A DNA stretch of 64,000 bases. Source: Bacteroidota bacterium (GTDB lineage Bacteria; Bacteroidota; Bacteroidia; Bacteroidales; Lentimicrobiaceae). Location of the stretch: NCBI GenBank assembly GCA_009773455.1, contig WSXU01000018.1, forward strand, positions 1 to 64,000, written 5' to 3'. A program made the position numbers and the translations under genes. Below are positions 1 to 64,000 of this stretch, in pieces. Numbering within the stretch: the first letter of the stretch is position 1; every line of letters starts with the position of its first letter. The notes beneath the pieces were generated by a model. It made no database searches and was not told the origin of the DNA. It worked only from the letters and a program-made list of their open reading frames with translations.

Positions 1-99
1 TCAATCGCTGCGCGGTTCAAGCGTACCCCTCTGTCCTTCGGACATCTCCCCTTTGAAAAGGGGAGAACCTGATTAAGTAAGGCTGGGGATTCAGGTGTT
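1..99. repeat. 99-bp intergenic repeat, copy 1
   Basis: This stretch recurs base for base at 436-534. Each copy holds two hairpins: GTCC/GGAC around a TTC loop, and a 10-bp stem TCTCCCCTTT/AAAGGGGAGA around GA. It has no coding capacity. The form resembles a REP- or MITE-like element; the family is not recognised. The copy may continue beyond the left window edge. Confidence 0.85.
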
Positions 100-101
100 C
101 T

Positions 102-891
102 ATGCCCTGAGGGCGTTCAAAGGGCGGTGGTTCGACAGGCTCACCACAAGTGGGGCGACTTCAGCGAAAGAGCGATTAAAGCTACCACTAAGACACTAAG
201 AACACTAAGATTCACTGAGATTTATAAACCCTTCCTTAGTGTTCCTGGGTGCTCTTAGTGCCTGCGTGGTTATTTTAAGAAGTGGCTTAAACAGTTAACA
301 ACAAGATGATTATAAGTCTAATGTGCCCTATTGTGCCTATGTGGTGAAAAATAATTAGTTCAAAGGTTCAATCGCTTCGCAGTTCAATGCGCTGCGCGCG
401 TTCAAGGGTTCAATGCCCTTCGGGCGTTCAGAGGTTCAATCGCTGCGCGGTTCAAGCGTACCCCTCTGTCCTTCGGACATCTCCCCTTTGAAAAGGGGAG
501 AACCTGATTAAGTAAGGCTGGGGATTCAGGTGTTGGGCGTTCAAGAGGCGACTTAAGCGAAAGAATGCGACTAATATTACTAATGTGACCTATGTGCCTA
601 TTGTGGTGAAAAAAAAGTTCGAAGTTCAATGCCCTGCGGGCGTTCAGAGGTTCAATCGCTTCGCGGTTCAATGCGCTGCGCGCGTTCGGTTTTCAATGCC
701 CTTCGAGCGGAAAAGGGCGACTTCAGATACTAAGCGAACATACTACTTCTTAGTGTTCCTTAGTGAGCTTAGTGCCTTAGTGGTTATTCTTAATCCGGGT
801 AACTGTATCCAGGGTTTATGCGTTTCACGGCTCAATCCGGATCCGGACTCTCCCAACTCCCAACTCCTAACCTCAAACCCCGAACATCGAA
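102..891. repeat. Repeat-filled intergenic region left of the polysaccharide cluster
   Basis: No convincing gene lies here. The region is a mosaic of short hairpins flanked by TTCAA and GTTCA (102-117, about 361-446 and 622-712), a 'cttagtgttcc...cttagtg' element (about 184-276 and again 745-792; a third copy is near 23440-23487), and the second 99-bp repeat. Open reading frames crossing it consist of repeat sequence and carry no recognisable domain. Confidence 0.7.
436..534. repeat. 99-bp intergenic repeat, copy 2
   Basis: Identical to bases 1-99, with the same two hairpins. Identity without drift suggests recent spread or gene conversion. Confidence 0.85.
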
Positions 892-1626
892 CTAATCAAA
901 AATCTTCCTCAGCAGCACCAGCGTTTTTTCGACTTTGAAGCCCAGGGTGCTGAAGGCTTCGTTGATCTCTTCAACATTTAAGCCTGAGGTAATGGCTTCC
1001 ACATTGCCAACACCACGTTTGACGAGGGCATCAATCACCGCAGCTTCAAGCATGGAGGCAAAGGCCGGGGTGTTGTGTGCCGGTGCCATAAAGTTATAGA
1101 AGTACCGTACCGTCTTTTTGCTGGTAAACTCACCGTTCCTGAATCCGGCCAGTTCGCCGGTGTGATGGTTTACTAGGCCATAAAGGAATTCGGATTTATA
1201 ATTGGTTACCGATTTCCTGAGATACAGTTCCAGTCTCTTTAAAGAAGCACCAGCCGGAACGAGCGGATCGCGCGAAAACCGGTCGTCGGACGGATAGCTG
1301 CGGATGATCTTAAAAATTTCAGGAAGTGACTCTTCGTTAATTTCCACTGCCTGCCAGGGGAAGAAAGAATGGGCCCCCATCTGCATGTTCTCTATCCGCA
1401 GATAGCGGAACATACGGAACTCCACAAACCGGAAACCGAGATCCTCAAACGCATGAATTGTGGGCAGATCCGTTGCATCACACAAACGGTTCATATACCA
1501 GGGATTCTCATCTTTGATGAGCTTATTAATCCCCTTTCTGTATTCTTCAGGCGTGGTTTCTTCATTCAGCACGACAACCTTGCGTCCGAAGAGTTCAGTT
1601 TCGACTTTAAGTACAGAGTATTCCAT
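892..1626 (-). CDS. GNAT-like N-acyltransferase
   Basis: A 244-residue protein that looks like a WecD/TDP-fucosamine-type GNAT acyltransferase. The C-terminal half (about residues 150-240) reads as the acyl-donor fold, with the 'MLEAAVIDALVKRGVGNVEAI' region placed as the GNAT helix after the pyrophosphate loop. It is the last gene of the minus-strand polysaccharide cluster and lies 70 bp after the AMP-ligase. Position suggests that it moves the acyl group made by the preceding ligase, ketosynthase and carrier genes onto an amino sugar. The acyl donor and acceptor cannot be read from the sequence. GNAT membership is fairly likely; the specific role is inference. Confidence 0.6.
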   Translation of the reverse strand: MEYSVLKVETELFGRKVVVLNEETTPEEYRKGINKLIKDENPWYMNRLCDATDLPTIHAFEDLGFRFVEFRMFRYLRIENMQMGAHSFFPWQAVEINEESLPEIFKIIRSYPSDDRFSRDPLVPAGASLKRLELYLRKSVTNYKSEFLYGLVNHHTGELAGFRNGEFTSKKTVRYFYNFMAPAHNTPAFASMLEAAVIDALVKRGVGNVEAITSGLNVEEINEAFSTLGFKVEKTLVLLRKIFD

Positions 1627-1695
1627 AATTGATATTTTCGGAATTAGAAATAGTTTTCTTCAGCAATGACAGAAATAACGGGTCGATTTGAATTT

Positions 1696-3081
1696 TCAGA
1701 TATAAATGGTCTTCCCGGCTTCATTCCTTTTCAATTCATCCAAAACAATAATTTCAATTGCCTTGTGAAATAGTCCTGTTTTCTCAACAATAAACTCATG
1801 CAGAACTGTTTTTTTATCCTCTTCGGTAATGTAAATCTTCATCATCTCATCATCACCACTACAAATACAGTCGATGTTAAAGCCGGATTTGATCATCTGC
1901 TCTACCTCATCCAGACTTATCCTTAAACCGTAAAGCTTCAGAAACCTGCTGATCCGACCCACTATAAAGTAACAACCATCTGTATCACGACGGGCAATAT
2001 CACCAGTCTTCAACATACCCCTGTTTTCATCACCCTTAAGCAAATCGTCCGGATTTGTAGCGTAACCTAAGGTAACATTTGGACCGTGATATACCATTTC
2101 TCCTGTAGCCTCATTTTCATTTATCTCTATTCCGGTATCATCACAAAGCGATAGACTGCCACCCGGAATTGCCTTTCCGATACTTCCTGTTTTACTTGTT
2201 GCCAAATCGGCTGGTAAATAAGCCATTCGTGCAGTCCCTTCAGTCTGACCATAAGTAGCAATAAATCTCCTGCCCGTCTTTTCAGCGTATTCTGCGTATT
2301 CTCTGAAAAGCTGATCACTAAGTTTTCCGCCACCCTGGGTTAAAAGTCTCAAGTCAGGCAAATCCATTCTAAAGAACCTCAATTTGTATAAAACTTCGTA
2401 ACTGTATGGAACCCCAGTAAAACTCGTGGCTCTGTTCACTTTAACAAATTCCCAGAATTCTTTATCGGTAAGGCTTTTTTTTGTCAGAAGAACTGTCGCA
2501 CCTGCATACAAGTGACTGGTAATAACTGAAAGTCCCATGGTATAATGCATTGGGAGCATTCCAATTGCCCGGTCTTCTGATTTAAGTTCAAAAAAAGAAG
2601 CAACATTGCGCGCACTTGCTGCAATATTATTATAACTGTGACGGACTAATTTCGGACTTCCTGTTGATCCGGAAGTCGGCAACAGAAAAGAAAGTTGTTC
2701 ATACAAAGGGTATTGCGGAAACCCGGTATTCAGCAATACATAACCTGAATTATGATAGATTGGTTTATAATCAAACTCATCAGACATATTATCCGGAATC
2801 CATAAACAGGATGGCTTATAGATTTCAATCAACCTCCTCAATAAACCTCTTTCGGTATTACTGCTTATCAGCAATGGGACTATGCCACCAGACAGTGCTG
2901 CCACAAAACCCGATAATGATCCGATGCAATTCTCCGATAAAATAAAAATCAGTGTTCTTGAAGTGATGTATGAATTGAACGCAACAGAAAAATCACAAAG
3001 TTGTCCATAGGTAATCCTGCTGCTATAATCGTCAATAGCTGCGATATCAGATTTTACCTTTTTATCAATATCGAGAAACAT
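1696..3081 (-). CDS. AMP-dependent acyl ligase (ANL superfamily)
   Basis: A 461-residue adenylate-forming ligase. The core motifs are visible: A3 'LLPTSGSTGSPK' near residue 135, A5 'ATYGQTEG' near 275, A7 'KTGDIARRD' near 355, the hinge 'GRISRFLKLYGLRIS', and an A10-like 'NEAGKT' lysine at the extreme C-terminus. It is slightly shorter than usual acyl-CoA synthetases, with a compact C-terminal lid. The gene lies 12 bp after an SDR, and a carrier protein (3869-4108) is two genes upstream. A role in loading an acyl or aryl acid onto that carrier, or onto CoA, is plausible; the substrate is unknown. Confidence 0.85.
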   Translation of the reverse strand: MFLDIDKKVKSDIAAIDDYSSRITYGQLCDFSVAFNSYITSRTLIFILSENCIGSLSGFVAALSGGIVPLLISSNTERGLLRRLIEIYKPSCLWIPDNMSDEFDYKPIYHNSGYVLLNTGFPQYPLYEQLSFLLPTSGSTGSPKLVRHSYNNIAASARNVASFFELKSEDRAIGMLPMHYTMGLSVITSHLYAGATVLLTKKSLTDKEFWEFVKVNRATSFTGVPYSYEVLYKLRFFRMDLPDLRLLTQGGGKLSDQLFREYAEYAEKTGRRFIATYGQTEGTARMAYLPADLATSKTGSIGKAIPGGSLSLCDDTGIEINENEATGEMVYHGPNVTLGYATNPDDLLKGDENRGMLKTGDIARRDTDGCYFIVGRISRFLKLYGLRISLDEVEQMIKSGFNIDCICSGDDEMMKIYITEEDKKTVLHEFIVEKTGLFHKAIEIIVLDELKRNEAGKTIYI

Positions 3082-3093
3082 CCGGGTACTCAG

Positions 3094-3849
3094 TTAAATA
3101 ACCGTGCTACCATCAACACCTAAAATCTGTCCGGAAATATAAGTAGACATGTCAGATGCTAAAAACACACAGGCATCTGCAATTTCTTCTGGTCTGGCAA
3201 GCCGACCCATTCCAATGTCGGAAATCCGGTCATTAAAACTTTTTTCAAAAACTGCCCGGAATCTTTCTGTATCGACCATCCCGGGCGCTATGGCATTCAC
3301 CCTGATATTTTGGGCAGCAAGTTCTTTTGCAGCAGATTTTGTTAATGAGATAACAGCACCTTTGGTTGCAGAATAGGCCAACTGCCCTTTTGCTCCTTCA
3401 ACACCAACGATACTTGCTATGTTTATAACTGAACCACTGTTCTGACGCGACATAATCCTGGAGACCAACTGTATCAGATGAATCATTGCTATGACATTCA
3501 CCTCAAACATATTTCTGAGGCTTTCGAAATTGATCATGCTTAAAAACTCGTAGGTTACCACCCCTGCGTTATTGACCAACACATCAATCCGTTGATGATC
3601 TTTTTTAATCTGCATCACGGCCTGTTTTACAGCTGCAAAATCAGTAACATCAAAATAGACCGGAATAATAACTGCCTTTGTTTTTGCTGACCATTCTTTC
3701 GCCCATTCATCTATAGAACCTTCCTCAAGTCCGTTTGCATAAACTACAGCGCCATATTCTGCAAATCTTTCAGCAATGGCACGGCCTATGCCACTACCGG
3801 TTCCGGTAATAAGGCAAACTTTACCTTCCAGAAGTTTTGTATTCTCCAT
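3094..3849 (-). CDS. SDR oxidoreductase, FabG-like
   Basis: A short-chain dehydrogenase of about 251 residues. The NAD(P)-binding motif 'TGTGSGIG', the 'NNAG' motif and the catalytic Ser, 'YSATK' Tyr and Lys are all present, and the C-terminus has the typical 'SGQILGVDG' of FabG-like enzymes. I chose the ATG at 3849; a TTG four codons upstream would lengthen it. It follows the carrier protein by 19 bp and precedes the AMP-ligase, so reduction of a 3-oxoacyl group on that carrier is the likely job. This is one of two SDRs in the module; the other is at 7178-7921. Confidence 0.85.
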   Translation of the reverse strand: MENTKLLEGKVCLITGTGSGIGRAIAERFAEYGAVVYANGLEEGSIDEWAKEWSAKTKAVIIPVYFDVTDFAAVKQAVMQIKKDHQRIDVLVNNAGVVTYEFLSMINFESLRNMFEVNVIAMIHLIQLVSRIMSRQNSGSVINIASIVGVEGAKGQLAYSATKGAVISLTKSAAKELAAQNIRVNAIAPGMVDTERFRAVFEKSFNDRISDIGMGRLARPEEIADACVFLASDMSTYISGQILGVDGSTVI

Positions 3850-3868
3850 TCTTTCAGTCAATTTTAAA

Positions 3869-4108
3869 TCAAACGATTACATCATATTTTGCCAGAATCT
3901 GTTTACCTGTCTCATAAGATTTGAAATCAAGAATATCTTCCGAATCGAGCATGATATCAAATTCATCTTCCACTGCAGTCACCAGACTCAACTGTTTTAT
4001 CGAATCCCATTGTTTTAGATTTCCTGCAGCAAGATCACCATTCAACTGATCGTTTCCTACTTTAAACTCGTTCCTGAAAATATTGTTATACCTCTCAAGA
4101 TTATCCAT
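3869..4108 (-). CDS. Acyl carrier protein (first of two)
   Basis: A 79-residue acidic helical protein with the carrier signature 'QWDSIKQL'. Ser36 would carry the phosphopantetheine, and DSI replaces the common DSL. A strong Shine-Dalgarno (AGGAGG on the minus strand, 4119-4124) lies 10 bases before the ATG, which is unusual in this window and suggests high translation. It sits between the KAS III gene upstream and the FabG-like SDR downstream, and so is the likely scaffold for the acyl group. Confidence 0.85.
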   Translation of the reverse strand: MDNLERYNNIFRNEFKVGNDQLNGDLAAGNLKQWDSIKQLSLVTAVEDEFDIMLDSEDILDFKSYETGKQILAKYDVIV

Positions 4109-4118
4109 TCTGATTTAT

Positions 4119-4124
4119 CCTCCT
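4119..4124 (-). promoter_or_regulatory. Strong Shine-Dalgarno for the first carrier protein
   Basis: The minus strand reads AGGAGG with 10 bases before the ATG at 4108. Most other starts in the window lack such a site. Confidence 0.7.
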
Positions 4125-4226
4125 AATAATTAAACAATTTACTATGATCGTTCAGTTAAACTGAATTAAAGACTATTGCAAAAATACAAATTTAAAAAAG
4201 TCAGTCAGGAAGGGGTAACCTGCCTT

Positions 4227-5312
4227 TTAAACCAAACCCCTGAAGCTTTCCTGATACCATGCATCTGTATGAACAATGGGATATATCCTGCTGATATCCA
4301 GCACTGCATCGGCGCAACCCCAGGAAAGACCAGCCCCGAAACCACTCATCATGGTACGGATCGAACCACTGTCCATATTTCCAAAATTATCAGCAAGCAC
4401 CAGCGGAACAGAATTACTGCTGTTGTTGCCGAACCGGTCAATTGAGATCGGGATTTTTTCAACAGGTATCTTTACTTTTCTGGTTATCTGTTTTATTATA
4501 AACATATTGGCCTGATGCAGAGCAAAACAATCATAGGTATCGGTAGTTGTTCCAAGTTTTTCCATAAAGTCCTTTATCAGGAGCGGTACTTCGGTGATAG
4601 AAAAACCAAACACCTCCATTCCTTTCATATGGGTATCGTAATCAGATCGCAGAATACCATCATCCCAAAGTTCGCGTTCAACCGGTGCATTCATATTCCG
4701 GTAGGCCCCCGAAGGTGTAATTATACTTTTGAATTTGCTGCCGTCGGTTCTCATAGCCGTATAAATCGTGCCCGGGTTACTGCTTTTTTCCAGCAAAGTA
4801 GCAGTACCACTGTCGCCAAAAAGCATGATCATGGTACGATCCATGGGAGAAAGTGTCCTTACTGAAGTGTCTCCTGTAATCAGCAGGGCTGTTTTGGATT
4901 CTGAATTTTTCAGCATCGAAAGAACTGCTTCCAGTCCAAAGATGAATCCGGAACAGGCAAGATTAATATCAAAACAACTACATTCACGATTCAGTCCGAG
5001 CCGTTTATGCAATAAATAGGAAGTTGAGGGTGATCTGAAATCGGGCTTTTGAGTAACAAATACAAGTATACCGATATCATCCGGGTTAATTCCCTGTTTA
5101 TTGAACAGATTACGGGCTGCTTCATAACCCAGATCAGAAGCAGTCTGCTGAGGAACCGCCCTGTAAAGGGCTTTTACACCAGTCATTTCAGAAAAGCCGG
5201 TAACAGCTTCCTCTCCGAAAACCTCATTGAAGGATTCTACCGGAATCTGTTTTTCCGGCACAGCCACCGACATACCGGTTATCTGTATGTTCTGAAACGC
5301 GCTGAATATCAT
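4227..5312 (-). CDS. KAS III-like ketoacyl synthase, catalytically complete
   Basis: A 361-residue thiolase-fold protein of the FabH/KAS III type. The catalytic triad is intact: Cys120 in 'INLACSGF', His266 in 'FALHQAN' and Asn296 in 'FGNNSSNS'. The C-terminus ends in the usual glycine-rich 'GFGAGLSWG'. It would condense an acyl starter with a malonyl-type extender on a carrier protein. The next gene upstream (5361-6452) is a paralogue of the same length in which all three residues are replaced, so the pair may work as a heterodimer. It lies 118 bp before the carrier gene. It is unlikely to be the housekeeping fabH because of this context. Confidence 0.88.
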   Translation of the reverse strand: MIFSAFQNIQITGMSVAVPEKQIPVESFNEVFGEEAVTGFSEMTGVKALYRAVPQQTASDLGYEAARNLFNKQGINPDDIGILVFVTQKPDFRSPSTSYLLHKRLGLNRECSCFDINLACSGFIFGLEAVLSMLKNSESKTALLITGDTSVRTLSPMDRTMIMLFGDSGTATLLEKSSNPGTIYTAMRTDGSKFKSIITPSGAYRNMNAPVERELWDDGILRSDYDTHMKGMEVFGFSITEVPLLIKDFMEKLGTTTDTYDCFALHQANMFIIKQITRKVKIPVEKIPISIDRFGNNSSNSVPLVLADNFGNMDSGSIRTMMSGFGAGLSWGCADAVLDISRIYPIVHTDAWYQESFRGLV

Positions 5313-5360
5313 ACCTTAATCATTTTTGTTATTGTTCCACAATGAATTGAAAGCTTACCA

Positions 5361-6452
5361 TTACTGCTGAAATACATGACTAACAGCGCCATCTTCAAAA
5401 ACAGCATCCGTTTCGATAACAGGTATCAGATTTTTTGTATTCATATAAAAGTCTGCAACACCCCACGATAAACCTTCACCAAAACCGCAAGCCAGCACAT
5501 GAATTTCTTTCTGATCACTTCCCCCAAAACCATCTGTGAGTAGCAACGGAATGGAATTTCCACAGGTATCACCAAATCCTGAAGGGTTAACCAATACCTT
5601 GTCAAATGGAATTCCCAGTGTATCTGAAATATGTTTTAATACAGCAACATCGGTCTGATTAAAAGCAAAAAAATCATAATCAGACACCTGCGAATTGTAT
5701 TTTAACATAAACTCCCTGACAGCCGCAGGTATTTCATCTGACGCAAAGCCCGACAATTTACCCTGATGAACAAACAAATTGCCTGAAGTCCTGCCACTTC
5801 CATCCCTGTAAGCATCCGGGGTCTCTTCTTCAGGTATTGTCCTGAAGCCACCTCCGGGAACGATCATTGACTGATAATTGGATCCTTCTGAAAGTGTCCT
5901 GATGTATAAAGGTTTTGCATCCTTTCTCTTTTCAATCAGAACTGCGGAAACACCATCGCTGTATACAAGGTTAAGCGGATCAAGTGGCGCCAGTTGCTTA
6001 CTGGTGGTATCACCAACAATCAGCAGTCCGTACTTTTTTTCAGTTGTATCAAGTAATGAACTTACAATCTGAATACCATGAACAAAACCAGAACCTCCGA
6101 GATTAACATCAAATGCAATACAATCTTTTGAAAGGCCCAATCGCCCATGTAAAACACAGGCAGTTGCAGGGCTTCTGTAGTCAGGGGTTTTCGATACAAA
6201 GATGATCACACCAATTTGCTCCTTTTCCAGTTGTTTTTTATCAATCAGAACACCTGCGGCTACATATCCCAGATCAGATGATGTTTGCAGTTCATGGGCT
6301 TTATGCAGCTCAACTGCTCCCGTTTTTTTCAGAAACGAATCAAATGTTTCTTTATCATACTGCAGTTGATAATCACTGAGTTTTACTTTATTGGAAGGTA
6401 TTGCGCTTGCAATTCCGGATAAGTCAATATCACTGAATTTAAAATATGCCAT
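5361..6452 (-). CDS. KAS III-like protein lacking the catalytic triad
   Basis: A 363-residue paralogue of the neighbouring KAS III protein, collinear throughout. At the catalytic Cys it has Gly120 ('NLGGSGFVHG'), at the His position Asn265 ('FAFNQTD') and at the Asn position Asp295 ('FGDTCGNS'). The rest of the fold, including the C-terminal 'GFGEGLSWG', is preserved and the frame is open, so this is not simple decay. Known precedents for an inactive thiolase-fold partner are PqsB with PqsC and the chain-length factor of type II PKS. I infer a structural or substrate-shaping subunit for the 4227-5312 protein. Confidence 0.85.
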   Translation of the reverse strand: MAYFKFSDIDLSGIASAIPSNKVKLSDYQLQYDKETFDSFLKKTGAVELHKAHELQTSSDLGYVAAGVLIDKKQLEKEQIGVIIFVSKTPDYRSPATACVLHGRLGLSKDCIAFDVNLGGSGFVHGIQIVSSLLDTTEKKYGLLIVGDTTSKQLAPLDPLNLVYSDGVSAVLIEKRKDAKPLYIRTLSEGSNYQSMIVPGGGFRTIPEEETPDAYRDGSGRTSGNLFVHQGKLSGFASDEIPAAVREFMLKYNSQVSDYDFFAFNQTDVAVLKHISDTLGIPFDKVLVNPSGFGDTCGNSIPLLLTDGFGGSDQKEIHVLACGFGEGLSWGVADFYMNTKNLIPVIETDAVFEDGAVSHVFQQ

Positions 6453-6529
6453 GATCTTCTGAGATTATTTTTTCTATAATACCGGGCGAATTCAATTATA
6501 ACGGTAAAATGGTAAATATCCTGTTCATG

Positions 6530-7168
6530 CTAAGGTTGAAAATTTACTTTTGTTGCAGGGCTGCCAAAAACAGTTGTTCCTTTTTTAACCTTGTTCAGAA
6601 CAACACTTCCCATACCAACTACAGCAAGTTCTTCTACCACTGCATTCTGAATTAATTTTACCCCGGCATTAATGGTTGCCAGATCATGTACCTGACTGAA
6701 TCCGGCAAAGAAAGTATGCGAATTGACCTGACAATATCGGCCTATCTTAACATCATGCCCCATGATCACCGAACTCTGGAGGAAGGTAAAATCGCCAACC
6801 GAGGCATCACTTGCGATCACACAAAAAGCTTTGATACCAACCCCGATACCAAGTTTAACACTTGGAGAAATAACACAGGTCGGATGAATCAGGTTTATAA
6901 ATTTCCCACCTTTTGCAAGGATTATTTCAACTGTTTTTTTACGATCCGTTACTTTCCCGATCGCGCAAAAGAAGACATCATCAGGTTGTGGACTATATCC
7001 GGAAACAGTCGCGAGTACAGGTGGATAGCCTCTGGATTCAATATCGGAAGGACCATCACTCAAAAAGCCCCTTACCTTAAAATCAGGATCATTGCCAAAA
7101 CAATAGTGTGCCAGGTCATATATTTCCCGCGCAAAGCCGCTTGCGCCTATGATTACTAAATTTCTCAT
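6530..7168 (-). CDS. PglD/NeuD-like sugar N- or O-acyltransferase
   Basis: A 212-residue protein with an N-terminal Rossmann-like domain beginning 'LVIIGASGFAREIYDLA', followed by a left-handed beta-helix of hexapeptide repeats (about residues 95-200). This is the PglD/NeuD architecture. A His in 'IMGHDVKIG' matches the catalytic His region of PglD. PglD uses acetyl-CoA to acetylate UDP-4-amino sugars. Here the gene sits between a carrier protein/SDR pair and the KAS III pair, so a longer acyl donor is possible. The PglC-type transferase at 8468-9073 fits a bacillosamine-like sugar, but no aminotransferase or dehydratase is present in the window. Confidence 0.82.
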   Translation of the reverse strand: MRNLVIIGASGFAREIYDLAHYCFGNDPDFKVRGFLSDGPSDIESRGYPPVLATVSGYSPQPDDVFFCAIGKVTDRKKTVEIILAKGGKFINLIHPTCVISPSVKLGIGVGIKAFCVIASDASVGDFTFLQSSVIMGHDVKIGRYCQVNSHTFFAGFSQVHDLATINAGVKLIQNAVVEELAVVGMGSVVLNKVKKGTTVFGSPATKVNFQP

Positions 7169-7177
7169 CAGAATTAA

Positions 7178-7921
7178 TTATTTGATTGAATAACCTCCAT
7201 CAAGGGTGATCAGGCTGCCAGTCATCCATTCAGAAGCAGGTGATAAAAGGTATACAGCAAGGTAAGCCACATCTTCGGGTTTACCAAAACGACCGGCAGG
7301 GAAATTCTTTTTATGCTCCTCCAGTTGATCATGACCAATAGGGCCATGATCAAGAATACCTGTTTCGACAAATCCGGGAAGTATGGCATTCACCCTGATT
7401 CCATTGGGTGCAAGTTCAAGCGCCAGCGACCTCGTAAAAGAATTTACCGCTCCTTTCGTAGCGCTGTAGATAGAATTACCCAACTGGGCATAACCTGAAG
7501 AAACAGATGAAATAAAGCATATTGAGCCACCCTTTTTAATTTTTTTCAGGCGAAGCAGACGCTGAATAAGTAATACCGATCCATTAAAATTAGCATCGAA
7601 AAGCGATTCAAGGATTTCACGCGTAACAAACCTCACCGGAACAGTTTTCACCATTCCGGCATTCAGAATTATACCATCAAGTTCAGGCAGGCTATCGGCC
7701 AGCGATAAGACTGAATCATCATTACAAAGGTCAGCATCGTATATGTGATGACTTCCGGCAGCCAACAAAGACCTGGTTTCCTCAAGTCTGAGGAGGTTCC
7801 TGGCCGAGAGCTGAATTTCGGCACCCTGTAAGGATGATTGAACGGCAATTGACCGGCCGATGCCGGATGATGCACCTGTAACCAGTACCTTCTTACTGGA
7901 TAAACTGAAAGGTTGTTGCAT
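7178..7921 (-). CDS. SDR oxidoreductase, FabG-like (second)
   Basis: A 247-residue short-chain dehydrogenase with 'VTGASSGIG' near residue 15, 'LNAGM', and the catalytic Ser and 'YSATKGA' Tyr/Lys. The C-terminus 'GSLITLDGGYS' is typical of classical SDRs. It lies 9 bp upstream of the PglD-like gene and downstream of the second carrier protein, and so makes a second carrier/reductase pair in the same module. It may reduce a ketoacyl intermediate or the sugar itself. Confidence 0.85.
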   Translation of the reverse strand: MQQPFSLSSKKVLVTGASSGIGRSIAVQSSLQGAEIQLSARNLLRLEETRSLLAAGSHHIYDADLCNDDSVLSLADSLPELDGIILNAGMVKTVPVRFVTREILESLFDANFNGSVLLIQRLLRLKKIKKGGSICFISSVSSGYAQLGNSIYSATKGAVNSFTRSLALELAPNGIRVNAILPGFVETGILDHGPIGHDQLEEHKKNFPAGRFGKPEDVAYLAVYLLSPASEWMTGSLITLDGGYSIK

Positions 7922-8063
7922 AAAATTAAATTGAATCGCGCTCCGTATTATTTCTTTGATAGGATACGGCCATTGCCCGTTTTACCGGGCCATTGATTTA
8001 TAATTTCGCATGAAAAACGACCGGCACGCTGAACAGAAAAAAGCCGGCATTTACTTTATGGTA

Positions 8064-8291
8064 TCAGGCGGTACGACGGATTATTTCGTCATACACCTCC
8101 CCAACTGTAACCAGTTGTTTGAAATCCTTTGCTTCGATTACAACGCCGTATTCGCTGTCAATCATGGCAATCAAAGCCAGGTATGCCAGAGAACTCCACT
8201 CTTCAAAATCCCTGAATTTATCTCCGGGCATCAATGTTTTCTCATCGTTTTCAAGAACTTCCCTGAACATACCGATAAATTTTTCGTCCAT
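8064..8291 (-). CDS. Acyl carrier protein-like (second of two)
   Basis: A 75-residue acidic helical protein. The segment 'FEEWSSLAYLALI' aligns with the carrier-protein DSL region, with Ser34 as the candidate phosphopantetheine site and Ser in place of the usual Asp before it. Length and charge fit a free-standing carrier protein. It is separated by 142 bp from the SDR that follows and by 176 bp from the sugar transferase that precedes it. Whether it is phosphopantetheinylated is not certain because of the changed motif. Confidence 0.75.
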   Translation of the reverse strand: MDEKFIGMFREVLENDEKTLMPGDKFRDFEEWSSLAYLALIAMIDSEYGVVIEAKDFKQLVTVGEVYDEIIRRTA

Positions 8292-8467
8292 TGTCTGATT
8301 TTTTATGATTAATAATTGAGTCTACTCAGAAAACTGTTTTTTTTGACACTAAAATTATAAACCAGGACTACTGACTGGCTGGGTATCGTCATTGTGTGAG
8401 AGAAATGTACCGAACTATTATTGAGACAACACTTTATCTAAAGCACTCTCCTATCAAATCGGTCAAT

Positions 8468-9073
8468 TCAGTTGTGCCCGTTAAAGGCTTCCATGGTCCG
8501 GGTATCGGACGCATCTATGCCCTCGCGTTTAAATACTTTCAGCACAGTCATCGCGATTATCTTTATATCCAAAGATAAGGAGATATGATCAACATACCAG
8601 ACATCGAGTTCAAATTTCTTAGACCATGACAGGGAGTTTCTGCCATTTACCTGGGTCCAGCCGGTAATGCCGGGTTTTACTTTATGCCTTCTGGCCTGCT
8701 CGGGGGTATATAGCGCCAGGTACCTCACCAGCAATGGCCGCGGCCCCACAAGGCTCATATCGCCCATAATTACATTAATCAATTGCGGTAACTCATCCAG
8801 TGATGCCGACCGGATAAACTTACCCACTATTGTAGTCCGTTGTTTGTCAGGAAGTGGCCTCCCCTGTTCATCGTATAAATCGCGCATGGTACGGAATTTC
8901 ACCAGCCTGAAAGTATCTCCACGAAAGCCGGGCCTGTCCTGTAAAAAAAATGGTCTCCCTTTGTTTACAATAAATAGAATCAGAGTCAGTGTCAGAATGA
9001 CCGGCGATAAGAGCAGCAATCCAAGAGTTGCAAGGATAAAGTCAATTGTTGGTTTAATCAATCTGATGTACAT
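8468..9073 (-). CDS. PglC/WcaJ-type sugar phosphotransferase (initiating)
   Basis: A 201-residue small bacterial sugar transferase. It has an N-terminal re-entrant hydrophobic helix (about residues 8-35), then 'KFRTM', the 'SLDELPQLINV' Asp-Glu dyad, 'GDMSLVGPRP' and 'KPGITGWTQVNGR', all conserved in monotopic phosphoglycosyl transferases. Such enzymes move a phosphosugar onto undecaprenyl phosphate to start repeat-unit assembly at the inner membrane. The size matches PglC rather than the longer WbaP. It lies between the glycosyltransferase part of the cluster and the acyl module. Confidence 0.92.
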   Translation of the reverse strand: MYIRLIKPTIDFILATLGLLLLSPVILTLTLILFIVNKGRPFFLQDRPGFRGDTFRLVKFRTMRDLYDEQGRPLPDKQRTTIVGKFIRSASLDELPQLINVIMGDMSLVGPRPLLVRYLALYTPEQARRHKVKPGITGWTQVNGRNSLSWSKKFELDVWYVDHISLSLDIKIIAMTVLKVFKREGIDASDTRTMEAFNGHN

Positions 9074-9127
9074 CGCTACCTTTCTCTGTTTTTATAATGG
9101 TACTCACAACTTAACACTCATTTCTCA

Positions 9128-9213
9128 TTGAACCTTAATTTTCTGAGGGACGAGGGTCGGGGGGCGAGGGTCGAAACTCCATACCCGCCAAAGGCGGGCG
9201 AGCTCCCTACTCC
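9128..9213. repeat. Short repeats between polysaccharide genes
   Basis: The gap holds GGGCGAG-like and CTCCTTA-like heptamers and a 'cccgcc...ggcggg' hairpin, related to the repeats at 24480-24660 and 32400-32540. The CTCCTTA track runs up to the stop of the GT4 gene. Confidence 0.6.
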
Positions 9214-10350
9214 TTACTCCTTACTCACTTCATACAATGCCGCCATCCCCTGCCATATGATCGGACTATCAAAATTCTTAGCCCAGGCAATGCCGTTTGA
9301 ACCGAGTTCCTCACGAAGTGGCGCATTGTTATAGAGTTGCAGCATAGCATCCTTCAACTGTTCAACCGATTTTGGCTGAACAAGTATTCCGTTGAAATCC
9401 GGATCAACCGCATCGATGGTGCCGGTACCCGTTGTGCTGATGACCGGCTTGCCCATAGCGGCCGCCTGTACAAGCACATTACCGAATCCCTCCCACCAGG
9501 CCGGAAGCACAAAAACATCCATCACCGAGAGGTATAGGGGAACATCGCGCTGAGATCCCGCCATCACAATTCCCGGATGGGTTTTCATCCGGTCAATCAG
9601 GGATTTATCGGCAATCTGCTCAAATTCAGGTGAACCCACATACAATAGCCTCAGATTACTATTTGCAGCAAAGAGTGAATCAAAAGCGGCATAAAGTTCA
9701 TTGATGCCTTTGCGGTCAACCAAACGGCCAACATAGCCAAACACGAAATGCCCTTCCAATCCAAGATGCTGCTTTAAAATACGTGAACTTTCGGGAGTTA
9801 TGTTTGCCGGATTAAACCTTTTCAACGGAATGCCATTGCTGCTGCCCTTGTTGATGACCAATGCCTTGTGTGCCGGAAAAATCCGGTTGTCCAACCCGTA
9901 ATTCCTTACTGAATCGCTGATGCAGATCACATCCTGGGCAAAAAAAGCCGTGATCCTTTCCATGGTTACCAACAATAGCTTCTTAAAACCCACTTCGTGT
10001 TCGAACCTGAAACCCCGGCAGGTATATATCCTGCGTTTTACCCCAAGCAATTGTGCAGCAATCAGCCCAACCAGTGAAATCTTCGGCGTACCGAAATTCA
10101 CTATATCCGGCTTAATCTTCCTTAGGTGTGAAAATACCTGAATCAGTGATTTAAAATCCTTTAAAAGGGATATTTCCCTTTCGATTTTCACCGGCAGGTG
10201 AATACAACCCTCGGCAGCACAGTAGGCCGTAACTTTTTCATGCGTTGGTGCCATCAGGTAAGTGGTATAGCCCAACTCGCTGAAATACTTTAACTGACCT
10301 TCGAGCAGTATAACACTGCCGGGAGCGGTGATGCCGATAATTAATTTCAT
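9214..10350 (-). CDS. Glycosyltransferase family 4 (GT-B)
   Basis: A GT-B fold glycosyltransferase of about 378 residues. The second domain begins near 'FVFGYVGRLVDRKGINELY', and the nucleotide-sugar motif 'PAWWEGFGNVLVQAAAMG' with its EX7E-type glutamates is clear. I chose the ATG at 10350, which has AAAGGA just upstream, over an upstream start that overlaps the preceding gene. It adds a sugar to the lipid-linked repeat unit at the cytoplasmic face; donor and linkage are unknown. Confidence 0.9.
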   Translation of the reverse strand: MKLIIGITAPGSVILLEGQLKYFSELGYTTYLMAPTHEKVTAYCAAEGCIHLPVKIEREISLLKDFKSLIQVFSHLRKIKPDIVNFGTPKISLVGLIAAQLLGVKRRIYTCRGFRFEHEVGFKKLLLVTMERITAFFAQDVICISDSVRNYGLDNRIFPAHKALVINKGSSNGIPLKRFNPANITPESSRILKQHLGLEGHFVFGYVGRLVDRKGINELYAAFDSLFAANSNLRLLYVGSPEFEQIADKSLIDRMKTHPGIVMAGSQRDVPLYLSVMDVFVLPAWWEGFGNVLVQAAAMGKPVISTTGTGTIDAVDPDFNGILVQPKSVEQLKDAMLQLYNNAPLREELGSNGIAWAKNFDSPIIWQGMAALYEVSKE

Positions 10351-10363
10351 TGTGTCCTTTAAA

Positions 10364-11056
10364 TTATAATTTCTGCCTTGTCCATGAAACATTTGATTTT
10401 ATAGTTTTTGCAGGTAAACCAGCTATTAAAGAATTATTTTCAAAAAACTTTCCAGGAACAAGTGCTTTTTGAGCAATAACAGAATTATTTCCTATTACAG
10501 CTCCCTTGCTTATAAACACAGAATTTCCAACCCATACATGGTTACCGATGAGAATGTCTTTAGGTAAATTGATTCTATAATTAGTATTAAGATCAATGAT
10601 TGAATGAAAATCACTTGTATTCATTCCAATATTGCGACTAAACATACAATTAGCCCCAATATTTATTGAAGTGCTACCTTCTCCAGTAAAAATATCTGTA
10701 CTTCCAAATGTACACCTTTCCCCAACCTCAATAATGGAATTGTCACCTATCATTTCAATTCTGCCACCTTCATAGAAAACTATACTATTAGATAAAAACA
10801 AAGTATTATTGCTGCCTGAAATTTGAATAAACAAGTTTCTAAAACGTGATTTAGCTCCTACCACAATCCTATTATTATTACCTATGACTTTAATACAGCA
10901 ATTCTTGAAAATCACATCTTTCTTAATTGAAATTGAGTTTTTTTTACCTCTTATTATGTACCTAAAACTAATAACCAAACATAAAAAATAAAAAAAAGCA
11001 ATTAATCTAATTAATGAGTTTTGGTTTAACACAAATCTCTTAATGAAATCAATCAT
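10364..11056 (-). CDS. Hexapeptide-repeat acyltransferase
   Basis: A 230-residue protein with a hydrophobic N-terminal helix (about residues 15-35), then a left-handed beta-helix that ends in the classical 'GNHVWVGNSVFISKGAVIG' and 'IAGLPAKTI' motifs of serine-acetyltransferase-like enzymes. It probably O-acetylates a sugar of the polysaccharide. Base composition is visibly more AT-rich than the neighbours, which points to separate transfer into the cluster. Its ATG overlaps the stop of the preceding gene (ATGA). Confidence 0.82.
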   Translation of the reverse strand: MIDFIKRFVLNQNSLIRLIAFFYFLCLVISFRYIIRGKKNSISIKKDVIFKNCCIKVIGNNNRIVVGAKSRFRNLFIQISGSNNTLFLSNSIVFYEGGRIEMIGDNSIIEVGERCTFGSTDIFTGEGSTSINIGANCMFSRNIGMNTSDFHSIIDLNTNYRINLPKDILIGNHVWVGNSVFISKGAVIGNNSVIAQKALVPGKFFENNSLIAGLPAKTIKSNVSWTRQKL

Positions 11057-11988
11057 ATCGTATGGGTTTTCAAACTTAGAAAGTTTATTGAAAAATATTC
11101 AATCACCTGCTTCAATTGTTTATCATTTCCACCCTCAACTACATTGATATTGACAAGTTTTTCACGTTGGGTAGATGCAATAGTTAGAAAGTCCTTATTG
11201 TATTTCCCATTTGTAACAATCAGGGTATTGTTCAGATAAGCCATGGATTTCAACCATAAATCATCGGCATGAAAACAGAGTTCCCTGATCAGTTTCTTAT
11301 CAAAGGCAGCTGTATCCAATGAGCCCGGAGGATAAAGTGTTCCGGCCCCGCCAGTCTGAACCAGCAGGTGCGATGGCTGTTTATCCGTAACATTGTATTT
11401 CCATTTCCGGTAAGAATTCAGGGTTTTGTTACTGAAAGTGAGCTTGTGTGCGCGGTTGGTACAGATCATTCCGGGATGCTGCTGGTGAAGCTCCACTATA
11501 TTTTTCAACACATCACGTTGGTAATACAGGTCATCATCCAGGGTGATGATGTTGGCCTCCGGATAGTTCTTCATCGAATGGTAATACTTTTTGTGCGATC
11601 GCAGATCGTCGCAATACTGAATGCTTAAACCTCTATTCTCCAGTTTTCTGAGGCTTTCAGGTAATTTTTTATCTGGGAACTGTTCTTCAGCCAGCCACAG
11701 GATAATCATATCCGGCTTAAAACTTTGTCTGAGAATGGTTTCAATGGATATCCAGATATCATCAATGCGTGCCGGGAAAGAGGTAAGGGAAACGATATAC
11801 TTTTCATCCCGGGGATTTGTATTTATCCCTGAACCTGCACTTTCCGCGGTTCGCCTGAAATATGCCGGCATAGTTCTGTCGAATACCCTTTTAAGAATCC
11901 TTTCCTGAAGCCTGACAACTATTTTACCGAGGATACCGGTTTTGGTAAAGTCGGGAAGTGCGAAATAAATGGAATACAGGAAGTTCAT
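11053..11988 (-). CDS. GT-A type glycosyltransferase
   Basis: A 311-residue protein. The region 'KYIVSLTSFPARIDDIW' followed by 'ANIITLDDDLYY' reads as a GT-A nucleotide-binding fold with a DDD metal-binding motif. Related proteins are common in Bacteroidota polysaccharide loci, usually labelled only 'glycosyltransferase'. It overlaps the acyltransferase start by 4 bp and follows a GT4 gene by 6 bp, so it is co-transcribed. Donor and acceptor are unknown. Confidence 0.72.
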   Translation of the reverse strand: MNFLYSIYFALPDFTKTGILGKIVVRLQERILKRVFDRTMPAYFRRTAESAGSGINTNPRDEKYIVSLTSFPARIDDIWISIETILRQSFKPDMIILWLAEEQFPDKKLPESLRKLENRGLSIQYCDDLRSHKKYYHSMKNYPEANIITLDDDLYYQRDVLKNIVELHQQHPGMICTNRAHKLTFSNKTLNSYRKWKYNVTDKQPSHLLVQTGGAGTLYPPGSLDTAAFDKKLIRELCFHADDLWLKSMAYLNNTLIVTNGKYNKDFLTIASTQREKLVNINVVEGGNDKQLKQVIEYFSINFLSLKTHTI

Positions 11989-11994
11989 TCTTTT

Positions 11995-13074
11995 TTATTT
12001 TTCAAAAATAAAATCAAGCACTTTTTCACCGACAGAATTAACATCAAACTGTTTACATGCAATCTGTGCATTCTTTCCTATTCTGCTGCGCTTTTCAGGG
12101 TCATTTATCAACATTTCGAGCACAGAAGCCAATCCGGAGATGCTGTCTCTTTCAACGACCATTCCGCTTACCCCGTGAACAAAGATATCTTCATAGGCCA
12201 GAGAATCAAAGCAAACAGAAGGCAAGCCTGCTGCCATGGCTTCACACAGGGAGTTTGGGAAGCCCTCAAGCACCGAAGGCAGTACATAGATCCCGGCCCG
12301 GGCATAAAGCAGATCAACATTTTCAACTTTGCCCAAAAAATCGACCTTATCAGCTATACCCAATTCCCTGCCCAACGCTTTCATAGACTCAAGCATAGGA
12401 CCTGAGCCAGCCATTACCAAACGCCAATTCTGCTTGTTCCCAATCTTGGCGAATGCTTCAATCAGTCTTTCGGGCCCTTTTTCCCAGGCGAACCGCCCTA
12501 CATAAAGTATTATTTCCTCCCTGGGTAAATCATAAAGTGTAACCTCACGAATGGCATTAGGAATAATCCTGATGTTCAGTTTATTGCCGAATTGTTTCAA
12601 TTTATAATCAGCTGATCTTTGGGTCTGCGCAATAAATCCGGCCGATCTTGGGTAAAAAAGTCTTTTGCTAAAATTTATAGGAAACCCGAATGCATAATCA
12701 GGACTGGTGCGGTCTGAAATAAACACCTTGTAAGGTAGTCCTGTTAATGCAAACAAAACCAGCGGACTGAACCAGTCACCGAAGGTCAGTACCACATCGG
12801 GATTAGCCTTCCTTGCCTGCCTGCGGATAAAACCGGCAACCCTGGGATAAAACAGGAACTTATTCAGACTACGGCTTGTCCTCTGAAATGATGGCTCAAT
12901 AAACCTGATCCTGCTGTCGAGCCGATAGAAAATATCACCCGAAAGACATGAGATAAAGGTAACCTCGTAGCCCTGAGCGACAAAGTAGTTGGATAATACT
13001 GTTAATGCCCTTTCGATGCCCCCAATTTTCAACGAAGGGGAAACGATACATATGTGATTACCTGGTTTCAGCAC
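11995..13074 (-). CDS. Glycosyltransferase family 4
   Basis: A 359-residue GT-B enzyme. The N-terminal domain has 'SPSLKIGGIERALTVLSNYF', and the C-terminal domain 'ILYVGRFAWEKGPERLIEAF', 'MAGSGPML' and 'PSVLEGFPNSLCEAMAAGLP', which are hallmark GT4 motifs. The start is a GTG at 13074 that overlaps the preceding ATP-grasp gene by 17 bp. It acts on the growing lipid-linked glycan. Confidence 0.92.
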   Translation of the reverse strand: MLKPGNHICIVSPSLKIGGIERALTVLSNYFVAQGYEVTFISCLSGDIFYRLDSRIRFIEPSFQRTSRSLNKFLFYPRVAGFIRRQARKANPDVVLTFGDWFSPLVLFALTGLPYKVFISDRTSPDYAFGFPINFSKRLFYPRSAGFIAQTQRSADYKLKQFGNKLNIRIIPNAIREVTLYDLPREEIILYVGRFAWEKGPERLIEAFAKIGNKQNWRLVMAGSGPMLESMKALGRELGIADKVDFLGKVENVDLLYARAGIYVLPSVLEGFPNSLCEAMAAGLPSVCFDSLAYEDIFVHGVSGMVVERDSISGLASVLEMLINDPEKRSRIGKNAQIACKQFDVNSVGEKVLDFIFEK

Positions 13075-14089
13075 CGATTGTCTCTATTAAATGATCGATC
13101 ATCCATCCGTAGGGATTAAATTTTCCTTCGTGCCAATTCATCTCCTTATCCCAATACCCCGGACACGGATCATAACCTTTGGCCATAAAACCATAACTGA
13201 TTTCGACAATCAACGGATTGTTATTTTGATCAAATACAAAATCAAATGCAATACACTGCGATCTTATCTTCTGGTTTGATAAAAATGCAAGAGAAACGCA
13301 GCGTTCATCAATATCTTCCTTTTTATACAGAATATGACCGCTGCCGGAAGCCCGGAAATCATTCTGACGCACCATCCGTTTGATGGCAAAAGCCTTGTTA
13401 CCAATAACAATTACCCTGATATCGAACAGGTTGTCCGGCATAAAATCCTGAAAATAAACATAACCCTTTTCGCGTCCTTTGGCCTGTTCAACCTTAAGGG
13501 GATATACGATATGAGCCATTGCTTTGATTATATCAGTCATGCCGGCCTTCCCCAGCCTGAATTTTCTGACTTGCTCACGAATCGCAGTGAAAGCATTGTA
13601 TTGCCGGAACCCCCGGCCAAAAGCCTTATCAGCTATGCTTAACGCTTCATGCATATTCCTGACGAGCATAACATTCTTTGATCCTGCCCCGCCTCTTAAT
13701 TTAAACACCTTTGGGAAAGAAGTAGTTTTAAACCATGTGATTGCATCCGGTTTCGAATAAAAGGAATAGGAAGGTACCAAAGGCAAGTTTAAGGCTTCCA
13801 TCAGGTACTTCTGACCCAGTTTATCATCAAAATGCCAACCGGTCCTGTAATCCGGAAAAACACTTTTACCGGAGGATTCGACTGAGACAAGCAACTGCCT
13901 GGCAAACAAAACATCTTTTGGCAAAACATGATTGTGGTGCCAGAGCAGGGCATCGCAATCGTTTATTTGAGCAATGATATCCGAATCATAGCAATTGACC
14001 GGCTTGTAAGGAATCTCCCGCTGAATACAGTAGTCGATCCAGCGTTCACTGAATGTTCCAGATTCGATGTGATGAATTGCCAGTTTCAT
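13058..14089 (-). CDS. ATP-grasp (RimK-like) ligase
   Basis: A 343-residue protein with the ATP-grasp features 'FPKVFKLRGGAGSKNVMLV' (nucleotide-binding strand and glycine loop, about residues 125-145) and a C-terminal 'AFDFVFDQNNNPLIVEISYGF', where the acidic/Asn residues would bind magnesium. Such enzymes join an amino acid or other carboxylate to an amine. In this cluster, next to a CapA-like protein (4-bp overlap), it may attach an amino acid to the polysaccharide. The substrate is unknown. Confidence 0.78.
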   Translation of the reverse strand: MKLAIHHIESGTFSERWIDYCIQREIPYKPVNCYDSDIIAQINDCDALLWHHNHVLPKDVLFARQLLVSVESSGKSVFPDYRTGWHFDDKLGQKYLMEALNLPLVPSYSFYSKPDAITWFKTTSFPKVFKLRGGAGSKNVMLVRNMHEALSIADKAFGRGFRQYNAFTAIREQVRKFRLGKAGMTDIIKAMAHIVYPLKVEQAKGREKGYVYFQDFMPDNLFDIRVIVIGNKAFAIKRMVRQNDFRASGSGHILYKKEDIDERCVSLAFLSNQKIRSQCIAFDFVFDQNNNPLIVEISYGFMAKGYDPCPGYWDKEMNWHEGKFNPYGWMIDHLIETIGAETR

Positions 14090-15219
14090 TTCTTGAGGAT
14101 ATTGAGTATGACATCGCGGTGGGCTTCACATCTGATCAGGTTGTTGTATAGACGCTTCTTATCCGAAGTCAGAAGCGAGGGCAGCAGTCCTCTTTTGTAC
14201 AATGCATTCAGTACCCGATTCGAATAAGGTTGCAGGTAATTCAGGTATTGTTTCTCAGATCGCCTGCAGAATCTATCAAACTCCAGGGCAAGGGCATCCT
14301 GATTACCTATTATTTTATTTAACTCAGCGATCGAATCTTCAAATTCGCCTTTCTCTGTCCTGGTTGTCATTCGCAGGCCAGGCAATTCATCAGACTGAAT
14401 AAACGGAAACAAATTAAAGTCGTGTGACCCGTCAGCTGCTATCCGGAACTGCAATGCCAGCCCTTTGTTCCATTTTGAGGACCTGAACCTGGGATTATCA
14501 AAAATAAAGTTACCAAGTCCGTAAAAGATATGACCATTATTGTATGTTTCAAACCCACTGTAATAATGGGCATGGTGGCAGGCCACCAGATTGGCCCCGG
14601 AATCTACAAAAAACCTGCAGGTTGCCTGCAAACGTGGGCTTGGCAAAGAATACAATTCATTGCCTCCATGGTAAACAACAACAATAAAATCGGCCATAGA
14701 CCTTACCGAAGCAATGGTTCTGGCATTGGCAATTAATTCTAGCGGATTTGCCCCGGGGTGATTACCGGTGGTTGTTGACCATTCATTTTCGCAAAAATTC
14801 AACAAGGCTATGGTCGTCCCTTTCAGTTTTCTGATCAGGGGTTTGGCGGCCTCTTCCAGGTTTAGTCCGGCTCCAAGAAAATCAAGGCCCTCACTCTGGC
14901 ATACTTCTATGGTTTTTATCAGGCCCTGATGCCCGAAATCCATGATGTGATTGTTTGCCAGTGTTATTGTATTGAAGCCGGCTGTTTTCAAGGCTTTAGC
15001 TGCCAACGGGTCAGCCTTTATAGCAGGACCTGTTTTTGCTATTGGTGTCCCGGATTGAATAAGGGCTGATTCAAGATTAACGATTGTAAGATCATTATCG
15101 CCAAGGAATGTAATACTTTCATCAATCAATTCAGAGTGTTTCCCATTCCTGATAAATTCATCTGTCCGGCCACCACCATAAAAGTCTCCGGTAATTAAAA
15201 CTTTAACATCTTCCTTCAT
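14086..15219 (-). CDS. CapA-like metallophosphatase-fold protein
   Basis: A 377-residue protein of the CapA/PGA_cap family. It begins 'VLITGDFYGGG', followed by 'LTIVNLESALI', 'ITLANNHIMDFG' and a 'HHAHYYSGFETYNN' segment, which together are the metal-binding calcineurin-like motifs of this family. Family members act in poly-gamma-glutamate or capsule assembly, but many have no known reaction. No N-terminal signal is seen, so it is probably cytoplasmic. It overlaps both neighbours by 4 bp. Confidence 0.82.
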   Translation of the reverse strand: MKEDVKVLITGDFYGGGRTDEFIRNGKHSELIDESITFLGDNDLTIVNLESALIQSGTPIAKTGPAIKADPLAAKALKTAGFNTITLANNHIMDFGHQGLIKTIEVCQSEGLDFLGAGLNLEEAAKPLIRKLKGTTIALLNFCENEWSTTTGNHPGANPLELIANARTIASVRSMADFIVVVYHGGNELYSLPSPRLQATCRFFVDSGANLVACHHAHYYSGFETYNNGHIFYGLGNFIFDNPRFRSSKWNKGLALQFRIAADGSHDFNLFPFIQSDELPGLRMTTRTEKGEFEDSIAELNKIIGNQDALALEFDRFCRRSEKQYLNYLQPYSNRVLNALYKRGLLPSLLTSDKKRLYNNLIRCEAHRDVILNILKK

Positions 15220-16346
15220 GATGATCTCTGATCAGATATAATAAGACGACCCAGTTCTTCGGAAGTCATAAACTCTACGTCAGGCCATTTATTTACAATC
15301 CCGCTCAATAGTTCTTTAAACTTATTCAGGTTATTCTTTCTGTTTTCTTCCACGATCGAACCAATAAAGTTGAGGCGGTGGCTTGATATAATTGCCGGCC
15401 GTCGCCAGAAAAAGGCAAGTGCTATTTCCTTCAGGCAGGCATCCACCCAATCTCTGGATGAATCTGTGGCTGGCTCAAATGAGGCGTTCCTGACCAGGTA
15501 AATCTGACCATTGGTATTGGTTTCGCCGGTAAAATGCCTTTTAATCAGGGTCCCGTCCGTACCGGGCTGTCGCTGTACCCTGGCACCCTGAATAGCATTA
15601 ATTCCTTCTTTTTTTAATGTGCTTTCAAGCTCTGAATGCCATGTATAATTTGTCGGAATAAACGTAAACGATCTGTAACCCAGCAGATTTTCAAACAAAT
15701 GAAGTCCATCTGCCAGAATACGTTTGTGATCTTCAAGTTCATCCGGTGCATCAAAATCAAGGGCAGCCATGTAGCTTTTTCTTGTTTCACCGGTAATGGT
15801 TGTACTGATGCCGAACAGACGGTGCCTGAATGCCATCATGGTCTCAGGGAGTCCGGCACTGAGTGCATTCATCCACCTCCTGACATTCAGATGTTCACGT
15901 CCATGGAACTGGGGATAAAACAGATGACCGGCCAATCCTTCCTTCCATAAACTGAAAGAGTTCTCACAACCTTTATATTGATGAAATGCGGAGGTCACAG
16001 GTTCATACTGATATTCGCTGAACCCGGATGATTGAATTTTGTCAAAATCAGGATTGGCAACCACGCAATTGGCTGTTATTACCGGATGTTTCCCTTCGCT
16101 GTTGCTTATTTCCGACAGTGTATCGAAGAGCGCATTCAGGTCATTCTCACCCTCAAGCGAGTCGAAACGGTTGTAGGGACACTTTTCAACCGGAATACCC
16201 GATTGGCTGAGTTGTTTATAAACCCCGGCTGAAGGCATCCTGATGCTGCCCCAGTCGTCCGATTCAATCACAACAATTCTTCGGTGGCTGCTCCAACCCC
16301 TGATATTCAAAAGATTGTCGCTAAGCAGTTTCTTTAACCTGATCAT
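15216..16346 (-). CDS. CE4-like polysaccharide deacetylase (paralogue 1)
   Basis: A 376-residue protein with 'VVIESDDWGS' (Asp30-Asp31) and 'FHGREH' (His148 and His152). These fit the DD and HxxxH metal-binding motifs of carbohydrate esterase 4 enzymes; a further 'SSHRLNF' lies near the C-terminus. There is no signal peptide, unlike most secreted chitin or peptidoglycan deacetylases, so it may act on a cytoplasmic lipid-linked sugar. The next gene upstream is a full-length paralogue (16359-17480). Confidence 0.75.
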   Translation of the reverse strand: MIRLKKLLSDNLLNIRGWSSHRRIVVIESDDWGSIRMPSAGVYKQLSQSGIPVEKCPYNRFDSLEGENDLNALFDTLSEISNSEGKHPVITANCVVANPDFDKIQSSGFSEYQYEPVTSAFHQYKGCENSFSLWKEGLAGHLFYPQFHGREHLNVRRWMNALSAGLPETMMAFRHRLFGISTTITGETRKSYMAALDFDAPDELEDHKRILADGLHLFENLLGYRSFTFIPTNYTWHSELESTLKKEGINAIQGARVQRQPGTDGTLIKRHFTGETNTNGQIYLVRNASFEPATDSSRDWVDACLKEIALAFFWRRPAIISSHRLNFIGSIVEENRKNNLNKFKELLSGIVNKWPDVEFMTSEELGRLIISDQRSS

Positions 16347-16358
16347 TATTTCAGAATA

Positions 16359-17480
16359 TCATGATGTTGATCCACTGATTATATCACCCAGTTCATCACT
16401 GCTCACAAACTCAATGTCAGGCCAGGTTTTCAGCATGGATTTCAACAGCAGGTTCAGTTTTTCCAATGTCCTGGTCCGGTTTTCTTCAAAAACGCCTCCG
16501 CTGAAGTTCACCCTATGGCTGTTTATCACAGCGGGTTTCCCCCACCTGAAGGCAATTTTCATCTCACCGAGGCAACTGTTTACCCAGTCATAATCCTGAT
16601 TTTTGCTGGGTTCAAACGTACAGTTTCGCCGCCAGTAAATCTGATTCAGCTTATTCCGGTGTCCCCAGAAATAGTTTATTAGTTTGAGTTTACCACCCTC
16701 AGCTGGAATGTAATGCTGTCCTGACTGATTATATACTACCCCGTTTTTCATCAGAACCTCATTCAGATGATCACCCTGAACAGAACAACTTGGCATCAAA
16801 GACCTTGATCTGAAACCGAAAATCCTGTTGAACAAATCAAGCCCATCCGCGACAATGGATTCAATTTCAATCATTTCCTCCTGATTTCTATATTCAAAAG
16901 CGGCCATATATTCGGAATCGGAATGCCCGGTATTGTTAAGTCCGAGCAAAACCTTGTTCTCAAAAGCAATCCTTTCCTGTTGAATCCCCGAATTTAAAGC
17001 CCTTAACCATTTCCTGGTATTCAGATGTTCCCTCCCATGAAACTGGGGCCACAAAAGCCTGCCTTCAATTCCGGCATTCTTCCATAAATTCAATACCCCT
17101 GCATGATCCGGATAACTAAGATAAGTTTCAGTAATCAATTGATAGTGATATTCTCTGAACCCTGCATTCTGAATTTTATCAAAGTCGGGATTGGCTACTA
17201 CTGCATTTGCCGTAATAATTGGATTATGATTGTTTGAGTCTCTATACTTGATTAGTAAATCAAAAAGCGCAGTCAGGTCTGTTTCGCTTTCAAGACAATC
17301 GTTCTTTAAGAAATAATGTTTGTTGATTGGAATCCCTTTGGAAATCAACAATTCATATATTTTTCTGGAAGGCATGCGTATGCTCCCCCAATCATCGGAT
17401 TCAAATACAACCAGTTTTCGGTTGGTATGCCACCCCGGAAGATTAACAAGATTCTTTAATAATTTCTTTTTATAACTCAT
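16359..17480 (-). CDS. CE4-like polysaccharide deacetylase (paralogue 2)
   Basis: A protein of about 373 residues, collinear with the 15216-16346 product: 'VVFESDDWGSIRMPS', 'QFHGREHLNTRKWLRAL' and 'INSHRVNFSGG' are shared. I place the start at the ATG at 17480, one base past the stop of the polymerase gene; an in-frame upstream start would overlap that gene heavily. Tandem duplication followed by divergence suggests that the two copies act on different sugars or positions. No signal peptide is visible. Confidence 0.75.
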   Translation of the reverse strand: MSYKKKLLKNLVNLPGWHTNRKLVVFESDDWGSIRMPSRKIYELLISKGIPINKHYFLKNDCLESETDLTALFDLLIKYRDSNNHNPIITANAVVANPDFDKIQNAGFREYHYQLITETYLSYPDHAGVLNLWKNAGIEGRLLWPQFHGREHLNTRKWLRALNSGIQQERIAFENKVLLGLNNTGHSDSEYMAAFEYRNQEEMIEIESIVADGLDLFNRIFGFRSRSLMPSCSVQGDHLNEVLMKNGVVYNQSGQHYIPAEGGKLKLINYFWGHRNKLNQIYWRRNCTFEPSKNQDYDWVNSCLGEMKIAFRWGKPAVINSHRVNFSGGVFEENRTRTLEKLNLLLKSMLKTWPDIEFVSSDELGDIISGSTS

Positions 17481-17481
17481 A

Positions 17482-18756
17482 CTAGAACTGATCCATAATG
17501 ATATCCTGTATTGAAATGTCAGATTCAAGCACCATGGCCACAATCGGATTGCCAAATATCAGCCAGGGACTGACTGTATATAAGTCACCCCGGAGTACAA
17601 CCAGCGCGTGAAGAATAAACACTAGCCGGTAAACTCTGCTTGTTCTGCTTAATGTAAGATTTCCTGGATTTAAATAACTGATATACAACAAGTAAATGAG
17701 AGAGAACAGGTTTGAAACAAGAATAAACCTGTTGCTGATTGAATCAACCAGACCCCCGGAAATGATGCTGGCACCAAAAAGAATGAGGGCAAAGGAAAAC
17801 AACCGGTTGGCAAGTAGATCATGTTTGATTTTAAACGAAAAAAACCTGATGAGCAACATCGCAATGTTCACAAAGTAGAAAGTAGAATACTTATCAAAAT
17901 TCACATACCACCGCCAGTTGTCAGTGTGTAATTCCCGGTTTTCCATAAAGGCCGCATCCGTATATTCATTGTACTTGTTCTCAATCGCTGATCCGAAAAA
18001 ACTGACATTTTCCGTTATAAAGCTGGAAAATACCGATGATACAACGGCAATCGCAAGAAATGAATACAAGAATACCCTTCTGTCTGGGAAACCGGCTAAA
18101 TAGAATGCCAGTAAAAAAAGCACCAGGTAAAGCAATGAGAAATGCACAAGAATAGACAAAGCCGCAATAAACAGGAATTTGATCCGCTTTTTAAGTATCA
18201 GGTTAAGTGCCCCATAACAGTATACCATAAATGCCATTCCAAACCTGACCCCGTTGATCCCTGCGGAGAAATTGAGTACAAACACACATCCCAAAAAAAA
18301 CCAAAGATAATGCCTACCCCATCCGGAGGGGGCCAACTCCCAGATTGTACCCATCAGGGCAACAAAAACCCAGAAATAAAGCAATCCGGTTAAAAGAAAA
18401 AACACCTTGGGGTCATCCGAAATCTTCTTGGAAACAAAAAATAAGGTAAATGCGTAAATATCAGGAAAGTCGGATTCCTTATCAGCAATATGGGTGATAT
18501 CATTGATATATTTACTATAGGTATATTCTTTCATGCTCAGATATGTATCTTTGTAGTCCTGACCATCTGAGTTTTTTATAGGTATAAAGGTAAACCCATA
18601 CAAAGCCCCGAAAAGGATGATGAAGATCCTGTACTTCTTATTGCTGAATTGCCTGATTGATGTTATCAACGGCAGCATTGGATAGATGATCCAAAGCATC
18701 AGCAGTGCCCCGACATTTGATTTATGCTGGGCGTTGTTTCTCCTGGTACTACTCAT
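17482..18756 (-). CDS. EpsG/Wzy-like polysaccharide polymerase
   Basis: A 424-residue integral membrane protein with roughly ten hydrophobic segments and a long periplasmic-type loop around residues 230-280. The N-terminal region 'GFTFIPIKNSDGQDYKDTYLSM' resembles the EpsG family. In the Wzx/Wzy pathway it would polymerise the repeat units outside the inner membrane, and a flippase is encoded at 19840-21402. Sequence in this family is poorly conserved, so the call rests on topology and context. Confidence 0.75.
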   Translation of the reverse strand: MSSTRRNNAQHKSNVGALLMLWIIYPMLPLITSIRQFSNKKYRIFIILFGALYGFTFIPIKNSDGQDYKDTYLSMKEYTYSKYINDITHIADKESDFPDIYAFTLFFVSKKISDDPKVFFLLTGLLYFWVFVALMGTIWELAPSGWGRHYLWFFLGCVFVLNFSAGINGVRFGMAFMVYCYGALNLILKKRIKFLFIAALSILVHFSLLYLVLFLLAFYLAGFPDRRVFLYSFLAIAVVSSVFSSFITENVSFFGSAIENKYNEYTDAAFMENRELHTDNWRWYVNFDKYSTFYFVNIAMLLIRFFSFKIKHDLLANRLFSFALILFGASIISGGLVDSISNRFILVSNLFSLIYLLYISYLNPGNLTLSRTSRVYRLVFILHALVVLRGDLYTVSPWLIFGNPIVAMVLESDISIQDIIMDQF

Positions 18757-18770
18757 TAAAATGAAGGATT

Positions 18771-19829
18771 TTAATAAAATGAAATTTCACTTACTGCATG
18801 AATTGCTATAACATGTTCAGCCGGGTACCTGTCAATTTTCATTCTGCTAAGTCTTTTCAACTCATCTCTGAAAAGCATGTAAAGATAATAGTATTTATTC
18901 GCAGGTACATTTAGGAGCATAGATGTTGAATTAATCGACAGAATCAATGAATTTTTCAATTTGATAATAAATAATTCTGCCGGGATGGTAGACCTGATTA
19001 CAGAAACATTGGCAAGATTCTCATATTGCTGATAAGTTGACTCAGATGTTAACGGGTGTGCTTTGATAATCATCCGATTGTGTGGAAATCTCTTTCCCAG
19101 TTCATCAAGCAGTTTAATTTCGGTATTATTTGTACCCTTCATAGGTTGATTCATATAGAATATTACATTTTCACATGCAGGCAGCAAAGCATCGTCCCAG
19201 GCGAAAAGTCTACTCAGTATCTCATCCAACTCAGGTATTGGCAACATTTCGATTTTGCTTAATTCTCTCCCATTCCAATTCCTGTATACATCAGGTGATG
19301 TAAGGTACAGTTTTGAGATTCCTCTTAGAAATCCATAGTGTTTAGAGGTAATGGGTGATAACCAGTTTTCAACTTTGAAACCATTCTTTTTAAGCCATAA
19401 GTTTTGTCTGTGGTTTGAGAGGAATAATCCAAGAGAATGGAATTGCAATTGGGCATATGGTTTTAAACCATCCTGACAGAGAATTACTTCTGAACCATTC
19501 CTATGAAAATGATCCGAAAGTATTACCATCAGTACATCCTGCTCCTGAAAAAAGATAAAGATATCAGGTTTTTTATCCATTAGTTCAATAACAGCATTCC
19601 TTGCGGATTCCGCCAGATCCTTTTCTGATGAGACAACTTCATCAAAATACAGCACTTTTACAGGCAGGTGAGAAAAGTCATATGGTCTGTTTAACCGCTT
19701 GCTTTTTCTGCCGCCACGTATATATAATTCAATATTATATTTTTCAGCGTTGTTATACAATTTCATCATCAGGTTAACTGCAAGCAACAGATGATACTCA
19801 GTACTCACAAAAATCATTATACTTTTCAT
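18771..19829 (-). CDS. Polysialyltransferase/GT52-like glycosyltransferase
   Basis: A 352-residue protein that begins 'IMIFVSTEYHLLLAVNLMMKL', the start pattern of GT52 and polysialyltransferase-like GT-B enzymes. It has a 'IIKAHPLT' segment near residue 255, which matches the HP motif of bacterial sialyl- and polysialyltransferases. A late 'ILSINSTSMLLN' fits the SS motif. It may therefore transfer a nonulosonic acid, but no sialic- or legionaminic-acid synthesis genes are present apart from the CBS-nucleotidyltransferase at 21496-22545. Confidence 0.6.
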   Translation of the reverse strand: MKSIMIFVSTEYHLLLAVNLMMKLYNNAEKYNIELYIRGGRKSKRLNRPYDFSHLPVKVLYFDEVVSSEKDLAESARNAVIELMDKKPDIFIFFQEQDVLMVILSDHFHRNGSEVILCQDGLKPYAQLQFHSLGLFLSNHRQNLWLKKNGFKVENWLSPITSKHYGFLRGISKLYLTSPDVYRNWNGRELSKIEMLPIPELDEILSRLFAWDDALLPACENVIFYMNQPMKGTNNTEIKLLDELGKRFPHNRMIIKAHPLTSESTYQQYENLANVSVIRSTIPAELFIIKLKNSLILSINSTSMLLNVPANKYYYLYMLFRDELKRLSRMKIDRYPAEHVIAIHAVSEISFY

Positions 19830-19839
19830 CGACCAAATA

Positions 19840-21402
19840 TTAACTCCGTGCTTTAATTTTCAATATTCTGATTACCAGTTTGTCAATATACCCTTTCTGA
19901 ACTTTATCCAATGAAAGAAAGTAAAGAATTGTCGGGTAAATTGTAAAAAAGATAATGAAAGTTATTGAGAATTGCTGAAATTCAGACCTCCCAAGGTTTT
20001 GCAACAGCAGTACAAGACCTGAGACCAATACCATCGGAACACCAATCTTTATAAAGACATCGTTGAGAAAAGAGGGTATTGAGAAATGAAGATGCTTTTT
20101 GAGCAGATACAATCTTACAAAAAGAGATACTACTTCCAGAGACATGCCAGTTAAGATAATAGAATATGCGGGATAACCCAGCTTAAAAAACAGATAGGCA
20201 ACAGGCAGATTCAGGATTAAAATCAGACTGACCCAGATATTATATGTTTTTACTTTACCCATTGCATCGAATACAACCTGAATGCCGGCCGACTGCAATT
20301 GAATCAATCCAAACCCAAGAATGAGTTTGCTGAACAGCACAGCATCTTCGGGCACTTTTACCAACCAAAGTTTCAGGATATAGTGAGCTTCAAAAAAAAA
20401 AGGTAAAACAATAACCGAAACCGAGAGAACAGCAAGTTTTGACATTGTTCGCATCAGGTAAATCATTTTTAATGTATCACCGGCACCGGCAGATTTTACA
20501 ATCCTTGGGCTTATTGCACTGATGATTCCCTGGGAAAGTATTGCTACGGCGGCATTAACCTGCATGGCAATACCATAAGCTGCATTTTTAATAACTCCAA
20601 AAAACATATTAAGCAAAACAGAAACGGCCTGGTTCCTGCTCAAAATTGCAAGAGCGCCAACCAAACTCCAACCCATAAATGATAGCATTTCCTTTATAAG
20701 AAGTTTATCCAGATTAATAATATTGAAATTAATTTCATTGTAGAAGCGCTTGCCCCAAAAGAGATTGGCTCCGAAAACCAATATGGTTGACAACAGCAGT
20801 AGAAGGGTATAAAAAATCAGTTTATCAGCACTAACAAAGAGCAGAGTAATTGCAATACCCAGCTTTAATATCGATTCAATAATTCCCAGAATAGCCATGT
20901 ACAGGAAATTTTCGTGTGCACGGAAAACTCCGGTGAAAGGCACTGTAATAATGTTCAGAAAAGTTATAAAGGCAACAATTACTAAAACAATCTTTGTAGC
21001 ATCAAGCCGGTTGAAAGGGATGGTCAGCAACTTATCAACCAGCAAAACACCTACAGTAGAAATTATCAGTAATAACAAAACGCCATAAACTCCATGAATA
21101 GTAAGAGAGGAGATAAAGATTCGTTTAAGTTTATCCGTTTTACCTTCACCAAGGGCAAATGCAATATATCGTTGGGTAGCCGAGGATAGCGACCAGTTTA
21201 AAAATGCAAGCATTCCAACAAGTCCAATGGTCAGTGTATAGATTCCAAAATCCTCAACCCCAAGCGCGTTTAAAATAATCGGGGTGGTTATCAGAGAAAT
21301 AGCCGCTGACGATAATCGCTGAAAATAAATTATCAACGTATTGACGGCTAATTTATCTGTCCCTTTTGCAAGGGCGACTTTCGAAAATAATGATTTAAAC
21401 AT
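19840..21402 (-). CDS. Wzx-type polysaccharide flippase (MOP superfamily)
   Basis: A membrane protein of about 520 residues with 12-14 predicted hydrophobic helices. The N-terminal 'LIIYFQRLSSAAISLITTPIILNALG' is typical of the polysaccharide-specific MOP transporters. It would move the lipid-linked repeat unit across the inner membrane before polymerisation. I chose the ATG at 21402; a TTG start four codons earlier is possible. It is the second gene of the cluster in transcription order. Confidence 0.88.
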   Translation of the reverse strand: MFKSLFSKVALAKGTDKLAVNTLIIYFQRLSSAAISLITTPIILNALGVEDFGIYTLTIGLVGMLAFLNWSLSSATQRYIAFALGEGKTDKLKRIFISSLTIHGVYGVLLLLIISTVGVLLVDKLLTIPFNRLDATKIVLVIVAFITFLNIITVPFTGVFRAHENFLYMAILGIIESILKLGIAITLLFVSADKLIFYTLLLLLSTILVFGANLFWGKRFYNEINFNIINLDKLLIKEMLSFMGWSLVGALAILSRNQAVSVLLNMFFGVIKNAAYGIAMQVNAAVAILSQGIISAISPRIVKSAGAGDTLKMIYLMRTMSKLAVLSVSVIVLPFFFEAHYILKLWLVKVPEDAVLFSKLILGFGLIQLQSAGIQVVFDAMGKVKTYNIWVSLILILNLPVAYLFFKLGYPAYSIILTGMSLEVVSLFVRLYLLKKHLHFSIPSFLNDVFIKIGVPMVLVSGLVLLLQNLGRSEFQQFSITFIIFFTIYPTILYFLSLDKVQKGYIDKLVIRILKIKARS

Positions 21403-21495
21403 CCTCAATTTCAAGTAATATCAATCGCTCTGTTTGTTATCAGGATCAATTTAAAAGTTAAAATATATTTTAATAAATCAGATCAACACTGACTA

Positions 21496-22545
21496 TTATT
21501 TGAAATTAACCGAAATAATATCTTGCTGTGCCTTAATGTAATCATCATGTCTTCCAATATCAAGCCAGTATCCAAAAAAAGGATATGAAATAACCTTTTT
21601 ACCAGCATTCAGTAAATCTTCCATCAATTGGGTTGCATGATAAACTTCATTTCTCCTTATATATTCAAGCATACTTCTCCTGATCAGATAAATTCCTCCA
21701 TTAGCGTAGTAAGTATAAGTAGGTTTCTCACGGAGATTTAAAACATCAGTATTTTTTGTTTCAAGAATTGCATATGGGATATCTACTGAGTAAGGAATCG
21801 TAACTACAGAAAAATCAGCATTCTGCTTTATAAAATCAAGATAAAAATGCTCATAATCTATATTGGTGAGAATATCTGAATTTGTTACAAGAAGAGTTTC
21901 ATGAACAAAATTATCAATTAATCCTACTGCTCCTAATGTACCCAGAGGGTCATTTTCTCTGATGTACTGGATAGAAATATTTCTCTCATGCCCATCGCCA
22001 CCCCATGATTCAATCTGTTCACTAAGGTATCTGGTAGAAATCCAGATATCATCTATTCCAAAAGCTGAAAGTCTGTTAAGATTATGTTCTATTATAGGAA
22101 TTCCTCCAATTTTCAACAATGGCTTGGGCATACTGTCAGTCAATGGTCTAAGCCTTTCGCCTCTTCCACCTGCCATGATCACGCCATCAACGGGCAAATA
22201 CGATTTTAATTCCCTGAAATTGATTACATTAATAACACAATTGTATTTATCAAGGATTGGGATAATCCTGAAATTATTTTCCCGATATTCAATTATTTTC
22301 TCTATACTGAAATCACCTTTTCTGATAAAACGAGGGTTTGGCTGAAGGATATCATCAACAACATCGTCAATTTTAACCCCTTTGAGTAATCCACGACGAA
22401 CATCACCATCAGTAAGCGAGCCAACTAACTTACCGGTTTCATCAGTAATAAAAATAATAGCATCTTTAGCCAGTACATCGAGACGCTCTAGTGCTTCACG
22501 AAGTGAACTGCCTTTTTTCAGTAAGTGTCTTCTGAAAGTATTCAT
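21496..22545 (-). CDS. CBS-domain nucleotidyltransferase (PtmE-like)
   Basis: A 349-residue fusion. Residues 1-115 form a CBS pair ('GKLVGSLTDGDVRRGLL', then 'NNFRIIPILDKYNCVINVI'). Residues 118-345 form a sugar-nucleotidyltransferase with the signature 'VIMAGGRGERLRPLTDSMPKP' and a late 'FGYWLDIGRHDDY'. This architecture is known from PtmE, which makes GDP-glucosamine for legionaminic acid synthesis in Campylobacter, and from similar capsule enzymes. It is the first gene of the cluster in transcription order. The sugar it activates is not readable. Confidence 0.85.
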   Translation of the reverse strand: MNTFRRHLLKKGSSLREALERLDVLAKDAIIFITDETGKLVGSLTDGDVRRGLLKGVKIDDVVDDILQPNPRFIRKGDFSIEKIIEYRENNFRIIPILDKYNCVINVINFRELKSYLPVDGVIMAGGRGERLRPLTDSMPKPLLKIGGIPIIEHNLNRLSAFGIDDIWISTRYLSEQIESWGGDGHERNISIQYIRENDPLGTLGAVGLIDNFVHETLLVTNSDILTNIDYEHFYLDFIKQNADFSVVTIPYSVDIPYAILETKNTDVLNLREKPTYTYYANGGIYLIRRSMLEYIRRNEVYHATQLMEDLLNAGKKVISYPFFGYWLDIGRHDDYIKAQQDIISVNFK

Positions 22546-22830
22546 ATTATAATTTTCTTTTAAAAACAGTTATAACCATTCAAAAAGGGTTTGATACTTG
22601 ATGAAATCTAACTGATCTGGTATTCTCATTCAAATTCCTGTTTCAGTTGTTACACCACATTTTCAGGCTCTCAATAATTAAATCTGGTTCTGGAATTCTA
22701 AAAAGAAATAAATCAAAAAATTTTTAATAAGAACTTGATATCCTGACTACTGATTTTTTAAAAAAAACAGCATTCATAAGCCTTCATATAAACTTTATAC
22801 GCTTTAATTGGGGTTCTGATTTTTTTCATA

Positions 22831-22961
22831 AAATCATGCCCATCGTTCTGGAAAAACATCGCCGTTTTTTTGGGAAAACATGCTCATGTTTTTGTAAAGT
22901 CATGCTTATGTTTTCGGAAAATCATGCTCATGATTTTATAAAGGCATGCTTATGTTTCCGG
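22831..22961. repeat. Six tandem ~22-bp imperfect palindromes
   Basis: Six units begin at about 22831, 22852, 22875, 22896, 22918 and 22940, each 21-23 bp. The core is CATG-CT-CATG inside A- and T-runs. Unit 3 has arms AAACATG/CATGTTT, and unit 5 has arms AAAATCATG/CATGATTTT around CT. The spacing is close to two turns of B-DNA. It lies about 290 bp upstream of the first gene of the polysaccharide cluster. Confidence 0.75.
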
Positions 22962-23544
22962 ATGGCGGGTTCAGGGAGCTTTACTTTTAAGAGATCAATG
23001 CCTTCTTATAATTAATCAGCGTTAACTGTTAGTTGTTCGCTGTTAGTTGTTAACTGAACTTCGGTGGCTCCGCCCGGTCAGTCACATTTACGAAACCTAA
23101 GCGGGACAATGCATTCGTGAAGCAGAATAACAAATATAATGAAATGCTTTAGGAGCATTGGCTGTACAGGGGAAGTAGTTATCAAAGGCCGGGTGTTCAT
23201 AAGTTCCGATGTTCTGGGTTAGGGGTTAGACGTTGGACGTTTGAAGTTCAATGCGTTACGCGCGTTCAATTTGTTCAATGGCTTCGCCGTTCAATGCCCT
23301 TCGGGCGTTCGGGGTTTTATGTTTGACGTTAGGAGTCAGAACGAGTGAGAGAGCGACTTTGCGAGGGAGTGATTATGCGACTTAAGCGACCGAAGCGATG
23401 GTTCGACTCCGCTCACCATGACACTTTAGCGAAAAAAAGCAATTTCTTAGTGTTCCTCAGTGATCTTAGTGACTTAGTGGTTGTTCTTAACCTGTTATTT
23501 AGCAGCGAACGAAGCGACTTAAGCGTTTGGCGTTCGGGGTTAGG

Positions 23545-23654
23545 CGTTGGACGTTAGATGTTGGAATTTGAGAATTTGAGAATTTGAAAATTTGAAAAAG
23601 TTTTGATGGGTTTTCAAACTTCAGGGTTTGGGTTCTTTAATTAAAAGAATATTT
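23545..23654. repeat. Direct repeat left of hicBA
   Basis: About 110 bp that begins 'cgttggacgttagatg', runs through AATTTGAG units and 'gttttgatgggttttcaaac', and ends near 'attaaaag'. It recurs at 24219-24331 in the same orientation with only a few differences. The hicBA pair lies between the copies. Confidence 0.75.
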
Positions 23655-23734
23655 CACACTTCGCATTCTCATTGCTCTTTGCGACAATAACGGACAATCC
23701 GGATGAAAATAGTGAAGGATATGCCGTAGAAAGT

Positions 23735-23944
23735 CTATAAATTGAGAAATAACTCATAGGCTATGCCTGATTGTCTGCTGATGGATTTCAATGTTCCCAA
23801 TGGTATTTCACGTCTTTTCACAGGTAGGATAACAATTTTTGACCCAGATGCAAATTTCATATGACTTCCCGTCTGGCTTTTGAAAATGAAACCAGCTGCC
23901 TCTAAAATCCGGATAACTTTTTCAGATGAGGGCAATTTCGTCAT
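23735..23944 (-). CDS. hicA: HicA toxin (mRNA interferase)
   Basis: A 69-residue protein with the HicA dsRBD-like fold pattern: 'KVIRILEAAGFIFKSQTGSHMKF', where His28 in 'GSHMKF' is the catalytic residue, then 'VILPVKRREIPLGTLKSISRQSG'. HicA degrades mRNA when free of HicB. The start overlaps the hicB stop by one base (TGATG), so the two are translationally coupled, with the antitoxin first. This order is reversed from the classical hicAB arrangement but is common. Confidence 0.92.
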   Translation of the reverse strand: MTKLPSSEKVIRILEAAGFIFKSQTGSHMKFASGSKIVILPVKRREIPLGTLKSISRQSGIAYELFLNL

Positions 23945-24162
23945 CAGAATCTTATTGTCAACTCACCCATCAGGCTCTCGTTGATTTTCAGGTAATTTTT
24001 TCTGGAAGGGATATCTTCGAAGTACAAATCAAGTGCTTCCTTCAGGTTTGTGGTTGCTTCCTCAACTGTTTTACCAAAACTTGCAACCTCAACATTAAGG
24101 CATTGGGAAACAAAATATTTCCCTTCCTTATACACGATGTATTTGATTGTTTTCATGATCAT
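23944..24162 (-). CDS. hicB: HicB antitoxin
   Basis: A protein of about 72 residues from the ATG at 24162, with a second ATG at 24156. It has the partial RNase H-like HicB domain 'YIVYKEGKYFVSQCLNVEVASFGKTVEEA', followed by 'NLKEALDLYFED'. Longer in-frame starts exist upstream, but they read into the flanking direct repeat, so I reject them. It lacks an obvious C-terminal DNA-binding domain, so autoregulation may differ from HicB proteins that have one. It neutralises the HicA encoded just downstream. Confidence 0.88.
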   Translation of the reverse strand: MIMKTIKYIVYKEGKYFVSQCLNVEVASFGKTVEEATTNLKEALDLYFEDIPSRKNYLKINESLMGELTIRF

Positions 24163-24218
24163 TGGTTTACCATCATTCAAAGTTACAAAATTCCGGAGAT
24201 TAAAAGTTGGACGTTGGA

Positions 24219-24331
24219 CGTTGGACGTTAGATGTTGGAATTTGAGAATTTGAGAATTTGAGAATTTGAAAATGTTTTGATGGGTTTTCAAACTTCAGGG
24301 TTAAGGTTCTTTTCGATTAAAAGTATATTTC
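24219..24331. repeat. Direct repeat right of hicBA
   Basis: Near-copy of 23545-23654 in the same orientation. It is preceded by three GTTGGAC heptamers (24205-24229). Together the two repeats bracket the toxin-antitoxin genes within about 680 bp. Confidence 0.75.
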
Positions 24332-24681
24332 TCGGCGGCTCTCTGCGAATTCTCAGCGTTCTCTGCGGTTCAAAGGCGAGGGAGAGACTTTGCAGTTAAC
24401 AACTAACAGATAACAGGTAACAGTTTGGATCGGTTTTCATTATTCTGGCAGGGGCTCTGAACTTAATTTCAGGGACGAGAGACGAGAGGCGAGTGACGAA
24501 ACTCACAACTCCTTACTCCCTACTCCTCACTCATTACTCCTTACTTTTCCGGGGACAAGGGTCGTGGGACGAATCTCCCTACTCCCTACTCCCTACTCCT
24601 TACTCCTTACTCCTTACTCCTTACTTTTTCAGGGGCGAGGGGCGAGGGGCGAAACTCATAACCCAAAGTTCCTTACTTCAC
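24332..24681. repeat. Repeat-filled gap with heptamer tracks
   Basis: No gene recognised. The gap carries AACAGAT-type units near 24399-24425, long CTCCTTA/CTCCCTA heptamer tracks (about 24505-24545 and 24571-24637) and a GGGCGAG track (24632-24652). All are 7-bp unit tandem repeats. Confidence 0.65.
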
Positions 24682-25212
24682 TTACTCTACCCCAAAAAGC
24701 AGCAGGCGTTCCGGGTACTGCGGAAGCATGGATATCTCTTCACCCGAATTCAGGATCAGGTAACGGATCTTCCGGTCGACCAGTTTTTCCGCTTTTCCGA
24801 TCAGGTTGAGCAGGTATTCCGAGTTGATGTCATCACCTACCAGCAGCAGGTCGATGATGCGGCTGTCGCGGCCACGGGCAAAATCGCCGATCAGCCAGGC
24901 CTGCCTGAGTCCGCCAAGTTCATTAAGTACATTTTCCACCACACGGTCGATGCCGGTGTATTTCATCAGGATGCTGTGTATGTCGCTGAAAAGCGGATGC
25001 TTCACATTGGCGCCGAAAATCTTCTTGTTGCCCTTCATCTGACTGGTAAGCATACCGGCCTCTTCAAAGCGATTTAATTCCACCCTGATGGCATTGGTCG
25101 ATTCCCCGAACTCAGCTTCCAGGTCGCGCAGATAGGAGCGCGTAGAGGCGTTCAGGAAGAATTTGACCAGTAACTTAAGCCTGGTTTTGGAGGTTACGAG
25201 AGTGTCCAGCAT
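24682..25212 (-). CDS. Winged-helix regulator with degenerate nucleotidyltransferase-like domain
   Basis: A protein of about 176 residues. The N-terminal 80 residues read as an ArsR-like winged helix ('RSYLRDLEAEFGESTNAIRVEL'). The C-terminal part has 'WLIGDFARGRDSRIIDLLLVG', which resembles the GSFARG...DIDL motif of MNT-type nucleotidyltransferases but without the full acidic pair. Similar proteins occur near Bacteroidota polysaccharide loci. I chose the ATG at 25212; a TTG further upstream lies inside the AACAACT heptamer repeat, which abuts the gene. DNA target unknown. Confidence 0.65.
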   Translation of the reverse strand: MLDTLVTSKTRLKLLVKFFLNASTRSYLRDLEAEFGESTNAIRVELNRFEEAGMLTSQMKGNKKIFGANVKHPLFSDIHSILMKYTGIDRVVENVLNELGGLRQAWLIGDFARGRDSRIIDLLLVGDDINSEYLLNLIGKAEKLVDRKIRYLILNSGEEISMLPQYPERLLLFGVE

Positions 25213-25258
25213 TGATTTAACTAACAACTAACAACTAACAACTAACAACTAACAACTT
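25213..25258. repeat. AACAACT heptamer tandem repeat
   Basis: Five to six copies of the 7-bp unit directly abut the start codon of the regulator at 25212, where a ribosome binding site would be expected. Confidence 0.8.
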
Positions 25259-25404
25259 GCAGATTTCAGTTATCAGTTATCAGTTTTTAGTTAACAAGTT
25301 ACAGTTGACAGGTTTCAATAAATAAATAACTATAATTGACTAATGGTTAATATGGTCAATGATTTCAGAAAATTGCTTTAAGCAAAAGAAAAGATTTATC
25401 CGGA

Positions 25405-25797
25405 TCAGCTATGGGAATACCCCTTTTTAGCTTTTGATTCTTCAATTAATTTCTGCTTTAGCGTATTTATTGAGGATATAAGCATTTTCATCAGCTCTTT
25501 ATTGTCAGAAATTAAATCAACCGCTGTCTCAGAGTTAATAAAATCTGTATCTCGTAAAAGAGAAAGCCAGTATTCAGTTTCATTAACTTCTTTCAGTGCA
25601 ATACTATACTTGGAGATGAAATCAGGAGTTGACTGTGCAAATTCAGCTTCACGGATAAGGGCTCCTGGTGAGGTTCCGCATTTGAGTAGTTGTTTGCTCA
25701 GAATAAATTCTTTTTGCTCAGAAATCAGTTGCCGATAAATCCTGATTATCTTTAGTGCAAATGCATAACTTTTAATTCTCAAAATACTTTCTTTCAT
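25405..25797 (-). CDS. Four-helix-bundle (IVP/S23-type) protein
   Basis: A 130-residue, wholly helical protein of the family first found encoded within 23S rRNA intervening sequences. Typical features are 'KSYAFALKIIRIYRQLI', 'LSKQLLKCGTSPGALIREAEFAQS' and 'EVNETEYWLSLLRDT'. In Bacteroidota these are often stand-alone genes near polysaccharide loci, with no established function. No rRNA is near it here. It is flanked on both sides by repeat-rich gaps. Confidence 0.85.
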   Translation of the reverse strand: MKESILRIKSYAFALKIIRIYRQLISEQKEFILSKQLLKCGTSPGALIREAEFAQSTPDFISKYSIALKEVNETEYWLSLLRDTDFINSETAVDLISDNKELMKMLISSINTLKQKLIEESKAKKGYSHS

Positions 25798-26352
25798 GCT
25801 ATATCTAAGTTATCTTAAATAAGAACACTGAAACCAAACCCCTTCAACATTATCTTAAAACTTACGTTACTTTTCAGTCTTTAAACCATCAGCTTCCATC
25901 AGTTAACTGCTACCTATAAATTGCTAACTACTTCCTATTTTTTTTAACTGTTAGTTGTTAGTTGTTAGTTGTTAACTGTTAACCGAGGACGGCTCCGCCC
26001 GGTCAGTCACACCAGATGTTCCGACCAGGCAAATGATATTTAGTACGATATTGAGTAACAAATATACTCATTAATTAAAATATTTCAAATAAGTAATGTT
26101 AATTTTCAGAGAATTTTTCACTCCATCCCTGCACAGATGATGCGGTGCGGCTGTGTTTGCGTTCAGGTGTCTTTCTGAGGTCAGAGGTCAGAAGTTGGCA
26201 GTAGGCAGTAAGCAGTTGGCAGAGTAAAGTCAGACGTAAGCGGTAGGCAGCAGGCAGTCGGAAGTAAGAAATAAGATGTCAGATGTAGGCATTCAGTAAA
26301 AATCGTAAATCCCAAATCGTAAATCGTAAATCGTAAATCGTAAATCCGAAAT

Positions 26353-26599
26353 CCCTGTGGCTTCGATACGATTTGCAGCCGGATTGTTTTCGCTTAACCA
26401 GAAAAAAAAGCAAATAATTCTGCCACCGTCACATCGTATCAGAAGGGCTCCCGGCCTATGGAGGGAAAAGTGCATACCAACCAAGACGCGCAGTGGCGGA
26501 CAAACTTTAATTGGGTGCAATTGAATTCAAACCAGGCTGCAGAGTTCGCATCAGAAGGTAAGATGCGAACCAACGAAGATTGTTTTCGCTTAACCAGGA
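26353..26599. repeat. Long repeat, copy A
   Basis: About 247 bp that recurs at 26919-27164 with a few changes. The segment 'attgttttcgcttaaccag' occurs near both ends within each full copy. Reading frames in both copies give near-identical peptides, but these follow from the repeat and show no known domain. Confidence 0.8.
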
Positions 26600-26918
26600 T
26601 AAAAAAGCAAATCACTCAGCCACCTTCCATCCCGCATGTTAAATAAATCCGAAATCCGCAATCCAAAATCCATCACTCAGCCACCTTCCATCCCGCATGT
26701 TAAATAAATCCGAAATCCGCAATCCAAAATCCCACCGCCTTTGGCGGGGCAGGCGAAATCCGAAATCCCACCTCCTTTGGCGAGGCAGGCGAAATCCGAA
26801 ATAGTATGTTAGACATTTGAAATTAGAATTTAGAAATTAACTTTCTCCTTGTCTCCATTTCTCCATCTCGCCTGGTCTCTATCTTTAAATCCGAATTCCG
26901 AATTCCGAATTCCACAAC

Positions 26919-27164
26919 CCCTGTGGCTTCGATACAATTTGCAGCCGGATTGTTTTCGCTTAACCAGAAAAAAAAGCAAATCATTCTGCCACCGTCACAT
27001 CTTATCAGAAGGGCTCCCGGCCTATGGAGGGAAAAGTGCATATCAACCAAAACGCGCAGTGGCGGGCAAGCTTTAATTGGGTGCATTTGAATTCAATCCA
27101 GGCTTCAGAGTTCGCATCAGAAGGTAAGATGCGAACCAACGAAGATTGTTTTCGCTTAACCAGG
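26919..27164. repeat. Long repeat, copy B
   Basis: Near-copy of 26353-26599 in the same orientation. It is preceded by a block (26821-26913) that also precedes copy C (27290-27376). Confidence 0.8.
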
Positions 27165-27380
27165 GTTAAATAAATCCGAAATCCGCAATCCAAAATCCGA
27201 AATCCAAAATCCCACCTCCTTTGGCAACTTGCCCCGCTTTTTCAGCGGGGGGGGCAGGCGAAATCCGAAATAGTATGTTAGACATTTGAAATTAGAATTT
27301 AGAAATTAACTTTCTCCTTGTCTCCATTTCTCCACCTCGCCTGGTCTCTATCTTTAAATCCGAATTCCGAATTCCACAAC

Positions 27381-27429
27381 CCCTGTGGCTTCGATACGAT
27401 TTGCAACCGATTGTTTTCGCTTAACCAGG
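27381..27429. repeat. Long repeat, internally deleted copy C
   Basis: It has the first 30 or so bases of copies A and B, then goes straight to a single 'ttgttttcgcttaaccagg'. This is what recombination between the two internal direct repeats of a full copy would leave. Confidence 0.7.
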
Positions 27430-27597
27430 ATAAAAAAGCAAATCACTCAGCCACCTTCCATCCTGCATGTTAAATAAATCCGAAATCCGCAATCCAAAAT
27501 CCGAAATCCAAAATCCCACCGCCTTTGGGGGGCAGGCGAAATCCGCAATCCAAAATCCTTTTAAACTTCCGATATTTGCCATATAAAAATCACCTTA

Positions 27598-28809
27598 ATG
27601 TCATTCATCAAACGCTTTACCAGCAGCAGCATCATTACCCGCAGCATTCTGCTCGTTTCACTGGTCAGCTTTTTCAACGACATCGGCAGTGAGATGCTTT
27701 ACCCGGTGATGCCGGTTTTCCTCCGCTCGATAGGGTTCTCTGTGCTGCTGATCGGTCTGCTCGAAGGTTTTGCGGAAGCGACTGCCGGAATCAGCAAGGG
27801 CTATTTCGGTAACCTTTCCGACAAGGCCGGCCGCAGGGTGCCTTTCGTCAGATTTGGCTATCTGCTCAGCGCACTCTCTAAGCCAATGATGGCAGCATTT
27901 ACCTGGGTTTGGTGGATATTTCTGGCCCGCACCACCGACAGGCTGGGAAAAGGGATACGTACCAGCGCCCGCGACGCCCTGCTCAGCGACGAAACCACAC
28001 CGGAAAACAAAGGAAGGGTATTCGGATTTCACCGGGCTTTCGACACCCTTGGCGCTGCCATCGGACCCATGCTGGCATTGCTTTACCTGTATTTCAGACC
28101 GGGTGAATATAAACTGCTGTTTGTCCTCGCGTTCCTGCCGGGGCTGGTATCTGTATTTATAACACTTTTCCTTCACGACAAAACCAGAGAAAACCGGGCT
28201 TCCATTTCACGACCGGGGTTTTTCAGTTTCCTGTCGTACCGGCACCGGGCACCGTTGCCCTATAAAATGCTGGTCGGGGGACTGCTGGCATTTACCCTGT
28301 TCAACAGTTCGGATGCCTTTCTCCTGCTGGGATTGAAAGAGCAGGGAATCAGTGATACCGCGATGATCGGATATTATATTTTTTATAACCTGGTTTATGC
28401 GATGGTTGCCTATCCGATCGGCATTCTCGCCGACAGGCTCGGACTTTACAAAACACTGATTGCCGGCCTGCTGGTTTTCTCACTGGTCTATACAGGCATG
28501 GGATTCGCGGCCGGATTCTGGATCTTTGGTGTGCTATTTATGCTTTACGGAATATATGCGGCAGCCACCGAAGGGGTGTCGAAGGCGCTGATCACCAACA
28601 TCAGCAGGAAGGAAGATACCGCAACTGCCCTGGGATTCTACAATGCGCTGTCCAGTTTATTCACGATGCTGGCCAGCACCCTGGCAGGGCTGATCTGGTA
28701 TAATTTCGGATCTGCGGCCATGTTCATATTTTCAGGCGCAGGCGTTCTGATAACTGCAGCATACCTTTCGTGGGCACGACTGAAGGTTCAGATAACAGAT
28801 AACAGGTAA
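27598..28809 (+). CDS. MFS transporter
   Basis: A 403-residue membrane protein with about 12 helices of the major facilitator superfamily. The loop between helices 2 and 3 has 'GYFGNLSDKAGRRVPFVRFGYLL', a good MFS motif A, and 'ARTTDRLGKGIRTSARDALLSDET' follows in the first half. It resembles Bacteroidota/Proteobacteria MFS proteins of unknown substrate. The last codons and the stop fall inside an AACAGAT/AACAACT repeat, so the C-terminus may have been shaped by repeat insertion. It stands alone on the plus strand after the repeat island. Confidence 0.88.
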   Translation: MSFIKRFTSSSIITRSILLVSLVSFFNDIGSEMLYPVMPVFLRSIGFSVLLIGLLEGFAEATAGISKGYFGNLSDKAGRRVPFVRFGYLLSALSKPMMAAFTWVWWIFLARTTDRLGKGIRTSARDALLSDETTPENKGRVFGFHRAFDTLGAAIGPMLALLYLYFRPGEYKLLFVLAFLPGLVSVFITLFLHDKTRENRASISRPGFFSFLSYRHRAPLPYKMLVGGLLAFTLFNSSDAFLLLGLKEQGISDTAMIGYYIFYNLVYAMVAYPIGILADRLGLYKTLIAGLLVFSLVYTGMGFAAGFWIFGVLFMLYGIYAAATEGVSKALITNISRKEDTATALGFYNALSSLFTMLASTLAGLIWYNFGSAAMFIFSGAGVLITAAYLSWARLKVQITDNR

Positions 28810-28850
28810 CAACTAACAACTAACAACTAACAACTAACAGGTAACAGGGT
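28806..28850. repeat. AACAACT heptamer tandem repeat at the MFS stop
   Basis: The repeat begins within the last codons of the MFS gene and supplies its TAA stop. Confidence 0.8.
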
Positions 28851-29018
28851 ACAATTTTCAATTTCTAATTTCTAATATCAAACCCATTCACATTTGTTAA
28901 ACTGCCTGCTGGTTTACCTGTCTTCAAAGGCAGCTAAACTGTTGACTGTCTGTTGAGAATGATGATCAGTCAGTATAAAATTACCGGTTTAAACCAACAA
29001 TTTAACGACTAAAAACAA

Positions 29019-29037
29019 GCCCTGAAACGAACAGGGC
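29019..29037 (-). terminator. Possible terminator of the minus-strand PHP gene
   Basis: A hairpin with arms GCCCTG/CAGGGC and a 7-base loop. On the minus strand it is followed by TTGTTTTT. It lies about 560 bp past the end of the PHP gene, so the link is tentative. Confidence 0.4.
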
Positions 29038-29080
29038 ATAGAACCGATCAGGTCGCTGTCTTTCGCTTAAATCGCTCCAT

Positions 29081-29520
29081 CGCTCTATTAAGCCACACAG
29101 CTATTAAATATCTGGATAACAGTCAATCTTTTTCACCACAATAGCCACAATAGGGCACATAGTATTTGTTATCGTTTTTTGTAGCTTGTTGTCGCTCATT
29201 CGCTGAGGCCAACTACTTTCGCTGAAGTCGCTGAAGTCGCACTATCGCTGAAGTCGCTCAGTCGCTCTATTAAGCCACACAGCTATTAAATAACTGGATA
29301 ACAGTCAATCTTTTTCACCACAATAGCCACAATAGGGCACATAGTATTTTTGATCGTTTTTTGTTGCTGGTTGTCGCTGAAGTCGCTGAAGTCGCACTAT
29401 CGCTGAAGTCGCTCATTCGCTCTATTAAGCCACACAGCTATTAAATAGCTGGATGACAGTCAATCTTCTTCACCACAATAGCCACTATAGGGCACATAGT
29501 ATTTTTGATCTTTTCTCTGG
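29081..29520. repeat. Three tandem copies of a ~155-182-bp repeat
   Basis: Copies begin at about 29081, 29263 and 29418, each at 'cgctctattaagccacacag'. They continue through 'cagtcaatcttt', 'caccacaatagcca' and 'gggcacatagtatttt'. TCGCTGAAG 9-bp units join them. No coding function is seen. The segment 'agccacaatagggcacatag' resembles 'gtgccctattgtgcctatgtgg' near 321-343, reversed. Confidence 0.75.
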
Positions 29521-29600
29521 ATGGGAGTCACTGAAGTCGCCTTCTTTCGCGCGAAAAAAATGAAACCTATAAACAGCGTAACGAGAAAATCCGACCCTGT

Positions 29601-30707
29601 TCAGAAACGGATCGTAACTTCCAGTTTCTGATCGGGGGCAACGAACATGTTGTCGACAGTAAACCCCAGGGGTAAGGAGAGTTTCCCGGGTCCGCCGAGC
29701 TGCCGTGGCGTTACCGATAGCACTATGGTTGAATGGGCAGGCAGATCAAGCGGGTAAATCAGGTGGTTTTTCATCGCATCCTTTCCGGGAATCAGCCTGA
29801 AATCAATATCGCTGTAATTGGTCAGGAATATGCTGTGCTGTTCCGACCCTGAAGCCGCTGCATTAACTTCCTGCCCGACGCAGGCAGCGAACAGGGCTTT
29901 CAGCCACTCCTGGCGACCGTATAGGTTTCCATCGAACAAAACAGCAGTATTTCCTTCCTTCAGGGCACTCTTAACCCCCTCAACCGAACGTTCCCGGGCA
30001 AAAACCAGGGTTAACGGCCTTTTCACCGGCCCCGATGAAATGTACTCCTGGAAGATTGAGCCATGGATATCGGAATTCCCCATGATGGTGAGGTTTTTCT
30101 CCAGCGCCCATGCAAATGCTTCAGGGTAGTACTCCCGGTAATTCACGATTTCGATGCCCTGGATCAGGCCCTGTTCAAGCAAACGGGTATGTTCATCAAA
30201 CCATAACGTGGTATCGGGTTGCTGGGCTTTCCATCCGGGATGGTTCCAGAAAACAAAAGCGCCCTGTTTTCCGGCTTCGGCAAACGCATCCTGCCAGTTG
30301 GCCGTATCGAGTTTATTGACATCCTTCAGGAAAAGTGCGTTGGAATGTCCGGGAGGCATTTTGCGGGTAATCTCACCTCCGCGGATCAGCAGTAACCCCA
30401 GCTCTTTCGCCTTATCTGCGGCAAGCACATAGGGCCGGTTCCGGTCATCTCCTACATCATCCTTATTGGGTTGATATTCCACATGATCGGTTAGTGCTAT
30501 CACATCCAGCCCTTCCTGCCAGGCTTCAATTACACGCAGCTCAGGCCATACCAGCCCATCGGAAAACACCGTGTGCATATGAAAATCGCCCTTCAGGGTA
30601 TGGTATCCGGGAATATCGGGAATGTTTATATTTTGACGGGGCCCGTCCTGGGCAGGCAACGACAGGGTTAAACCTGCGGTCAACAGCAACAATGCAAATC
30701 GTTTCAT
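29601..30707 (-). CDS. Exported PHP-domain phosphoesterase
   Basis: A 368-residue protein with a signal peptide (about residues 1-19, 'LLLLTAGLTLSLPAQD'), then a PHP metal-dependent phosphoesterase domain. 'LKGDFHMHTVFSDG' gives the HxH motif, 'VIALTDHVEYQP' the next metal ligands, and 'FWNHPGW' and 'GNSDIHG' the later His and Asp ligands. The C-terminal 100 residues look like a beta-rich domain. Periplasmic or lipid-exposed phosphodiester hydrolysis is likely; the substrate is unknown. Relatives include Sb-PDE-type phosphodiesterases. Confidence 0.82.
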   Translation of the reverse strand: MKRFALLLLTAGLTLSLPAQDGPRQNINIPDIPGYHTLKGDFHMHTVFSDGLVWPELRVIEAWQEGLDVIALTDHVEYQPNKDDVGDDRNRPYVLAADKAKELGLLLIRGGEITRKMPPGHSNALFLKDVNKLDTANWQDAFAEAGKQGAFVFWNHPGWKAQQPDTTLWFDEHTRLLEQGLIQGIEIVNYREYYPEAFAWALEKNLTIMGNSDIHGSIFQEYISSGPVKRPLTLVFARERSVEGVKSALKEGNTAVLFDGNLYGRQEWLKALFAACVGQEVNAAASGSEQHSIFLTNYSDIDFRLIPGKDAMKNHLIYPLDLPAHSTIVLSVTPRQLGGPGKLSLPLGFTVDNMFVAPDQKLEVTIRF

Positions 30708-30836
30708 CGAAATGGAGATATAATGACAGCAAAGATGTGGAAAAAACCTGAAGTATCTGAAATTTATTGACTGCCGGGAACCGGTCCGGGCTCAGGGGAC
30801 TTTTTAACCTTAAAAGGCTACACTAACAAGGGCTGA

Positions 30837-31430
30837 CTAAACACTAACCCTGGTTGACAGCGGATGGTTACCAACCACTTTTGGCAACCCGAAATTCTCA
30901 GGAAAACGGGCCTGTTTGTTTTTATAGAAAGACGTAATCATCGCAAAGTCAGCATCGTAATCACCGCTGGGGTAGAACGCCGGCCCGAAACCGCCCTCCT
31001 TGTTTTTGTAATCCAGAAATCCCATCACTACCGGTACCCCGGCACTGTGGGCGATAAAATAAAATCCGCGTTTCCAGTTCCGGTTTAACTTCCGGGTACC
31101 CTCGGGTGTTATGGTGAGGATGAGTTCCTTTCTCCGCTGGAATTCCTCGGTGAGCTGATGAACCACATTGCTGCTGTGCCTTCTGTCAACAGCGATACCA
31201 CCCATAGCCCTGAGGATGGGTCCTGTAAAACGATTGAAAGCTTCCTTCTTGATCAGAAAATATGAGCTGTAGCCAAGCGAACAATACCCCAGCCAGCCAT
31301 ACAGGAAATCGATGTTTGAAGTATGGGGAGCCATCATTACCACGCATTTCGGCGTGTTTTCAGGGATATCTCCGGTGATTTTCCAGCCAAGGATCCTGAG
31401 AACAAGTAATGCCAGTTTCTTTTTGATCAT
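30837..31430 (-). CDS. 1-acylglycerol-3-phosphate acyltransferase-like protein
   Basis: A 197-residue PlsC-family protein. The acyltransferase motif H(X4)D is seen in 'MMAPHTSNIDFLYG' and the second block in 'ITPEGTRKLN'. It is shorter than typical PlsC and lacks an obvious N-terminal membrane anchor, although the first 20 residues are hydrophobic. It overlaps the PfkB kinase stop by 4 bp (ATGA), so the two are co-translated. It probably acylates a phospholipid or other polar lipid. Confidence 0.82.
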   Translation of the reverse strand: MIKKKLALLVLRILGWKITGDIPENTPKCVVMMAPHTSNIDFLYGWLGYCSLGYSSYFLIKKEAFNRFTGPILRAMGGIAVDRRHSSNVVHQLTEEFQRRKELILTITPEGTRKLNRNWKRGFYFIAHSAGVPVVMGFLDYKNKEGGFGPAFYPSGDYDADFAMITSFYKNKQARFPENFGLPKVVGNHPLSTRVSV

Positions 31431-32326
31431 GTTTCTGCTGAAGTATGGTCCGGCCGGCCGATAAAATTTTCACGGCTCCGGCAAACTTCCGATGCAAATA
31501 TAACAGCCCTGCCGATAGCTTCGTCCCAAAAAGTGGCAGAAAGATCATTTTTCCCCATTCCGTGTAACCCGGTGACAAATCCTGCATTGAAACTATCACC
31601 TGCCCCAATGGTACTAACCACCTCTACCTGAGGCGTATCATAATGTTTTACAGATGCTCCGGTAAATACATCCACCCCTTCCCTGTTCCGTGTACAGATC
31701 ATGTGGTTGCAGCCATGCTCCCGTGTAAATTCCCAGGCCTGAAAGCAATCAGTAGCTCCTGCAATAAGACTGAAATCTTCGTCCGAGCCCCTGGTAAAAT
31801 CGGCAAGGCCAATGTTTTCGATTATAAAAGGGAGGGCCTCAGGCAATGAGCCAAGATGTGACTTTCTGAAATTCGGATCGTAGTATACCCAGGCACCTGC
31901 TTTGGCAGCAGCCATTGCAAGACGGGTAATATTCGCGCGGTTTCGCGGATTCACTGAATAAAAGGACCCAAACACAAAAACATCGCCGGGACTGAATTGT
32001 GGGAGAGGAAATTCAGGAGCCTGAACAGGCATATGATGATAAAACTGGTAAGAGGCATCTCCTGCTTCATTCAGAAAAGCCAGGGCCAGGGTAGTATTAC
32101 CTTTGTATGTATGCATATGCCTGGTTGATATTCCATTGGAATCCAGAAAAGCCGAAATTACCGATCCTACCGCATCACTCCCTGTTTCGCTGATCAGGGT
32201 AACTTTTTGTCCAAAACGCGCAACTGATACCGCCACATTAAGCATGCTTCCACCCGGCACAGCCCATGCAGGCTGACCATTTACAAAGATTATGTCGTAT
32301 AGGCTTTCGCCGATGCACCAGATCAT
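31427..32326 (-). CDS. PfkB-family carbohydrate kinase
   Basis: A ribokinase-like kinase of about 299 residues. The N-terminal 'VPGGSMLNVAVSVARFG' and C-terminal 'STIGAGDSFNAGFVTGL', which contains the catalytic Asp and anion hole, are the two PfkB signatures. It resembles fructokinases, but the sugar cannot be assigned. I chose the ATG at 32326; the TTG four codons earlier lies in the AACAACT repeat that directly abuts this gene. The acyltransferase gene follows with a 4-bp overlap. Confidence 0.87.
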   Translation of the reverse strand: MIWCIGESLYDIIFVNGQPAWAVPGGSMLNVAVSVARFGQKVTLISETGSDAVGSVISAFLDSNGISTRHMHTYKGNTTLALAFLNEAGDASYQFYHHMPVQAPEFPLPQFSPGDVFVFGSFYSVNPRNRANITRLAMAAAKAGAWVYYDPNFRKSHLGSLPEALPFIIENIGLADFTRGSDEDFSLIAGATDCFQAWEFTREHGCNHMICTRNREGVDVFTGASVKHYDTPQVEVVSTIGAGDSFNAGFVTGLHGMGKNDLSATFWDEAIGRAVIFASEVCRSRENFIGRPDHTSAET

Positions 32327-32549
32327 GTCAACTAACAACTAACAACTAACAACTAACAACTAACAATTAACAACTAACAACTAACAGATAACAGTTTTTT
32401 ACTCCCTACCCGCCTGCGGAGGGCGGGCTCCCTACTCCTTACTCAAAAATTGTCACCCTGAGCGTAGTCGAAGGGCCTTACTCCTTACTCCTTACTCCCT
32501 ACTCCCTACTCCCTACTTCCTACTCCTTACTCCTTACTCAAAACCTCAA
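32327..32549. repeat. Heptamer tracks between the kinase and porU
   Basis: AACAACT units (32330-32392), then 'cgcctgcggagggcgggc' and CTCCCTA/CTCCTTA heptamers (32400-32420 and 32478-32540). The element 'ttgtcaccctgagcgtagtcgaagggcc' (32448-32476) lies between them. No gene. Confidence 0.75.
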
Positions 32550-35500
32550 CTATCTTGCAAACAAAACTTTAACCGTATTGCTGATGGTATTTCCGTTGCG
32601 GTCGCGAACCCTGAGGCGGCAGAGGTAAAGCCCGTTTCGTACAAACGTACCGGCTGCATTGCAGCCATCCCATTTGATGTTACCGGCTACGTAGCCTTCC
32701 GAAGCAACGGTGAGTGGTCCGATCACCCGCACCTGCTCACCGGTGAGAGAATATATGTTCATTTCAACTGTAAACACCCCGTCGAACTGGTTATGGCCGA
32801 ATCTGAACCATACATCGCCCGAAGAGGGATTCGGGTAAGCCTTTACTTCATCCACGGCAAGTATAATGTTCCGCTTCACCACAAAGGTGATGCTGGCAGA
32901 GGATGAATTATTGAATACATCCCAGGCTTTGAGGGTGAGTGTATGCTCGCCTTCGGGCAGGTTAAAATACTGGTACCTCACCACGCCCGACTGGTAACTG
33001 TCGAGGTCGGCCGAATAATAGTCGTTGAGCAATACAGAACTGTAACTGTCGCCATCGATGGTGGCCACGATGTCGTGTCCGATGCCGTTACCTGCCGTGT
33101 TTATGCCGCTTTCGTCGTATAGGAAGGCCAGCAGTTTGGGGTTTTCGCTGGTTAAATCACCATCGTTGAAGGTAGTGTCATTGATAAACAACCTGATTTC
33201 AGGTCCGGTAAGGTCTGTATCGGGCTGATTTACCGAACCACCGATGGTTAAACTATCGTAGTATCCGTGAGCGTCGTCAGTTCCGTTTGAGGCATAATAA
33301 CTGATTTTCCCATTACCGAAACTGTAGTCAATATCGCGCGGCACAGGGAAAGTAAAAGAAAACTTTCCGGCTTCAACCGAGGCTTTGCCCTGGTACAGGA
33401 TACTTTTCTGCACCATAAAATCAACGGCATAGCTGTCGTAATCCTGACCAAGCGTACGAACCTTTGTGGGCTTGTCGTAAACTTTGACATAGACAGTACC
33501 ATTGAAACCGGTAAGAAGCTGATTGTGTACATCCTGAACTTCACCTTCAACGGTGGCCAGTGTATTGGCAAACAGGGTGTCGGCCGATACTGCAGTGGTC
33601 ACCACTTTATGCTTCGGGTAAGGTAACCTGAGTGAAGGGTCGCCGAAAAGTGTGAGGTGCCGGTTGTTGGCCGAAAGGGTGTTGTCGTTTTTGGTAAAGC
33701 GGAGTATGTCGCCCAGCCGTGGGTAGATACCGGTTTCTGAATTCAGAACGGTATCCATAAAACTCAGGTTGAGGGCTGCATTGTAAGATGCGAATGCCAG
33801 GCGGGTGGTGGTGATCATCGACATCGCCCCACCTTCAGGATTCAAGAAAACCAGTTCACCGGCAGAAGTAAGTGCCGGGTTGTCGAAGCGGGCAAATTCG
33901 CAGGTGGCTGTGAAAAAGACGCCCATTTTTTCATAGTTCGTCCATCCATTGATGTCCGACAACTCAAGAACCCGTTCATCGGCCCAGCCGACTTCACCTC
34001 CGTGGCCGATGTAGTTGGTGATCAACGCGCCCTTCTCAACACGGGTTACAATTTCACGGTTTACATCCGGATAACGGCTTCCGCCCGGAGTGGATTGCTG
34101 CTTATACGCATCAAAATAGATCTTTTCAATATTATAAACCGGAAACTTGTCCTTCATACTGGCAATCAGTGTTTCCGCCTGTTCAAGGTGCAGGTTTTTA
34201 TTCTGGTCATCGGCAATCACAATCAGGGTATTTCGCCAGTCGCCATGCGTCTCCGAAGGATTGTTGAGGTAGTGTTCTATTTTATCGACCGCAATTTTTG
34301 CCTGGGCTATTGTCCTGACAGGAAGACGCCCGGTAGCAACGTCCAGTAGTCCGGTGGTCTGGTTGGCACCTTCGCCTTCATCGAGCAGGCCGAAATAATC
34401 ATCCGACAGGAAGGAAGCCACCGGCCTTACCGAATTGTCGCTCTGGAAAGTCGGGATAAAACAGGAATTGTTGTTGATCCTGTTTTTGACATCGTAGGAG
34501 GCATTGCCGAACAACAGCAGGTATTGCGGTTGCATCGATCCGCTGCCACGATCGTAAAGCATTTTCATGAAATCGCGGATGGCTGTAATATCCTGAATCC
34601 CGGAGGAAAACTCATTGTAAACCTCCGGAAGGGAGACCACTGCCACCGAAACATCGCCCATGTTGTTGTGAAGCATCGCCAGGCGCTGTGCTTCCGAAGC
34701 AAAATCGGGATGCGTGAGAACAATCATATCGTAATTGCCTGTTCCGTGAAGGTTCTGATTTGCAATCTTACCACCGGGTGTTACACTCATATAGGAGGAT
34801 CCGTCAAAGGCAACAAATTCAATCAGCTTATCCGTAGTCCGTCTGAAGGTATACTGATCGCCGACTTTTGTGAGTTTAACTGACTTTGCATTCGTAATGT
34901 CACTCAGATCCCAGAGTTCGAGACCATCAACCGCATTGCTCATGGTGAATGAGGTGAGCTTATCGGGACCAACAGTCATCGGATCGCGGAAAGCAAACTG
35001 CCCGCCGGGAAACCTGAGGTTACACCGTACATTCAGCGCAACAAAGTCGAGCCAGCCAAGGGCCGTATTGTTGGGTGGATTGAATCGTACCTGAACCTGA
35101 AGGGTGTTCGACTGGGAGGTAAAAGTCGCCGAAGTAGCCAGTTCACGGGCAAAATCGTTCGAACCGGTAATTCCGGCCATGGTATTGGTTGCAACCACTT
35201 CGCTGTTTACCAGAATGTTGTACGACAACTGCGATGTAGCCCTTCCTGCAAACCCATAACGGACCACCACAGGCTGACTGAGGTCCATGTCGGGGAAATT
35301 ATAAACCGGCAGGCTGAATGTCTTGTTGTAATAATCGAGTTTCTCACCGTACCATTTGCGTCCGCTCTTGATCAGGCTGAGGTCATCGTTTTCGTGCACA
35401 ACATAGGAAGTATAGGCAACGGAATAGGAATTCGGTTCACCTGCAGGAACTGCATCCTCCTGAACCCTCTTGCCGGGCACAGGACCAATGGTTACAAAGT

Positions 35501-36347
35501 AACACGCTTCATCGGCATAAAAGTGGGTAACATGTTCCATCCTTGACGAGAAGGGGTTCATATTCCAGCTCCGGGTTCCTTTTCCATAAAACAACACATA
35601 ATCACCATTTGCAAAAACACCGGGGTTTGCAGTAACAACCCTGATGGCATTCTCGGCCAGATCATCGATGCGCTCAGTGCCGGCTGCTTCACTCAGCAAT
35701 TCACCCCCGTTGCCGAAAATCCTGATCATATCAGGGTTCAGTCCGTTCATGCTGATGCCCAGGTTCCTGAGATCATCGTAGGTCAGCCTGTAAATACCAT
35801 CTTCTTTAACATATACTTTGTACCAGTCACCGCTTGCCAGCACCGAATTGGATGCATAGGTATGTTCACTTTTCAATGTGGTCGCAGCTTTTTCACCGGT
35901 GATTTCAAGGGTAAAGGATTTTACTTTCGAAATGGTTCCCGTCGCAGGATTTATTCCGAATGGCACCACACTGAAGACTGCCCTGGGTTTTCCACGTTCC
36001 TTCATCAGGCTGACCTTTGGATCCGGGGCTACAGGAAATGTCATCCCCATGGTCAACTGCTTCTCGGTTTCTGTCAGTTCAATGTACTCAACCTGGCTCA
36101 GCCGTGCACTTACAGCAGCCGTTTCCTGATCCAGCGGAAATACACGGCTGTAGCAGGGCAGGATATTTTCAGGAAGACCGGGGTACTGTGCATCCCTGAA
36201 TGAAGGGGCAAGTACACTTGAATCGTTGCCCATAACGAGAGGGGCTGGTGATTCCCATTCAACTGAGATAGTGTAGGTTCCCTGGGCCCGGATTGTTCCG
36301 GCAGAGGCGTATATAAGGAAAAAGAGGAGAATAGGTTTGAATTTCAT
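32550..36347 (-). CDS. porU: PorU-type C25 peptidase, type IX secretion (copy 1)
   Basis: A 1265-residue exported protein with a signal peptide (about residues 1-21), a long N-terminal beta region, a gingipain-like C25 domain and a C-terminal T9SS sorting domain ending 'VKVLFAR'. The C25 catalytic dyad is visible: His782 in 'IGHGGEVGW' and Cys816 in 'TATCEFARF'. PorU is the sortase that removes the sorting domain from T9SS cargo and attaches anionic LPS at the cell surface. A paralogue of equal length lies directly upstream (36378-40187, 30-bp gap). Which of the two is the true PorU cannot be decided from the sequence. Confidence 0.85.
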   Translation of the reverse strand: MKFKPILLFFLIYASAGTIRAQGTYTISVEWESPAPLVMGNDSSVLAPSFRDAQYPGLPENILPCYSRVFPLDQETAAVSARLSQVEYIELTETEKQLTMGMTFPVAPDPKVSLMKERGKPRAVFSVVPFGINPATGTISKVKSFTLEITGEKAATTLKSEHTYASNSVLASGDWYKVYVKEDGIYRLTYDDLRNLGISMNGLNPDMIRIFGNGGELLSEAAGTERIDDLAENAIRVVTANPGVFANGDYVLFYGKGTRSWNMNPFSSRMEHVTHFYADEACYFVTIGPVPGKRVQEDAVPAGEPNSYSVAYTSYVVHENDDLSLIKSGRKWYGEKLDYYNKTFSLPVYNFPDMDLSQPVVVRYGFAGRATSQLSYNILVNSEVVATNTMAGITGSNDFARELATSATFTSQSNTLQVQVRFNPPNNTALGWLDFVALNVRCNLRFPGGQFAFRDPMTVGPDKLTSFTMSNAVDGLELWDLSDITNAKSVKLTKVGDQYTFRRTTDKLIEFVAFDGSSYMSVTPGGKIANQNLHGTGNYDMIVLTHPDFASEAQRLAMLHNNMGDVSVAVVSLPEVYNEFSSGIQDITAIRDFMKMLYDRGSGSMQPQYLLLFGNASYDVKNRINNNSCFIPTFQSDNSVRPVASFLSDDYFGLLDEGEGANQTTGLLDVATGRLPVRTIAQAKIAVDKIEHYLNNPSETHGDWRNTLIVIADDQNKNLHLEQAETLIASMKDKFPVYNIEKIYFDAYKQQSTPGGSRYPDVNREIVTRVEKGALITNYIGHGGEVGWADERVLELSDINGWTNYEKMGVFFTATCEFARFDNPALTSAGELVFLNPEGGAMSMITTTRLAFASYNAALNLSFMDTVLNSETGIYPRLGDILRFTKNDNTLSANNRHLTLFGDPSLRLPYPKHKVVTTAVSADTLFANTLATVEGEVQDVHNQLLTGFNGTVYVKVYDKPTKVRTLGQDYDSYAVDFMVQKSILYQGKASVEAGKFSFTFPVPRDIDYSFGNGKISYYASNGTDDAHGYYDSLTIGGSVNQPDTDLTGPEIRLFINDTTFNDGDLTSENPKLLAFLYDESGINTAGNGIGHDIVATIDGDSYSSVLLNDYYSADLDSYQSGVVRYQYFNLPEGEHTLTLKAWDVFNNSSSASITFVVKRNIILAVDEVKAYPNPSSGDVWFRFGHNQFDGVFTVEMNIYSLTGEQVRVIGPLTVASEGYVAGNIKWDGCNAAGTFVRNGLYLCRLRVRDRNGNTISNTVKVLFAR

Positions 36348-36377
36348 TTTGAACAGGTTGTTGTGCGTGTGAATTAA

Positions 36378-39300
36378 CTATCGTGCAATAATTACCTTAA
36401 CGGATTTTTCTGACGACAAACCGGTGGTTGTGTTGATGATCAGCCTGCCGATATAGAACCCGTTCGAAAGCAGATGACCGTCGCTGCCCCGGCCGTCCCA
36501 CACGAAACCGGTTGTACGGAAACCTTCCGCAAAGATACGTTTATCAAGTGATGCTGCCTTGCTTCCCGTTAAGGTGTAAATGTCGAGCCGTGCCATAAGT
36601 TCCTGCCCGGCCTGGTTATGCTCAAACTCAAAGGTAATATTCTCTTTCATCGGATTGGGCCAGGCATCAAACCTGCCGAGGGTAAGCCCGTCGGAACCGG
36701 CAACGAAGAACTCAGTTGTCACTTCAGATGAATTGTTGTTTACATCCCACACCTTCATCCTGATTGTGTGCCTTCCCAGTGAAAGATTATGAAAAGGAAA
36801 AGTGATGTATCCGCTGCGGTAGGTATTCAGGTCAGACTGGTAAAAATCGTTGAGGATATATGGCGTGTCGGTATCCTCGTCAAGGATGGCAACAATGTCG
36901 TGTCCTATACCATTACCAATGGTATTAATGCCACTTATATCTTCAACATAGGCAAGCAGGAGCGGGTTCTGATCGGTAAAACCACCGGACCTGAATTTTG
37001 TATCGTTCATATAAAGCGAAACATCCGGTCCGTCCATGTCTTCCACCTCACGGTCGCTGAATCCACCCACAATCAGATCGGTAAAGTAGCCCGACGCATC
37101 GCGCGACCCGTCTGTGGCATAATAGCTGATTTTCCCGACACCAAACTGGTATGCAATGTCGCGTGGCACAATGAATGAGAAGGTGAACACTCCGTCAACT
37201 ACATTAACTTTCCCTTTATAAATGATGTTCCGCTGAACACTAAAGGTCATGGGTGATGACCCGTCAGTGCCGAAGGTTTTCACCTGGTTCTTCTTATCAT
37301 AAACAGCCGGGATCACAATGCCGTTAAAGTCGCTGATGCGGTTGCCCAGATGGTCGGCAATCATTCCGGTAACAGATATTTCGCTCAGGGCCTTCAGGGT
37401 GTCGGTAACTTCCGAAGCGTCTCTGCCATTCACTTCAAGGGTAACCACATTAAATTCGGGATAGGCCATTTTCATCGCCGGATCACCGAGCAGAACAAAC
37501 TTCTTGCTGTTGTTGTCGGCCCCGGCAGCGAGTTTCGATATCCTGATCAGATCGCCCAGGTGGGGCATTTCCCCGTCATCCACCGGGTTTAGTGCAATGT
37601 TGTAGAAACTCCTTGCAAGCGTGAAGTTGGGTGTGCCGAAGGTGGGTCTTGATGTTGTAAACAGCGCTATACCTCCGCCGCTGGGATTCAGGAAAACCAG
37701 TTCCCCGGCCGATTGCAGACGGGGATCATCATAACGGCTGAACTCGCATGTGGCCGTCATAAATACGGGCATTTTGTCGTAATTCGTCCAGCTGTTGATG
37801 TCGGCAACTTCGAGTACCCTTTCATGGGCCCAGCCAACTTCGCCTCCATGCCCGGTGTAGTTCACGATCAGGGCGCCTTTATCCATGCGCTGATTGATGG
37901 CTTCCGTTGCATCAGGTATACGTTGTCCGCCGGGTGTTGAAACCTGGTTGTAGGCATCAAGAAAAATTTTATCAACATTGTAGCTGACATAGGTGGTATC
38001 AATCATGGCAGCAATCATATCGGCCTGCTGCATGTGGCTGTTTCCGTCTCCGTCATCGGCCACAAACGCAATTACATTGCGCCAGTCGCCATGCGTTTTA
38101 TCAGAACCTGTGGAATAATGAATGATCTTATCCACGGCCATTGCAGCTTCTTCGGGTGTCTGAACCGGTAATCTGCCGATGCCGATGTCAGGAACATCTG
38201 ATGCCTGCCCCCCTTCGTTGTCGTCGAGACAACCGAAGAAATCATCGGTGGCATAACTGGTTACCGGGTGCAGCGATTCGGGCGACTGGAAAGTCGGGAT
38301 GAAATTCGAATTGCCTTCGATACGGTCGAGCGGATCGAAGGAGGCATCACCAAATAAAAGAAGGAAACGGGGTTTTTCATTCGCAGAACCACGCAGCCAG
38401 AGCATCCTCACAAAATCGCGGATGGCGCTGATGTCCTGAGCTCCGCTTGAGAATTCATTGTAAATGGCCTGCTGCTGCAGCAACAATACATTAAAATTAT
38501 CATTTTGCGCATGGAAATCGGCCAGCCGGGCTGCTTCAGCTGCAAAATCAGGATGGGTTACGATCACCATATCATAACTGCCCATTCCATGCAGATTCTG
38601 GTTGGCGACCTTCTCAACAAATACCGGCTTCAGGTAACTCTGTTCGTCAGAGATCACATATTCACGCAAAGTATCGGCCAGTGCCCTGAAGGAAGCCTGC
38701 CCGCCCGAAGCAGCAACATTAAGATATCCCGGGTGCAGCGGATCTGTTACATCCCAGAGCTTGAAAGTTTTATTTACATCCGATATCACATATTCAGCAA
38801 TACCCTGAATTCCGGCATGCCTGAAACCAAACTGCCCTCCGGTAAATTTCAGCCTGGCCATGGCATTCACCTCAATATAGTTGAGCCATCCTATGGCTGA
38901 ACCTGTCGGCTTCATGAATTTAAGGCTGAAACCTGACCCAAAGACCGGCTGATCAATGATAAAAGTCTCTGTACTTACTTTGGCATAAGCCGTATTGTAT
39001 TCGGTAACAATCGGGGATATGTAAAGACCAAAAGTTTTCCCGGCAGCCTTTAATGTAAATGTACTGGTTTGTGTTGCCCTGGCAGCTGCACTCAGCCTGA
39101 CATAGGCCGGATATGAAGCATCGGGTTCAAACCCGCTGAAGGCGTAATCCCGTTCTGATACAACATCAAACACATCTCCGAACCATTCCTTTCCCGATTT
39201 GACCAGATTGGCATCGTTCGGTTCATAAGCCTTGTACCAGTTGTAACTGGTTATGGTTGCATCAGGTGCCGATGAAGGCTGCGGGAATTCCTGAATCCTT

Positions 39301-40187
39301 TGCCCGGCCTGTGTTCCGGAAGTAACAAAGTAGTACGCATCCTTTGAATACAAGTGGGTCTGGTGCTGAAACAAACTGCTTTCAGGATTGAATTTCCATT
39401 TAACAGGTCCCCTGGCATAAAAGAGGATGTAATCGCCGGCATCAAAAGTTCCGTCTCCGCCATCTGAAACCATCACAGGAATCTCAGGAAGATCATCATA
39501 ACGGAAATCTCCTGCTTTTTCAGGCAACATGCCATCACCATAGCCATGAACCCTGAGGCCCGATGAACTCAGGCCAGCCATCTGCATTCCCATCGAGGAA
39601 AGATCGCTGTATGTCAGCTGGTACAGACCGGTTTCCCTCACAGCAATCCTGAACCAGTCACCGGTGTTCAGCACCGATGTCCCGGCATATTCCTGTTGAG
39701 GGGTTACTTTCAGCAATCTCTGGCTATCGTAACTGATTTCAAGATTATAGGAGGTTAGTTTTTCCGGTCTCCCGGTCAAAGGGTTAAGACGGAGTGGGAT
39801 AAAAGAGATCTTCAACAACGGATTACCCCTGTCGTAAACAATGCTGAACTCCGGCAAGGGCGAGCCATCAAGGGCTTCACCCGGAATTCCTTCAAGTGCA
39901 GGCAATTCTGCATTGTTCAGTGGTTCAAAACGGGTTTCCGAAAGTTTTACTGAAATCACCCGGGTTTCTGCAGGATGAAAGATGGTGAGCAGCGGCAGGC
40001 CGTTTTCAGCAAGGCTGGATGAACCATCACAATTGAGAAAAATCTTCGTATTTCCTTCAGGGGTGACCTCTCGGAAAGGCTCTGACCATCGCACTGTTTC
40101 CTGCGCACCACCAGTAATTGCAGCAGCAAAATTCAGTATCAGCAATAAGAAAACACCTTTATATATTGGTCTGTAGGCAGACATCAT
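36378..40187 (-). CDS. porU: PorU-type C25 peptidase, type IX secretion (copy 2)
   Basis: A protein of about 1269 residues, collinear with the 32550-36347 product. It has a hydrophobic signal (about residues 8-28), a C25 domain with His780 in 'TGHGGEVGW' and Cys814 in 'TATCEFSRY', and a C-terminal sorting domain that ends 'KSVKVIIAR'. Both copies keep the catalytic pair, so both may be active. The start is the ATG at 40187, with another ATG at 40184. It is transcribed divergently from the porP-like gene. The pair probably forms one transcript. Confidence 0.82.
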   Translation of the reverse strand: MMSAYRPIYKGVFLLLILNFAAAITGGAQETVRWSEPFREVTPEGNTKIFLNCDGSSSLAENGLPLLTIFHPAETRVISVKLSETRFEPLNNAELPALEGIPGEALDGSPLPEFSIVYDRGNPLLKISFIPLRLNPLTGRPEKLTSYNLEISYDSQRLLKVTPQQEYAGTSVLNTGDWFRIAVRETGLYQLTYSDLSSMGMQMAGLSSSGLRVHGYGDGMLPEKAGDFRYDDLPEIPVMVSDGGDGTFDAGDYILFYARGPVKWKFNPESSLFQHQTHLYSKDAYYFVTSGTQAGQRIQEFPQPSSAPDATITSYNWYKAYEPNDANLVKSGKEWFGDVFDVVSERDYAFSGFEPDASYPAYVRLSAAARATQTSTFTLKAAGKTFGLYISPIVTEYNTAYAKVSTETFIIDQPVFGSGFSLKFMKPTGSAIGWLNYIEVNAMARLKFTGGQFGFRHAGIQGIAEYVISDVNKTFKLWDVTDPLHPGYLNVAASGGQASFRALADTLREYVISDEQSYLKPVFVEKVANQNLHGMGSYDMVIVTHPDFAAEAARLADFHAQNDNFNVLLLQQQAIYNEFSSGAQDISAIRDFVRMLWLRGSANEKPRFLLLFGDASFDPLDRIEGNSNFIPTFQSPESLHPVTSYATDDFFGCLDDNEGGQASDVPDIGIGRLPVQTPEEAAMAVDKIIHYSTGSDKTHGDWRNVIAFVADDGDGNSHMQQADMIAAMIDTTYVSYNVDKIFLDAYNQVSTPGGQRIPDATEAINQRMDKGALIVNYTGHGGEVGWAHERVLEVADINSWTNYDKMPVFMTATCEFSRYDDPRLQSAGELVFLNPSGGGIALFTTSRPTFGTPNFTLARSFYNIALNPVDDGEMPHLGDLIRISKLAAGADNNSKKFVLLGDPAMKMAYPEFNVVTLEVNGRDASEVTDTLKALSEISVTGMIADHLGNRISDFNGIVIPAVYDKKNQVKTFGTDGSSPMTFSVQRNIIYKGKVNVVDGVFTFSFIVPRDIAYQFGVGKISYYATDGSRDASGYFTDLIVGGFSDREVEDMDGPDVSLYMNDTKFRSGGFTDQNPLLLAYVEDISGINTIGNGIGHDIVAILDEDTDTPYILNDFYQSDLNTYRSGYITFPFHNLSLGRHTIRMKVWDVNNNSSEVTTEFFVAGSDGLTLGRFDAWPNPMKENITFEFEHNQAGQELMARLDIYTLTGSKAASLDKRIFAEGFRTTGFVWDGRGSDGHLLSNGFYIGRLIINTTTGLSSEKSVKVIIAR

Positions 40188-40475
40188 GGGCACACGGGTT
40201 TAATTGGTAAAAATACGGTTTACTGTTTTCAGCTTACCGCGTATTACATTTACTGAATAAAGTGATTATTAATGATGAACATTCCTGGCACACAATAGGT
40301 TCAAATATTGTATCTTTGCCGTGTGCCGGGGGCATACAAAATAATTGTCATGCATAATAACGGGGAAAAAAATCCGTTATTGCAGCAATCGAGGGATAAA
40401 TATCACATTTTTTAAAGAGCCGGGGTACGATATTAAAAAATATTCGTAATATTGGCTGCCGAAATTCCACACAAC
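40188..40475. promoter_or_regulatory. Divergent promoter region of porU and porP-like genes
   Basis: For the plus strand, TATCTTTG at 40311-40318 matches the Bacteroidota -7 box; no good TTG lies at the -33 spacing. The leader then holds an 8-bp hairpin AATAACGG/CCGTTATT (40354-40361 with 40372-40379) about 100 bp before the porP ATG. No -7 box was found for the minus strand. Confidence 0.5.
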
Positions 40476-41465
40476 ATGAGGTTTAAGTTACTCCTGATAT
40501 CGCTCGTTCTGTTAACCAGCAACCTGGTAAGCGCACAGGATGCTTCTTTTTCGCAGTACTATGGCAACCCCATGTACCTGAACCCAGCCCTGACAGGGCT
40601 TAAGATCTGTCCGAGACTTACGCTGAACTACCGTAACCAGTGGCCTTCGATTCCGGCAAGTTTTGTTACCTATTCTGCCGGATATGACCAGTATATACAA
40701 GCGGTTTCGGGTGGTGTCGGTATTCTGGTGATGTCGGAAAACATGGCCGACGGCATTCTGACCAACACCCAGGTCAGCGCATTGTATTCTTTCCGGTTGA
40801 ACCTGACCAAGAACCTTACCATGAATGCGGGTTTTCAGGGAACATACATCCAAAACAAGCTGAACTGGAACAAACTGATTTTCGGAGATCAGCTTGAATT
40901 TGGGCTTGACAACAACCTGCCTCCGACACAGGAGAGTCCCCCCGACAGGCTCAGCATTGGTATGATTGACTTTTCGGCAGGGATGCTTTTTGGCTACAAC
41001 GAACGTCTTTACGGCGGAGTGGCGGCCCATCACCTGACCCAGCCCGACAATTCGTTTTACAGCAACGGCGACAGTAACCTCGAAATGAAAATAACCGCCC
41101 ATGCCGGTGCCCTCATCGATATGAGAAATGGTCTGCGCAACGGCGATGTTGAAGACCTCAGTCTTTCGCCCAATGTCATGTACCAGCAACAGGGCAAATT
41201 CCATCAGCTTAACCTTGGGATGTACCTTAATATATATCCCATTGTCACGGGTATCTGGTTCAGGCACAATTTCGAAAACCCCGATGCAGTGATCCTGCTC
41301 CTGGGATTCCAGCAACCTAAATTTAAAGTAGGTTACAGTTATGACTACACGGTTTCACGTTTAACCAACAAAACCGGCGGTTCTCATGAAGTATCCTTTG
41401 CCTGGCAGTTCGACTGCGGTCAAAAAACCGTCAAGCAGAAAGCAATAAAATGCCCCAGATTTTAG
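40476..41465 (+). CDS. PorP/SprF-like outer-membrane protein (T9SS)
   Basis: A 329-residue protein with a signal peptide ('LLLISLVLLTSNLVSAQD') and the PorP/SprF start 'FSQYYGNPMYLNPALTG', which is diagnostic of this family. The rest is beta-rich with a C-terminal beta-signal region. Family members are outer-membrane components that interact with the T9SS and its large adhesin cargo. I chose the ATG at 40476, because the upstream TTG would place residues before the signal peptide. The gldJ-type gene follows after 33 bp, so the two are probably one operon. Confidence 0.9.
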   Translation: MRFKLLLISLVLLTSNLVSAQDASFSQYYGNPMYLNPALTGLKICPRLTLNYRNQWPSIPASFVTYSAGYDQYIQAVSGGVGILVMSENMADGILTNTQVSALYSFRLNLTKNLTMNAGFQGTYIQNKLNWNKLIFGDQLEFGLDNNLPPTQESPPDRLSIGMIDFSAGMLFGYNERLYGGVAAHHLTQPDNSFYSNGDSNLEMKITAHAGALIDMRNGLRNGDVEDLSLSPNVMYQQQGKFHQLNLGMYLNIYPIVTGIWFRHNFENPDAVILLLGFQQPKFKVGYSYDYTVSRLTNKTGGSHEVSFAWQFDCGQKTVKQKAIKCPRF

Positions 41466-41498
41466 TTAGTAATATTCAACAAACAATAAATACCTGAA

Positions 41499-42989
41499 AT
41501 GATCAGCTACAGCAACATCTATCAGAAAATTGGCATCCTTGCTTCCGTTTTGCTTATTGCCTCTTCCTGTTCAAAAGAATCATCAAGAACAACCGGATGG
41601 GAATACAATAATTCGAAAAACGGAGGTTACCAGGTGAATACAAAATACGGCGATCAGCCCATCGGACCTGGTCTTGTTATGATCGAAGGCGGAACCTTTA
41701 CCATGGGCCGCACTACCGATAACCCGATGTATGAATGGGACAACATCCCCAGAAGGGTTACCGTTCCTTCATTCTACATCGACCAGACCGAAGTGGCCAA
41801 TGTTGACTATGTGGAATACCTCTACTGGCTCAGCCGTGTTTTTGGTACCGATTATCCTGAGGTTTACCGCAAAGCATTGCCCGATACCCTGGTATGGCGC
41901 GAAAAACTTGCTTACAATGAACCACTGGTTGAAACCTACTTCAGGCATCCCGCCTACCGCAATTATCCGGTTGTTGGTGTAAGCTGGGTTCAGGCCAACG
42001 AATACTGCCTGTGGCGTACCGACCGCGTAAACGAAATGATGCTCATCAGGGAAGGTATCCTCGATTTTGATCCCGACCAGCGCAATGAAAATAACTTCAA
42101 CTCTGAGGCTTACCTCGCCGGACAGTACGAAGGACTTGTGAACAAACCATTGAAAGACCTCAACCCAAGCGGTACCGGTGAACGCCGCGCCCGCCTTGAG
42201 GATGGTATCATGGTGCCGAAATACAGACTCCCAACCGAAGCCGAATGGGAATTTGCCGCCCTCGGACTTGTCGGAACCACCGTTTATGAGCGCGTTGTTG
42301 AACGCCGCGTTTACCCGTGGAACGGAACCATCGTACGCTCAGACCAGAAAAAATATTACGGACAGTTCCTGGCCAACTTCAAACGTGGCCGTGGTGACTA
42401 TATGGGTGTAGCCGGAAGTCTGAACGACGGAGCCGATCTGCCGGCAGAAGTAGCTTCCTACTGGCCCAATGACTATGGCCTCTATAATATGGCCGGTAAT
42501 GTTGCCGAATGGGTACTCGACGTTTATCGTCCGCTCACCTTTGAAGATATGGCCGATTACGCTCCTTTCCGTGGTAACATCTTCACAACTAAAGTAACCG
42601 ACGAAGAGGGCTTCCTTGCACCAAAAGACAGCCTGGGCCGCATCAAGTACCGCGAAGTAACCACCGAAGAGAGCAAAGACAGGTTTAACTACAGAAGCGC
42701 CAATCAGGTAAATTATGTTGACGGTGATTACCAGTCAACCATCAATCCCGACTGGACAACCGCTCCTGCTGATTCTGTCAATACAACCAACCTGATGTAT
42801 GAGTTTGGCAAGACTTCACTGATCAGCGACAAATCAAGGGTATATAAAGGTGGTTCATGGAAAGATCCCGCCTACTTCCTGAGTCCTTCAACCCGTCGTT
42901 ACATGGACGAAAACCAGGCAACCAATTTTATCGGTTTCCGTTGCGCCATGGGCCGTGTTGGTGGTGCCTATTCAGGGAAGAAAAAATAA
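41499..42989 (+). CDS. gldJ: GldJ-type gliding/T9SS lipoprotein
   Basis: A 496-residue lipoprotein: the lipobox 'IASSCS' puts Cys near residue 24. The rest is a formylglycine-generating-enzyme-like (FGE-sulfatase) domain, with 'MIEGGTFTMGRTTDNPMYE' at its start, 'YRLPTEAEWEFAAL', 'GLYNMAGNVAEWVLDVYRP' and 'RVYKGGSWKD...FIGFRCAMG' at its end. Among the family, the 'RGRGDYMGVAGSLNDGADL' segment and the murF gene next door fit GldJ better than GldK/PorK. It belongs to the outer-membrane lipoprotein ring or gliding machinery. A strong terminator follows. Confidence 0.85.
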   Translation: MISYSNIYQKIGILASVLLIASSCSKESSRTTGWEYNNSKNGGYQVNTKYGDQPIGPGLVMIEGGTFTMGRTTDNPMYEWDNIPRRVTVPSFYIDQTEVANVDYVEYLYWLSRVFGTDYPEVYRKALPDTLVWREKLAYNEPLVETYFRHPAYRNYPVVGVSWVQANEYCLWRTDRVNEMMLIREGILDFDPDQRNENNFNSEAYLAGQYEGLVNKPLKDLNPSGTGERRARLEDGIMVPKYRLPTEAEWEFAALGLVGTTVYERVVERRVYPWNGTIVRSDQKKYYGQFLANFKRGRGDYMGVAGSLNDGADLPAEVASYWPNDYGLYNMAGNVAEWVLDVYRPLTFEDMADYAPFRGNIFTTKVTDEEGFLAPKDSLGRIKYREVTTEESKDRFNYRSANQVNYVDGDYQSTINPDWTTAPADSVNTTNLMYEFGKTSLISDKSRVYKGGSWKDPAYFLSPSTRRYMDENQATNFIGFRCAMGRVGGAYSGKKK

Positions 42990-43007
42990 CACCACAGCTA
43001 TTTATGA

Positions 43008-43045
43008 TAAACCCATCTGTAACAACAGGTGGGTTTATTTTTTTG
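43008..43045 (+). terminator. Intrinsic terminator after gldJ
   Basis: A 13-bp stem starting ATAAACCCATCTG with one G-T pair, a 6-base loop, then a run of T. It separates the porP-gldJ operon from murF. Confidence 0.85.
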
Positions 43046-43119
43046 TGGTTAAAGCCATCGCCATCCATTAATTACTTAAATTCGGGATGGCAATCAAATA
43101 ACCGCAATACGATTCTAAT

Positions 43120-44418
43120 ATGCACAGAACCAGTTCCGAAGAACTTTTTGCACGGTACCGCCAACATCCCTACATAAGCACCGACTCACGCATTGCCCAG
43201 CCCGGCAGCCTGTTTTTTGCCCTCAAGGGTGATAATTTCAATGGGAATCAGTACAGCCGGAATGCTCTGGAAAATGGTGCTGCTTATGCTGTGATTGATG
43301 ATCCGGCCTTCTGTCTGGATTCAAGGACCCTCCTGGTGGATGATGTACTGGCTTCGCTGCAGCAGCTAGCCTCGGATTTCCGATCTACGCTGCGGATTCC
43401 GGTTATCGGGATTACCGGAACAAATGGTAAGACAACCACCAAGGAACTGATGGCCGCTGCATTATCGGCCAGGTTTATCACCCATGCCACCACAGGCAAC
43501 CTCAACAACCACATCGGGGTACCCATTACCCTCCTGACCATCAAACCTGAAACAGAAATCGCGGTTATTGAAATGGGTGCCAACCACATCGGGGAAATCG
43601 CAGCCCTCTGCCGGATAGCACGGCCAACCCATGGCATCATTACGAACATCGGGAAAGCCCATCTCGAAGGTTTCGGCAGTGCCGAAGGCGTAATTAAAGC
43701 CAAAAGTGAGCTGTATCATCACCTCCGCCATCATGGAGGTACGGTATTTGTCAATGCTGACAATGCCCTGCTCATGTCGCTCACCGGCAATATGGAAAGG
43801 GTTACCTACGGCGGGGACAAAAACGCCAGGTTCAGGGGAATGGTAAATCATGACGGACCATTGCTGCGATTTACCCTCAGCACCCCGGTTGATCAGACCG
43901 TTTCAACAAAACTTGCAGGAAGTTATAATTTTGAAAATGCCATGGCTGCCCTATGCATCGCGCAACACTTCAGGGTAGATCTGACCGCCGCTGTAAAAGC
44001 TGTTGAAAACTACGAGCCGAAAATGAACCGTTCACAGGTCATCCGGACCGAAAAAAATACCCTGATTATGGATGCTTACAATGCCAACCCATCAAGCATG
44101 CAGGCCGCCATTCTTAATTTTTCACGGATGAAAGCGGACCATAAAATCCTGCTCCTCGGCGATATGTTTGAATTGGGTACAGAAGCACCGGCTGAGCATT
44201 TAAATATACTGGAAACAGCCATCGCGCAGAATTTTGAAGCCATCATCACAGCTGGTCCCTGTTTTAATGAAGCCGCCGCCGGTAAACCCGGGGTCATATC
44301 CTTTGATTCTGTTGGTGAATTAAAAGAACACCTTGCCGTTCATAAAATTACAGGTGCCACCATCCTGGTAAAAGGATCCAGGGGAATGAAACTTGAATCG
44401 GCTACCGATAACCTCTAA
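43120..44418 (+). CDS. murF: UDP-MurNAc-tripeptide D-Ala-D-Ala ligase
   Basis: A 432-residue Mur ligase. The P-loop 'GITGTNGKTTTKE' is at residues 97-109, the central domain has 'NNHIGVPITLLTI' and 'EMGANHIGEIAAL', and the C-terminal domain has 'LIMDAYNANPSSMQAAI' and 'LLLGDMFELG'. These match MurF rather than MurC/D/E. It adds D-Ala-D-Ala to the peptidoglycan precursor in the cytoplasm. gldJ next to murF is a known neighbourhood in Bacteroidota. The anmK gene starts 4 bp after the stop. Confidence 0.95.
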   Translation: MHRTSSEELFARYRQHPYISTDSRIAQPGSLFFALKGDNFNGNQYSRNALENGAAYAVIDDPAFCLDSRTLLVDDVLASLQQLASDFRSTLRIPVIGITGTNGKTTTKELMAAALSARFITHATTGNLNNHIGVPITLLTIKPETEIAVIEMGANHIGEIAALCRIARPTHGIITNIGKAHLEGFGSAEGVIKAKSELYHHLRHHGGTVFVNADNALLMSLTGNMERVTYGGDKNARFRGMVNHDGPLLRFTLSTPVDQTVSTKLAGSYNFENAMAALCIAQHFRVDLTAAVKAVENYEPKMNRSQVIRTEKNTLIMDAYNANPSSMQAAILNFSRMKADHKILLLGDMFELGTEAPAEHLNILETAIAQNFEAIITAGPCFNEAAAGKPGVISFDSVGELKEHLAVHKITGATILVKGSRGMKLESATDNL

Positions 44419-44422
44419 ACTA

Positions 44423-45487
44423 ATGGGAAAAGCCATTGAAGCCATTGGAATGATGTCGGGAACATCCCTCGATGGGCTCGACCTGGCCTGGTGCAGCTTT
44501 GAGGCCATTGACGGCCAATGGTTTTACCGCATATTAAAAGCTGAAACCATCCCCTATCCGGCTGAATGGCGCGAAAAACTGGCCAACCTGCATACCGCCG
44601 ATGCATATACCCTATCCCTCGCCAACACTGAATACGGGCACTGGATTGGCAAAGAATGCATGAAATTTATTGATGACAGTAAGAAACGGCCTCAGCTGGT
44701 CGCCAGTCACGGACATACCATTTTTCACCGGCCGGATAAGAAGATGACCCTCCAGATTGGTTGCGGAGCAGCCATTGCCGCCGAAACAGGTATTACTACC
44801 GTTTGCGATTTCCGCAGCCTGGATGTCGCCCTCGGCGGGAATGGCGCGCCACTGGTTCCCATTGGCGACAGCCTGCTTTTTGGGAATTATGCAGCCTGTG
44901 TAAACATCGGCGGGTTCGCTAACCTATCATGGGACAAAGACGGCCGGCGGGTTGCCTGGGATATCTGCGCTGCCAACTTCATACTTAACCGGGAAGCCGG
45001 TAAAATGGGGATGTCGATGGACAAATCAGGGCTTTTGGCCCGAAAGGGTAAGCTGGATCAACCCCTTCTGGATAAGTTAAATAAACTTCCCTTCTACCGT
45101 CAGCCAGGACCGAAATCACTAGGCCGTGAATGGGCCGAAACCAATGTAATACCGCTGATTGAAGCTTCCTCCCTTCCGGCAGAAACGATCCTGCGCACCT
45201 ATACCGAACACATTGCCATTCAGGTGAGCAATGCATTACCCCTGAAAAAAGGCGGAGAAGCCCTGTTTACCGGAGGCGGGTCACACAACACCTTCCTGAT
45301 GGAGCGGATCGAAGCCCTGAGTCCTCTGAAAATAATGGTTCCTGACAAAGAATCGGTTGATTTTAAGGAAGCACTCATTTTTGCCTTTCTGGGCGTGCTG
45401 CGTTTTCTGGGCGAAAACAACTGCCTGGCCGGGGTTACCGGGGCTTCACGCGACAGTTGCGGCGGTGCGGTTTATACTCCACTTTAA
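44423..45487 (+). CDS. anmK: Anhydro-N-acetylmuramic acid kinase
   Basis: A protein of about 354 residues with the AnmK signatures: N-terminal 'GMMSGTSLDGLDLAW' (phosphate binding), 'VASHGHTIFHRP', 'TVCDFRSLDVALGGNGAPLVP' and 'LFTGGGSHN'. It cleaves and phosphorylates anhydroMurNAc to MurNAc-6-phosphate in peptidoglycan recycling. I chose the ATG at 44423, because the upstream TTG overlaps murF. It pairs naturally with murF in wall metabolism. Confidence 0.95.
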   Translation: MGKAIEAIGMMSGTSLDGLDLAWCSFEAIDGQWFYRILKAETIPYPAEWREKLANLHTADAYTLSLANTEYGHWIGKECMKFIDDSKKRPQLVASHGHTIFHRPDKKMTLQIGCGAAIAAETGITTVCDFRSLDVALGGNGAPLVPIGDSLLFGNYAACVNIGGFANLSWDKDGRRVAWDICAANFILNREAGKMGMSMDKSGLLARKGKLDQPLLDKLNKLPFYRQPGPKSLGREWAETNVIPLIEASSLPAETILRTYTEHIAIQVSNALPLKKGGEALFTGGGSHNTFLMERIEALSPLKIMVPDKESVDFKEALIFAFLGVLRFLGENNCLAGVTGASRDSCGGAVYTPL

Positions 45488-45536
45488 ATTTCAGATCCTC
45501 ACCTTCCTTTCTTGTGCAAACTTTAAATTAAAATTC

Positions 45537-45558
45537 ATTATGAACATTTGTTCATAAT
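45537..45558. promoter_or_regulatory. Perfect 9-bp-arm palindrome before the metal operon
   Basis: The arms ATTATGAAC and GTTCATAAT are separated by ATTT. It ends 6 bp upstream of the -7 box at 45565-45572, and so covers the expected -33 region. This is the position of a repressor operator. The cognate regulator is not known. Confidence 0.65.
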
Positions 45559-45564
45559 ATTTTA

Positions 45565-45572
45565 TACTTTTG
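45565..45572 (+). promoter_or_regulatory. Bacteroidota-type -7 box (TACTTTTG)
   Basis: TACTTTTG matches TAnnTTTG and lies 57 bp before the ATG of the NifX-like gene. Confidence 0.6.
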
Positions 45573-45629
45573 TCCTGATTACTCAAAAAGGGTAAGATTA
45601 TTGATAACAACCATTACAAATCCCGGATT

Positions 45630-46025
45630 ATGAAGATAGCAGTTCCAAGCAATGACGGTGTGAATATCTCAGCACATTTCGGTCGTAGCAAAGGTTTTAT
45701 AGTATTTGAAACACTTGGCAATCAGATCAGCAGTCAGGAGTACGCAGAAAACACCGTAACTGGTCATGCAACAGGTCAACACAATGACAATGACCATCAC
45801 CACGGGGACCCGGGCAATCATACCCATTCGCATGCAGGTATACTTGGGGCTTTGTCAGCCTGCGAAACGGTCATCGCTGGTGGAATGGGACAAAGGCTTT
45901 ATAATGACCTGGTCGCTGCAAACAAGAATGTTTATGTCACCAGGGAAGAAAATGCAGAAAAGGCAGTTTTGCTTTACATGAAAGAGGAGTTGGATAATAA
46001 CCCGGATGTGTGTTGCAGGCATTGA
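45630..46025 (+). CDS. NifX/NifB-domain protein with His-rich insert
   Basis: A 131-residue protein of the dinitrogenase iron-molybdenum cofactor-binding family: 'MKIAVPSNDGVNISAHFGRSKGF' opens the RNase H-like fold. A His-rich loop with ten His in about 28 residues ('HATGQHNDNDHHHGDPGNH...') lies at residues 47-74, and the C-terminus ends 'DVCCRH'. No nitrogenase genes are present, so nitrogen fixation is not implied. The His loop and Cys pair point to metal binding. It is the first gene before a TonB receptor and an MbnP-like lipoprotein. Confidence 0.85.
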   Translation: MKIAVPSNDGVNISAHFGRSKGFIVFETLGNQISSQEYAENTVTGHATGQHNDNDHHHGDPGNHTHSHAGILGALSACETVIAGGMGQRLYNDLVAANKNVYVTREENAEKAVLLYMKEELDNNPDVCCRH

Positions 46026-46050
46026 GGAAACAGATGTAAAAGGAAGATAA

Positions 46051-48195
46051 ATGAAAAATCAATGGCTCTCATATTTGCCGGTATTGATCCTGTTGGGATT
46101 AAGCCCTGCCATTATCAAAGCCCAGGCAATAAAAGATTCAGTCATCAGATTACCGGCGGTTGAGATTACCGATTCCTCATTTAGCCTGTTCAACCACCGA
46201 AGCCTGATCGGAAAGCTTCGGCTGGAACAGTCACCATCAGCAGATATTGCTGAAATTCTGAGAAAGCAACCCAATATAGGCGGTATCCGAAGGGGTGGGT
46301 ATGCAGTTGACCCAGTAATCAGAGGTTTTCGTTATTCCCAGCTTAACATTTACCTGGATGATGGCATCCACATCGAAGGAGGTTGTCCCAACAGAATGGA
46401 TCCGGTGCTGTCGCACCTAGCCCCTGAAGACATAGAACGGATTGAAATTGTCCGTGGTCCTTATCAGTTAATGTATGGTTCGTCCCAGGCAGCCTCTGTG
46501 CGGGTGATAACTGCAGATAAATTTCTGTTCCGATCATGTAAAACCAGTGTAAGATCCTTTACCGGATATGATGCCAACCGTAGTGGTTTCCGTCAGCAAC
46601 TTTCCATATCAGGCTCAGGAAATAAGATACTTTATAGAATTTCGGGCGGAATAAAAGATTTCGGGAACTACAGGGATGGGAATGGTAAGGAATGGAATTC
46701 AGCCTATGCCGGAAAAAACCTTGCAGCAACGATAGGAATCAGGATCAATAATCATGAAAACCTGCTTTTCGCTTACAAGGGATCATACAGCAGGGAAGTA
46801 ATGTTCCCAGCTCTGCCAATGGATGAAATTGCAGATAATACAAATATTTTTTCTTTCAAATATTTACGGAAATACCTTGACCAGCCAGAAAACCAGCTTC
46901 TGATCTCAGGTTTCCATACCATGGTATATCATGAAATGGATAACCGGTTCAGGCCACAGTACAGTCAGATTGTTCCACCCTATACCGGCCTCATGCAGGC
47001 TTCTGCAAAAGTGAACACCAGGGTCACCGGAATCAGATTTGATGCCCGAAAAACATTGGGATCAGCACAACTGAGCTATGGCATCGACGGTCAATATGCT
47101 TATAAAGACGGCACCCGGCACACAGCCATGATTATGCAAATGAATGAGCAGCAATATATTTCGGAAAAATATACCAATCTTTGGAAAGATGCATCGATCC
47201 TGAATTCCGGATTTTATGCAGGACTGGTAGCTGAAGGAAAAAAAATCAGTTTTACGGCCAGCTTACGTATTGATATTAACCAAAGCAGGTCTGGCGACAC
47301 TCTAGTCATTCAGAAGGATGAGGTTACCTGGTTTAAAACCGACCCTCAGACGAAACTACTATGGAGCCTTTCTGCAATTGTTTCAAGGAAGTTCAATGAT
47401 CATTTCTCAGTATCGCTTGGGCTTGCACGCAGCGCCAGATCAGGTGATATGCAGGAAAAATATATAAAATTCCTGGCAACAGGTTATGATAAATATGATT
47501 ATCTGGGAAATCCTGGTCTTTATCCTGAAATTAACTATCAGGCCGATCTGAATCTTAATTATTCAATAAACAGGTCAAAATTCTACCTGAACCTTTTCCG
47601 TTCCTATATTCAGGACTATATCTACGGAACCCTGGTTCCTCCATCGGTTGCAAGACCGGTGAGCATGGGTGCACCAGGGGTAAAACAGTTCAGCAACATT
47701 AACCGCGCTGTGTTCACAGGCTTTGAATCAGGGGTTACATCAGACCTTTCTGACAGGCTTAACCTGGTTTTATCTGCCGGGTATACCTATGCCTTTTTCC
47801 CTGTAATAGAAAAGATAGTTCTGGAAAACGGACAATATAGTGGTACAACGATGCTTAAAGGCGACCCTGTTGCCGAAATCCCCGCCCTGGAAAGCCTGAT
47901 AAGCCTGGGTTATGAATTTCCAAAAATCAGACTGCAGCCAGTAATTGAAATAAGGGCTGTCGCTTCTCAACACAGGGTATCCGAAGCGTCCTATGAATCG
48001 TCAACCCCGGGTTATGTGATAGCAAACCTCTCAGCGAATTATAACCCTTTCCGCTTTATTTCATTTACGGCAGGTATCAATAACATTCTGGATAAAAGTT
48101 TTTATGATCACCTGAACAGGAAACAATCGGGGACCACCGGTAAACTATATGAGCCCGGCAGAACGTTATTCATCAACATGAAAATTCAATTCTGA
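46051..48195 (+). CDS. TonB-dependent outer-membrane receptor
   Basis: A 714-residue protein with a signal peptide (about residues 1-25), then a plug domain ('IAEILRKQPNIGGIRRGGYA', 'GGCPNRMDPVLSHLAPEDIERIEIVRGPYQLMYGS') and a 22-strand-type barrel that ends in 'PGRTLFINMKIQF' with a terminal Phe. It lacks the N-terminal carboxypeptidase-like domain of SusC proteins, and no SusD gene is nearby, so it is more likely a metal or small-chelate receptor. It lies 25 bp after the NifX-like gene, with AAAGGA before the ATG. The exbB-exbD-tonB genes at 52524-54541 could energise it. Confidence 0.9.
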   Translation: MKNQWLSYLPVLILLGLSPAIIKAQAIKDSVIRLPAVEITDSSFSLFNHRSLIGKLRLEQSPSADIAEILRKQPNIGGIRRGGYAVDPVIRGFRYSQLNIYLDDGIHIEGGCPNRMDPVLSHLAPEDIERIEIVRGPYQLMYGSSQAASVRVITADKFLFRSCKTSVRSFTGYDANRSGFRQQLSISGSGNKILYRISGGIKDFGNYRDGNGKEWNSAYAGKNLAATIGIRINNHENLLFAYKGSYSREVMFPALPMDEIADNTNIFSFKYLRKYLDQPENQLLISGFHTMVYHEMDNRFRPQYSQIVPPYTGLMQASAKVNTRVTGIRFDARKTLGSAQLSYGIDGQYAYKDGTRHTAMIMQMNEQQYISEKYTNLWKDASILNSGFYAGLVAEGKKISFTASLRIDINQSRSGDTLVIQKDEVTWFKTDPQTKLLWSLSAIVSRKFNDHFSVSLGLARSARSGDMQEKYIKFLATGYDKYDYLGNPGLYPEINYQADLNLNYSINRSKFYLNLFRSYIQDYIYGTLVPPSVARPVSMGAPGVKQFSNINRAVFTGFESGVTSDLSDRLNLVLSAGYTYAFFPVIEKIVLENGQYSGTTMLKGDPVAEIPALESLISLGYEFPKIRLQPVIEIRAVASQHRVSEASYESSTPGYVIANLSANYNPFRFISFTAGINNILDKSFYDHLNRKQSGTTGKLYEPGRTLFINMKIQF

Positions 48196-48228
48196 AATAG
48201 CGATATCCTTGTCATAATATCTGAAACT

Positions 48229-49035
48229 ATGAAAATAAAAGGGTTACTGCCTGCAATGACGACTTTATTGTTTCTGGTCATTTTCCTGAATTCCTGCGGC
48301 GAAAAAGAACAAACGCCGGACAATACCATCCTGAAGATTCAATTCCGGCATTCTGTTGATGGCAATCCTTTGGAATTAAATAACATGATCTATACCAATA
48401 CTGCCGGGAATAACTATGAGATTTCAGAAATCATGTACTTTATCTCAGATCTCAGGCTATATAAGCACGATGGCAGTATCGTTACACCCGACGGATGGGA
48501 TAATATCCACTATGTTGACCTAACCCTTCCTGAAACGCAGGAGTGGATAACGGGCAACAAAATACCTTCCGGAGTTTACGATAGTCTGACCTTTACTTTT
48601 GGTTTATCAGTAGAGAACAATCAGTCATTCATGTTCGTGAATCCACCCGAAGTCAATATGGCCTGGCCCGAAGTACTGGGCGGTGGCTACCATTATATGA
48701 TGATGAACGGATGGTGGAAAGACCTTACCGGGACAAGAAAGCCATTTAATTTTCATCTGGGGATCGGACAGATCTATGCTAACAATTCAGGTGACCCCGA
48801 CGACATCACAGGCTTTGTTCACAATGCTTTTACCGTTAAACCGGAGGGTGGTACTTTTACTGTTACAAAAGGCAAAACCAATACCGGGATCCTGGTCATG
48901 AACATCGAAAGCTGGTTTGACACCCCGGTAGTTTATGATCACAACCATTTCGGGGGCGCCGTTATGCAGAACCAGGAAGCCATGCATACCATATGCCTGA
49001 ATGGAGCCGACGTTTTCAGCCTGACCTGGGAATAG
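48229..49035 (+). CDS. MbnP-like lipoprotein
   Basis: A 268-residue lipoprotein: 'LFLVIFLNSCGE' puts the lipid Cys near residue 23. It resembles the MbnP family ('YEISEIMYFISDLRLYKHDG', 'PSGVYDSLTFTFGLS', 'YHYMMMNGWWKD'), in which Trp and His residues bind copper in characterised relatives. Its place right after a TonB receptor is the usual context of MbnP/MbnH-like systems, but no MbnH-type diheme peroxidase gene follows here. Copper handling is the best guess. Confidence 0.75.
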   Translation: MKIKGLLPAMTTLLFLVIFLNSCGEKEQTPDNTILKIQFRHSVDGNPLELNNMIYTNTAGNNYEISEIMYFISDLRLYKHDGSIVTPDGWDNIHYVDLTLPETQEWITGNKIPSGVYDSLTFTFGLSVENNQSFMFVNPPEVNMAWPEVLGGGYHYMMMNGWWKDLTGTRKPFNFHLGIGQIYANNSGDPDDITGFVHNAFTVKPEGGTFTVTKGKTNTGILVMNIESWFDTPVVYDHNHFGGAVMQNQEAMHTICLNGADVFSLTWE

Positions 49036-49069
49036 AACTGAAATATTATCAGCCCTCTGTGCCGGTTAA

Positions 49070-49102
49070 AAAGTAAAAAAAAGGCAGGAATAAATCCTGC
49101 CT
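49070..49102 (-). terminator. Intrinsic terminator of the Spy-like gene
   Basis: The arms GGCAGGA (49083-49089) and TCCTGCC (49095-49101) are followed on the minus strand by a long T-run. The plus side lacks a T-run. Confidence 0.8.
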
Positions 49103-49123
49103 GTATACAAACGCTGAAAAAGG

Positions 49124-49642
49124 TTATTTCTGGTAAGGACACTGTCCGCAATTGCCTCTCCGGTTACCCCTGCCGTTTTTCCGGTTACCATCTCCCCTGT
49201 TCCGGTCTCTGCCGGGTCGGTTATCGAAGAAAGCCTTCTGCTCATCATTGAGCAGGGCCTTCACTGCACGGTGATGCGCTTCACGCTCTTTCATGAGGTC
49301 ACCTTTCAGCTTTGAGATATCGTCAATGGTGCGGTCAATCGCCTTATCATCAGGCTCCTCAGCCAGTCTGAGCGTGTTCATCCTGGCTTCCTTTTCCCCG
49401 ATTTCAGCACGGATAAGTTCAGTCTTACGAAAATGGGCTATGCGAAGTTTCTCCATCGAAATCCGCTGTTCTTCGGTCAGGCCGGGAATCCGGTCAGGCC
49501 GCTCTCCCCTCTCTAATCCGGGTCCCGCACAAGCACCCGGCCCCCGGCCTCTGCCAGGTCCCTGTGCATTAACATTGGCTGAAAATGATAACAAAGCGAA
49601 AAACATTGCCATCACGATGAAATTAAAAGCTGGCTTCTTCAT
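49124..49642 (-). CDS. Spy/CpxP-like periplasmic protein
   Basis: A 172-residue exported protein with a signal peptide (about residues 1-26). An 'LTEEQRISMEKLRIAHFRK' segment matches the LTxxQ motif, a long helical middle follows, and a second degenerate motif 'LLNDEQKAFF' comes after it. The basic, Gly/Arg/Asn-rich C-terminus ends 'RRGNCGQCPYQK' with a CxxC that may bind metal. Spy/CpxP proteins are periplasmic chaperones or metal/stress sensors. It lies near the ECF sigma trio but is separated from it by a repeat-bearing gap. Confidence 0.75.
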   Translation of the reverse strand: MKKPAFNFIVMAMFFALLSFSANVNAQGPGRGRGPGACAGPGLERGERPDRIPGLTEEQRISMEKLRIAHFRKTELIRAEIGEKEARMNTLRLAEEPDDKAIDRTIDDISKLKGDLMKEREAHHRAVKALLNDEQKAFFDNRPGRDRNRGDGNRKNGRGNRRGNCGQCPYQK

Positions 49643-49910
49643 TTTTTTCAGAATTAAAAGTTGTTACTCCGTTGTTTTAGTTATTTATAGAACTCAAACT
49701 GCAAAAATTCCGTGTTTTGGTTCCGGCAGGTTGGACCCGGAGATAGAGGAAATCCAACCCTTCTTACAATAGCCTTACTTCCTATACCATTGTTATTGTC
49801 TCCCGTTAACTACCTGATAACCAACTACTGTCGCCCATTGCCTGCTATTAACTCTAAACTGTTAGTTGTTAGCTGTTAGCTGTTAGTTGTTAGTTGTTAG
49901 CTGTTAGCTG
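49643..49910. other. Gap with heptamer repeats, no gene
   Basis: The right part (49858-49917) is a track of TTAGTTG/TTAGCTG heptamers, the reverse complement of the AACAACT family. It supplies the stop codon of the next minus-strand gene. Nothing else is recognised. Confidence 0.6.
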
Positions 49911-50462
49911 TTAGTTATTCTTTGCTCCGTGTCTGTATCGATGTTGCATTCCTTTACCCGGAGGCCCGCTGTCACGCGACAGCAGATCGCGGTAAAACAA
50001 CCCGAGTTTTTCCTGCTGTTCCGGGGTGGCGATCGACTTCACCTCACGCATATGGTTGATGGTGAGTAGTTTCAGACTTACATGGATGGCCCCGATTTGC
50101 CGGCTTATCGCCTGAAGTTTAAGGGTGTCAGGATTTTCTAAGGTGATCTCACCGGCCAGTTCGTTGTTCAGCTTCCTGATTTCAGCGAAGAGTGGCATAG
50201 CCTTTTCTCTGAAAGCCATCCGTGATTCATGAAAAGCCTCCCGCTGATGACTGTCAAACCCAAGTTCCCTGAACAGGAATCCTGGTCTCACTGATTTATT
50301 CAGAGTATCCTGGCCGGGTTCACCAATAGCCGGGAAATCATCCGGGGGGGCATGGTGGTATTTCCTGACATTATACACCACTGTTACTACGGCTGCCAGA
50401 TTAATGATGGTCAGTGCGATAATAACGAATAACCATATTCTGGATCTCTTATTCTGTATCAT
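49911..50462 (-). CDS. CnrX/ZraP-like periplasmic metal sensor
   Basis: A 183-residue protein with one N-terminal membrane helix (about residues 8-28) and a helical periplasmic domain ('LGFDSHQREAFHESRMAFREKAM', 'IHVSLKLLTINHMREVKSIATPEQQEKLGLFY') of the periplasmic heavy-metal-sensor type. His residues near the anchor ('KYHHAPPDD') and at the C-terminus ('MQHRYRHG') could bind metal. It overlaps the anti-sigma gene by 14 bp and forms an ECF sigma / anti-sigma / sensor trio that resembles CnrHYX. Its stop lies in the heptamer repeat. Confidence 0.72.
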   Translation of the reverse strand: MIQNKRSRIWLFVIIALTIINLAAVVTVVYNVRKYHHAPPDDFPAIGEPGQDTLNKSVRPGFLFRELGFDSHQREAFHESRMAFREKAMPLFAEIRKLNNELAGEITLENPDTLKLQAISRQIGAIHVSLKLLTINHMREVKSIATPEQQEKLGLFYRDLLSRDSGPPGKGMQHRYRHGAKNN

Positions 50463-50997
50463 AACCGACGGTGTTTTCGTTTACAGTCAGATACCCTTCA
50501 AGAACCACTGTGATTTCATCCTCCGGGTGCATATCGCTGGAATAGTTCTGTATGTATGAATTTCCGTCAGCAACACCTGAAAAGCTTCCGATGGAGAACC
50601 CAGGTTGTGAAGGACTGATCAGCCTGCTGCCGATCCAGATACCCAGTATAACAGAGGCTGCGGCGGCAGCAATCGTCGGGCTGTACCGTATGACCCGCCT
50701 TACTGCAGTTAAGTTATGGCCGCTGCTCCTGTTTTGCAGCTCTGTAACGATCAGCCTGTCGTAAAAACCGGGTTCAATGTGGCTTTTTCTTCCTTCAGCA
50801 ATACCAGCGAAACCGGTGCTGCATTCCCTGAACAACACTGCGCATGAACTGCAGGAATTCAGATGCTCCGAAAGATCAGCAGGCACCCGCCCGGGCTTCC
50901 CCGAAGCAAGGACATCTATGATCTGTAATTCAGCCTCAGCGCATTTCATGGACAGGTTGTTTTCTCTTTTGACACCTGAATGTCTCATAACTTGCAT
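50449..50997 (-). CDS. Membrane anti-sigma factor with zinc-finger domain
   Basis: A 182-residue protein. The N-terminal part carries an HxxxCxxC zf-HC2 motif ('SEHLNSCSSCAVLF', about residues 43-56) that would bind the sigma factor in the cytoplasm. A single membrane helix follows ('TIAAAAASVILGIWIGSRLI', about residues 110-130), then a short periplasmic tail. It follows the sigma gene by 3 bp and overlaps the sensor gene by 14 bp. Release of the sigma factor in response to the periplasmic sensor is the expected mechanism. Confidence 0.85.
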   Translation of the reverse strand: MQVMRHSGVKRENNLSMKCAEAELQIIDVLASGKPGRVPADLSEHLNSCSSCAVLFRECSTGFAGIAEGRKSHIEPGFYDRLIVTELQNRSSGHNLTAVRRVIRYSPTIAAAAASVILGIWIGSRLISPSQPGFSIGSFSGVADGNSYIQNYSSDMHPEDEITVVLEGYLTVNENTVGYDTE

Positions 50998-51000
50998 TTT

Positions 51001-51570
51001 TTATTTTTTAAAATAGTGCTTCAGTTGCTTTTGCAATCCCATCCGGGCACGGTGTATCAATGATTCAACGGAAGATACGGAAGTCTGCATCACTTCAGCC
51101 ACCTCAGCATACGACATGTCCTCAAGTTTATTGAGCGTAAAGGCAATACGCTGCTTTTCGGGAAGTGAAGCTATGGCTTCACCGATCAGATGACGCTGCT
51201 CCTTCTGTTCAAGAAGGTCAGCATTGGATTCAGGTTCTCTGACTGATGCATGGTCAGACATGCCATCCAAAGTGAAAAACTCATCAATGTCTTTCCAGAA
51301 TTTCCTTTTTTTATTGTCGCGGATATGATTCAGTGACCGATTGACGGCAATCCGGTAGAGCCAGGTACCTAACCTTGAATCACCCCTGAACTTACCGGCA
51401 TTCCTGAGAGCCTCAATAAAGACTTCCTGCGTAAGGTCCTCCGAGTCGTGAACATTTAGGAGGAAACTATAGCAGATATTATAGACCTTGACCTGATAAG
51501 TTTCGGTAAACTGCCGTCCGGCCAAAGGATCTCCCTTCGCAATACCATCAAGCAACTCCTGATCACTCAT
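51001..51570 (-). CDS. ECF-type RNA polymerase sigma factor
   Basis: A 189-residue sigma-70 family ECF factor. Region 2 is seen in 'DLTQEVFIEALRNAGKFRGD' with 'LGTWLYRIAVNRSLNHIRDNKKR' (about residues 45-95). Region 4 is seen in 'LPEKQRIAFTLNKLEDMSYAEVAEVMQTSVSSVESL' (about residues 130-170). It is the first gene of a three-gene operon with its anti-sigma factor and a CnrX-like sensor. Target promoters are unknown; the neighbouring Spy-like and metal-uptake genes are candidates. Confidence 0.93.
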   Translation of the reverse strand: MSDQELLDGIAKGDPLAGRQFTETYQVKVYNICYSFLLNVHDSEDLTQEVFIEALRNAGKFRGDSRLGTWLYRIAVNRSLNHIRDNKKRKFWKDIDEFFTLDGMSDHASVREPESNADLLEQKEQRHLIGEAIASLPEKQRIAFTLNKLEDMSYAEVAEVMQTSVSSVESLIHRARMGLQKQLKHYFKK

Positions 51571-51752
51571 GAACAGATACGATTTTTTTTGATACCGTTA
51601 AATTACAATTCTTTTGACACAGGATTTATAAAAACATGCGCCGGTAAAGTAAAATTCATGTTTACATGCTCATCATTCCTGTTTTTATGTAGTCAGATGT
51701 TGATTCGCAACGCGGAATTTTCCTAAATTTACAAAGTGAATCTCCATGTAAA

Positions 51753-52121
51753 ATGAATTTATACGGCAACCCTTGCACCTTCGGATCCTTTTACCGGAAT
51801 GTATTGATGTCATTTTTTTACAGCCTTGCCTTTCTCCTGTCGATCCAGGTTCAGGAACCGGTGTGGCAGGAAATTACCGGTAGTAACCACACCTTTATCG
51901 GGGCTCAGGTTATTAACCTTTTGCCGGTTCAGGAGCATAGTACAAAGCAAACAAGTGTCCCGGTTTACCCGTTTCCTGTGATCATTTTTCAGGGCTCCGG
52001 CACTTTCAGCAAATTGTTTCTTAAAATACCGGCATCGAATTCACTGATGTTTTCAGACAAGCCCGGACTGTCATGTTTCCTGGGTTGTGTATCCATACTC
52101 CTGCCCATTCTAAGGATTTAG
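51753..52121 (+). CDS. Hypothetical small secreted protein
   Basis: A 122-residue reading frame. An internal Met19 starts a good signal-peptide-like segment ('MSFFYSLAFLLSIQVQ'), which would give a secreted protein of about 100 residues. A TAAATTTA sequence lies about 30 bp upstream, close to the -7 consensus. No domain is recognised, and the codon pattern gives no clear support, so this may be a chance frame. The surrounding gap, 51571-52212, holds nothing else I can identify. Confidence 0.3.
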   Translation: MNLYGNPCTFGSFYRNVLMSFFYSLAFLLSIQVQEPVWQEITGSNHTFIGAQVINLLPVQEHSTKQTSVPVYPFPVIIFQGSGTFSKLFLKIPASNSLMFSDKPGLSCFLGCVSILLPILRI

Positions 52122-52212
52122 ATTTCCCCTGTTCCTTCGTTCTGTTAAAAACTCTGCCCGGTATATTTCTATGGATATCACGGGTGATGTATGATTTATA
52201 TTTTATACCAAA

Positions 52213-52332
52213 ATGGAAAAAAACACAGAAAAACAGGGATTATCCGGATTCAAACCTTTCCTGATCGTTCTGGCAGCGCTGATCGTTTTACTGGTCATTA
52301 TAAAACTCACACTTTCAGCACTCTCACTCTGA
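52213..52332 (+). CDS. 39-residue single-helix membrane peptide
   Basis: This short frame starts with a polar segment ('MEKNTEKQGLSGFKPF'), followed by a strongly hydrophobic helix ('LIVLAALIVLLVIIKL') and a short tail, and ends at a TGA at 52332. A strong intrinsic terminator begins about 20 bp after the stop, which supports a transcribed small gene. No family is recognised. It lies 190 bp upstream of exbB but is separated from it by that terminator. Confidence 0.5.
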   Translation: MEKNTEKQGLSGFKPFLIVLAALIVLLVIIKLTLSALSL

Positions 52333-52352
52333 TTTATATAGCACGGATACCC

Positions 52353-52396
52353 GGACAGGGTGGAAGCAAATTGCTGCTTCTGCCCTGTTTTGTTTT
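52353..52396 (+). terminator. Intrinsic terminator after the small membrane peptide
   Basis: The arms ACAGGGTGGAAGCA and TGCTTCTGCCCTGT pair except for two positions, and TTTTGTTTT follows. Confidence 0.8.
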
Positions 52397-52523
52397 CAAA
52401 GCAATAATATTAACCGGAAAAACGAGTTTAATATTAACACTGTAATGTTGATAGAATATGTTTTTCCATCAGCGAAACAGTTTACAATTAGCCTAATTTT
52501 ACTTTGAATTAAACCAAAGACCA

Positions 52524-53243
52524 ATGATTTCAGGAATTCTTCTGCAGATTACACAACCGGGAACAGCACTTACCGACACCATCCTCAAGACAGTGGCACA
52601 ACCACCTCAACCTACCGCAGTAAGCCTTTCAGTCTGGGAACTTGCCCTCAAGGGAGGGTGGATTATGTTACCCATAGCCCTGATGTCGGTTATCGCAATC
52701 TATATCTTCATTGAAAGATATATTGTCATCAACCGGGCTTCACGTGATGAACACAATTTCATGAACAATATCCGTGATTTCATCCATAACGGCCGCATCG
52801 ATTCAGCGCTGTCGCTGTGTAAAAACAACCATACTCCCATTGCAAAGATGATTGAGAAGGGGATCATCCGCATTGGCAAACCGCTGAACGACATCAATGC
52901 AGCCATCGAGAATGTCGGTAAACTGGAAGTTTCAAAACTGGAGAAAAACATGGCTGCCCTGGCAACAATTGCAGGAGCAGCACCGATGCTGGGTTTCCTT
53001 GGAACAGTCACTGGTATGGTGCAGGCATTCTATGATATGTCGATGGCCGGAAACAACATTGATATTGCCCTGCTGTCAGGCGGTATCTATCAGGCGATGA
53101 TCACCACCGTTGCCGGACTTATTGTAGGTATCATGGCATACATCTGTTACAATATTCTGGTTGCCAGGGTTGAAAAGGTGGTCTTTATTCTTGAAGCCAG
53201 GGCTACAGAGTTTATGGACCTGCTGCATGAACCGGCATCCTGA
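52524..53243 (+). CDS. exbB: ExbB/TolQ/MotA-family proton channel
   Basis: A 239-residue membrane protein with helices near residues 45-65, about 140-165 and 180-205. 'LATIAGAAPMLGFLGTVTGMVQAF' and 'GIYQAMITTVAGLIVGIMAYICYN' are the conserved ExbB/TolQ segments. With ExbD it uses the proton gradient to drive TonB. exbD follows after 42 bp. Confidence 0.93.
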   Translation: MISGILLQITQPGTALTDTILKTVAQPPQPTAVSLSVWELALKGGWIMLPIALMSVIAIYIFIERYIVINRASRDEHNFMNNIRDFIHNGRIDSALSLCKNNHTPIAKMIEKGIIRIGKPLNDINAAIENVGKLEVSKLEKNMAALATIAGAAPMLGFLGTVTGMVQAFYDMSMAGNNIDIALLSGGIYQAMITTVAGLIVGIMAYICYNILVARVEKVVFILEARATEFMDLLHEPAS

Positions 53244-53285
53244 AGCACCAATGTTTAAAATGGATTTCACTGCAAAACTATTGAA

Positions 53286-53699
53286 ATGGCTATAAGAACA
53301 AGAAATAAGATCAGCACAGAATTCAGTATGGCTTCCATGTCGGATCTGGTGTTCCTGCTGCTGATTTTCTTCATGCTTACCTCAACACTGGTGAGCCCCA
53401 ATGCAATCAAACTGATGCTTCCATCCAGCTCAAGCAAGACCATGGCCAAACAGTCGGTCACCGTTTATATCGACAGCAATTTCAATTACTTTGTCGAAGA
53501 GAACCCTGTGAACCAGGAATTTCTTGTAGAAACCATCGGCAGTAAACTGGCCGGACAAATTGACGCGTCTGTGGTACTGAGAGCCGATCAGAGCGTTCCG
53601 GTTCAATACGTTGTGACCCTGATTGATGCTGTAAACAAGGTGAATGAACTCACCGGGACAAAACATAAGGTAATTCTGGCGACCAAACCCGTCAAGTAA
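53286..53699 (+). CDS. exbD: ExbD/TolR-family protein
   Basis: A 137-residue protein with a short cytoplasmic N-terminus, one membrane helix that carries the essential Asp ('MASMSDLVFLLLIFFMLTSTLV', Asp at about residue 20), and a periplasmic domain with the closing 'VNELTGTKHKVILATKP'. Only one exbD is present, whereas some Bacteroidota operons have two. tonB follows after 56 bp. Confidence 0.93.
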   Translation: MAIRTRNKISTEFSMASMSDLVFLLLIFFMLTSTLVSPNAIKLMLPSSSSKTMAKQSVTVYIDSNFNYFVEENPVNQEFLVETIGSKLAGQIDASVVLRADQSVPVQYVVTLIDAVNKVNELTGTKHKVILATKPVK

Positions 53700-53755
53700 C
53701 GAGGATAAAAAAAGGAAACTGGCAGGATTTTTGAAAGTTTAACAGAAAAACAAGC

Positions 53756-54541
53756 GTGAAAATAGACAGGGATAACATAAAAGGACTGGCCGGAACCATT
53801 TTATTTCATGCTCTTTTGTTTCTGGGGCTTCTTTTTATGGCTTTAAGAACGCCTCTGCCGCTCCCTAAGGAAAGCGGAGTAGAGGTGAATATCGGCAATT
53901 CTGACGACGGAATGGGTGATGTTCAGCCGGAACAACTTGCTGCCGGTTCTCCGGAAACACCCAGGCCTTCCGCTGCATCGGCGAAAGAAGAAGTGGTGAC
54001 GGAAAAAACCGATGAAACGCCCATGATCGACCCTGTTAAGAAAAACAAACCGGTTGTTACTGAAAAACCCGAACCCAAACAGATTGAAAAACCAACACCC
54101 AAACCGGAGCCAAAACCGGTAGTGAATCCCAATGCCATGTATAAAGGTAAAACAGGTAATTCAACCGGGGGAGGTAACCAGGGAATTACAGGCAAGCCGG
54201 GCGATCAGGGTAAACCCAACGGTACACCGGGTTCCGACAATTATGTAGGACTGGGCGGCGCCGGCGGAGGGGTATCCTTCGATTTGGAAGGCCGCAGCAA
54301 ACGGCAGATTCCCAGTCCCTCCAATAAATTCACAGAACGCGGCACCGTGGTGGTGACCATTTTTGTTAACCGGGCCGGTATGGTTACCCGGGTGATTACA
54401 GGGGCCAAAGGCACTACAACCACCAATGATAATCTCAGGCAACTGGCCGAACAGGCTGCAAAGCAGGCCAGATTCAGCCCGAAAGAAGATGCCCCGGAAG
54501 AGCAAAAAGGTACCATCACCTATATTTTCGAGCTAAACTGA
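53756..54541 (+). CDS. tonB: TonB-family energy transducer
   Basis: A 261-residue protein with an N-terminal membrane helix (about residues 10-30), a Pro/Lys/Glu-rich linker (about 85-125, 'KPEPKQIEKPTPKPEPKP'), a Gly-rich stretch, and a C-terminal TonB domain ('GTVVVTIFVNRAGMVTRVITG', ending 'GTITYIFELN'). It starts at a GTG. It couples the ExbB-ExbD motor to outer-membrane receptors such as the one at 46051-48195. folC follows after 13 bp. Confidence 0.9.
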   Translation: MKIDRDNIKGLAGTILFHALLFLGLLFMALRTPLPLPKESGVEVNIGNSDDGMGDVQPEQLAAGSPETPRPSAASAKEEVVTEKTDETPMIDPVKKNKPVVTEKPEPKQIEKPTPKPEPKPVVNPNAMYKGKTGNSTGGGNQGITGKPGDQGKPNGTPGSDNYVGLGGAGGGVSFDLEGRSKRQIPSPSNKFTERGTVVVTIFVNRAGMVTRVITGAKGTTTTNDNLRQLAEQAAKQARFSPKEDAPEEQKGTITYIFELN

Positions 54542-54554
54542 TTTCATTAAAGAA

Positions 54555-55841
54555 ATGAACTATCAGCAAACCCTGGACTACATGTTCAGCAGGCTACCGA
54601 TGTTTCACCGCATCGGGGCAGCAGCCTATAAAGCCAACCTCGACAACACGCTGGCGCTCAGCAGCCTCACAGGTAACCCACATCTTGATTTCAGATCGGT
54701 TCACATCGCGGGAACCAACGGCAAGGGGTCCGTATCGCACATGCTGGCTTCGGTCTTTCAGGAATCAGGCTACAAAACAGCCCTCTTTACTTCGCCCCAT
54801 CTGAAAGATTACCGCGAGCGCATTAAGATCAACGGCCATATGATCCCCGAAACGGTTGTCGCTGATTTTGTCGGACGGCACATCGACGACTTCGAAAGGA
54901 TAAAACCTTCGTTTTTTGAAATGACCTTTGGCCTGGCCATGAAATGGTTCAGCGATGAACAGGTTGACATTGCAGTTATTGAAACCGGAATGGGTGGCCG
55001 GCTTGATTCAACCAATGTGATTACACCAATGCTTTCAGTGATTACAAACATCGGGCTCGATCATACGCGGTTTCTTGGAAACACCATCGCTGAGATCGCT
55101 GTGGAAAAAGGCGGAATTATAAAACCCGGCATTCCGGTTGTCATCGGCGAAACACATCCGGAATCAGCCGGAGTATTCCGGCGCATAGCTACCGACTGCC
55201 ATTCAACACTGCTTTTTGCCGATAAGGAAATTACTGTCAGCCGGGATTACGAAAAGCAGGAACCGGGGTGGCTGAATGTAAAGGCTGTGGCTTTAGGCAG
55301 TGAAATTGAATTGTCGAGCCCGCTCACCGGAATTTACCAGCTAAAAAACATCGCCACAGTGCTGGCTGCAACGCAATTGCTCAGCCAGGATACAAGTCTG
55401 GGACCGGAACTCAGTATTGAATCCGGAATCAGGAATACCCTCGTCAACACCGGGTTACAAGGCCGTTGGCAGACCCTGAGGGATAACCCCCTTACCATCT
55501 GCGATATCGGTCACAACCCACATGGCATCCAACATGTTGTCGAACAGATCAGGTCCATCAAATACCGGAATTTACATTTTGTTATCGGGGTAGTTGATGA
55601 TAAGGATATTTCAGCCATGCTCGTCCTGCTGCCGGCCGAAGCAACCTATTATTTCTGCAAAGCGGATATTCCCCGCGGCCTTGATGCAAACCTGCTCATG
55701 AAGGAAGCCATGGCCTTCGGACTTAAAGGCCGGGTTTATCATTCGGTGAAGGAAGCATTGAATGCTGCCTGGAGTGCAGCCAATAATGAAGATATGGTAT
55801 TTGTTGGCGGAAGTGCATTTACCGTTGCCGAGGTAATCTGA
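54555..55841 (+). CDS. folC: Folylpolyglutamate/dihydrofolate synthase
   Basis: A 428-residue Mur-ligase-like enzyme with the P-loop 'IAGTNGKGSVSHMLASVF' (about residues 52-68), 'LFTSPHLKDYRERIKING' and 'VIETGMGGRLDSTNVI', all signature FolC motifs. It adds glutamate to dihydropteroate and folates. The adjacency to tonB is common in Bacteroidota and probably has no functional meaning. It converges on the ThiS-like gene with a gap of only 2 bp. Confidence 0.95.
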   Translation: MNYQQTLDYMFSRLPMFHRIGAAAYKANLDNTLALSSLTGNPHLDFRSVHIAGTNGKGSVSHMLASVFQESGYKTALFTSPHLKDYRERIKINGHMIPETVVADFVGRHIDDFERIKPSFFEMTFGLAMKWFSDEQVDIAVIETGMGGRLDSTNVITPMLSVITNIGLDHTRFLGNTIAEIAVEKGGIIKPGIPVVIGETHPESAGVFRRIATDCHSTLLFADKEITVSRDYEKQEPGWLNVKAVALGSEIELSSPLTGIYQLKNIATVLAATQLLSQDTSLGPELSIESGIRNTLVNTGLQGRWQTLRDNPLTICDIGHNPHGIQHVVEQIRSIKYRNLHFVIGVVDDKDISAMLVLLPAEATYYFCKADIPRGLDANLLMKEAMAFGLKGRVYHSVKEALNAAWSAANNEDMVFVGGSAFTVAEVI

Positions 55842-55843
55842 TG

Positions 55844-56047
55844 TTAGCCTCCGGTGATCAGGTGAAGGATCATTACATCATCACCATCCTTAACCAGTTT
55901 CTGATCGAACTCATGACGTTTCACAAGTTCCCCGTTTACTTTAACCACCAGCATCCTGAATGTAAAATTCTTCTCAGCCAGCAGTTCAGTAATGGTCAAC
56001 TGAGTAAAACCGAATTCTTCTTCCCTGTTGTTTAATTGTATTTTCAT
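55844..56047 (-). CDS. ThiS/MoaD-like sulfur carrier
   Basis: A 67-residue beta-grasp protein that ends in the diagnostic 'GG' after 'DDVMILHLIT'. The C-terminal Gly-Gly is adenylated by a ThiF/MoeB-type E1 and then thiocarboxylated. The ThiF-like gene directly upstream overlaps it by 4 bp. Sequence alone does not separate ThiS from MoaD. No other thiamine genes are in the window, while an AOR that needs a pyranopterin cofactor is divergent from this pair, so a role in tungstopterin synthesis is possible. Confidence 0.8.
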   Translation of the reverse strand: MKIQLNNREEEFGFTQLTITELLAEKNFTFRMLVVKVNGELVKRHEFDQKLVKDGDDVMILHLITGG

Positions 56048-56631
56048 CGACTCTCGGGTGATGGCGGGACAAATCCCTTTAATAATATTTCCAGTACTTC
56101 GTTTGCCTGCATATTGGCGACCATATTGACCCTGGGTGAAAGGACAGGTAGTGTTTCAGAAACCTCGGAAACCCCATCCCCGCAGATAATCAGCCTGTCA
56201 GACCTGAGGCAGTGAATGAGATCAGTTTTTCCCCAGCCTGCCATACCAATGCCTGTAACAAGATATTTTCCAGGCATCTGCGTAAGCACGGTTTCAATGA
56301 TCATCTGCTTCATTTCAGCTTTGTCGAATGCTTCGACAATAACATCACATCCGGCAAACAACTCAATAACATCCGAAACACAAAGTTTCAAATCAAAGGC
56401 TTTCACCGTGATGGCAGGGTCAATTCTGTTGATATTCTCACGGAGGGCATGAACCTTGAGTCTCCCGATCTGGTCGTGAAAATAGTACTGTCGGTTCAGA
56501 TTCTGAAGCGTCACGATATCATAATCGGCTATAACAAGCTTTCCAACACCACCCAAACCGCCACACCCGGCTATTCCGACAGTGAACCGGCTGAGGTATT
56601 TACTGATTGCTTCAGGGTAAGTGACAGACAT
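56044..56631 (-). CDS. ThiF/HesA-like E1, internally shortened
   Basis: A 195-residue E1-like adenylyltransferase. 'VGIAGCGGLG' opens the nucleotide-binding fold, and 'ADYDIVTLQNLNRQYYFHDQIGRLKV', 'CDVIVEAFDKAEMKQ' and 'VTGIGMAGWGKTD' follow. Arg of 'LNRQ', Lys of 'GRLK' and the Asp of 'EAFDKAE' are in place. However, 'GGLGGVGKL' replaces the usual GGLG plus about 11 helix residues plus GVGKL, so the first helix after the glycine loop is missing (around residue 28). The frame is open. It may be inactive, unusual, or an assembly error. It probably partners the ThiS-like gene that follows. Confidence 0.8.
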   Translation of the reverse strand: MSVTYPEAISKYLSRFTVGIAGCGGLGGVGKLVIADYDIVTLQNLNRQYYFHDQIGRLKVHALRENINRIDPAITVKAFDLKLCVSDVIELFAGCDVIVEAFDKAEMKQMIIETVLTQMPGKYLVTGIGMAGWGKTDLIHCLRSDRLIICGDGVSEVSETLPVLSPRVNMVANMQANEVLEILLKGFVPPSPESR

Positions 56632-56796
56632 AAAAGTATAATGGTATTGCTTTACAGGAGGCAGGCTGCAAATTTAAAAAAATTACCGCCGGTACTCACC
56701 TCTTTTATTCATTTTAAGGAAATATCAGAAACAGATAACCAAACCTGAGAGGAATCAAAATGAAAATTAAACTATAACTATCTGCTTAACAGACAC

Positions 56797-56820
56797 TGTT
56801 ATGCAATGAAATACATATCG
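56797..56820. promoter_or_regulatory. Weak ModE-like inverted repeat upstream of AOR
   Basis: The half-sites TGTTATGC and ACATATCG lie 8 bp apart, in the same 24-bp layout as the perfect site at 63431-63454. The centre is about 68 bp upstream of the predicted start of transcription, a position that suits activation. Two or three positions deviate from symmetry. Confidence 0.4.
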
Positions 56821-56841
56821 CTATTTTTCAGCTGTTTAAAT

Positions 56842-56870
56842 TTGAAAAATGGCAAATGTTTGTACATTTG
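56842..56870 (+). promoter_or_regulatory. Predicted AOR promoter
   Basis: TTG at 56842-56844, 18 bp, then TACATTTG at 56863-56870. This matches the Bacteroidota -33/-7 pattern well. It lies inside the longest possible AOR reading frame and so supports the start at 56911. Confidence 0.65.
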
Positions 56871-56885
56871 TGAACCTGTTCACAA
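56868..56885. promoter_or_regulatory. CRP/FNR-type palindrome at the AOR promoter
   Basis: The perfect arms TTGTGAAC and GTTCACAA flank CT, which gives TGTGA-N6-TCACA, the CRP-family consensus. It overlaps the end of the -7 box and the expected transcription start, so binding here should repress. Confidence 0.65.
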
Positions 56886-56910
56886 TTCGAAAACCAATCA
56901 TACCAAGTCT

Positions 56911-59064
56911 ATGAATACTGAAGAAATTAATAAATCACTCAAACTGATCAGGGAATATAAATACACCCCTGCCCCCATTGATAAAGGTTATAACAACCGT
57001 ACCATCTATGTTAATGTCGGAGATCTGAGGATCGTTGAAAAACCGGTCAGCCAGCAGATGAAAGATAAATTCATCGGCGGTAAAGGATTTGGACTCAGGC
57101 TGCTCTGGGATGCCACCAAACCCGACACCAAATGGAATGACCCTGACAATGAAATCGTTATCGGAATGGGTCCACTCTGTGGAATCACACAGTATTCAGG
57201 AACCGGAAAATCACTGGTGGTAACCATTTCGCCACAGACCGATGTTGTTATCGACAGTAATGTTGGTGGTTATTTTGGTCCTTTCCTGAAATTCTGCGGC
57301 TTCGACGCCCTTGAACTCCAGGGAAAGACAGACAAAGAGGTCGTTGTGGTATTTGATGAAACCCGCGATGTGGTTGAGATATATGAAACCCTGGATTTAC
57401 CGCAGGACAGCCACCTGCTGGCAGAAAAGCTTACCGAAATTTTTGCTGAAGAAGAAGGCGGTCGGAAGAATGTATCGGTTGTTTCAGCCGGTACCGCTGC
57501 CGACCATTCACTGATCGGCATGCTCAATTTTACCTTTTTTGATTCAAAGCGTAAGGTAGTCAGGTTGAAACAGGCCGGGCGCGGTGGTATCGGTACAGTA
57601 TTCCGCAACAAGGGAATCAGGGCCCTGGTTGGAAAAACCAAAGGGGTGAAAGGTAACCTGAACAATGTGGTTGACCTTGATGCCATTATGGAACGAGGTC
57701 GCCGGTTTAACCGCGAAATGCGTGAACTCGACGACAGCCAGGCCGAAATGCGGACCAAGGGAACCGCTCATCTTACCAACGTTATGAACGATTATGATCT
57801 TTTCCCGACCAATAATTTCAAATTCGGCAGCCATCCTGATGCATATAAAGTCCATTCAAATATTTACAAGGAGAAATTTACACAGGGTGTTCCCGACGGG
57901 TGCTGGATCGGCTGCAATATGTCCTGCGCAAAAGGCGTGGATCAGTATCAACTCCGCACCGGTCCCTATGCCGGTTCCAAAGTGATCGTCGATGGTCCTG
58001 AATATGAAACCGCTGCTTCGCTCGGATCATGTGCCGGTATCTTCAATGTAGATTTTACGATAGAAGCCAATTTTTACTGCGATACCTATGGTGTATGTAC
58101 CATTTCATGGGGTACCATTCTGGGCTTTGTAATGGAGTGTTATGAAGCCGGCATTCTGAACGAAGAACGCACCGGAGGGATGAAGCTGAATTTCGGTAAT
58201 GCCGAAGAAGCCATGGAATTGCTGCATCAGCTGTCAAGAGGAGAAGGATTCGGTAAAATTGCCGGTATGGGTGTAAGGAAAATGAAAGAGATGTTCGCTG
58301 CCAAAGGCTGGGGAGATCCCGGATTTCTCCAGGACATTGGTATGGAAAACAAGGGTCTTGAATATTCCCAGTACATCTCGAAGGAATCACTTGCCCAGCA
58401 GGGCGGCTATGCCATGACCAATAAAGGTCCCCAGCACGATGAAGCCTGGCTGATTTTCATGGACATGGTCAATAACCAGATTCCGACCTTTGAAAAGAAG
58501 GCTGAAGCACTGCACTACTTCCCGATGTTCCGCACCTGGTTCGGTCTTCAGGGTTTGTGTAAATTACCCTGGAATGATGTGGAACCTGAAAGCAATGCTA
58601 CGAGTGATGAACCTGCCAAAGTGCCCGAACATGTCGACAATTATGTTACCATCTACAATGCTGTAACAGGGAACAAAATCGACAAGCACGACATTATCCG
58701 CCAGTCGGAAAGGGTTTATAATTTCCAGCGCATCTTCAACATACGCAGAGGTTATGGCCTGCGCAAGCACGATGCCCAGCCCTACCGCGCTGCGGGCCCG
58801 GTTACCCAGGAGGAATACCTGTCGCGTCAGGATCGGTACGATAAACAGCTGGCCGAACTCCAGGGAATGGATCCTGCCAAAATGACCCTGGAAGAAAAAA
58901 TGACGGCCACCCGGAAATACCGCGAAGACAGATATGAGCAGCTGCTCGATGCAGTATATTTCAGAAGGGGCTGGACCAAAAACGGGGTTCCTACCATCGA
59001 ACACCTGAAAAACCTGGGTATGGATCTGCCTGAACTAATGGAAGTGGTCACACCGCTTCAGTAG
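56911..59064 (+). CDS. Tungsten-type aldehyde:ferredoxin oxidoreductase
   Basis: A protein of about 717 residues in the AOR family. The N-terminal domain has 'IGGKGFGLRLLWD', 'IGMGPLCGITQYSGTGKSLVVT' and 'SNVGGYFGPFLKFCGFDAL'. The 4Fe-4S ligands are Cys331, Cys335 and Cys339 ('CWIGCNMSC') and Cys550 ('GLQGLCKLPW'). Such enzymes oxidise aldehydes to acids, or the reverse, with a tungsten-bis-pyranopterin cofactor and ferredoxin. It is about 100 residues longer than classical archaeal AORs, with an extended C-terminus. No small ferredoxin-like or NADH subunit gene lies beside it. I place the start at 56911 because the upstream part overlaps the promoter. Confidence 0.9.
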   Translation: MNTEEINKSLKLIREYKYTPAPIDKGYNNRTIYVNVGDLRIVEKPVSQQMKDKFIGGKGFGLRLLWDATKPDTKWNDPDNEIVIGMGPLCGITQYSGTGKSLVVTISPQTDVVIDSNVGGYFGPFLKFCGFDALELQGKTDKEVVVVFDETRDVVEIYETLDLPQDSHLLAEKLTEIFAEEEGGRKNVSVVSAGTAADHSLIGMLNFTFFDSKRKVVRLKQAGRGGIGTVFRNKGIRALVGKTKGVKGNLNNVVDLDAIMERGRRFNREMRELDDSQAEMRTKGTAHLTNVMNDYDLFPTNNFKFGSHPDAYKVHSNIYKEKFTQGVPDGCWIGCNMSCAKGVDQYQLRTGPYAGSKVIVDGPEYETAASLGSCAGIFNVDFTIEANFYCDTYGVCTISWGTILGFVMECYEAGILNEERTGGMKLNFGNAEEAMELLHQLSRGEGFGKIAGMGVRKMKEMFAAKGWGDPGFLQDIGMENKGLEYSQYISKESLAQQGGYAMTNKGPQHDEAWLIFMDMVNNQIPTFEKKAEALHYFPMFRTWFGLQGLCKLPWNDVEPESNATSDEPAKVPEHVDNYVTIYNAVTGNKIDKHDIIRQSERVYNFQRIFNIRRGYGLRKHDAQPYRAAGPVTQEEYLSRQDRYDKQLAELQGMDPAKMTLEEKMTATRKYREDRYEQLLDAVYFRRGWTKNGVPTIEHLKNLGMDLPELMEVVTPLQ

Positions 59065-59073
59065 TTAACCATT

Positions 59074-59114
59074 AAAAAGAGAAGGCTGACCCAAAATGTC
59101 AGCCTTCTCTTTTT
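59074..59114. terminator. Bidirectional terminator between AOR and pruA
   Basis: The long perfect stem starts AAAAAGAGAAGGCTGAC and has a 7-base loop. A- and T-runs at its edges let it stop transcripts from both converging genes. Confidence 0.92.
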
Positions 59115-59119
59115 ATGTC

Positions 59120-60760
59120 TCAGTGACACCTTTCTTCCTTCATAAAGGGGTATTTGAAGTCGGTAGGCGGGATCAGCGTTTCCTTAATGGTTCTCGGGCT
59201 TGTCCAACGCAAAAGATTCAGGTGGCTTCCGGCCTTATCGTTGGTACCCGATTGCCTTGAACCTCCAAAGGGTTGCTGCCCGACTACGGCGCCCGTTGGT
59301 TTGTCGTTGAAATAAAGATTGCCGGCTGCATATTTCAGTGCCTGGCTGGTCTGATCAAGTATATGACGGTCATGGGCAAAGATGGCACCGGTTAATCCGT
59401 AAGGGGAGGTTTCATCAACCAGCTTTACCGTTTCGTCGAAATCCTTGTCTTCATAGACGAATATGGTAAGAACAGGTCCGAAAATCTCCTCTTCCATGGT
59501 AACAAAATGAGGATTGGTAGTCAGAATAACGGTAGGTTCAACGAAATAACCTTTGGTTTTGTCTCCCTTGCCTCCGAAAATAACCTCGGCATCGGTTGAC
59601 TTTCTGGCTACTGAGACATAATTCATTATGTTGTCGAAGGAGCCTTCATCAATCACGGCATTCATAAAATTACTGAAATCGCGGACATCACCGATGGTGA
59701 TCTGGGAGAGCATATCACCCATGCGTTCGCGCACCGCCGGCCATAGTGAACGGGGAATATAAGCACGGGATGCTGCTGAGCATTTCTGACCCTGGTATTC
59801 GAATGAACCACGTACCAAAGCGGTGGAGACCTCATCGGCATTGGCGGATGCATGCACCAGCACGAAATCCTTCCCTCCTGTTTCACCGACTATTTTCGGA
59901 TAGGATTTGTAATTATGAAGATTCCCTGCTGCCAGTTGCCAGAGCCTGTTAAATGTAACGTTCGATCCGGTGAAATGAAGACCTGCGAAGTGCCGGTCAG
60001 AAAACACCGCGTTTCCGATGACCGAGCCGGCACCGGGTATGAAATTCACAACCCCGTCGGGTAAACCGGCTTCTTTATAAATGTCCATCAGAACATAATT
60101 CGACAGAATGGAAGTCGTGGCCGGTTTCCATAAAACCGTATTACCCATTACCGCCGGCGACATATTGAGATTAGATGCGATGGCTGTAAAATTAAACGGC
60201 GTCAGTGAAAAGATAAATCCTTCGAGTGGTCTGTATTCGATCCGGTTGATAAAACCGGGATCGGAGTGCGGTTGCTCATTATAGATATCGGAGATGTAGT
60301 GGGCGTTGAACCTGAGGAAGTCGATGGTTTCGCAGGCACTGTCGATTTCAGCCTGATAGGCGCTCTTACTCTGACCAAGCATCGTTGACGCATTCAGCCT
60401 GGCCCTGTGTTTCTTCGCAATAAGTTCTGCAATTTTCAGCGTAACCGAGAGCCTTTCAACCCAGGAAAAAGACTCCCACTCGCGGTGTGCTTTCTGCGAT
60501 GCTTCAACGGCAAGTTTAACCTCAGCCGGACCGGCTTTATGGTATTGTCCGAGAATATGCCCGTGGTCGTGCGGCATTCTGATTTTTTCAGTATCACCGG
60601 TACGGACTTCCCTTCCGCCAATGATCAGTGGAATATCTACCTGCTGTGATGACAGGTTATCGAGTTCGGTTTGTAATTCCTTACGTTCGCGCGACCCCGG
60701 AGAGTATGATTTTACCGGTTCATTGGAAGGATAATCAAAAATAAAAATAGCATTGTTCAT
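59120..60760 (-). CDS. pruA: L-glutamate gamma-semialdehyde (P5C) dehydrogenase
   Basis: A 546-residue aldehyde dehydrogenase of the P5CDH type. The catalytic Cys is in 'EYQGQKCSAASRAYIP', the general-base Glu in 'VGETGGKDFV', and 'TMLGQSKSAYQAEIDSACE' is typical of the subgroup. It oxidises glutamate semialdehyde to glutamate in proline degradation. The N-terminus and size match the stand-alone eukaryote-like P5CDH rather than the bifunctional PutA. A second gene for a close paralogue begins at 63469. It converges on AOR with a shared terminator. Confidence 0.9.
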   Translation of the reverse strand: MNNAIFIFDYPSNEPVKSYSPGSRERKELQTELDNLSSQQVDIPLIIGGREVRTGDTEKIRMPHDHGHILGQYHKAGPAEVKLAVEASQKAHREWESFSWVERLSVTLKIAELIAKKHRARLNASTMLGQSKSAYQAEIDSACETIDFLRFNAHYISDIYNEQPHSDPGFINRIEYRPLEGFIFSLTPFNFTAIASNLNMSPAVMGNTVLWKPATTSILSNYVLMDIYKEAGLPDGVVNFIPGAGSVIGNAVFSDRHFAGLHFTGSNVTFNRLWQLAAGNLHNYKSYPKIVGETGGKDFVLVHASANADEVSTALVRGSFEYQGQKCSAASRAYIPRSLWPAVRERMGDMLSQITIGDVRDFSNFMNAVIDEGSFDNIMNYVSVARKSTDAEVIFGGKGDKTKGYFVEPTVILTTNPHFVTMEEEIFGPVLTIFVYEDKDFDETVKLVDETSPYGLTGAIFAHDRHILDQTSQALKYAAGNLYFNDKPTGAVVGQQPFGGSRQSGTNDKAGSHLNLLRWTSPRTIKETLIPPTDFKYPFMKEERCH

Positions 60761-60784
60761 ATGGGAAAAAGGATTTTATTTCAG

Positions 60785-60803
60785 CTGCCTGAGTTGTAGG
60801 CAG
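60785..60803. promoter_or_regulatory. Small inverted repeat in the pruA/SDR divergent region
   Basis: The arms CTGCCT and AGGCAG lie around a 7-base loop, 25 bp upstream of the pruA ATG. It may be an operator or a leader hairpin; no cognate factor is known. Confidence 0.3.
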
Positions 60804-60876
60804 TAAACATCCCCGGCCGTCATTTGTTCATGGAAATACCGGCAATCAGCACCTTTATCCAACAAACGGTTACACT

Positions 60877-61629
60877 ATGAAATATTCAATTATTACCGGA
60901 ACCTCTTCGGGAATCGGAGAGGCCATAGCCAGAAAACTGATCCTGGACCGGCAAAGCATCTTCTGTATTTCAAGAAGGCTGAATGAATCTTTAACAGAGC
61001 TGGCGTTGTCCGTTTCAGGCGGTTTATGGTATTTCGAGACCGATCTCAGTGAATTACAGAAGCTCCCGGCTCTGATGGGGGAGATTTTAAATCTGACCGA
61101 CTCCGGGAACATAAGCTCGCTGACCCTGGTAAACAACGCAGCAACGCTTGACCCTGTTTCAGCAGCCGGTGATTATGATATTGCTGCCCTGCAGCAGCAT
61201 TTCAATGTCAGCCTGCTGGCTCCGCTGATTCTGAGCAATGAATTTATCAGGCTTACCAGGCATCTTGATATCCCAAAAACTATAGTTAACATCGGATCCG
61301 GTGCAGCCAGCTCTCCCTATGCCGGCTGGGGCCCTTACTGCAGCAGTAAAGCCGGACTGGAAATGTTTACACGCACGACCAATCTCGAACAGAAGTCTGT
61401 GACAAACCCGGTCAGGATAATCTCGGTTGCCCCCGGAATTGTGGACACCCCCATGCAGCAGAAAATCAGAGCAACAAGTGCAGGCAGTTTCCCAATGAAA
61501 GAGAGGTTTCAGCAGCTGTATCAGCAGAATCTGCTCAGCCGGCCGGCAGATGTAGCTGAAAAAATTGCAGGAATTATTGATGGCAGAATTTCCTGTGAAG
61601 GTGAAATCATTGACCTGAGAAAAATATAA
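60877..61629 (+). CDS. SDR, sepiapterin/benzil-reductase-like
   Basis: A 250-residue short-chain dehydrogenase: 'SIITGTSSGIGEAIARKLI', 'LVNNAATLDPV', catalytic Ser in 'NIGSGAASSPYAGWGPY' and 'YCSSKAGLEMF' for Tyr/Lys. The pattern around 'SVAPGIVDTPMQ' fits the sepiapterin reductase / YueD-like benzil reductase group, which reduces carbonyl compounds. A role in pterin metabolism is possible but unproved. It is divergent from pruA, and the ppnP gene follows 76 bp later. Confidence 0.8.
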   Translation: MKYSIITGTSSGIGEAIARKLILDRQSIFCISRRLNESLTELALSVSGGLWYFETDLSELQKLPALMGEILNLTDSGNISSLTLVNNAATLDPVSAAGDYDIAALQQHFNVSLLAPLILSNEFIRLTRHLDIPKTIVNIGSGAASSPYAGWGPYCSSKAGLEMFTRTTNLEQKSVTNPVRIISVAPGIVDTPMQQKIRATSAGSFPMKERFQQLYQQNLLSRPADVAEKIAGIIDGRISCEGEIIDLRKI

Positions 61630-61673
61630 CCTCTTTCCCCTGAAACCAGTACAATTAAGCGGTTAAATTTCTT

Positions 61674-61681
61674 TAGCTTTG
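61674..61681 (+). promoter_or_regulatory. Predicted -7 box for ppnP (TAGCTTTG)
   Basis: TAGCTTTG matches TAnnTTTG and lies 24 bp before the ATG. No clear -33 TTG is seen. Confidence 0.45.
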
Positions 61682-61705
61682 CGGCATATTTAAAAATTCT
61701 CTGCT

Positions 61706-61987
61706 ATGTTTAAAACCAATGAATACTTTGATGGTAAAGTAAAGTCAATCGCCTATGAAACAGGTGAAGGACCCGCAACCGTAGGTGTTATGGCTGCCGG
61801 GGATTATGAATTCGGAACCTCAACCGTTGAATATATGACAGTTACATCCGGTGAAATGGATGTTGTACTCCCGGGCGAGACTGAATGGAATAATTTCAAA
61901 CCATTCGAAACCTTCATTGTTCCCGCAGGAGTTAAATTCAAAGTAAGGGTCAAAGGTGACACCTCCTATCGCTGTCTTTACAGGTAG
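61706..61987 (+). CDS. ppnP: Pyrimidine/purine nucleoside phosphorylase PpnP
   Basis: A 93-residue cupin-like protein of the PpnP (formerly DUF1255) family: 'YFDGKVKSIAYETGEGPATVGVM', 'MTVTSGEMDVVLPG' and 'FIVPAGVKFKVRV' match throughout its length. It phosphorolyses a wide range of nucleosides. Nothing links it to the tungsten genes except position. Confidence 0.92.
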   Translation: MFKTNEYFDGKVKSIAYETGEGPATVGVMAAGDYEFGTSTVEYMTVTSGEMDVVLPGETEWNNFKPFETFIVPAGVKFKVRVKGDTSYRCLYR

Positions 61988-62057
61988 TGGCCGGTTTGCC
62001 TGATTCTTTCCGGGTTTCCCATGAATCCGGAATTTTGTGATTTCAATTCACCAAACG

Positions 62058-62438
62058 ATGGAAAACAGCAAATACACCAACCTCAGGCTGCAATACAAAA
62101 TCTGGTTTACGGATGAGGCAGGTGCCGGACTTCTTGGTGACGGGAAGTGGAAGATCCTGAAAGCCATTGATGAAGCTGGCTCACTCACAGCAGCCTGTGA
62201 AAAACTTGGCATTACATACCGCAGAACCTGGAACGACCTGAAGAGCATTGAAAAACGTCTTGGTTTTTCACTGCTGGAGAAAAACCGAGGCGGTATTGAT
62301 GGCGGAAGCACAAGTCTTACTGTTGAAGGTCAGCGGCTGATCAGGGCATTCGATCTTTTTCATGAGCAGATGGATGTGATTATGCAGGACCACTTTAAAA
62401 TATTGATAAAGGAGCTGACTTTGAATGGCAAGAATTAA
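62058..62438 (+). CDS. ModE-like regulator, DNA-binding domain only
   Basis: A protein of about 126 residues that matches the N-terminal winged helix of ModE: 'GDGKWKILKAIDEAGSLTAACEKLGITYRRTWNDLKSIEKRLGFSLLEK' covers most of it. The C-terminal TOBE/Mop oxyanion-binding domains of full ModE are absent, so any sensing of molybdate or tungstate must be indirect. I chose the ATG at 62058 over a GTG seven codons earlier. The gene overlaps the tungstate-binding protein gene by 14 bp, so the two are coupled. It is the obvious candidate to bind the ModE-type sites at 63431-63454 and 56797-56820. Confidence 0.87.
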   Translation: MENSKYTNLRLQYKIWFTDEAGAGLLGDGKWKILKAIDEAGSLTAACEKLGITYRRTWNDLKSIEKRLGFSLLEKNRGGIDGGSTSLTVEGQRLIRAFDLFHEQMDVIMQDHFKILIKELTLNGKN

Positions 62439-63393
62439 TACTGTTTTTATTACCACCGCATTGTTCCTGCTCATTCTTGCTTCCGGATGCAGCCGACAGG
62501 AAACCAGCACCAACGCAAATCTGTCGGGCGATCTTGTTATATTTCATGCCGGGAGCCTGTCCGTACCTTTCAGGGAAATTGCCGATTCATTTATGGTGTT
62601 GAATCCCGGAATTAAGGTTAAAGCGGAATCGGCCGGCAGCCTGGCATCAATCCGGAAGATTACTGATCTGAAAAGGCCCTGCGATATCCTGGCTTCGGCA
62701 GATTACAGCCTGATCGACAAATTGATGATACCGGCATTTGCATCCTGGAACCTTCAGTTTGCCGGAAACGAAATGGTGGTTGCATACCTGAAGGAATCAC
62801 TGAAATCAGAAACCATCAATCAGGACAACTGGTATTCACTGCTTCTCGACCCACAAATCAAATTCGGACGGTCCGACCCGGATGCGGATCCCTGCGGATA
62901 CCGTACGATGCTCTGCCTTAAACTGGCAGAAAAGTTTTACGACCAGCCTGGTCTGGCATCCCGTTTCGGGCAAAAGGATGAAAGGTATATCCGCCCCAAA
63001 GAGGTTGATCTGCTTGCACTTCTTGAATCAGGAACCATCGATTACTTATTTATCTATAAATCTGTCGCCATACAGCATAAACTCCCCTACCTGGTGCTGC
63101 CCGACAGTATCAATCTTGGCAATCCGGCACTGAAAGACCATTACAGCGGGGTTGAAGTAAAAGTTGTTGGCAACAAACCTGGCGAATACATCACCCAGCC
63201 CGGAGAACCTATGGTTTACGGGCTCACGATTCCCGATAACTGCGGAAATCGCCCGGCTGCCGAAGCTTTTGTTGAGTATATGATTACCCGTGGCAGTAAA
63301 ATCATGGAAAAATCAGGGCAAACCAATATTGGCCCTCTCCTGACGGGCAAGCGCGACAAACTGCCCGATAACCTGAAACTATTACTTAAATAA
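62425..63393 (+). CDS. WtpA/ModA-like tungstate-binding lipoprotein
   Basis: A 322-residue lipoprotein: the lipobox 'LASGC' puts the lipid at Cys22. It is an oxyanion-binding ABC solute receptor: 'LVIFHAGSLSVPFREI' (SLSVP loop) and 'ESAGSLASIRKI' are conserved. Asp155 in 'DPDADPCGYR' and Glu201 in 'LLESGTIDYLFIYKS' correspond to the carboxylates that complete octahedral tungstate coordination in archaeal WtpA. No permease or ATPase gene is adjacent; the next gene is an aldehyde dehydrogenase. The AOR nearby favours tungstate over molybdate. Confidence 0.88.
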   Translation: MARINTVFITTALFLLILASGCSRQETSTNANLSGDLVIFHAGSLSVPFREIADSFMVLNPGIKVKAESAGSLASIRKITDLKRPCDILASADYSLIDKLMIPAFASWNLQFAGNEMVVAYLKESLKSETINQDNWYSLLLDPQIKFGRSDPDADPCGYRTMLCLKLAEKFYDQPGLASRFGQKDERYIRPKEVDLLALLESGTIDYLFIYKSVAIQHKLPYLVLPDSINLGNPALKDHYSGVEVKVVGNKPGEYITQPGEPMVYGLTIPDNCGNRPAAEAFVEYMITRGSKIMEKSGQTNIGPLLTGKRDKLPDNLKLLLK

Positions 63394-63430
63394 CACTCAT
63401 TTAACAAGCAAAACACATTTGTTAACCTAC

Positions 63431-63454
63431 CGTTATGATTTTATATTCATAACG
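63431..63454. promoter_or_regulatory. Perfect ModE-type operator
   Basis: The perfect arms CGTTATGA and TCATAACG are separated by 8 bp. The CGTTAT...ATAACG ends and the 24-bp span match the E. coli ModE site before modA as I recall it. It ends 14 bp before the ATG of the second pruA-like gene and follows the ModE-like and WtpA genes. A possible TTTG-N20-TATATTCA promoter overlaps it, which would fit repression. Confidence 0.65.
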
Positions 63455-63468
63455 CCAAATTAAAACCA

Positions 63469-64000
63469 ATGAATAACGCAATTTACAACTTCGACCCACC
63501 CAAAAACGAACTGGTGAATCATTACCAACCGGGAAGCATACAGCGCAGGGAACTGATGCATGAGCTGGACCGGCAGGCTTCCGAAATTATTGAAATACCT
63601 CTCATCATCGGAGGAAAAGAGATACAGACAAAGAACAGGAATTCGGTCATCATGCCGCACGGGCATGGTCAGGTACTGGCTTCCTACTGTCTGGCCGGCC
63701 CGGCCGAGATCGGAATGGCCATCGATGCTGCCGTTAAAGCACGTGAAGAGTGGATGTCACTGTCATGGCTCGACAGGGCTTCTGTCTTCCTGAAAGCTGC
63801 TGAACTCATTTCAGGAAAATACCGGTATACGATGAATGCAGCAACCATGCTGGGACAAAGTAAAAGTGCGTTCCAGGCTGAGATTGACAGCGCCTGTGAA
63901 GTGATTGATTTTCTAAGATTTAATGCTTATTATGCCAGTGAAATCTACAGCCGGCAGCCACATTCAGAATTTGGCAACCTCAACCGGCTGGAATACAGGG
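63469..64000 (+). CDS. P5C dehydrogenase paralogue, cut by window edge
   Basis: The first 177 codons of an aldehyde dehydrogenase that is collinear with the pruA product at 59120-60760: both begin 'MNNAI', and 'ATMLGQSKSAFQAEIDSACE' is nearly identical. The catalytic part lies beyond the window. Differences are concentrated in the N-terminal 100 residues. It lies directly behind a ModE-type operator, unlike the first copy, so it may serve aldehyde oxidation under a particular metal supply. Confidence 0.88.
   Translation, partial: MNNAIYNFDPPKNELVNHYQPGSIQRRELMHELDRQASEIIEIPLIIGGKEIQTKNRNSVIMPHGHGQVLASYCLAGPAEIGMAIDAAVKAREEWMSLSWLDRASVFLKAAELISGKYRYTMNAATMLGQSKSAFQAEIDSACEVIDFLRFNAYYASEIYSRQPHSEFGNLNRLEYR

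Follow-up and report, generated by a model that had tools for sequence, protein, structure and literature searches.

Directly upstream of an intact β-ketoacyl synthase III (KAS III) gene, a Bacteroidota contig carries a second gene whose product has almost the same length and none of the three catalytic residues. This pair suits a general question, namely why evolution retains an inactive subunit. We refer to the two proteins as KAS-A (without the triad) and KAS-C (with it), and to the whole stretch of DNA analysed, 64,000 nucleotides, as the window.

An intact and a triad-less KAS III in one operon

In the order of transcription, the operon holds the following genes.

8468..9073, minus strand: initiating sugar-phosphate transferase (Bac_transf), pathway context
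8064..8291, minus strand: ACP1, carrier protein, PP-binding match above the Pfam cut-off
7178..7921, minus strand: SDR1, second FabG-like reductase
6530..7168, minus strand: NeuD/PglD/VioB-family sugar N-acyltransferase (TIGR03570, 153.7 bits against a cut-off of 160.8)
5361..6452, minus strand: KAS-A, KAS III fold, non-catalytic (G120/N265/D295); proposed structural and pocket-forming subunit
4227..5312, minus strand: KAS-C, KAS III with intact C120/H266/N296; proposed catalytic subunit
3869..4108, minus strand: ACP2, small carrier protein (PP-binding E=0.0034, just below the Pfam cut-off; Ser in a DSI motif)
3094..3861, minus strand: SDR2, FabG-like short-chain reductase
1696..3081, minus strand: LIG, AMP-forming acyl/aminoacyl ligase
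892..1626, minus strand: protein without a family match, GNAT-like by eye, possible acyltransferase

The genes upstream of the operon, for glycosyltransferases, an EpsG-type polymerase, a PGA_cap protein and one resembling polysialyltransferases, mark the region as a surface polysaccharide cluster. The window also carries two adjacent paralogues (15216-16346 and 16359-17555) with an ESDDWGSIR motif and no Pfam match, a family that is found in the related clusters L160, L182, L184 and L187 as well, in some of them in tandem. Downstream of the operon, the contig end (window 1-900) contains interspersed direct repeats, among them GTTCAATGCCCTTCGGGCGTTCA-type units and a 99-nt exact duplication (1-99 = 436-534).

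The original prediction described two adjacent, equally long proteins that align without gaps at the active site, and the sequence bears this out. KAS-A (363 aa) and KAS-C (361 aa) are both open frames on the same strand, with KAS-C starting 48 nt past the end of KAS-A, and they share 34% identity over nearly their full length. The predicted substitutions are exact as well: Cys120/His266/Asn296 in KAS-C stand opposite Gly120/Asn265/Asp295 in KAS-A. Both proteins match KAS III (Pfam PF08545/PF08541; NCBIfam), and since KAS-A lacks the Cys-His-Asn that KAS-C retains, it is, judged by its sequence, a KAS III homologue and not a KAS III enzyme.

The claim that KAS-A keeps the fold also held. Modelled alone from a 19-sequence alignment, KAS-A gave a complete KAS III fold (pLDDT 87.7, pTM 0.89), with 4efi as the top match and FabH also among the matches. 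We further ran AlphaFold2 on a single A-linker-C chain, in which a 17-residue linker was read through the stops (all three of them TAA), using a 5-row alignment. The resulting model reached a pTM of 0.50 and was of low confidence at the interface loops, so that it yields no predicted A:C interface. This fused prediction not being confident, we infer the physical A:C heterodimer from the evidence given below, and likewise its activity, substrates and product.

We then asked how unusual such a partner is. Polysaccharide clusters of Bacteroidota often hold one to three KAS III genes beside an ACP, an SDR, NeuD and a sugar transferase. Across the 42 loci with neighbourhoods surveyed, every full-length KAS except KAS-A has Cys-His-Asn, tandem copies included, and in an alignment of ~70 Bacteroidota homologues the Cys is present in every other sequence covering the site, as are the His and the Asn in every other sequence covering those columns. 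Since tandem KAS III genes are common and their partners all keep the triad, only the dead partner is unusual and the pairing itself is ordinary. The original prediction did not recognise such a pair, set in a polysaccharide cluster with two carrier proteins, as described; this needs correcting to the extent that tandem KAS III genes with ACPs are commonplace. In addition, we scanned 84,980 species with degenerate codons for exact matches to active-site motifs of KAS III in which another residue stands in the place of the Cys. Of the 20 matches, most were unrelated proteins and only two were KAS III, both from Bryobacteraceae (L083, L088) and both with Ser for the catalytic Cys and with His and Asn intact. 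Exact matching misses divergent motifs, and the scan overlooked five degenerate partners found later, so its outcome does not speak against the existence of others.

Recurrence and ancestry of the pair

Our first impression, that KAS-A is unique to this locus, was overturned by wider sampling. Whole-genome searches for the pair (1,870 genome searches, overlapping) revealed five further loci, L159, L160, L161, L182 and L183, in which a degenerate KAS lies directly upstream of a Cys-His-Asn KAS orthologous to KAS-C. Their host bacteria are distantly related, L159 belonging to another class, and such recurrence most likely reflects a genuine enzyme of two parts rather than gene breakage. The six A genes are all full-length and open (320-363 aa). 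At the position of the Cys they encode G, E, S, S, S and H, never Cys (0/6), and their His and Asn regions are variously lost; C keeps Cys-His-Asn in all six. Pairwise identity among the six is ~17-40% for A and 44-69% for C.

Gene order is conserved along with the pair. The core A-C-ACP2-SDR2-ligase is common to 6/6 loci, with A directly upstream of C, ACP2 directly downstream of C, and the spacing between the A and C frames ranging from 48 nt to a 4-nt overlap. NeuD lies just upstream in all six (in L159 with one metallo-hydrolase gene in between) and ACP1-SDR1 upstream in five, while the protein at 892..1626 is not conserved at the other pair loci. A sister clade (L064, L184-L190) accounts for eight more loci, each with a single KAS of this type, which has Cys-His-Asn, and without A; NeuD and the ligase are present in all eight, SDRs and an ACP in most. 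A metallo-beta-lactamase-fold hydrolase is often found beside the cassette or the sister clade (L159, L161, L182, L183, L064, L184, L187, L190), and a DegT aminotransferase occurs in most of these same loci; neither was seen beside the window operon, where the contig ends nearby.

Two observations could have told against a dedicated pair, namely close relatives of KAS-A that keep the Cys, or a lack of conserved co-occurrence. As to the first, the single sequence nearest to KAS-A (L064, 39%) does have the Cys, but it falls in the separate single-gene sister clade, and no member of the A clade (6 members) has it. As to the second, A stands beside C in 6/6 C-clade loci, with a second KAS of this kind in 0/8 sister loci. 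A search of genome contigs for close relatives with KAS-A alone gave no confirmed relative, phage and plasmid collections yielded distant KAS III only, and 18 other genomes of the same genus held no A homologue above the level of an ordinary KAS III, so that the pair is not a genus trait.

A maximum-likelihood tree of 51 sequences, with branching orders read unrooted, resolves A as one clade (support 99/99, 6 members), C as one clade (100/97) and the sister group as one clade (100/100). Together with one further gene, the three form a joint clade (100/100), and A and C have compatible branching orders, with no conflict between them. A branches are longer, that of L183 reaching 4.2, and the order within A is accordingly less certain. 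Most simply, one duplication and one loss of catalysis in A would have been followed by joint inheritance of both genes. The L159 cluster also contains a third KAS III (L159:4945-6012) with Cys-His-Asn, placed in the tree beside the A, C and sister clades.

Residues kept and lost in KAS-A, and rival explanations

To see what selection has maintained in A, we took as reference the 91 columns that C and the sister group both conserve. Among these, A has lost the catalytic Cys (0/6) and most HQAN and pantetheine-pocket columns; the equivalents of FabH M207, G209, A246 and N247 are present in 0/6 A and 6/6 C, and much of the C-terminal Pfam domain is missing in several A members. What A retained is TPD(Y/F)RSP...R(L)G(L)..D...D.N, corresponding to FabH 82-107, which in published FabH structures makes up a loop, a helix and a strand at the dimer interface. 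From this loop, Phe87 of FabH closes the acyl pocket of the partner; F87 has been described as the cap residue (PMC12664062).

The contrast is sharp when expressed as mean pairwise identity: for A it is 27.5% overall, 86% in the loop FabH 82-88 and 9% at nine catalytic and pocket columns, and for C 55%, 78% and 96%, respectively. When conservation is compared in windows of 11 or 15 residues, A surpasses C only in windows beginning at FabH 80-101 and 119-124, a clustering mainly on the dimer loop and strand. A column permutation for FabH 76-112 gave p = 5e-5 for a region picked after inspection, so we give weight to the clustering of the windows and not to the p value. At the F87 column, A has Ser in 5/6 (A = Ser/Ile) and the residue in C differs between loci (S, S, S, L, I, F), a pattern across six pairs that is suggestive of A's loop facing the only live pocket and C's loop facing a dead one. 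The loss of catalytic and pocket residues, with dimer loop and strand kept, is a selection pattern that supports a non-catalytic subunit.

Could each of the two proteins simply be an ordinary KAS III homodimer with a step of its own, the arrangement that many Bacteroidota clusters with tandem genes show? Tandem KAS III genes with an ACP and an SDR are indeed common, but both partners keep Cys-His-Asn in those tandems, and no Claisen chemistry is possible for KAS-A without Cys, His and Asn, which leaves this reading highly improbable. Nor do we give much credence to KAS-A being a decaying duplicate on its way to loss, the least probable account in our estimate. Its fast evolution, long branches and lost active site would fit decay; yet six full-length open A frames of single origin have been kept beside C over deep divergence, the dimer-face motif is better conserved in A than in C, and several A members are degraded beyond the window copy with their frames still open.

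We regard it as unlikely, too, that KAS-A works independently of KAS-C, as a monomer or a homodimer, in some new role other than condensation, such as acyl transfer, decarboxylation or the binding of ACP. The Cys position is Ser in three A proteins and Glu in one, and KAS III-like acyltransferases with Ser exist, such as DpsC (PMC12664062). However, the A clade has no nucleophile in common (G, E, S, S, S, H). Several of its members lack the pocket residues and a large part of the C-terminal Pfam domain, the parts kept are the dimer loop and strand, and A always adjoins C. KAS-A and KAS-C thus very probably form an obligate heterodimeric β-ketoacyl synthase III with a non-catalytic subunit. The original prediction of such an enzyme is supported by the clade, the co-occurrence and the residue pattern, while the physical dimer is the part that we infer.

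Proposed role and comparison with known systems

In the mechanism we propose, the ligase would load a starter acid, and its presence suggests a starter other than acetate. ACP1 and ACP2 would carry the chain, and the acyl group would be loaded onto Cys120 of KAS-C, where His266 and Asn296 would support decarboxylative condensation with malonyl-ACP. KAS-A, having no working site of its own, would supply the other half of the thiolase-fold dimer. In FabH, the counterpart of its TPDYRSP loop crosses the interface and shapes the far end of the acyl pocket of the other subunit; KAS-A therefore probably helps to set which acyl chain fits. The SDRs would then reduce the β-keto group, and the NeuD/PglD-type transferase would put the (3-hydroxy)acyl group onto an amino sugar of the surface polysaccharide.

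A close analogue of this pathway is the viosamine island of Pseudomonas syringae, which likewise combines a KAS III, a reductase, an ACP and a NeuD/VioB-type acyltransferase; VioS, VioR, the ACP and VioB are proposed to give an N-3-hydroxybutyryl amino sugar (PMC3927599). The window cluster contains the same set, a KAS III, a FabG-like reductase, an ACP and a NeuD/VioB-type transferase, the last just under the NCBIfam cut-off. By analogy, the likely role of the pair would be to build an acyl chain on ACP for amino-sugar N-acylation. The island differs in having a single VioS with no inactive partner, one ACP, one reductase and no ligase described. If our reading is true, the pair predicts unusual acyl groups on Bacteroidota glycans.

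Active synthases with inactive partners and a substrate pocket at the interface are familiar from KS/CLF of type II PKS and from ApeO/ApeC (PMC12664062, PMC8358021). Those, however, are of the KAS I/II (FabF/FabB) type, whereas KAS-A and KAS-C both match KAS III and not KAS I/II models. Descriptions of KAS III heterodimers in which one partner is divergent or non-catalytic are few; we found PqsBC and LstAB. Searches of the open-access literature on KAS III of Bacteroides capsule clusters and on inactive KAS III partners turned up no account of the present pair.

PqsB, in which none of the three catalytic residues remains and C-terminal elements are missing, pairs with PqsC in a KAS III heterodimer (PMC4807248), much as we propose for A and C. 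Unlike KAS-C with its full triad, PqsC is without the Asn, and PqsBC serves the Pseudomonas quinolone pathway, whereas two ACPs accompany the pair here. We considered whether A and C are the homologues of PqsB and PqsC and rejected this: against the PDB, the A profile matched PqsC weakly, at 1.6e-10, with no PqsB chain among the best 60 matches, and the nearest relatives of A in the tree are the C clade and the single-gene sister clade. Together these results indicate an origin separate from that of PqsB.

LstA/LstB, the lipstatin synthase, is also a KAS III heterodimer, with Cys-His-Asn in LstA, a divergent LstB and genes that always occur together; neither protein is soluble alone (PMC12141560). 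It differs in joining two acyl-CoAs, in needing Glu60 of LstB, and in its cluster and substrates (PMC12141560). From motif spacing, the Ser that five of the six A proteins have at the F87 position would match the catalytic partner Glu of OleA and LstB.

Closest of all is the sister clade, whose clusters share the ligase, SDRs, ACP and NeuD; each has one full-triad KAS, presumably a homodimer. Six diverged natural pairs and so close a single-gene outgroup make a good system for following the evolution from homodimer to obligate pair. Tentatively, we suggest that A-C could be a KAS III heterodimer with an origin independent of PqsBC and LstAB: a small type II PKS dedicated to the acylation of glycans. 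Its dead subunit might determine the length or type of the acyl chain by way of the loop that crosses the interface, much like CLF, and the single-gene sister clade would represent the presumed homodimeric starting point. If true, the pair would add a further KAS III heterodimer to PqsBC and LstAB, in the new setting of surface polysaccharide acylation.
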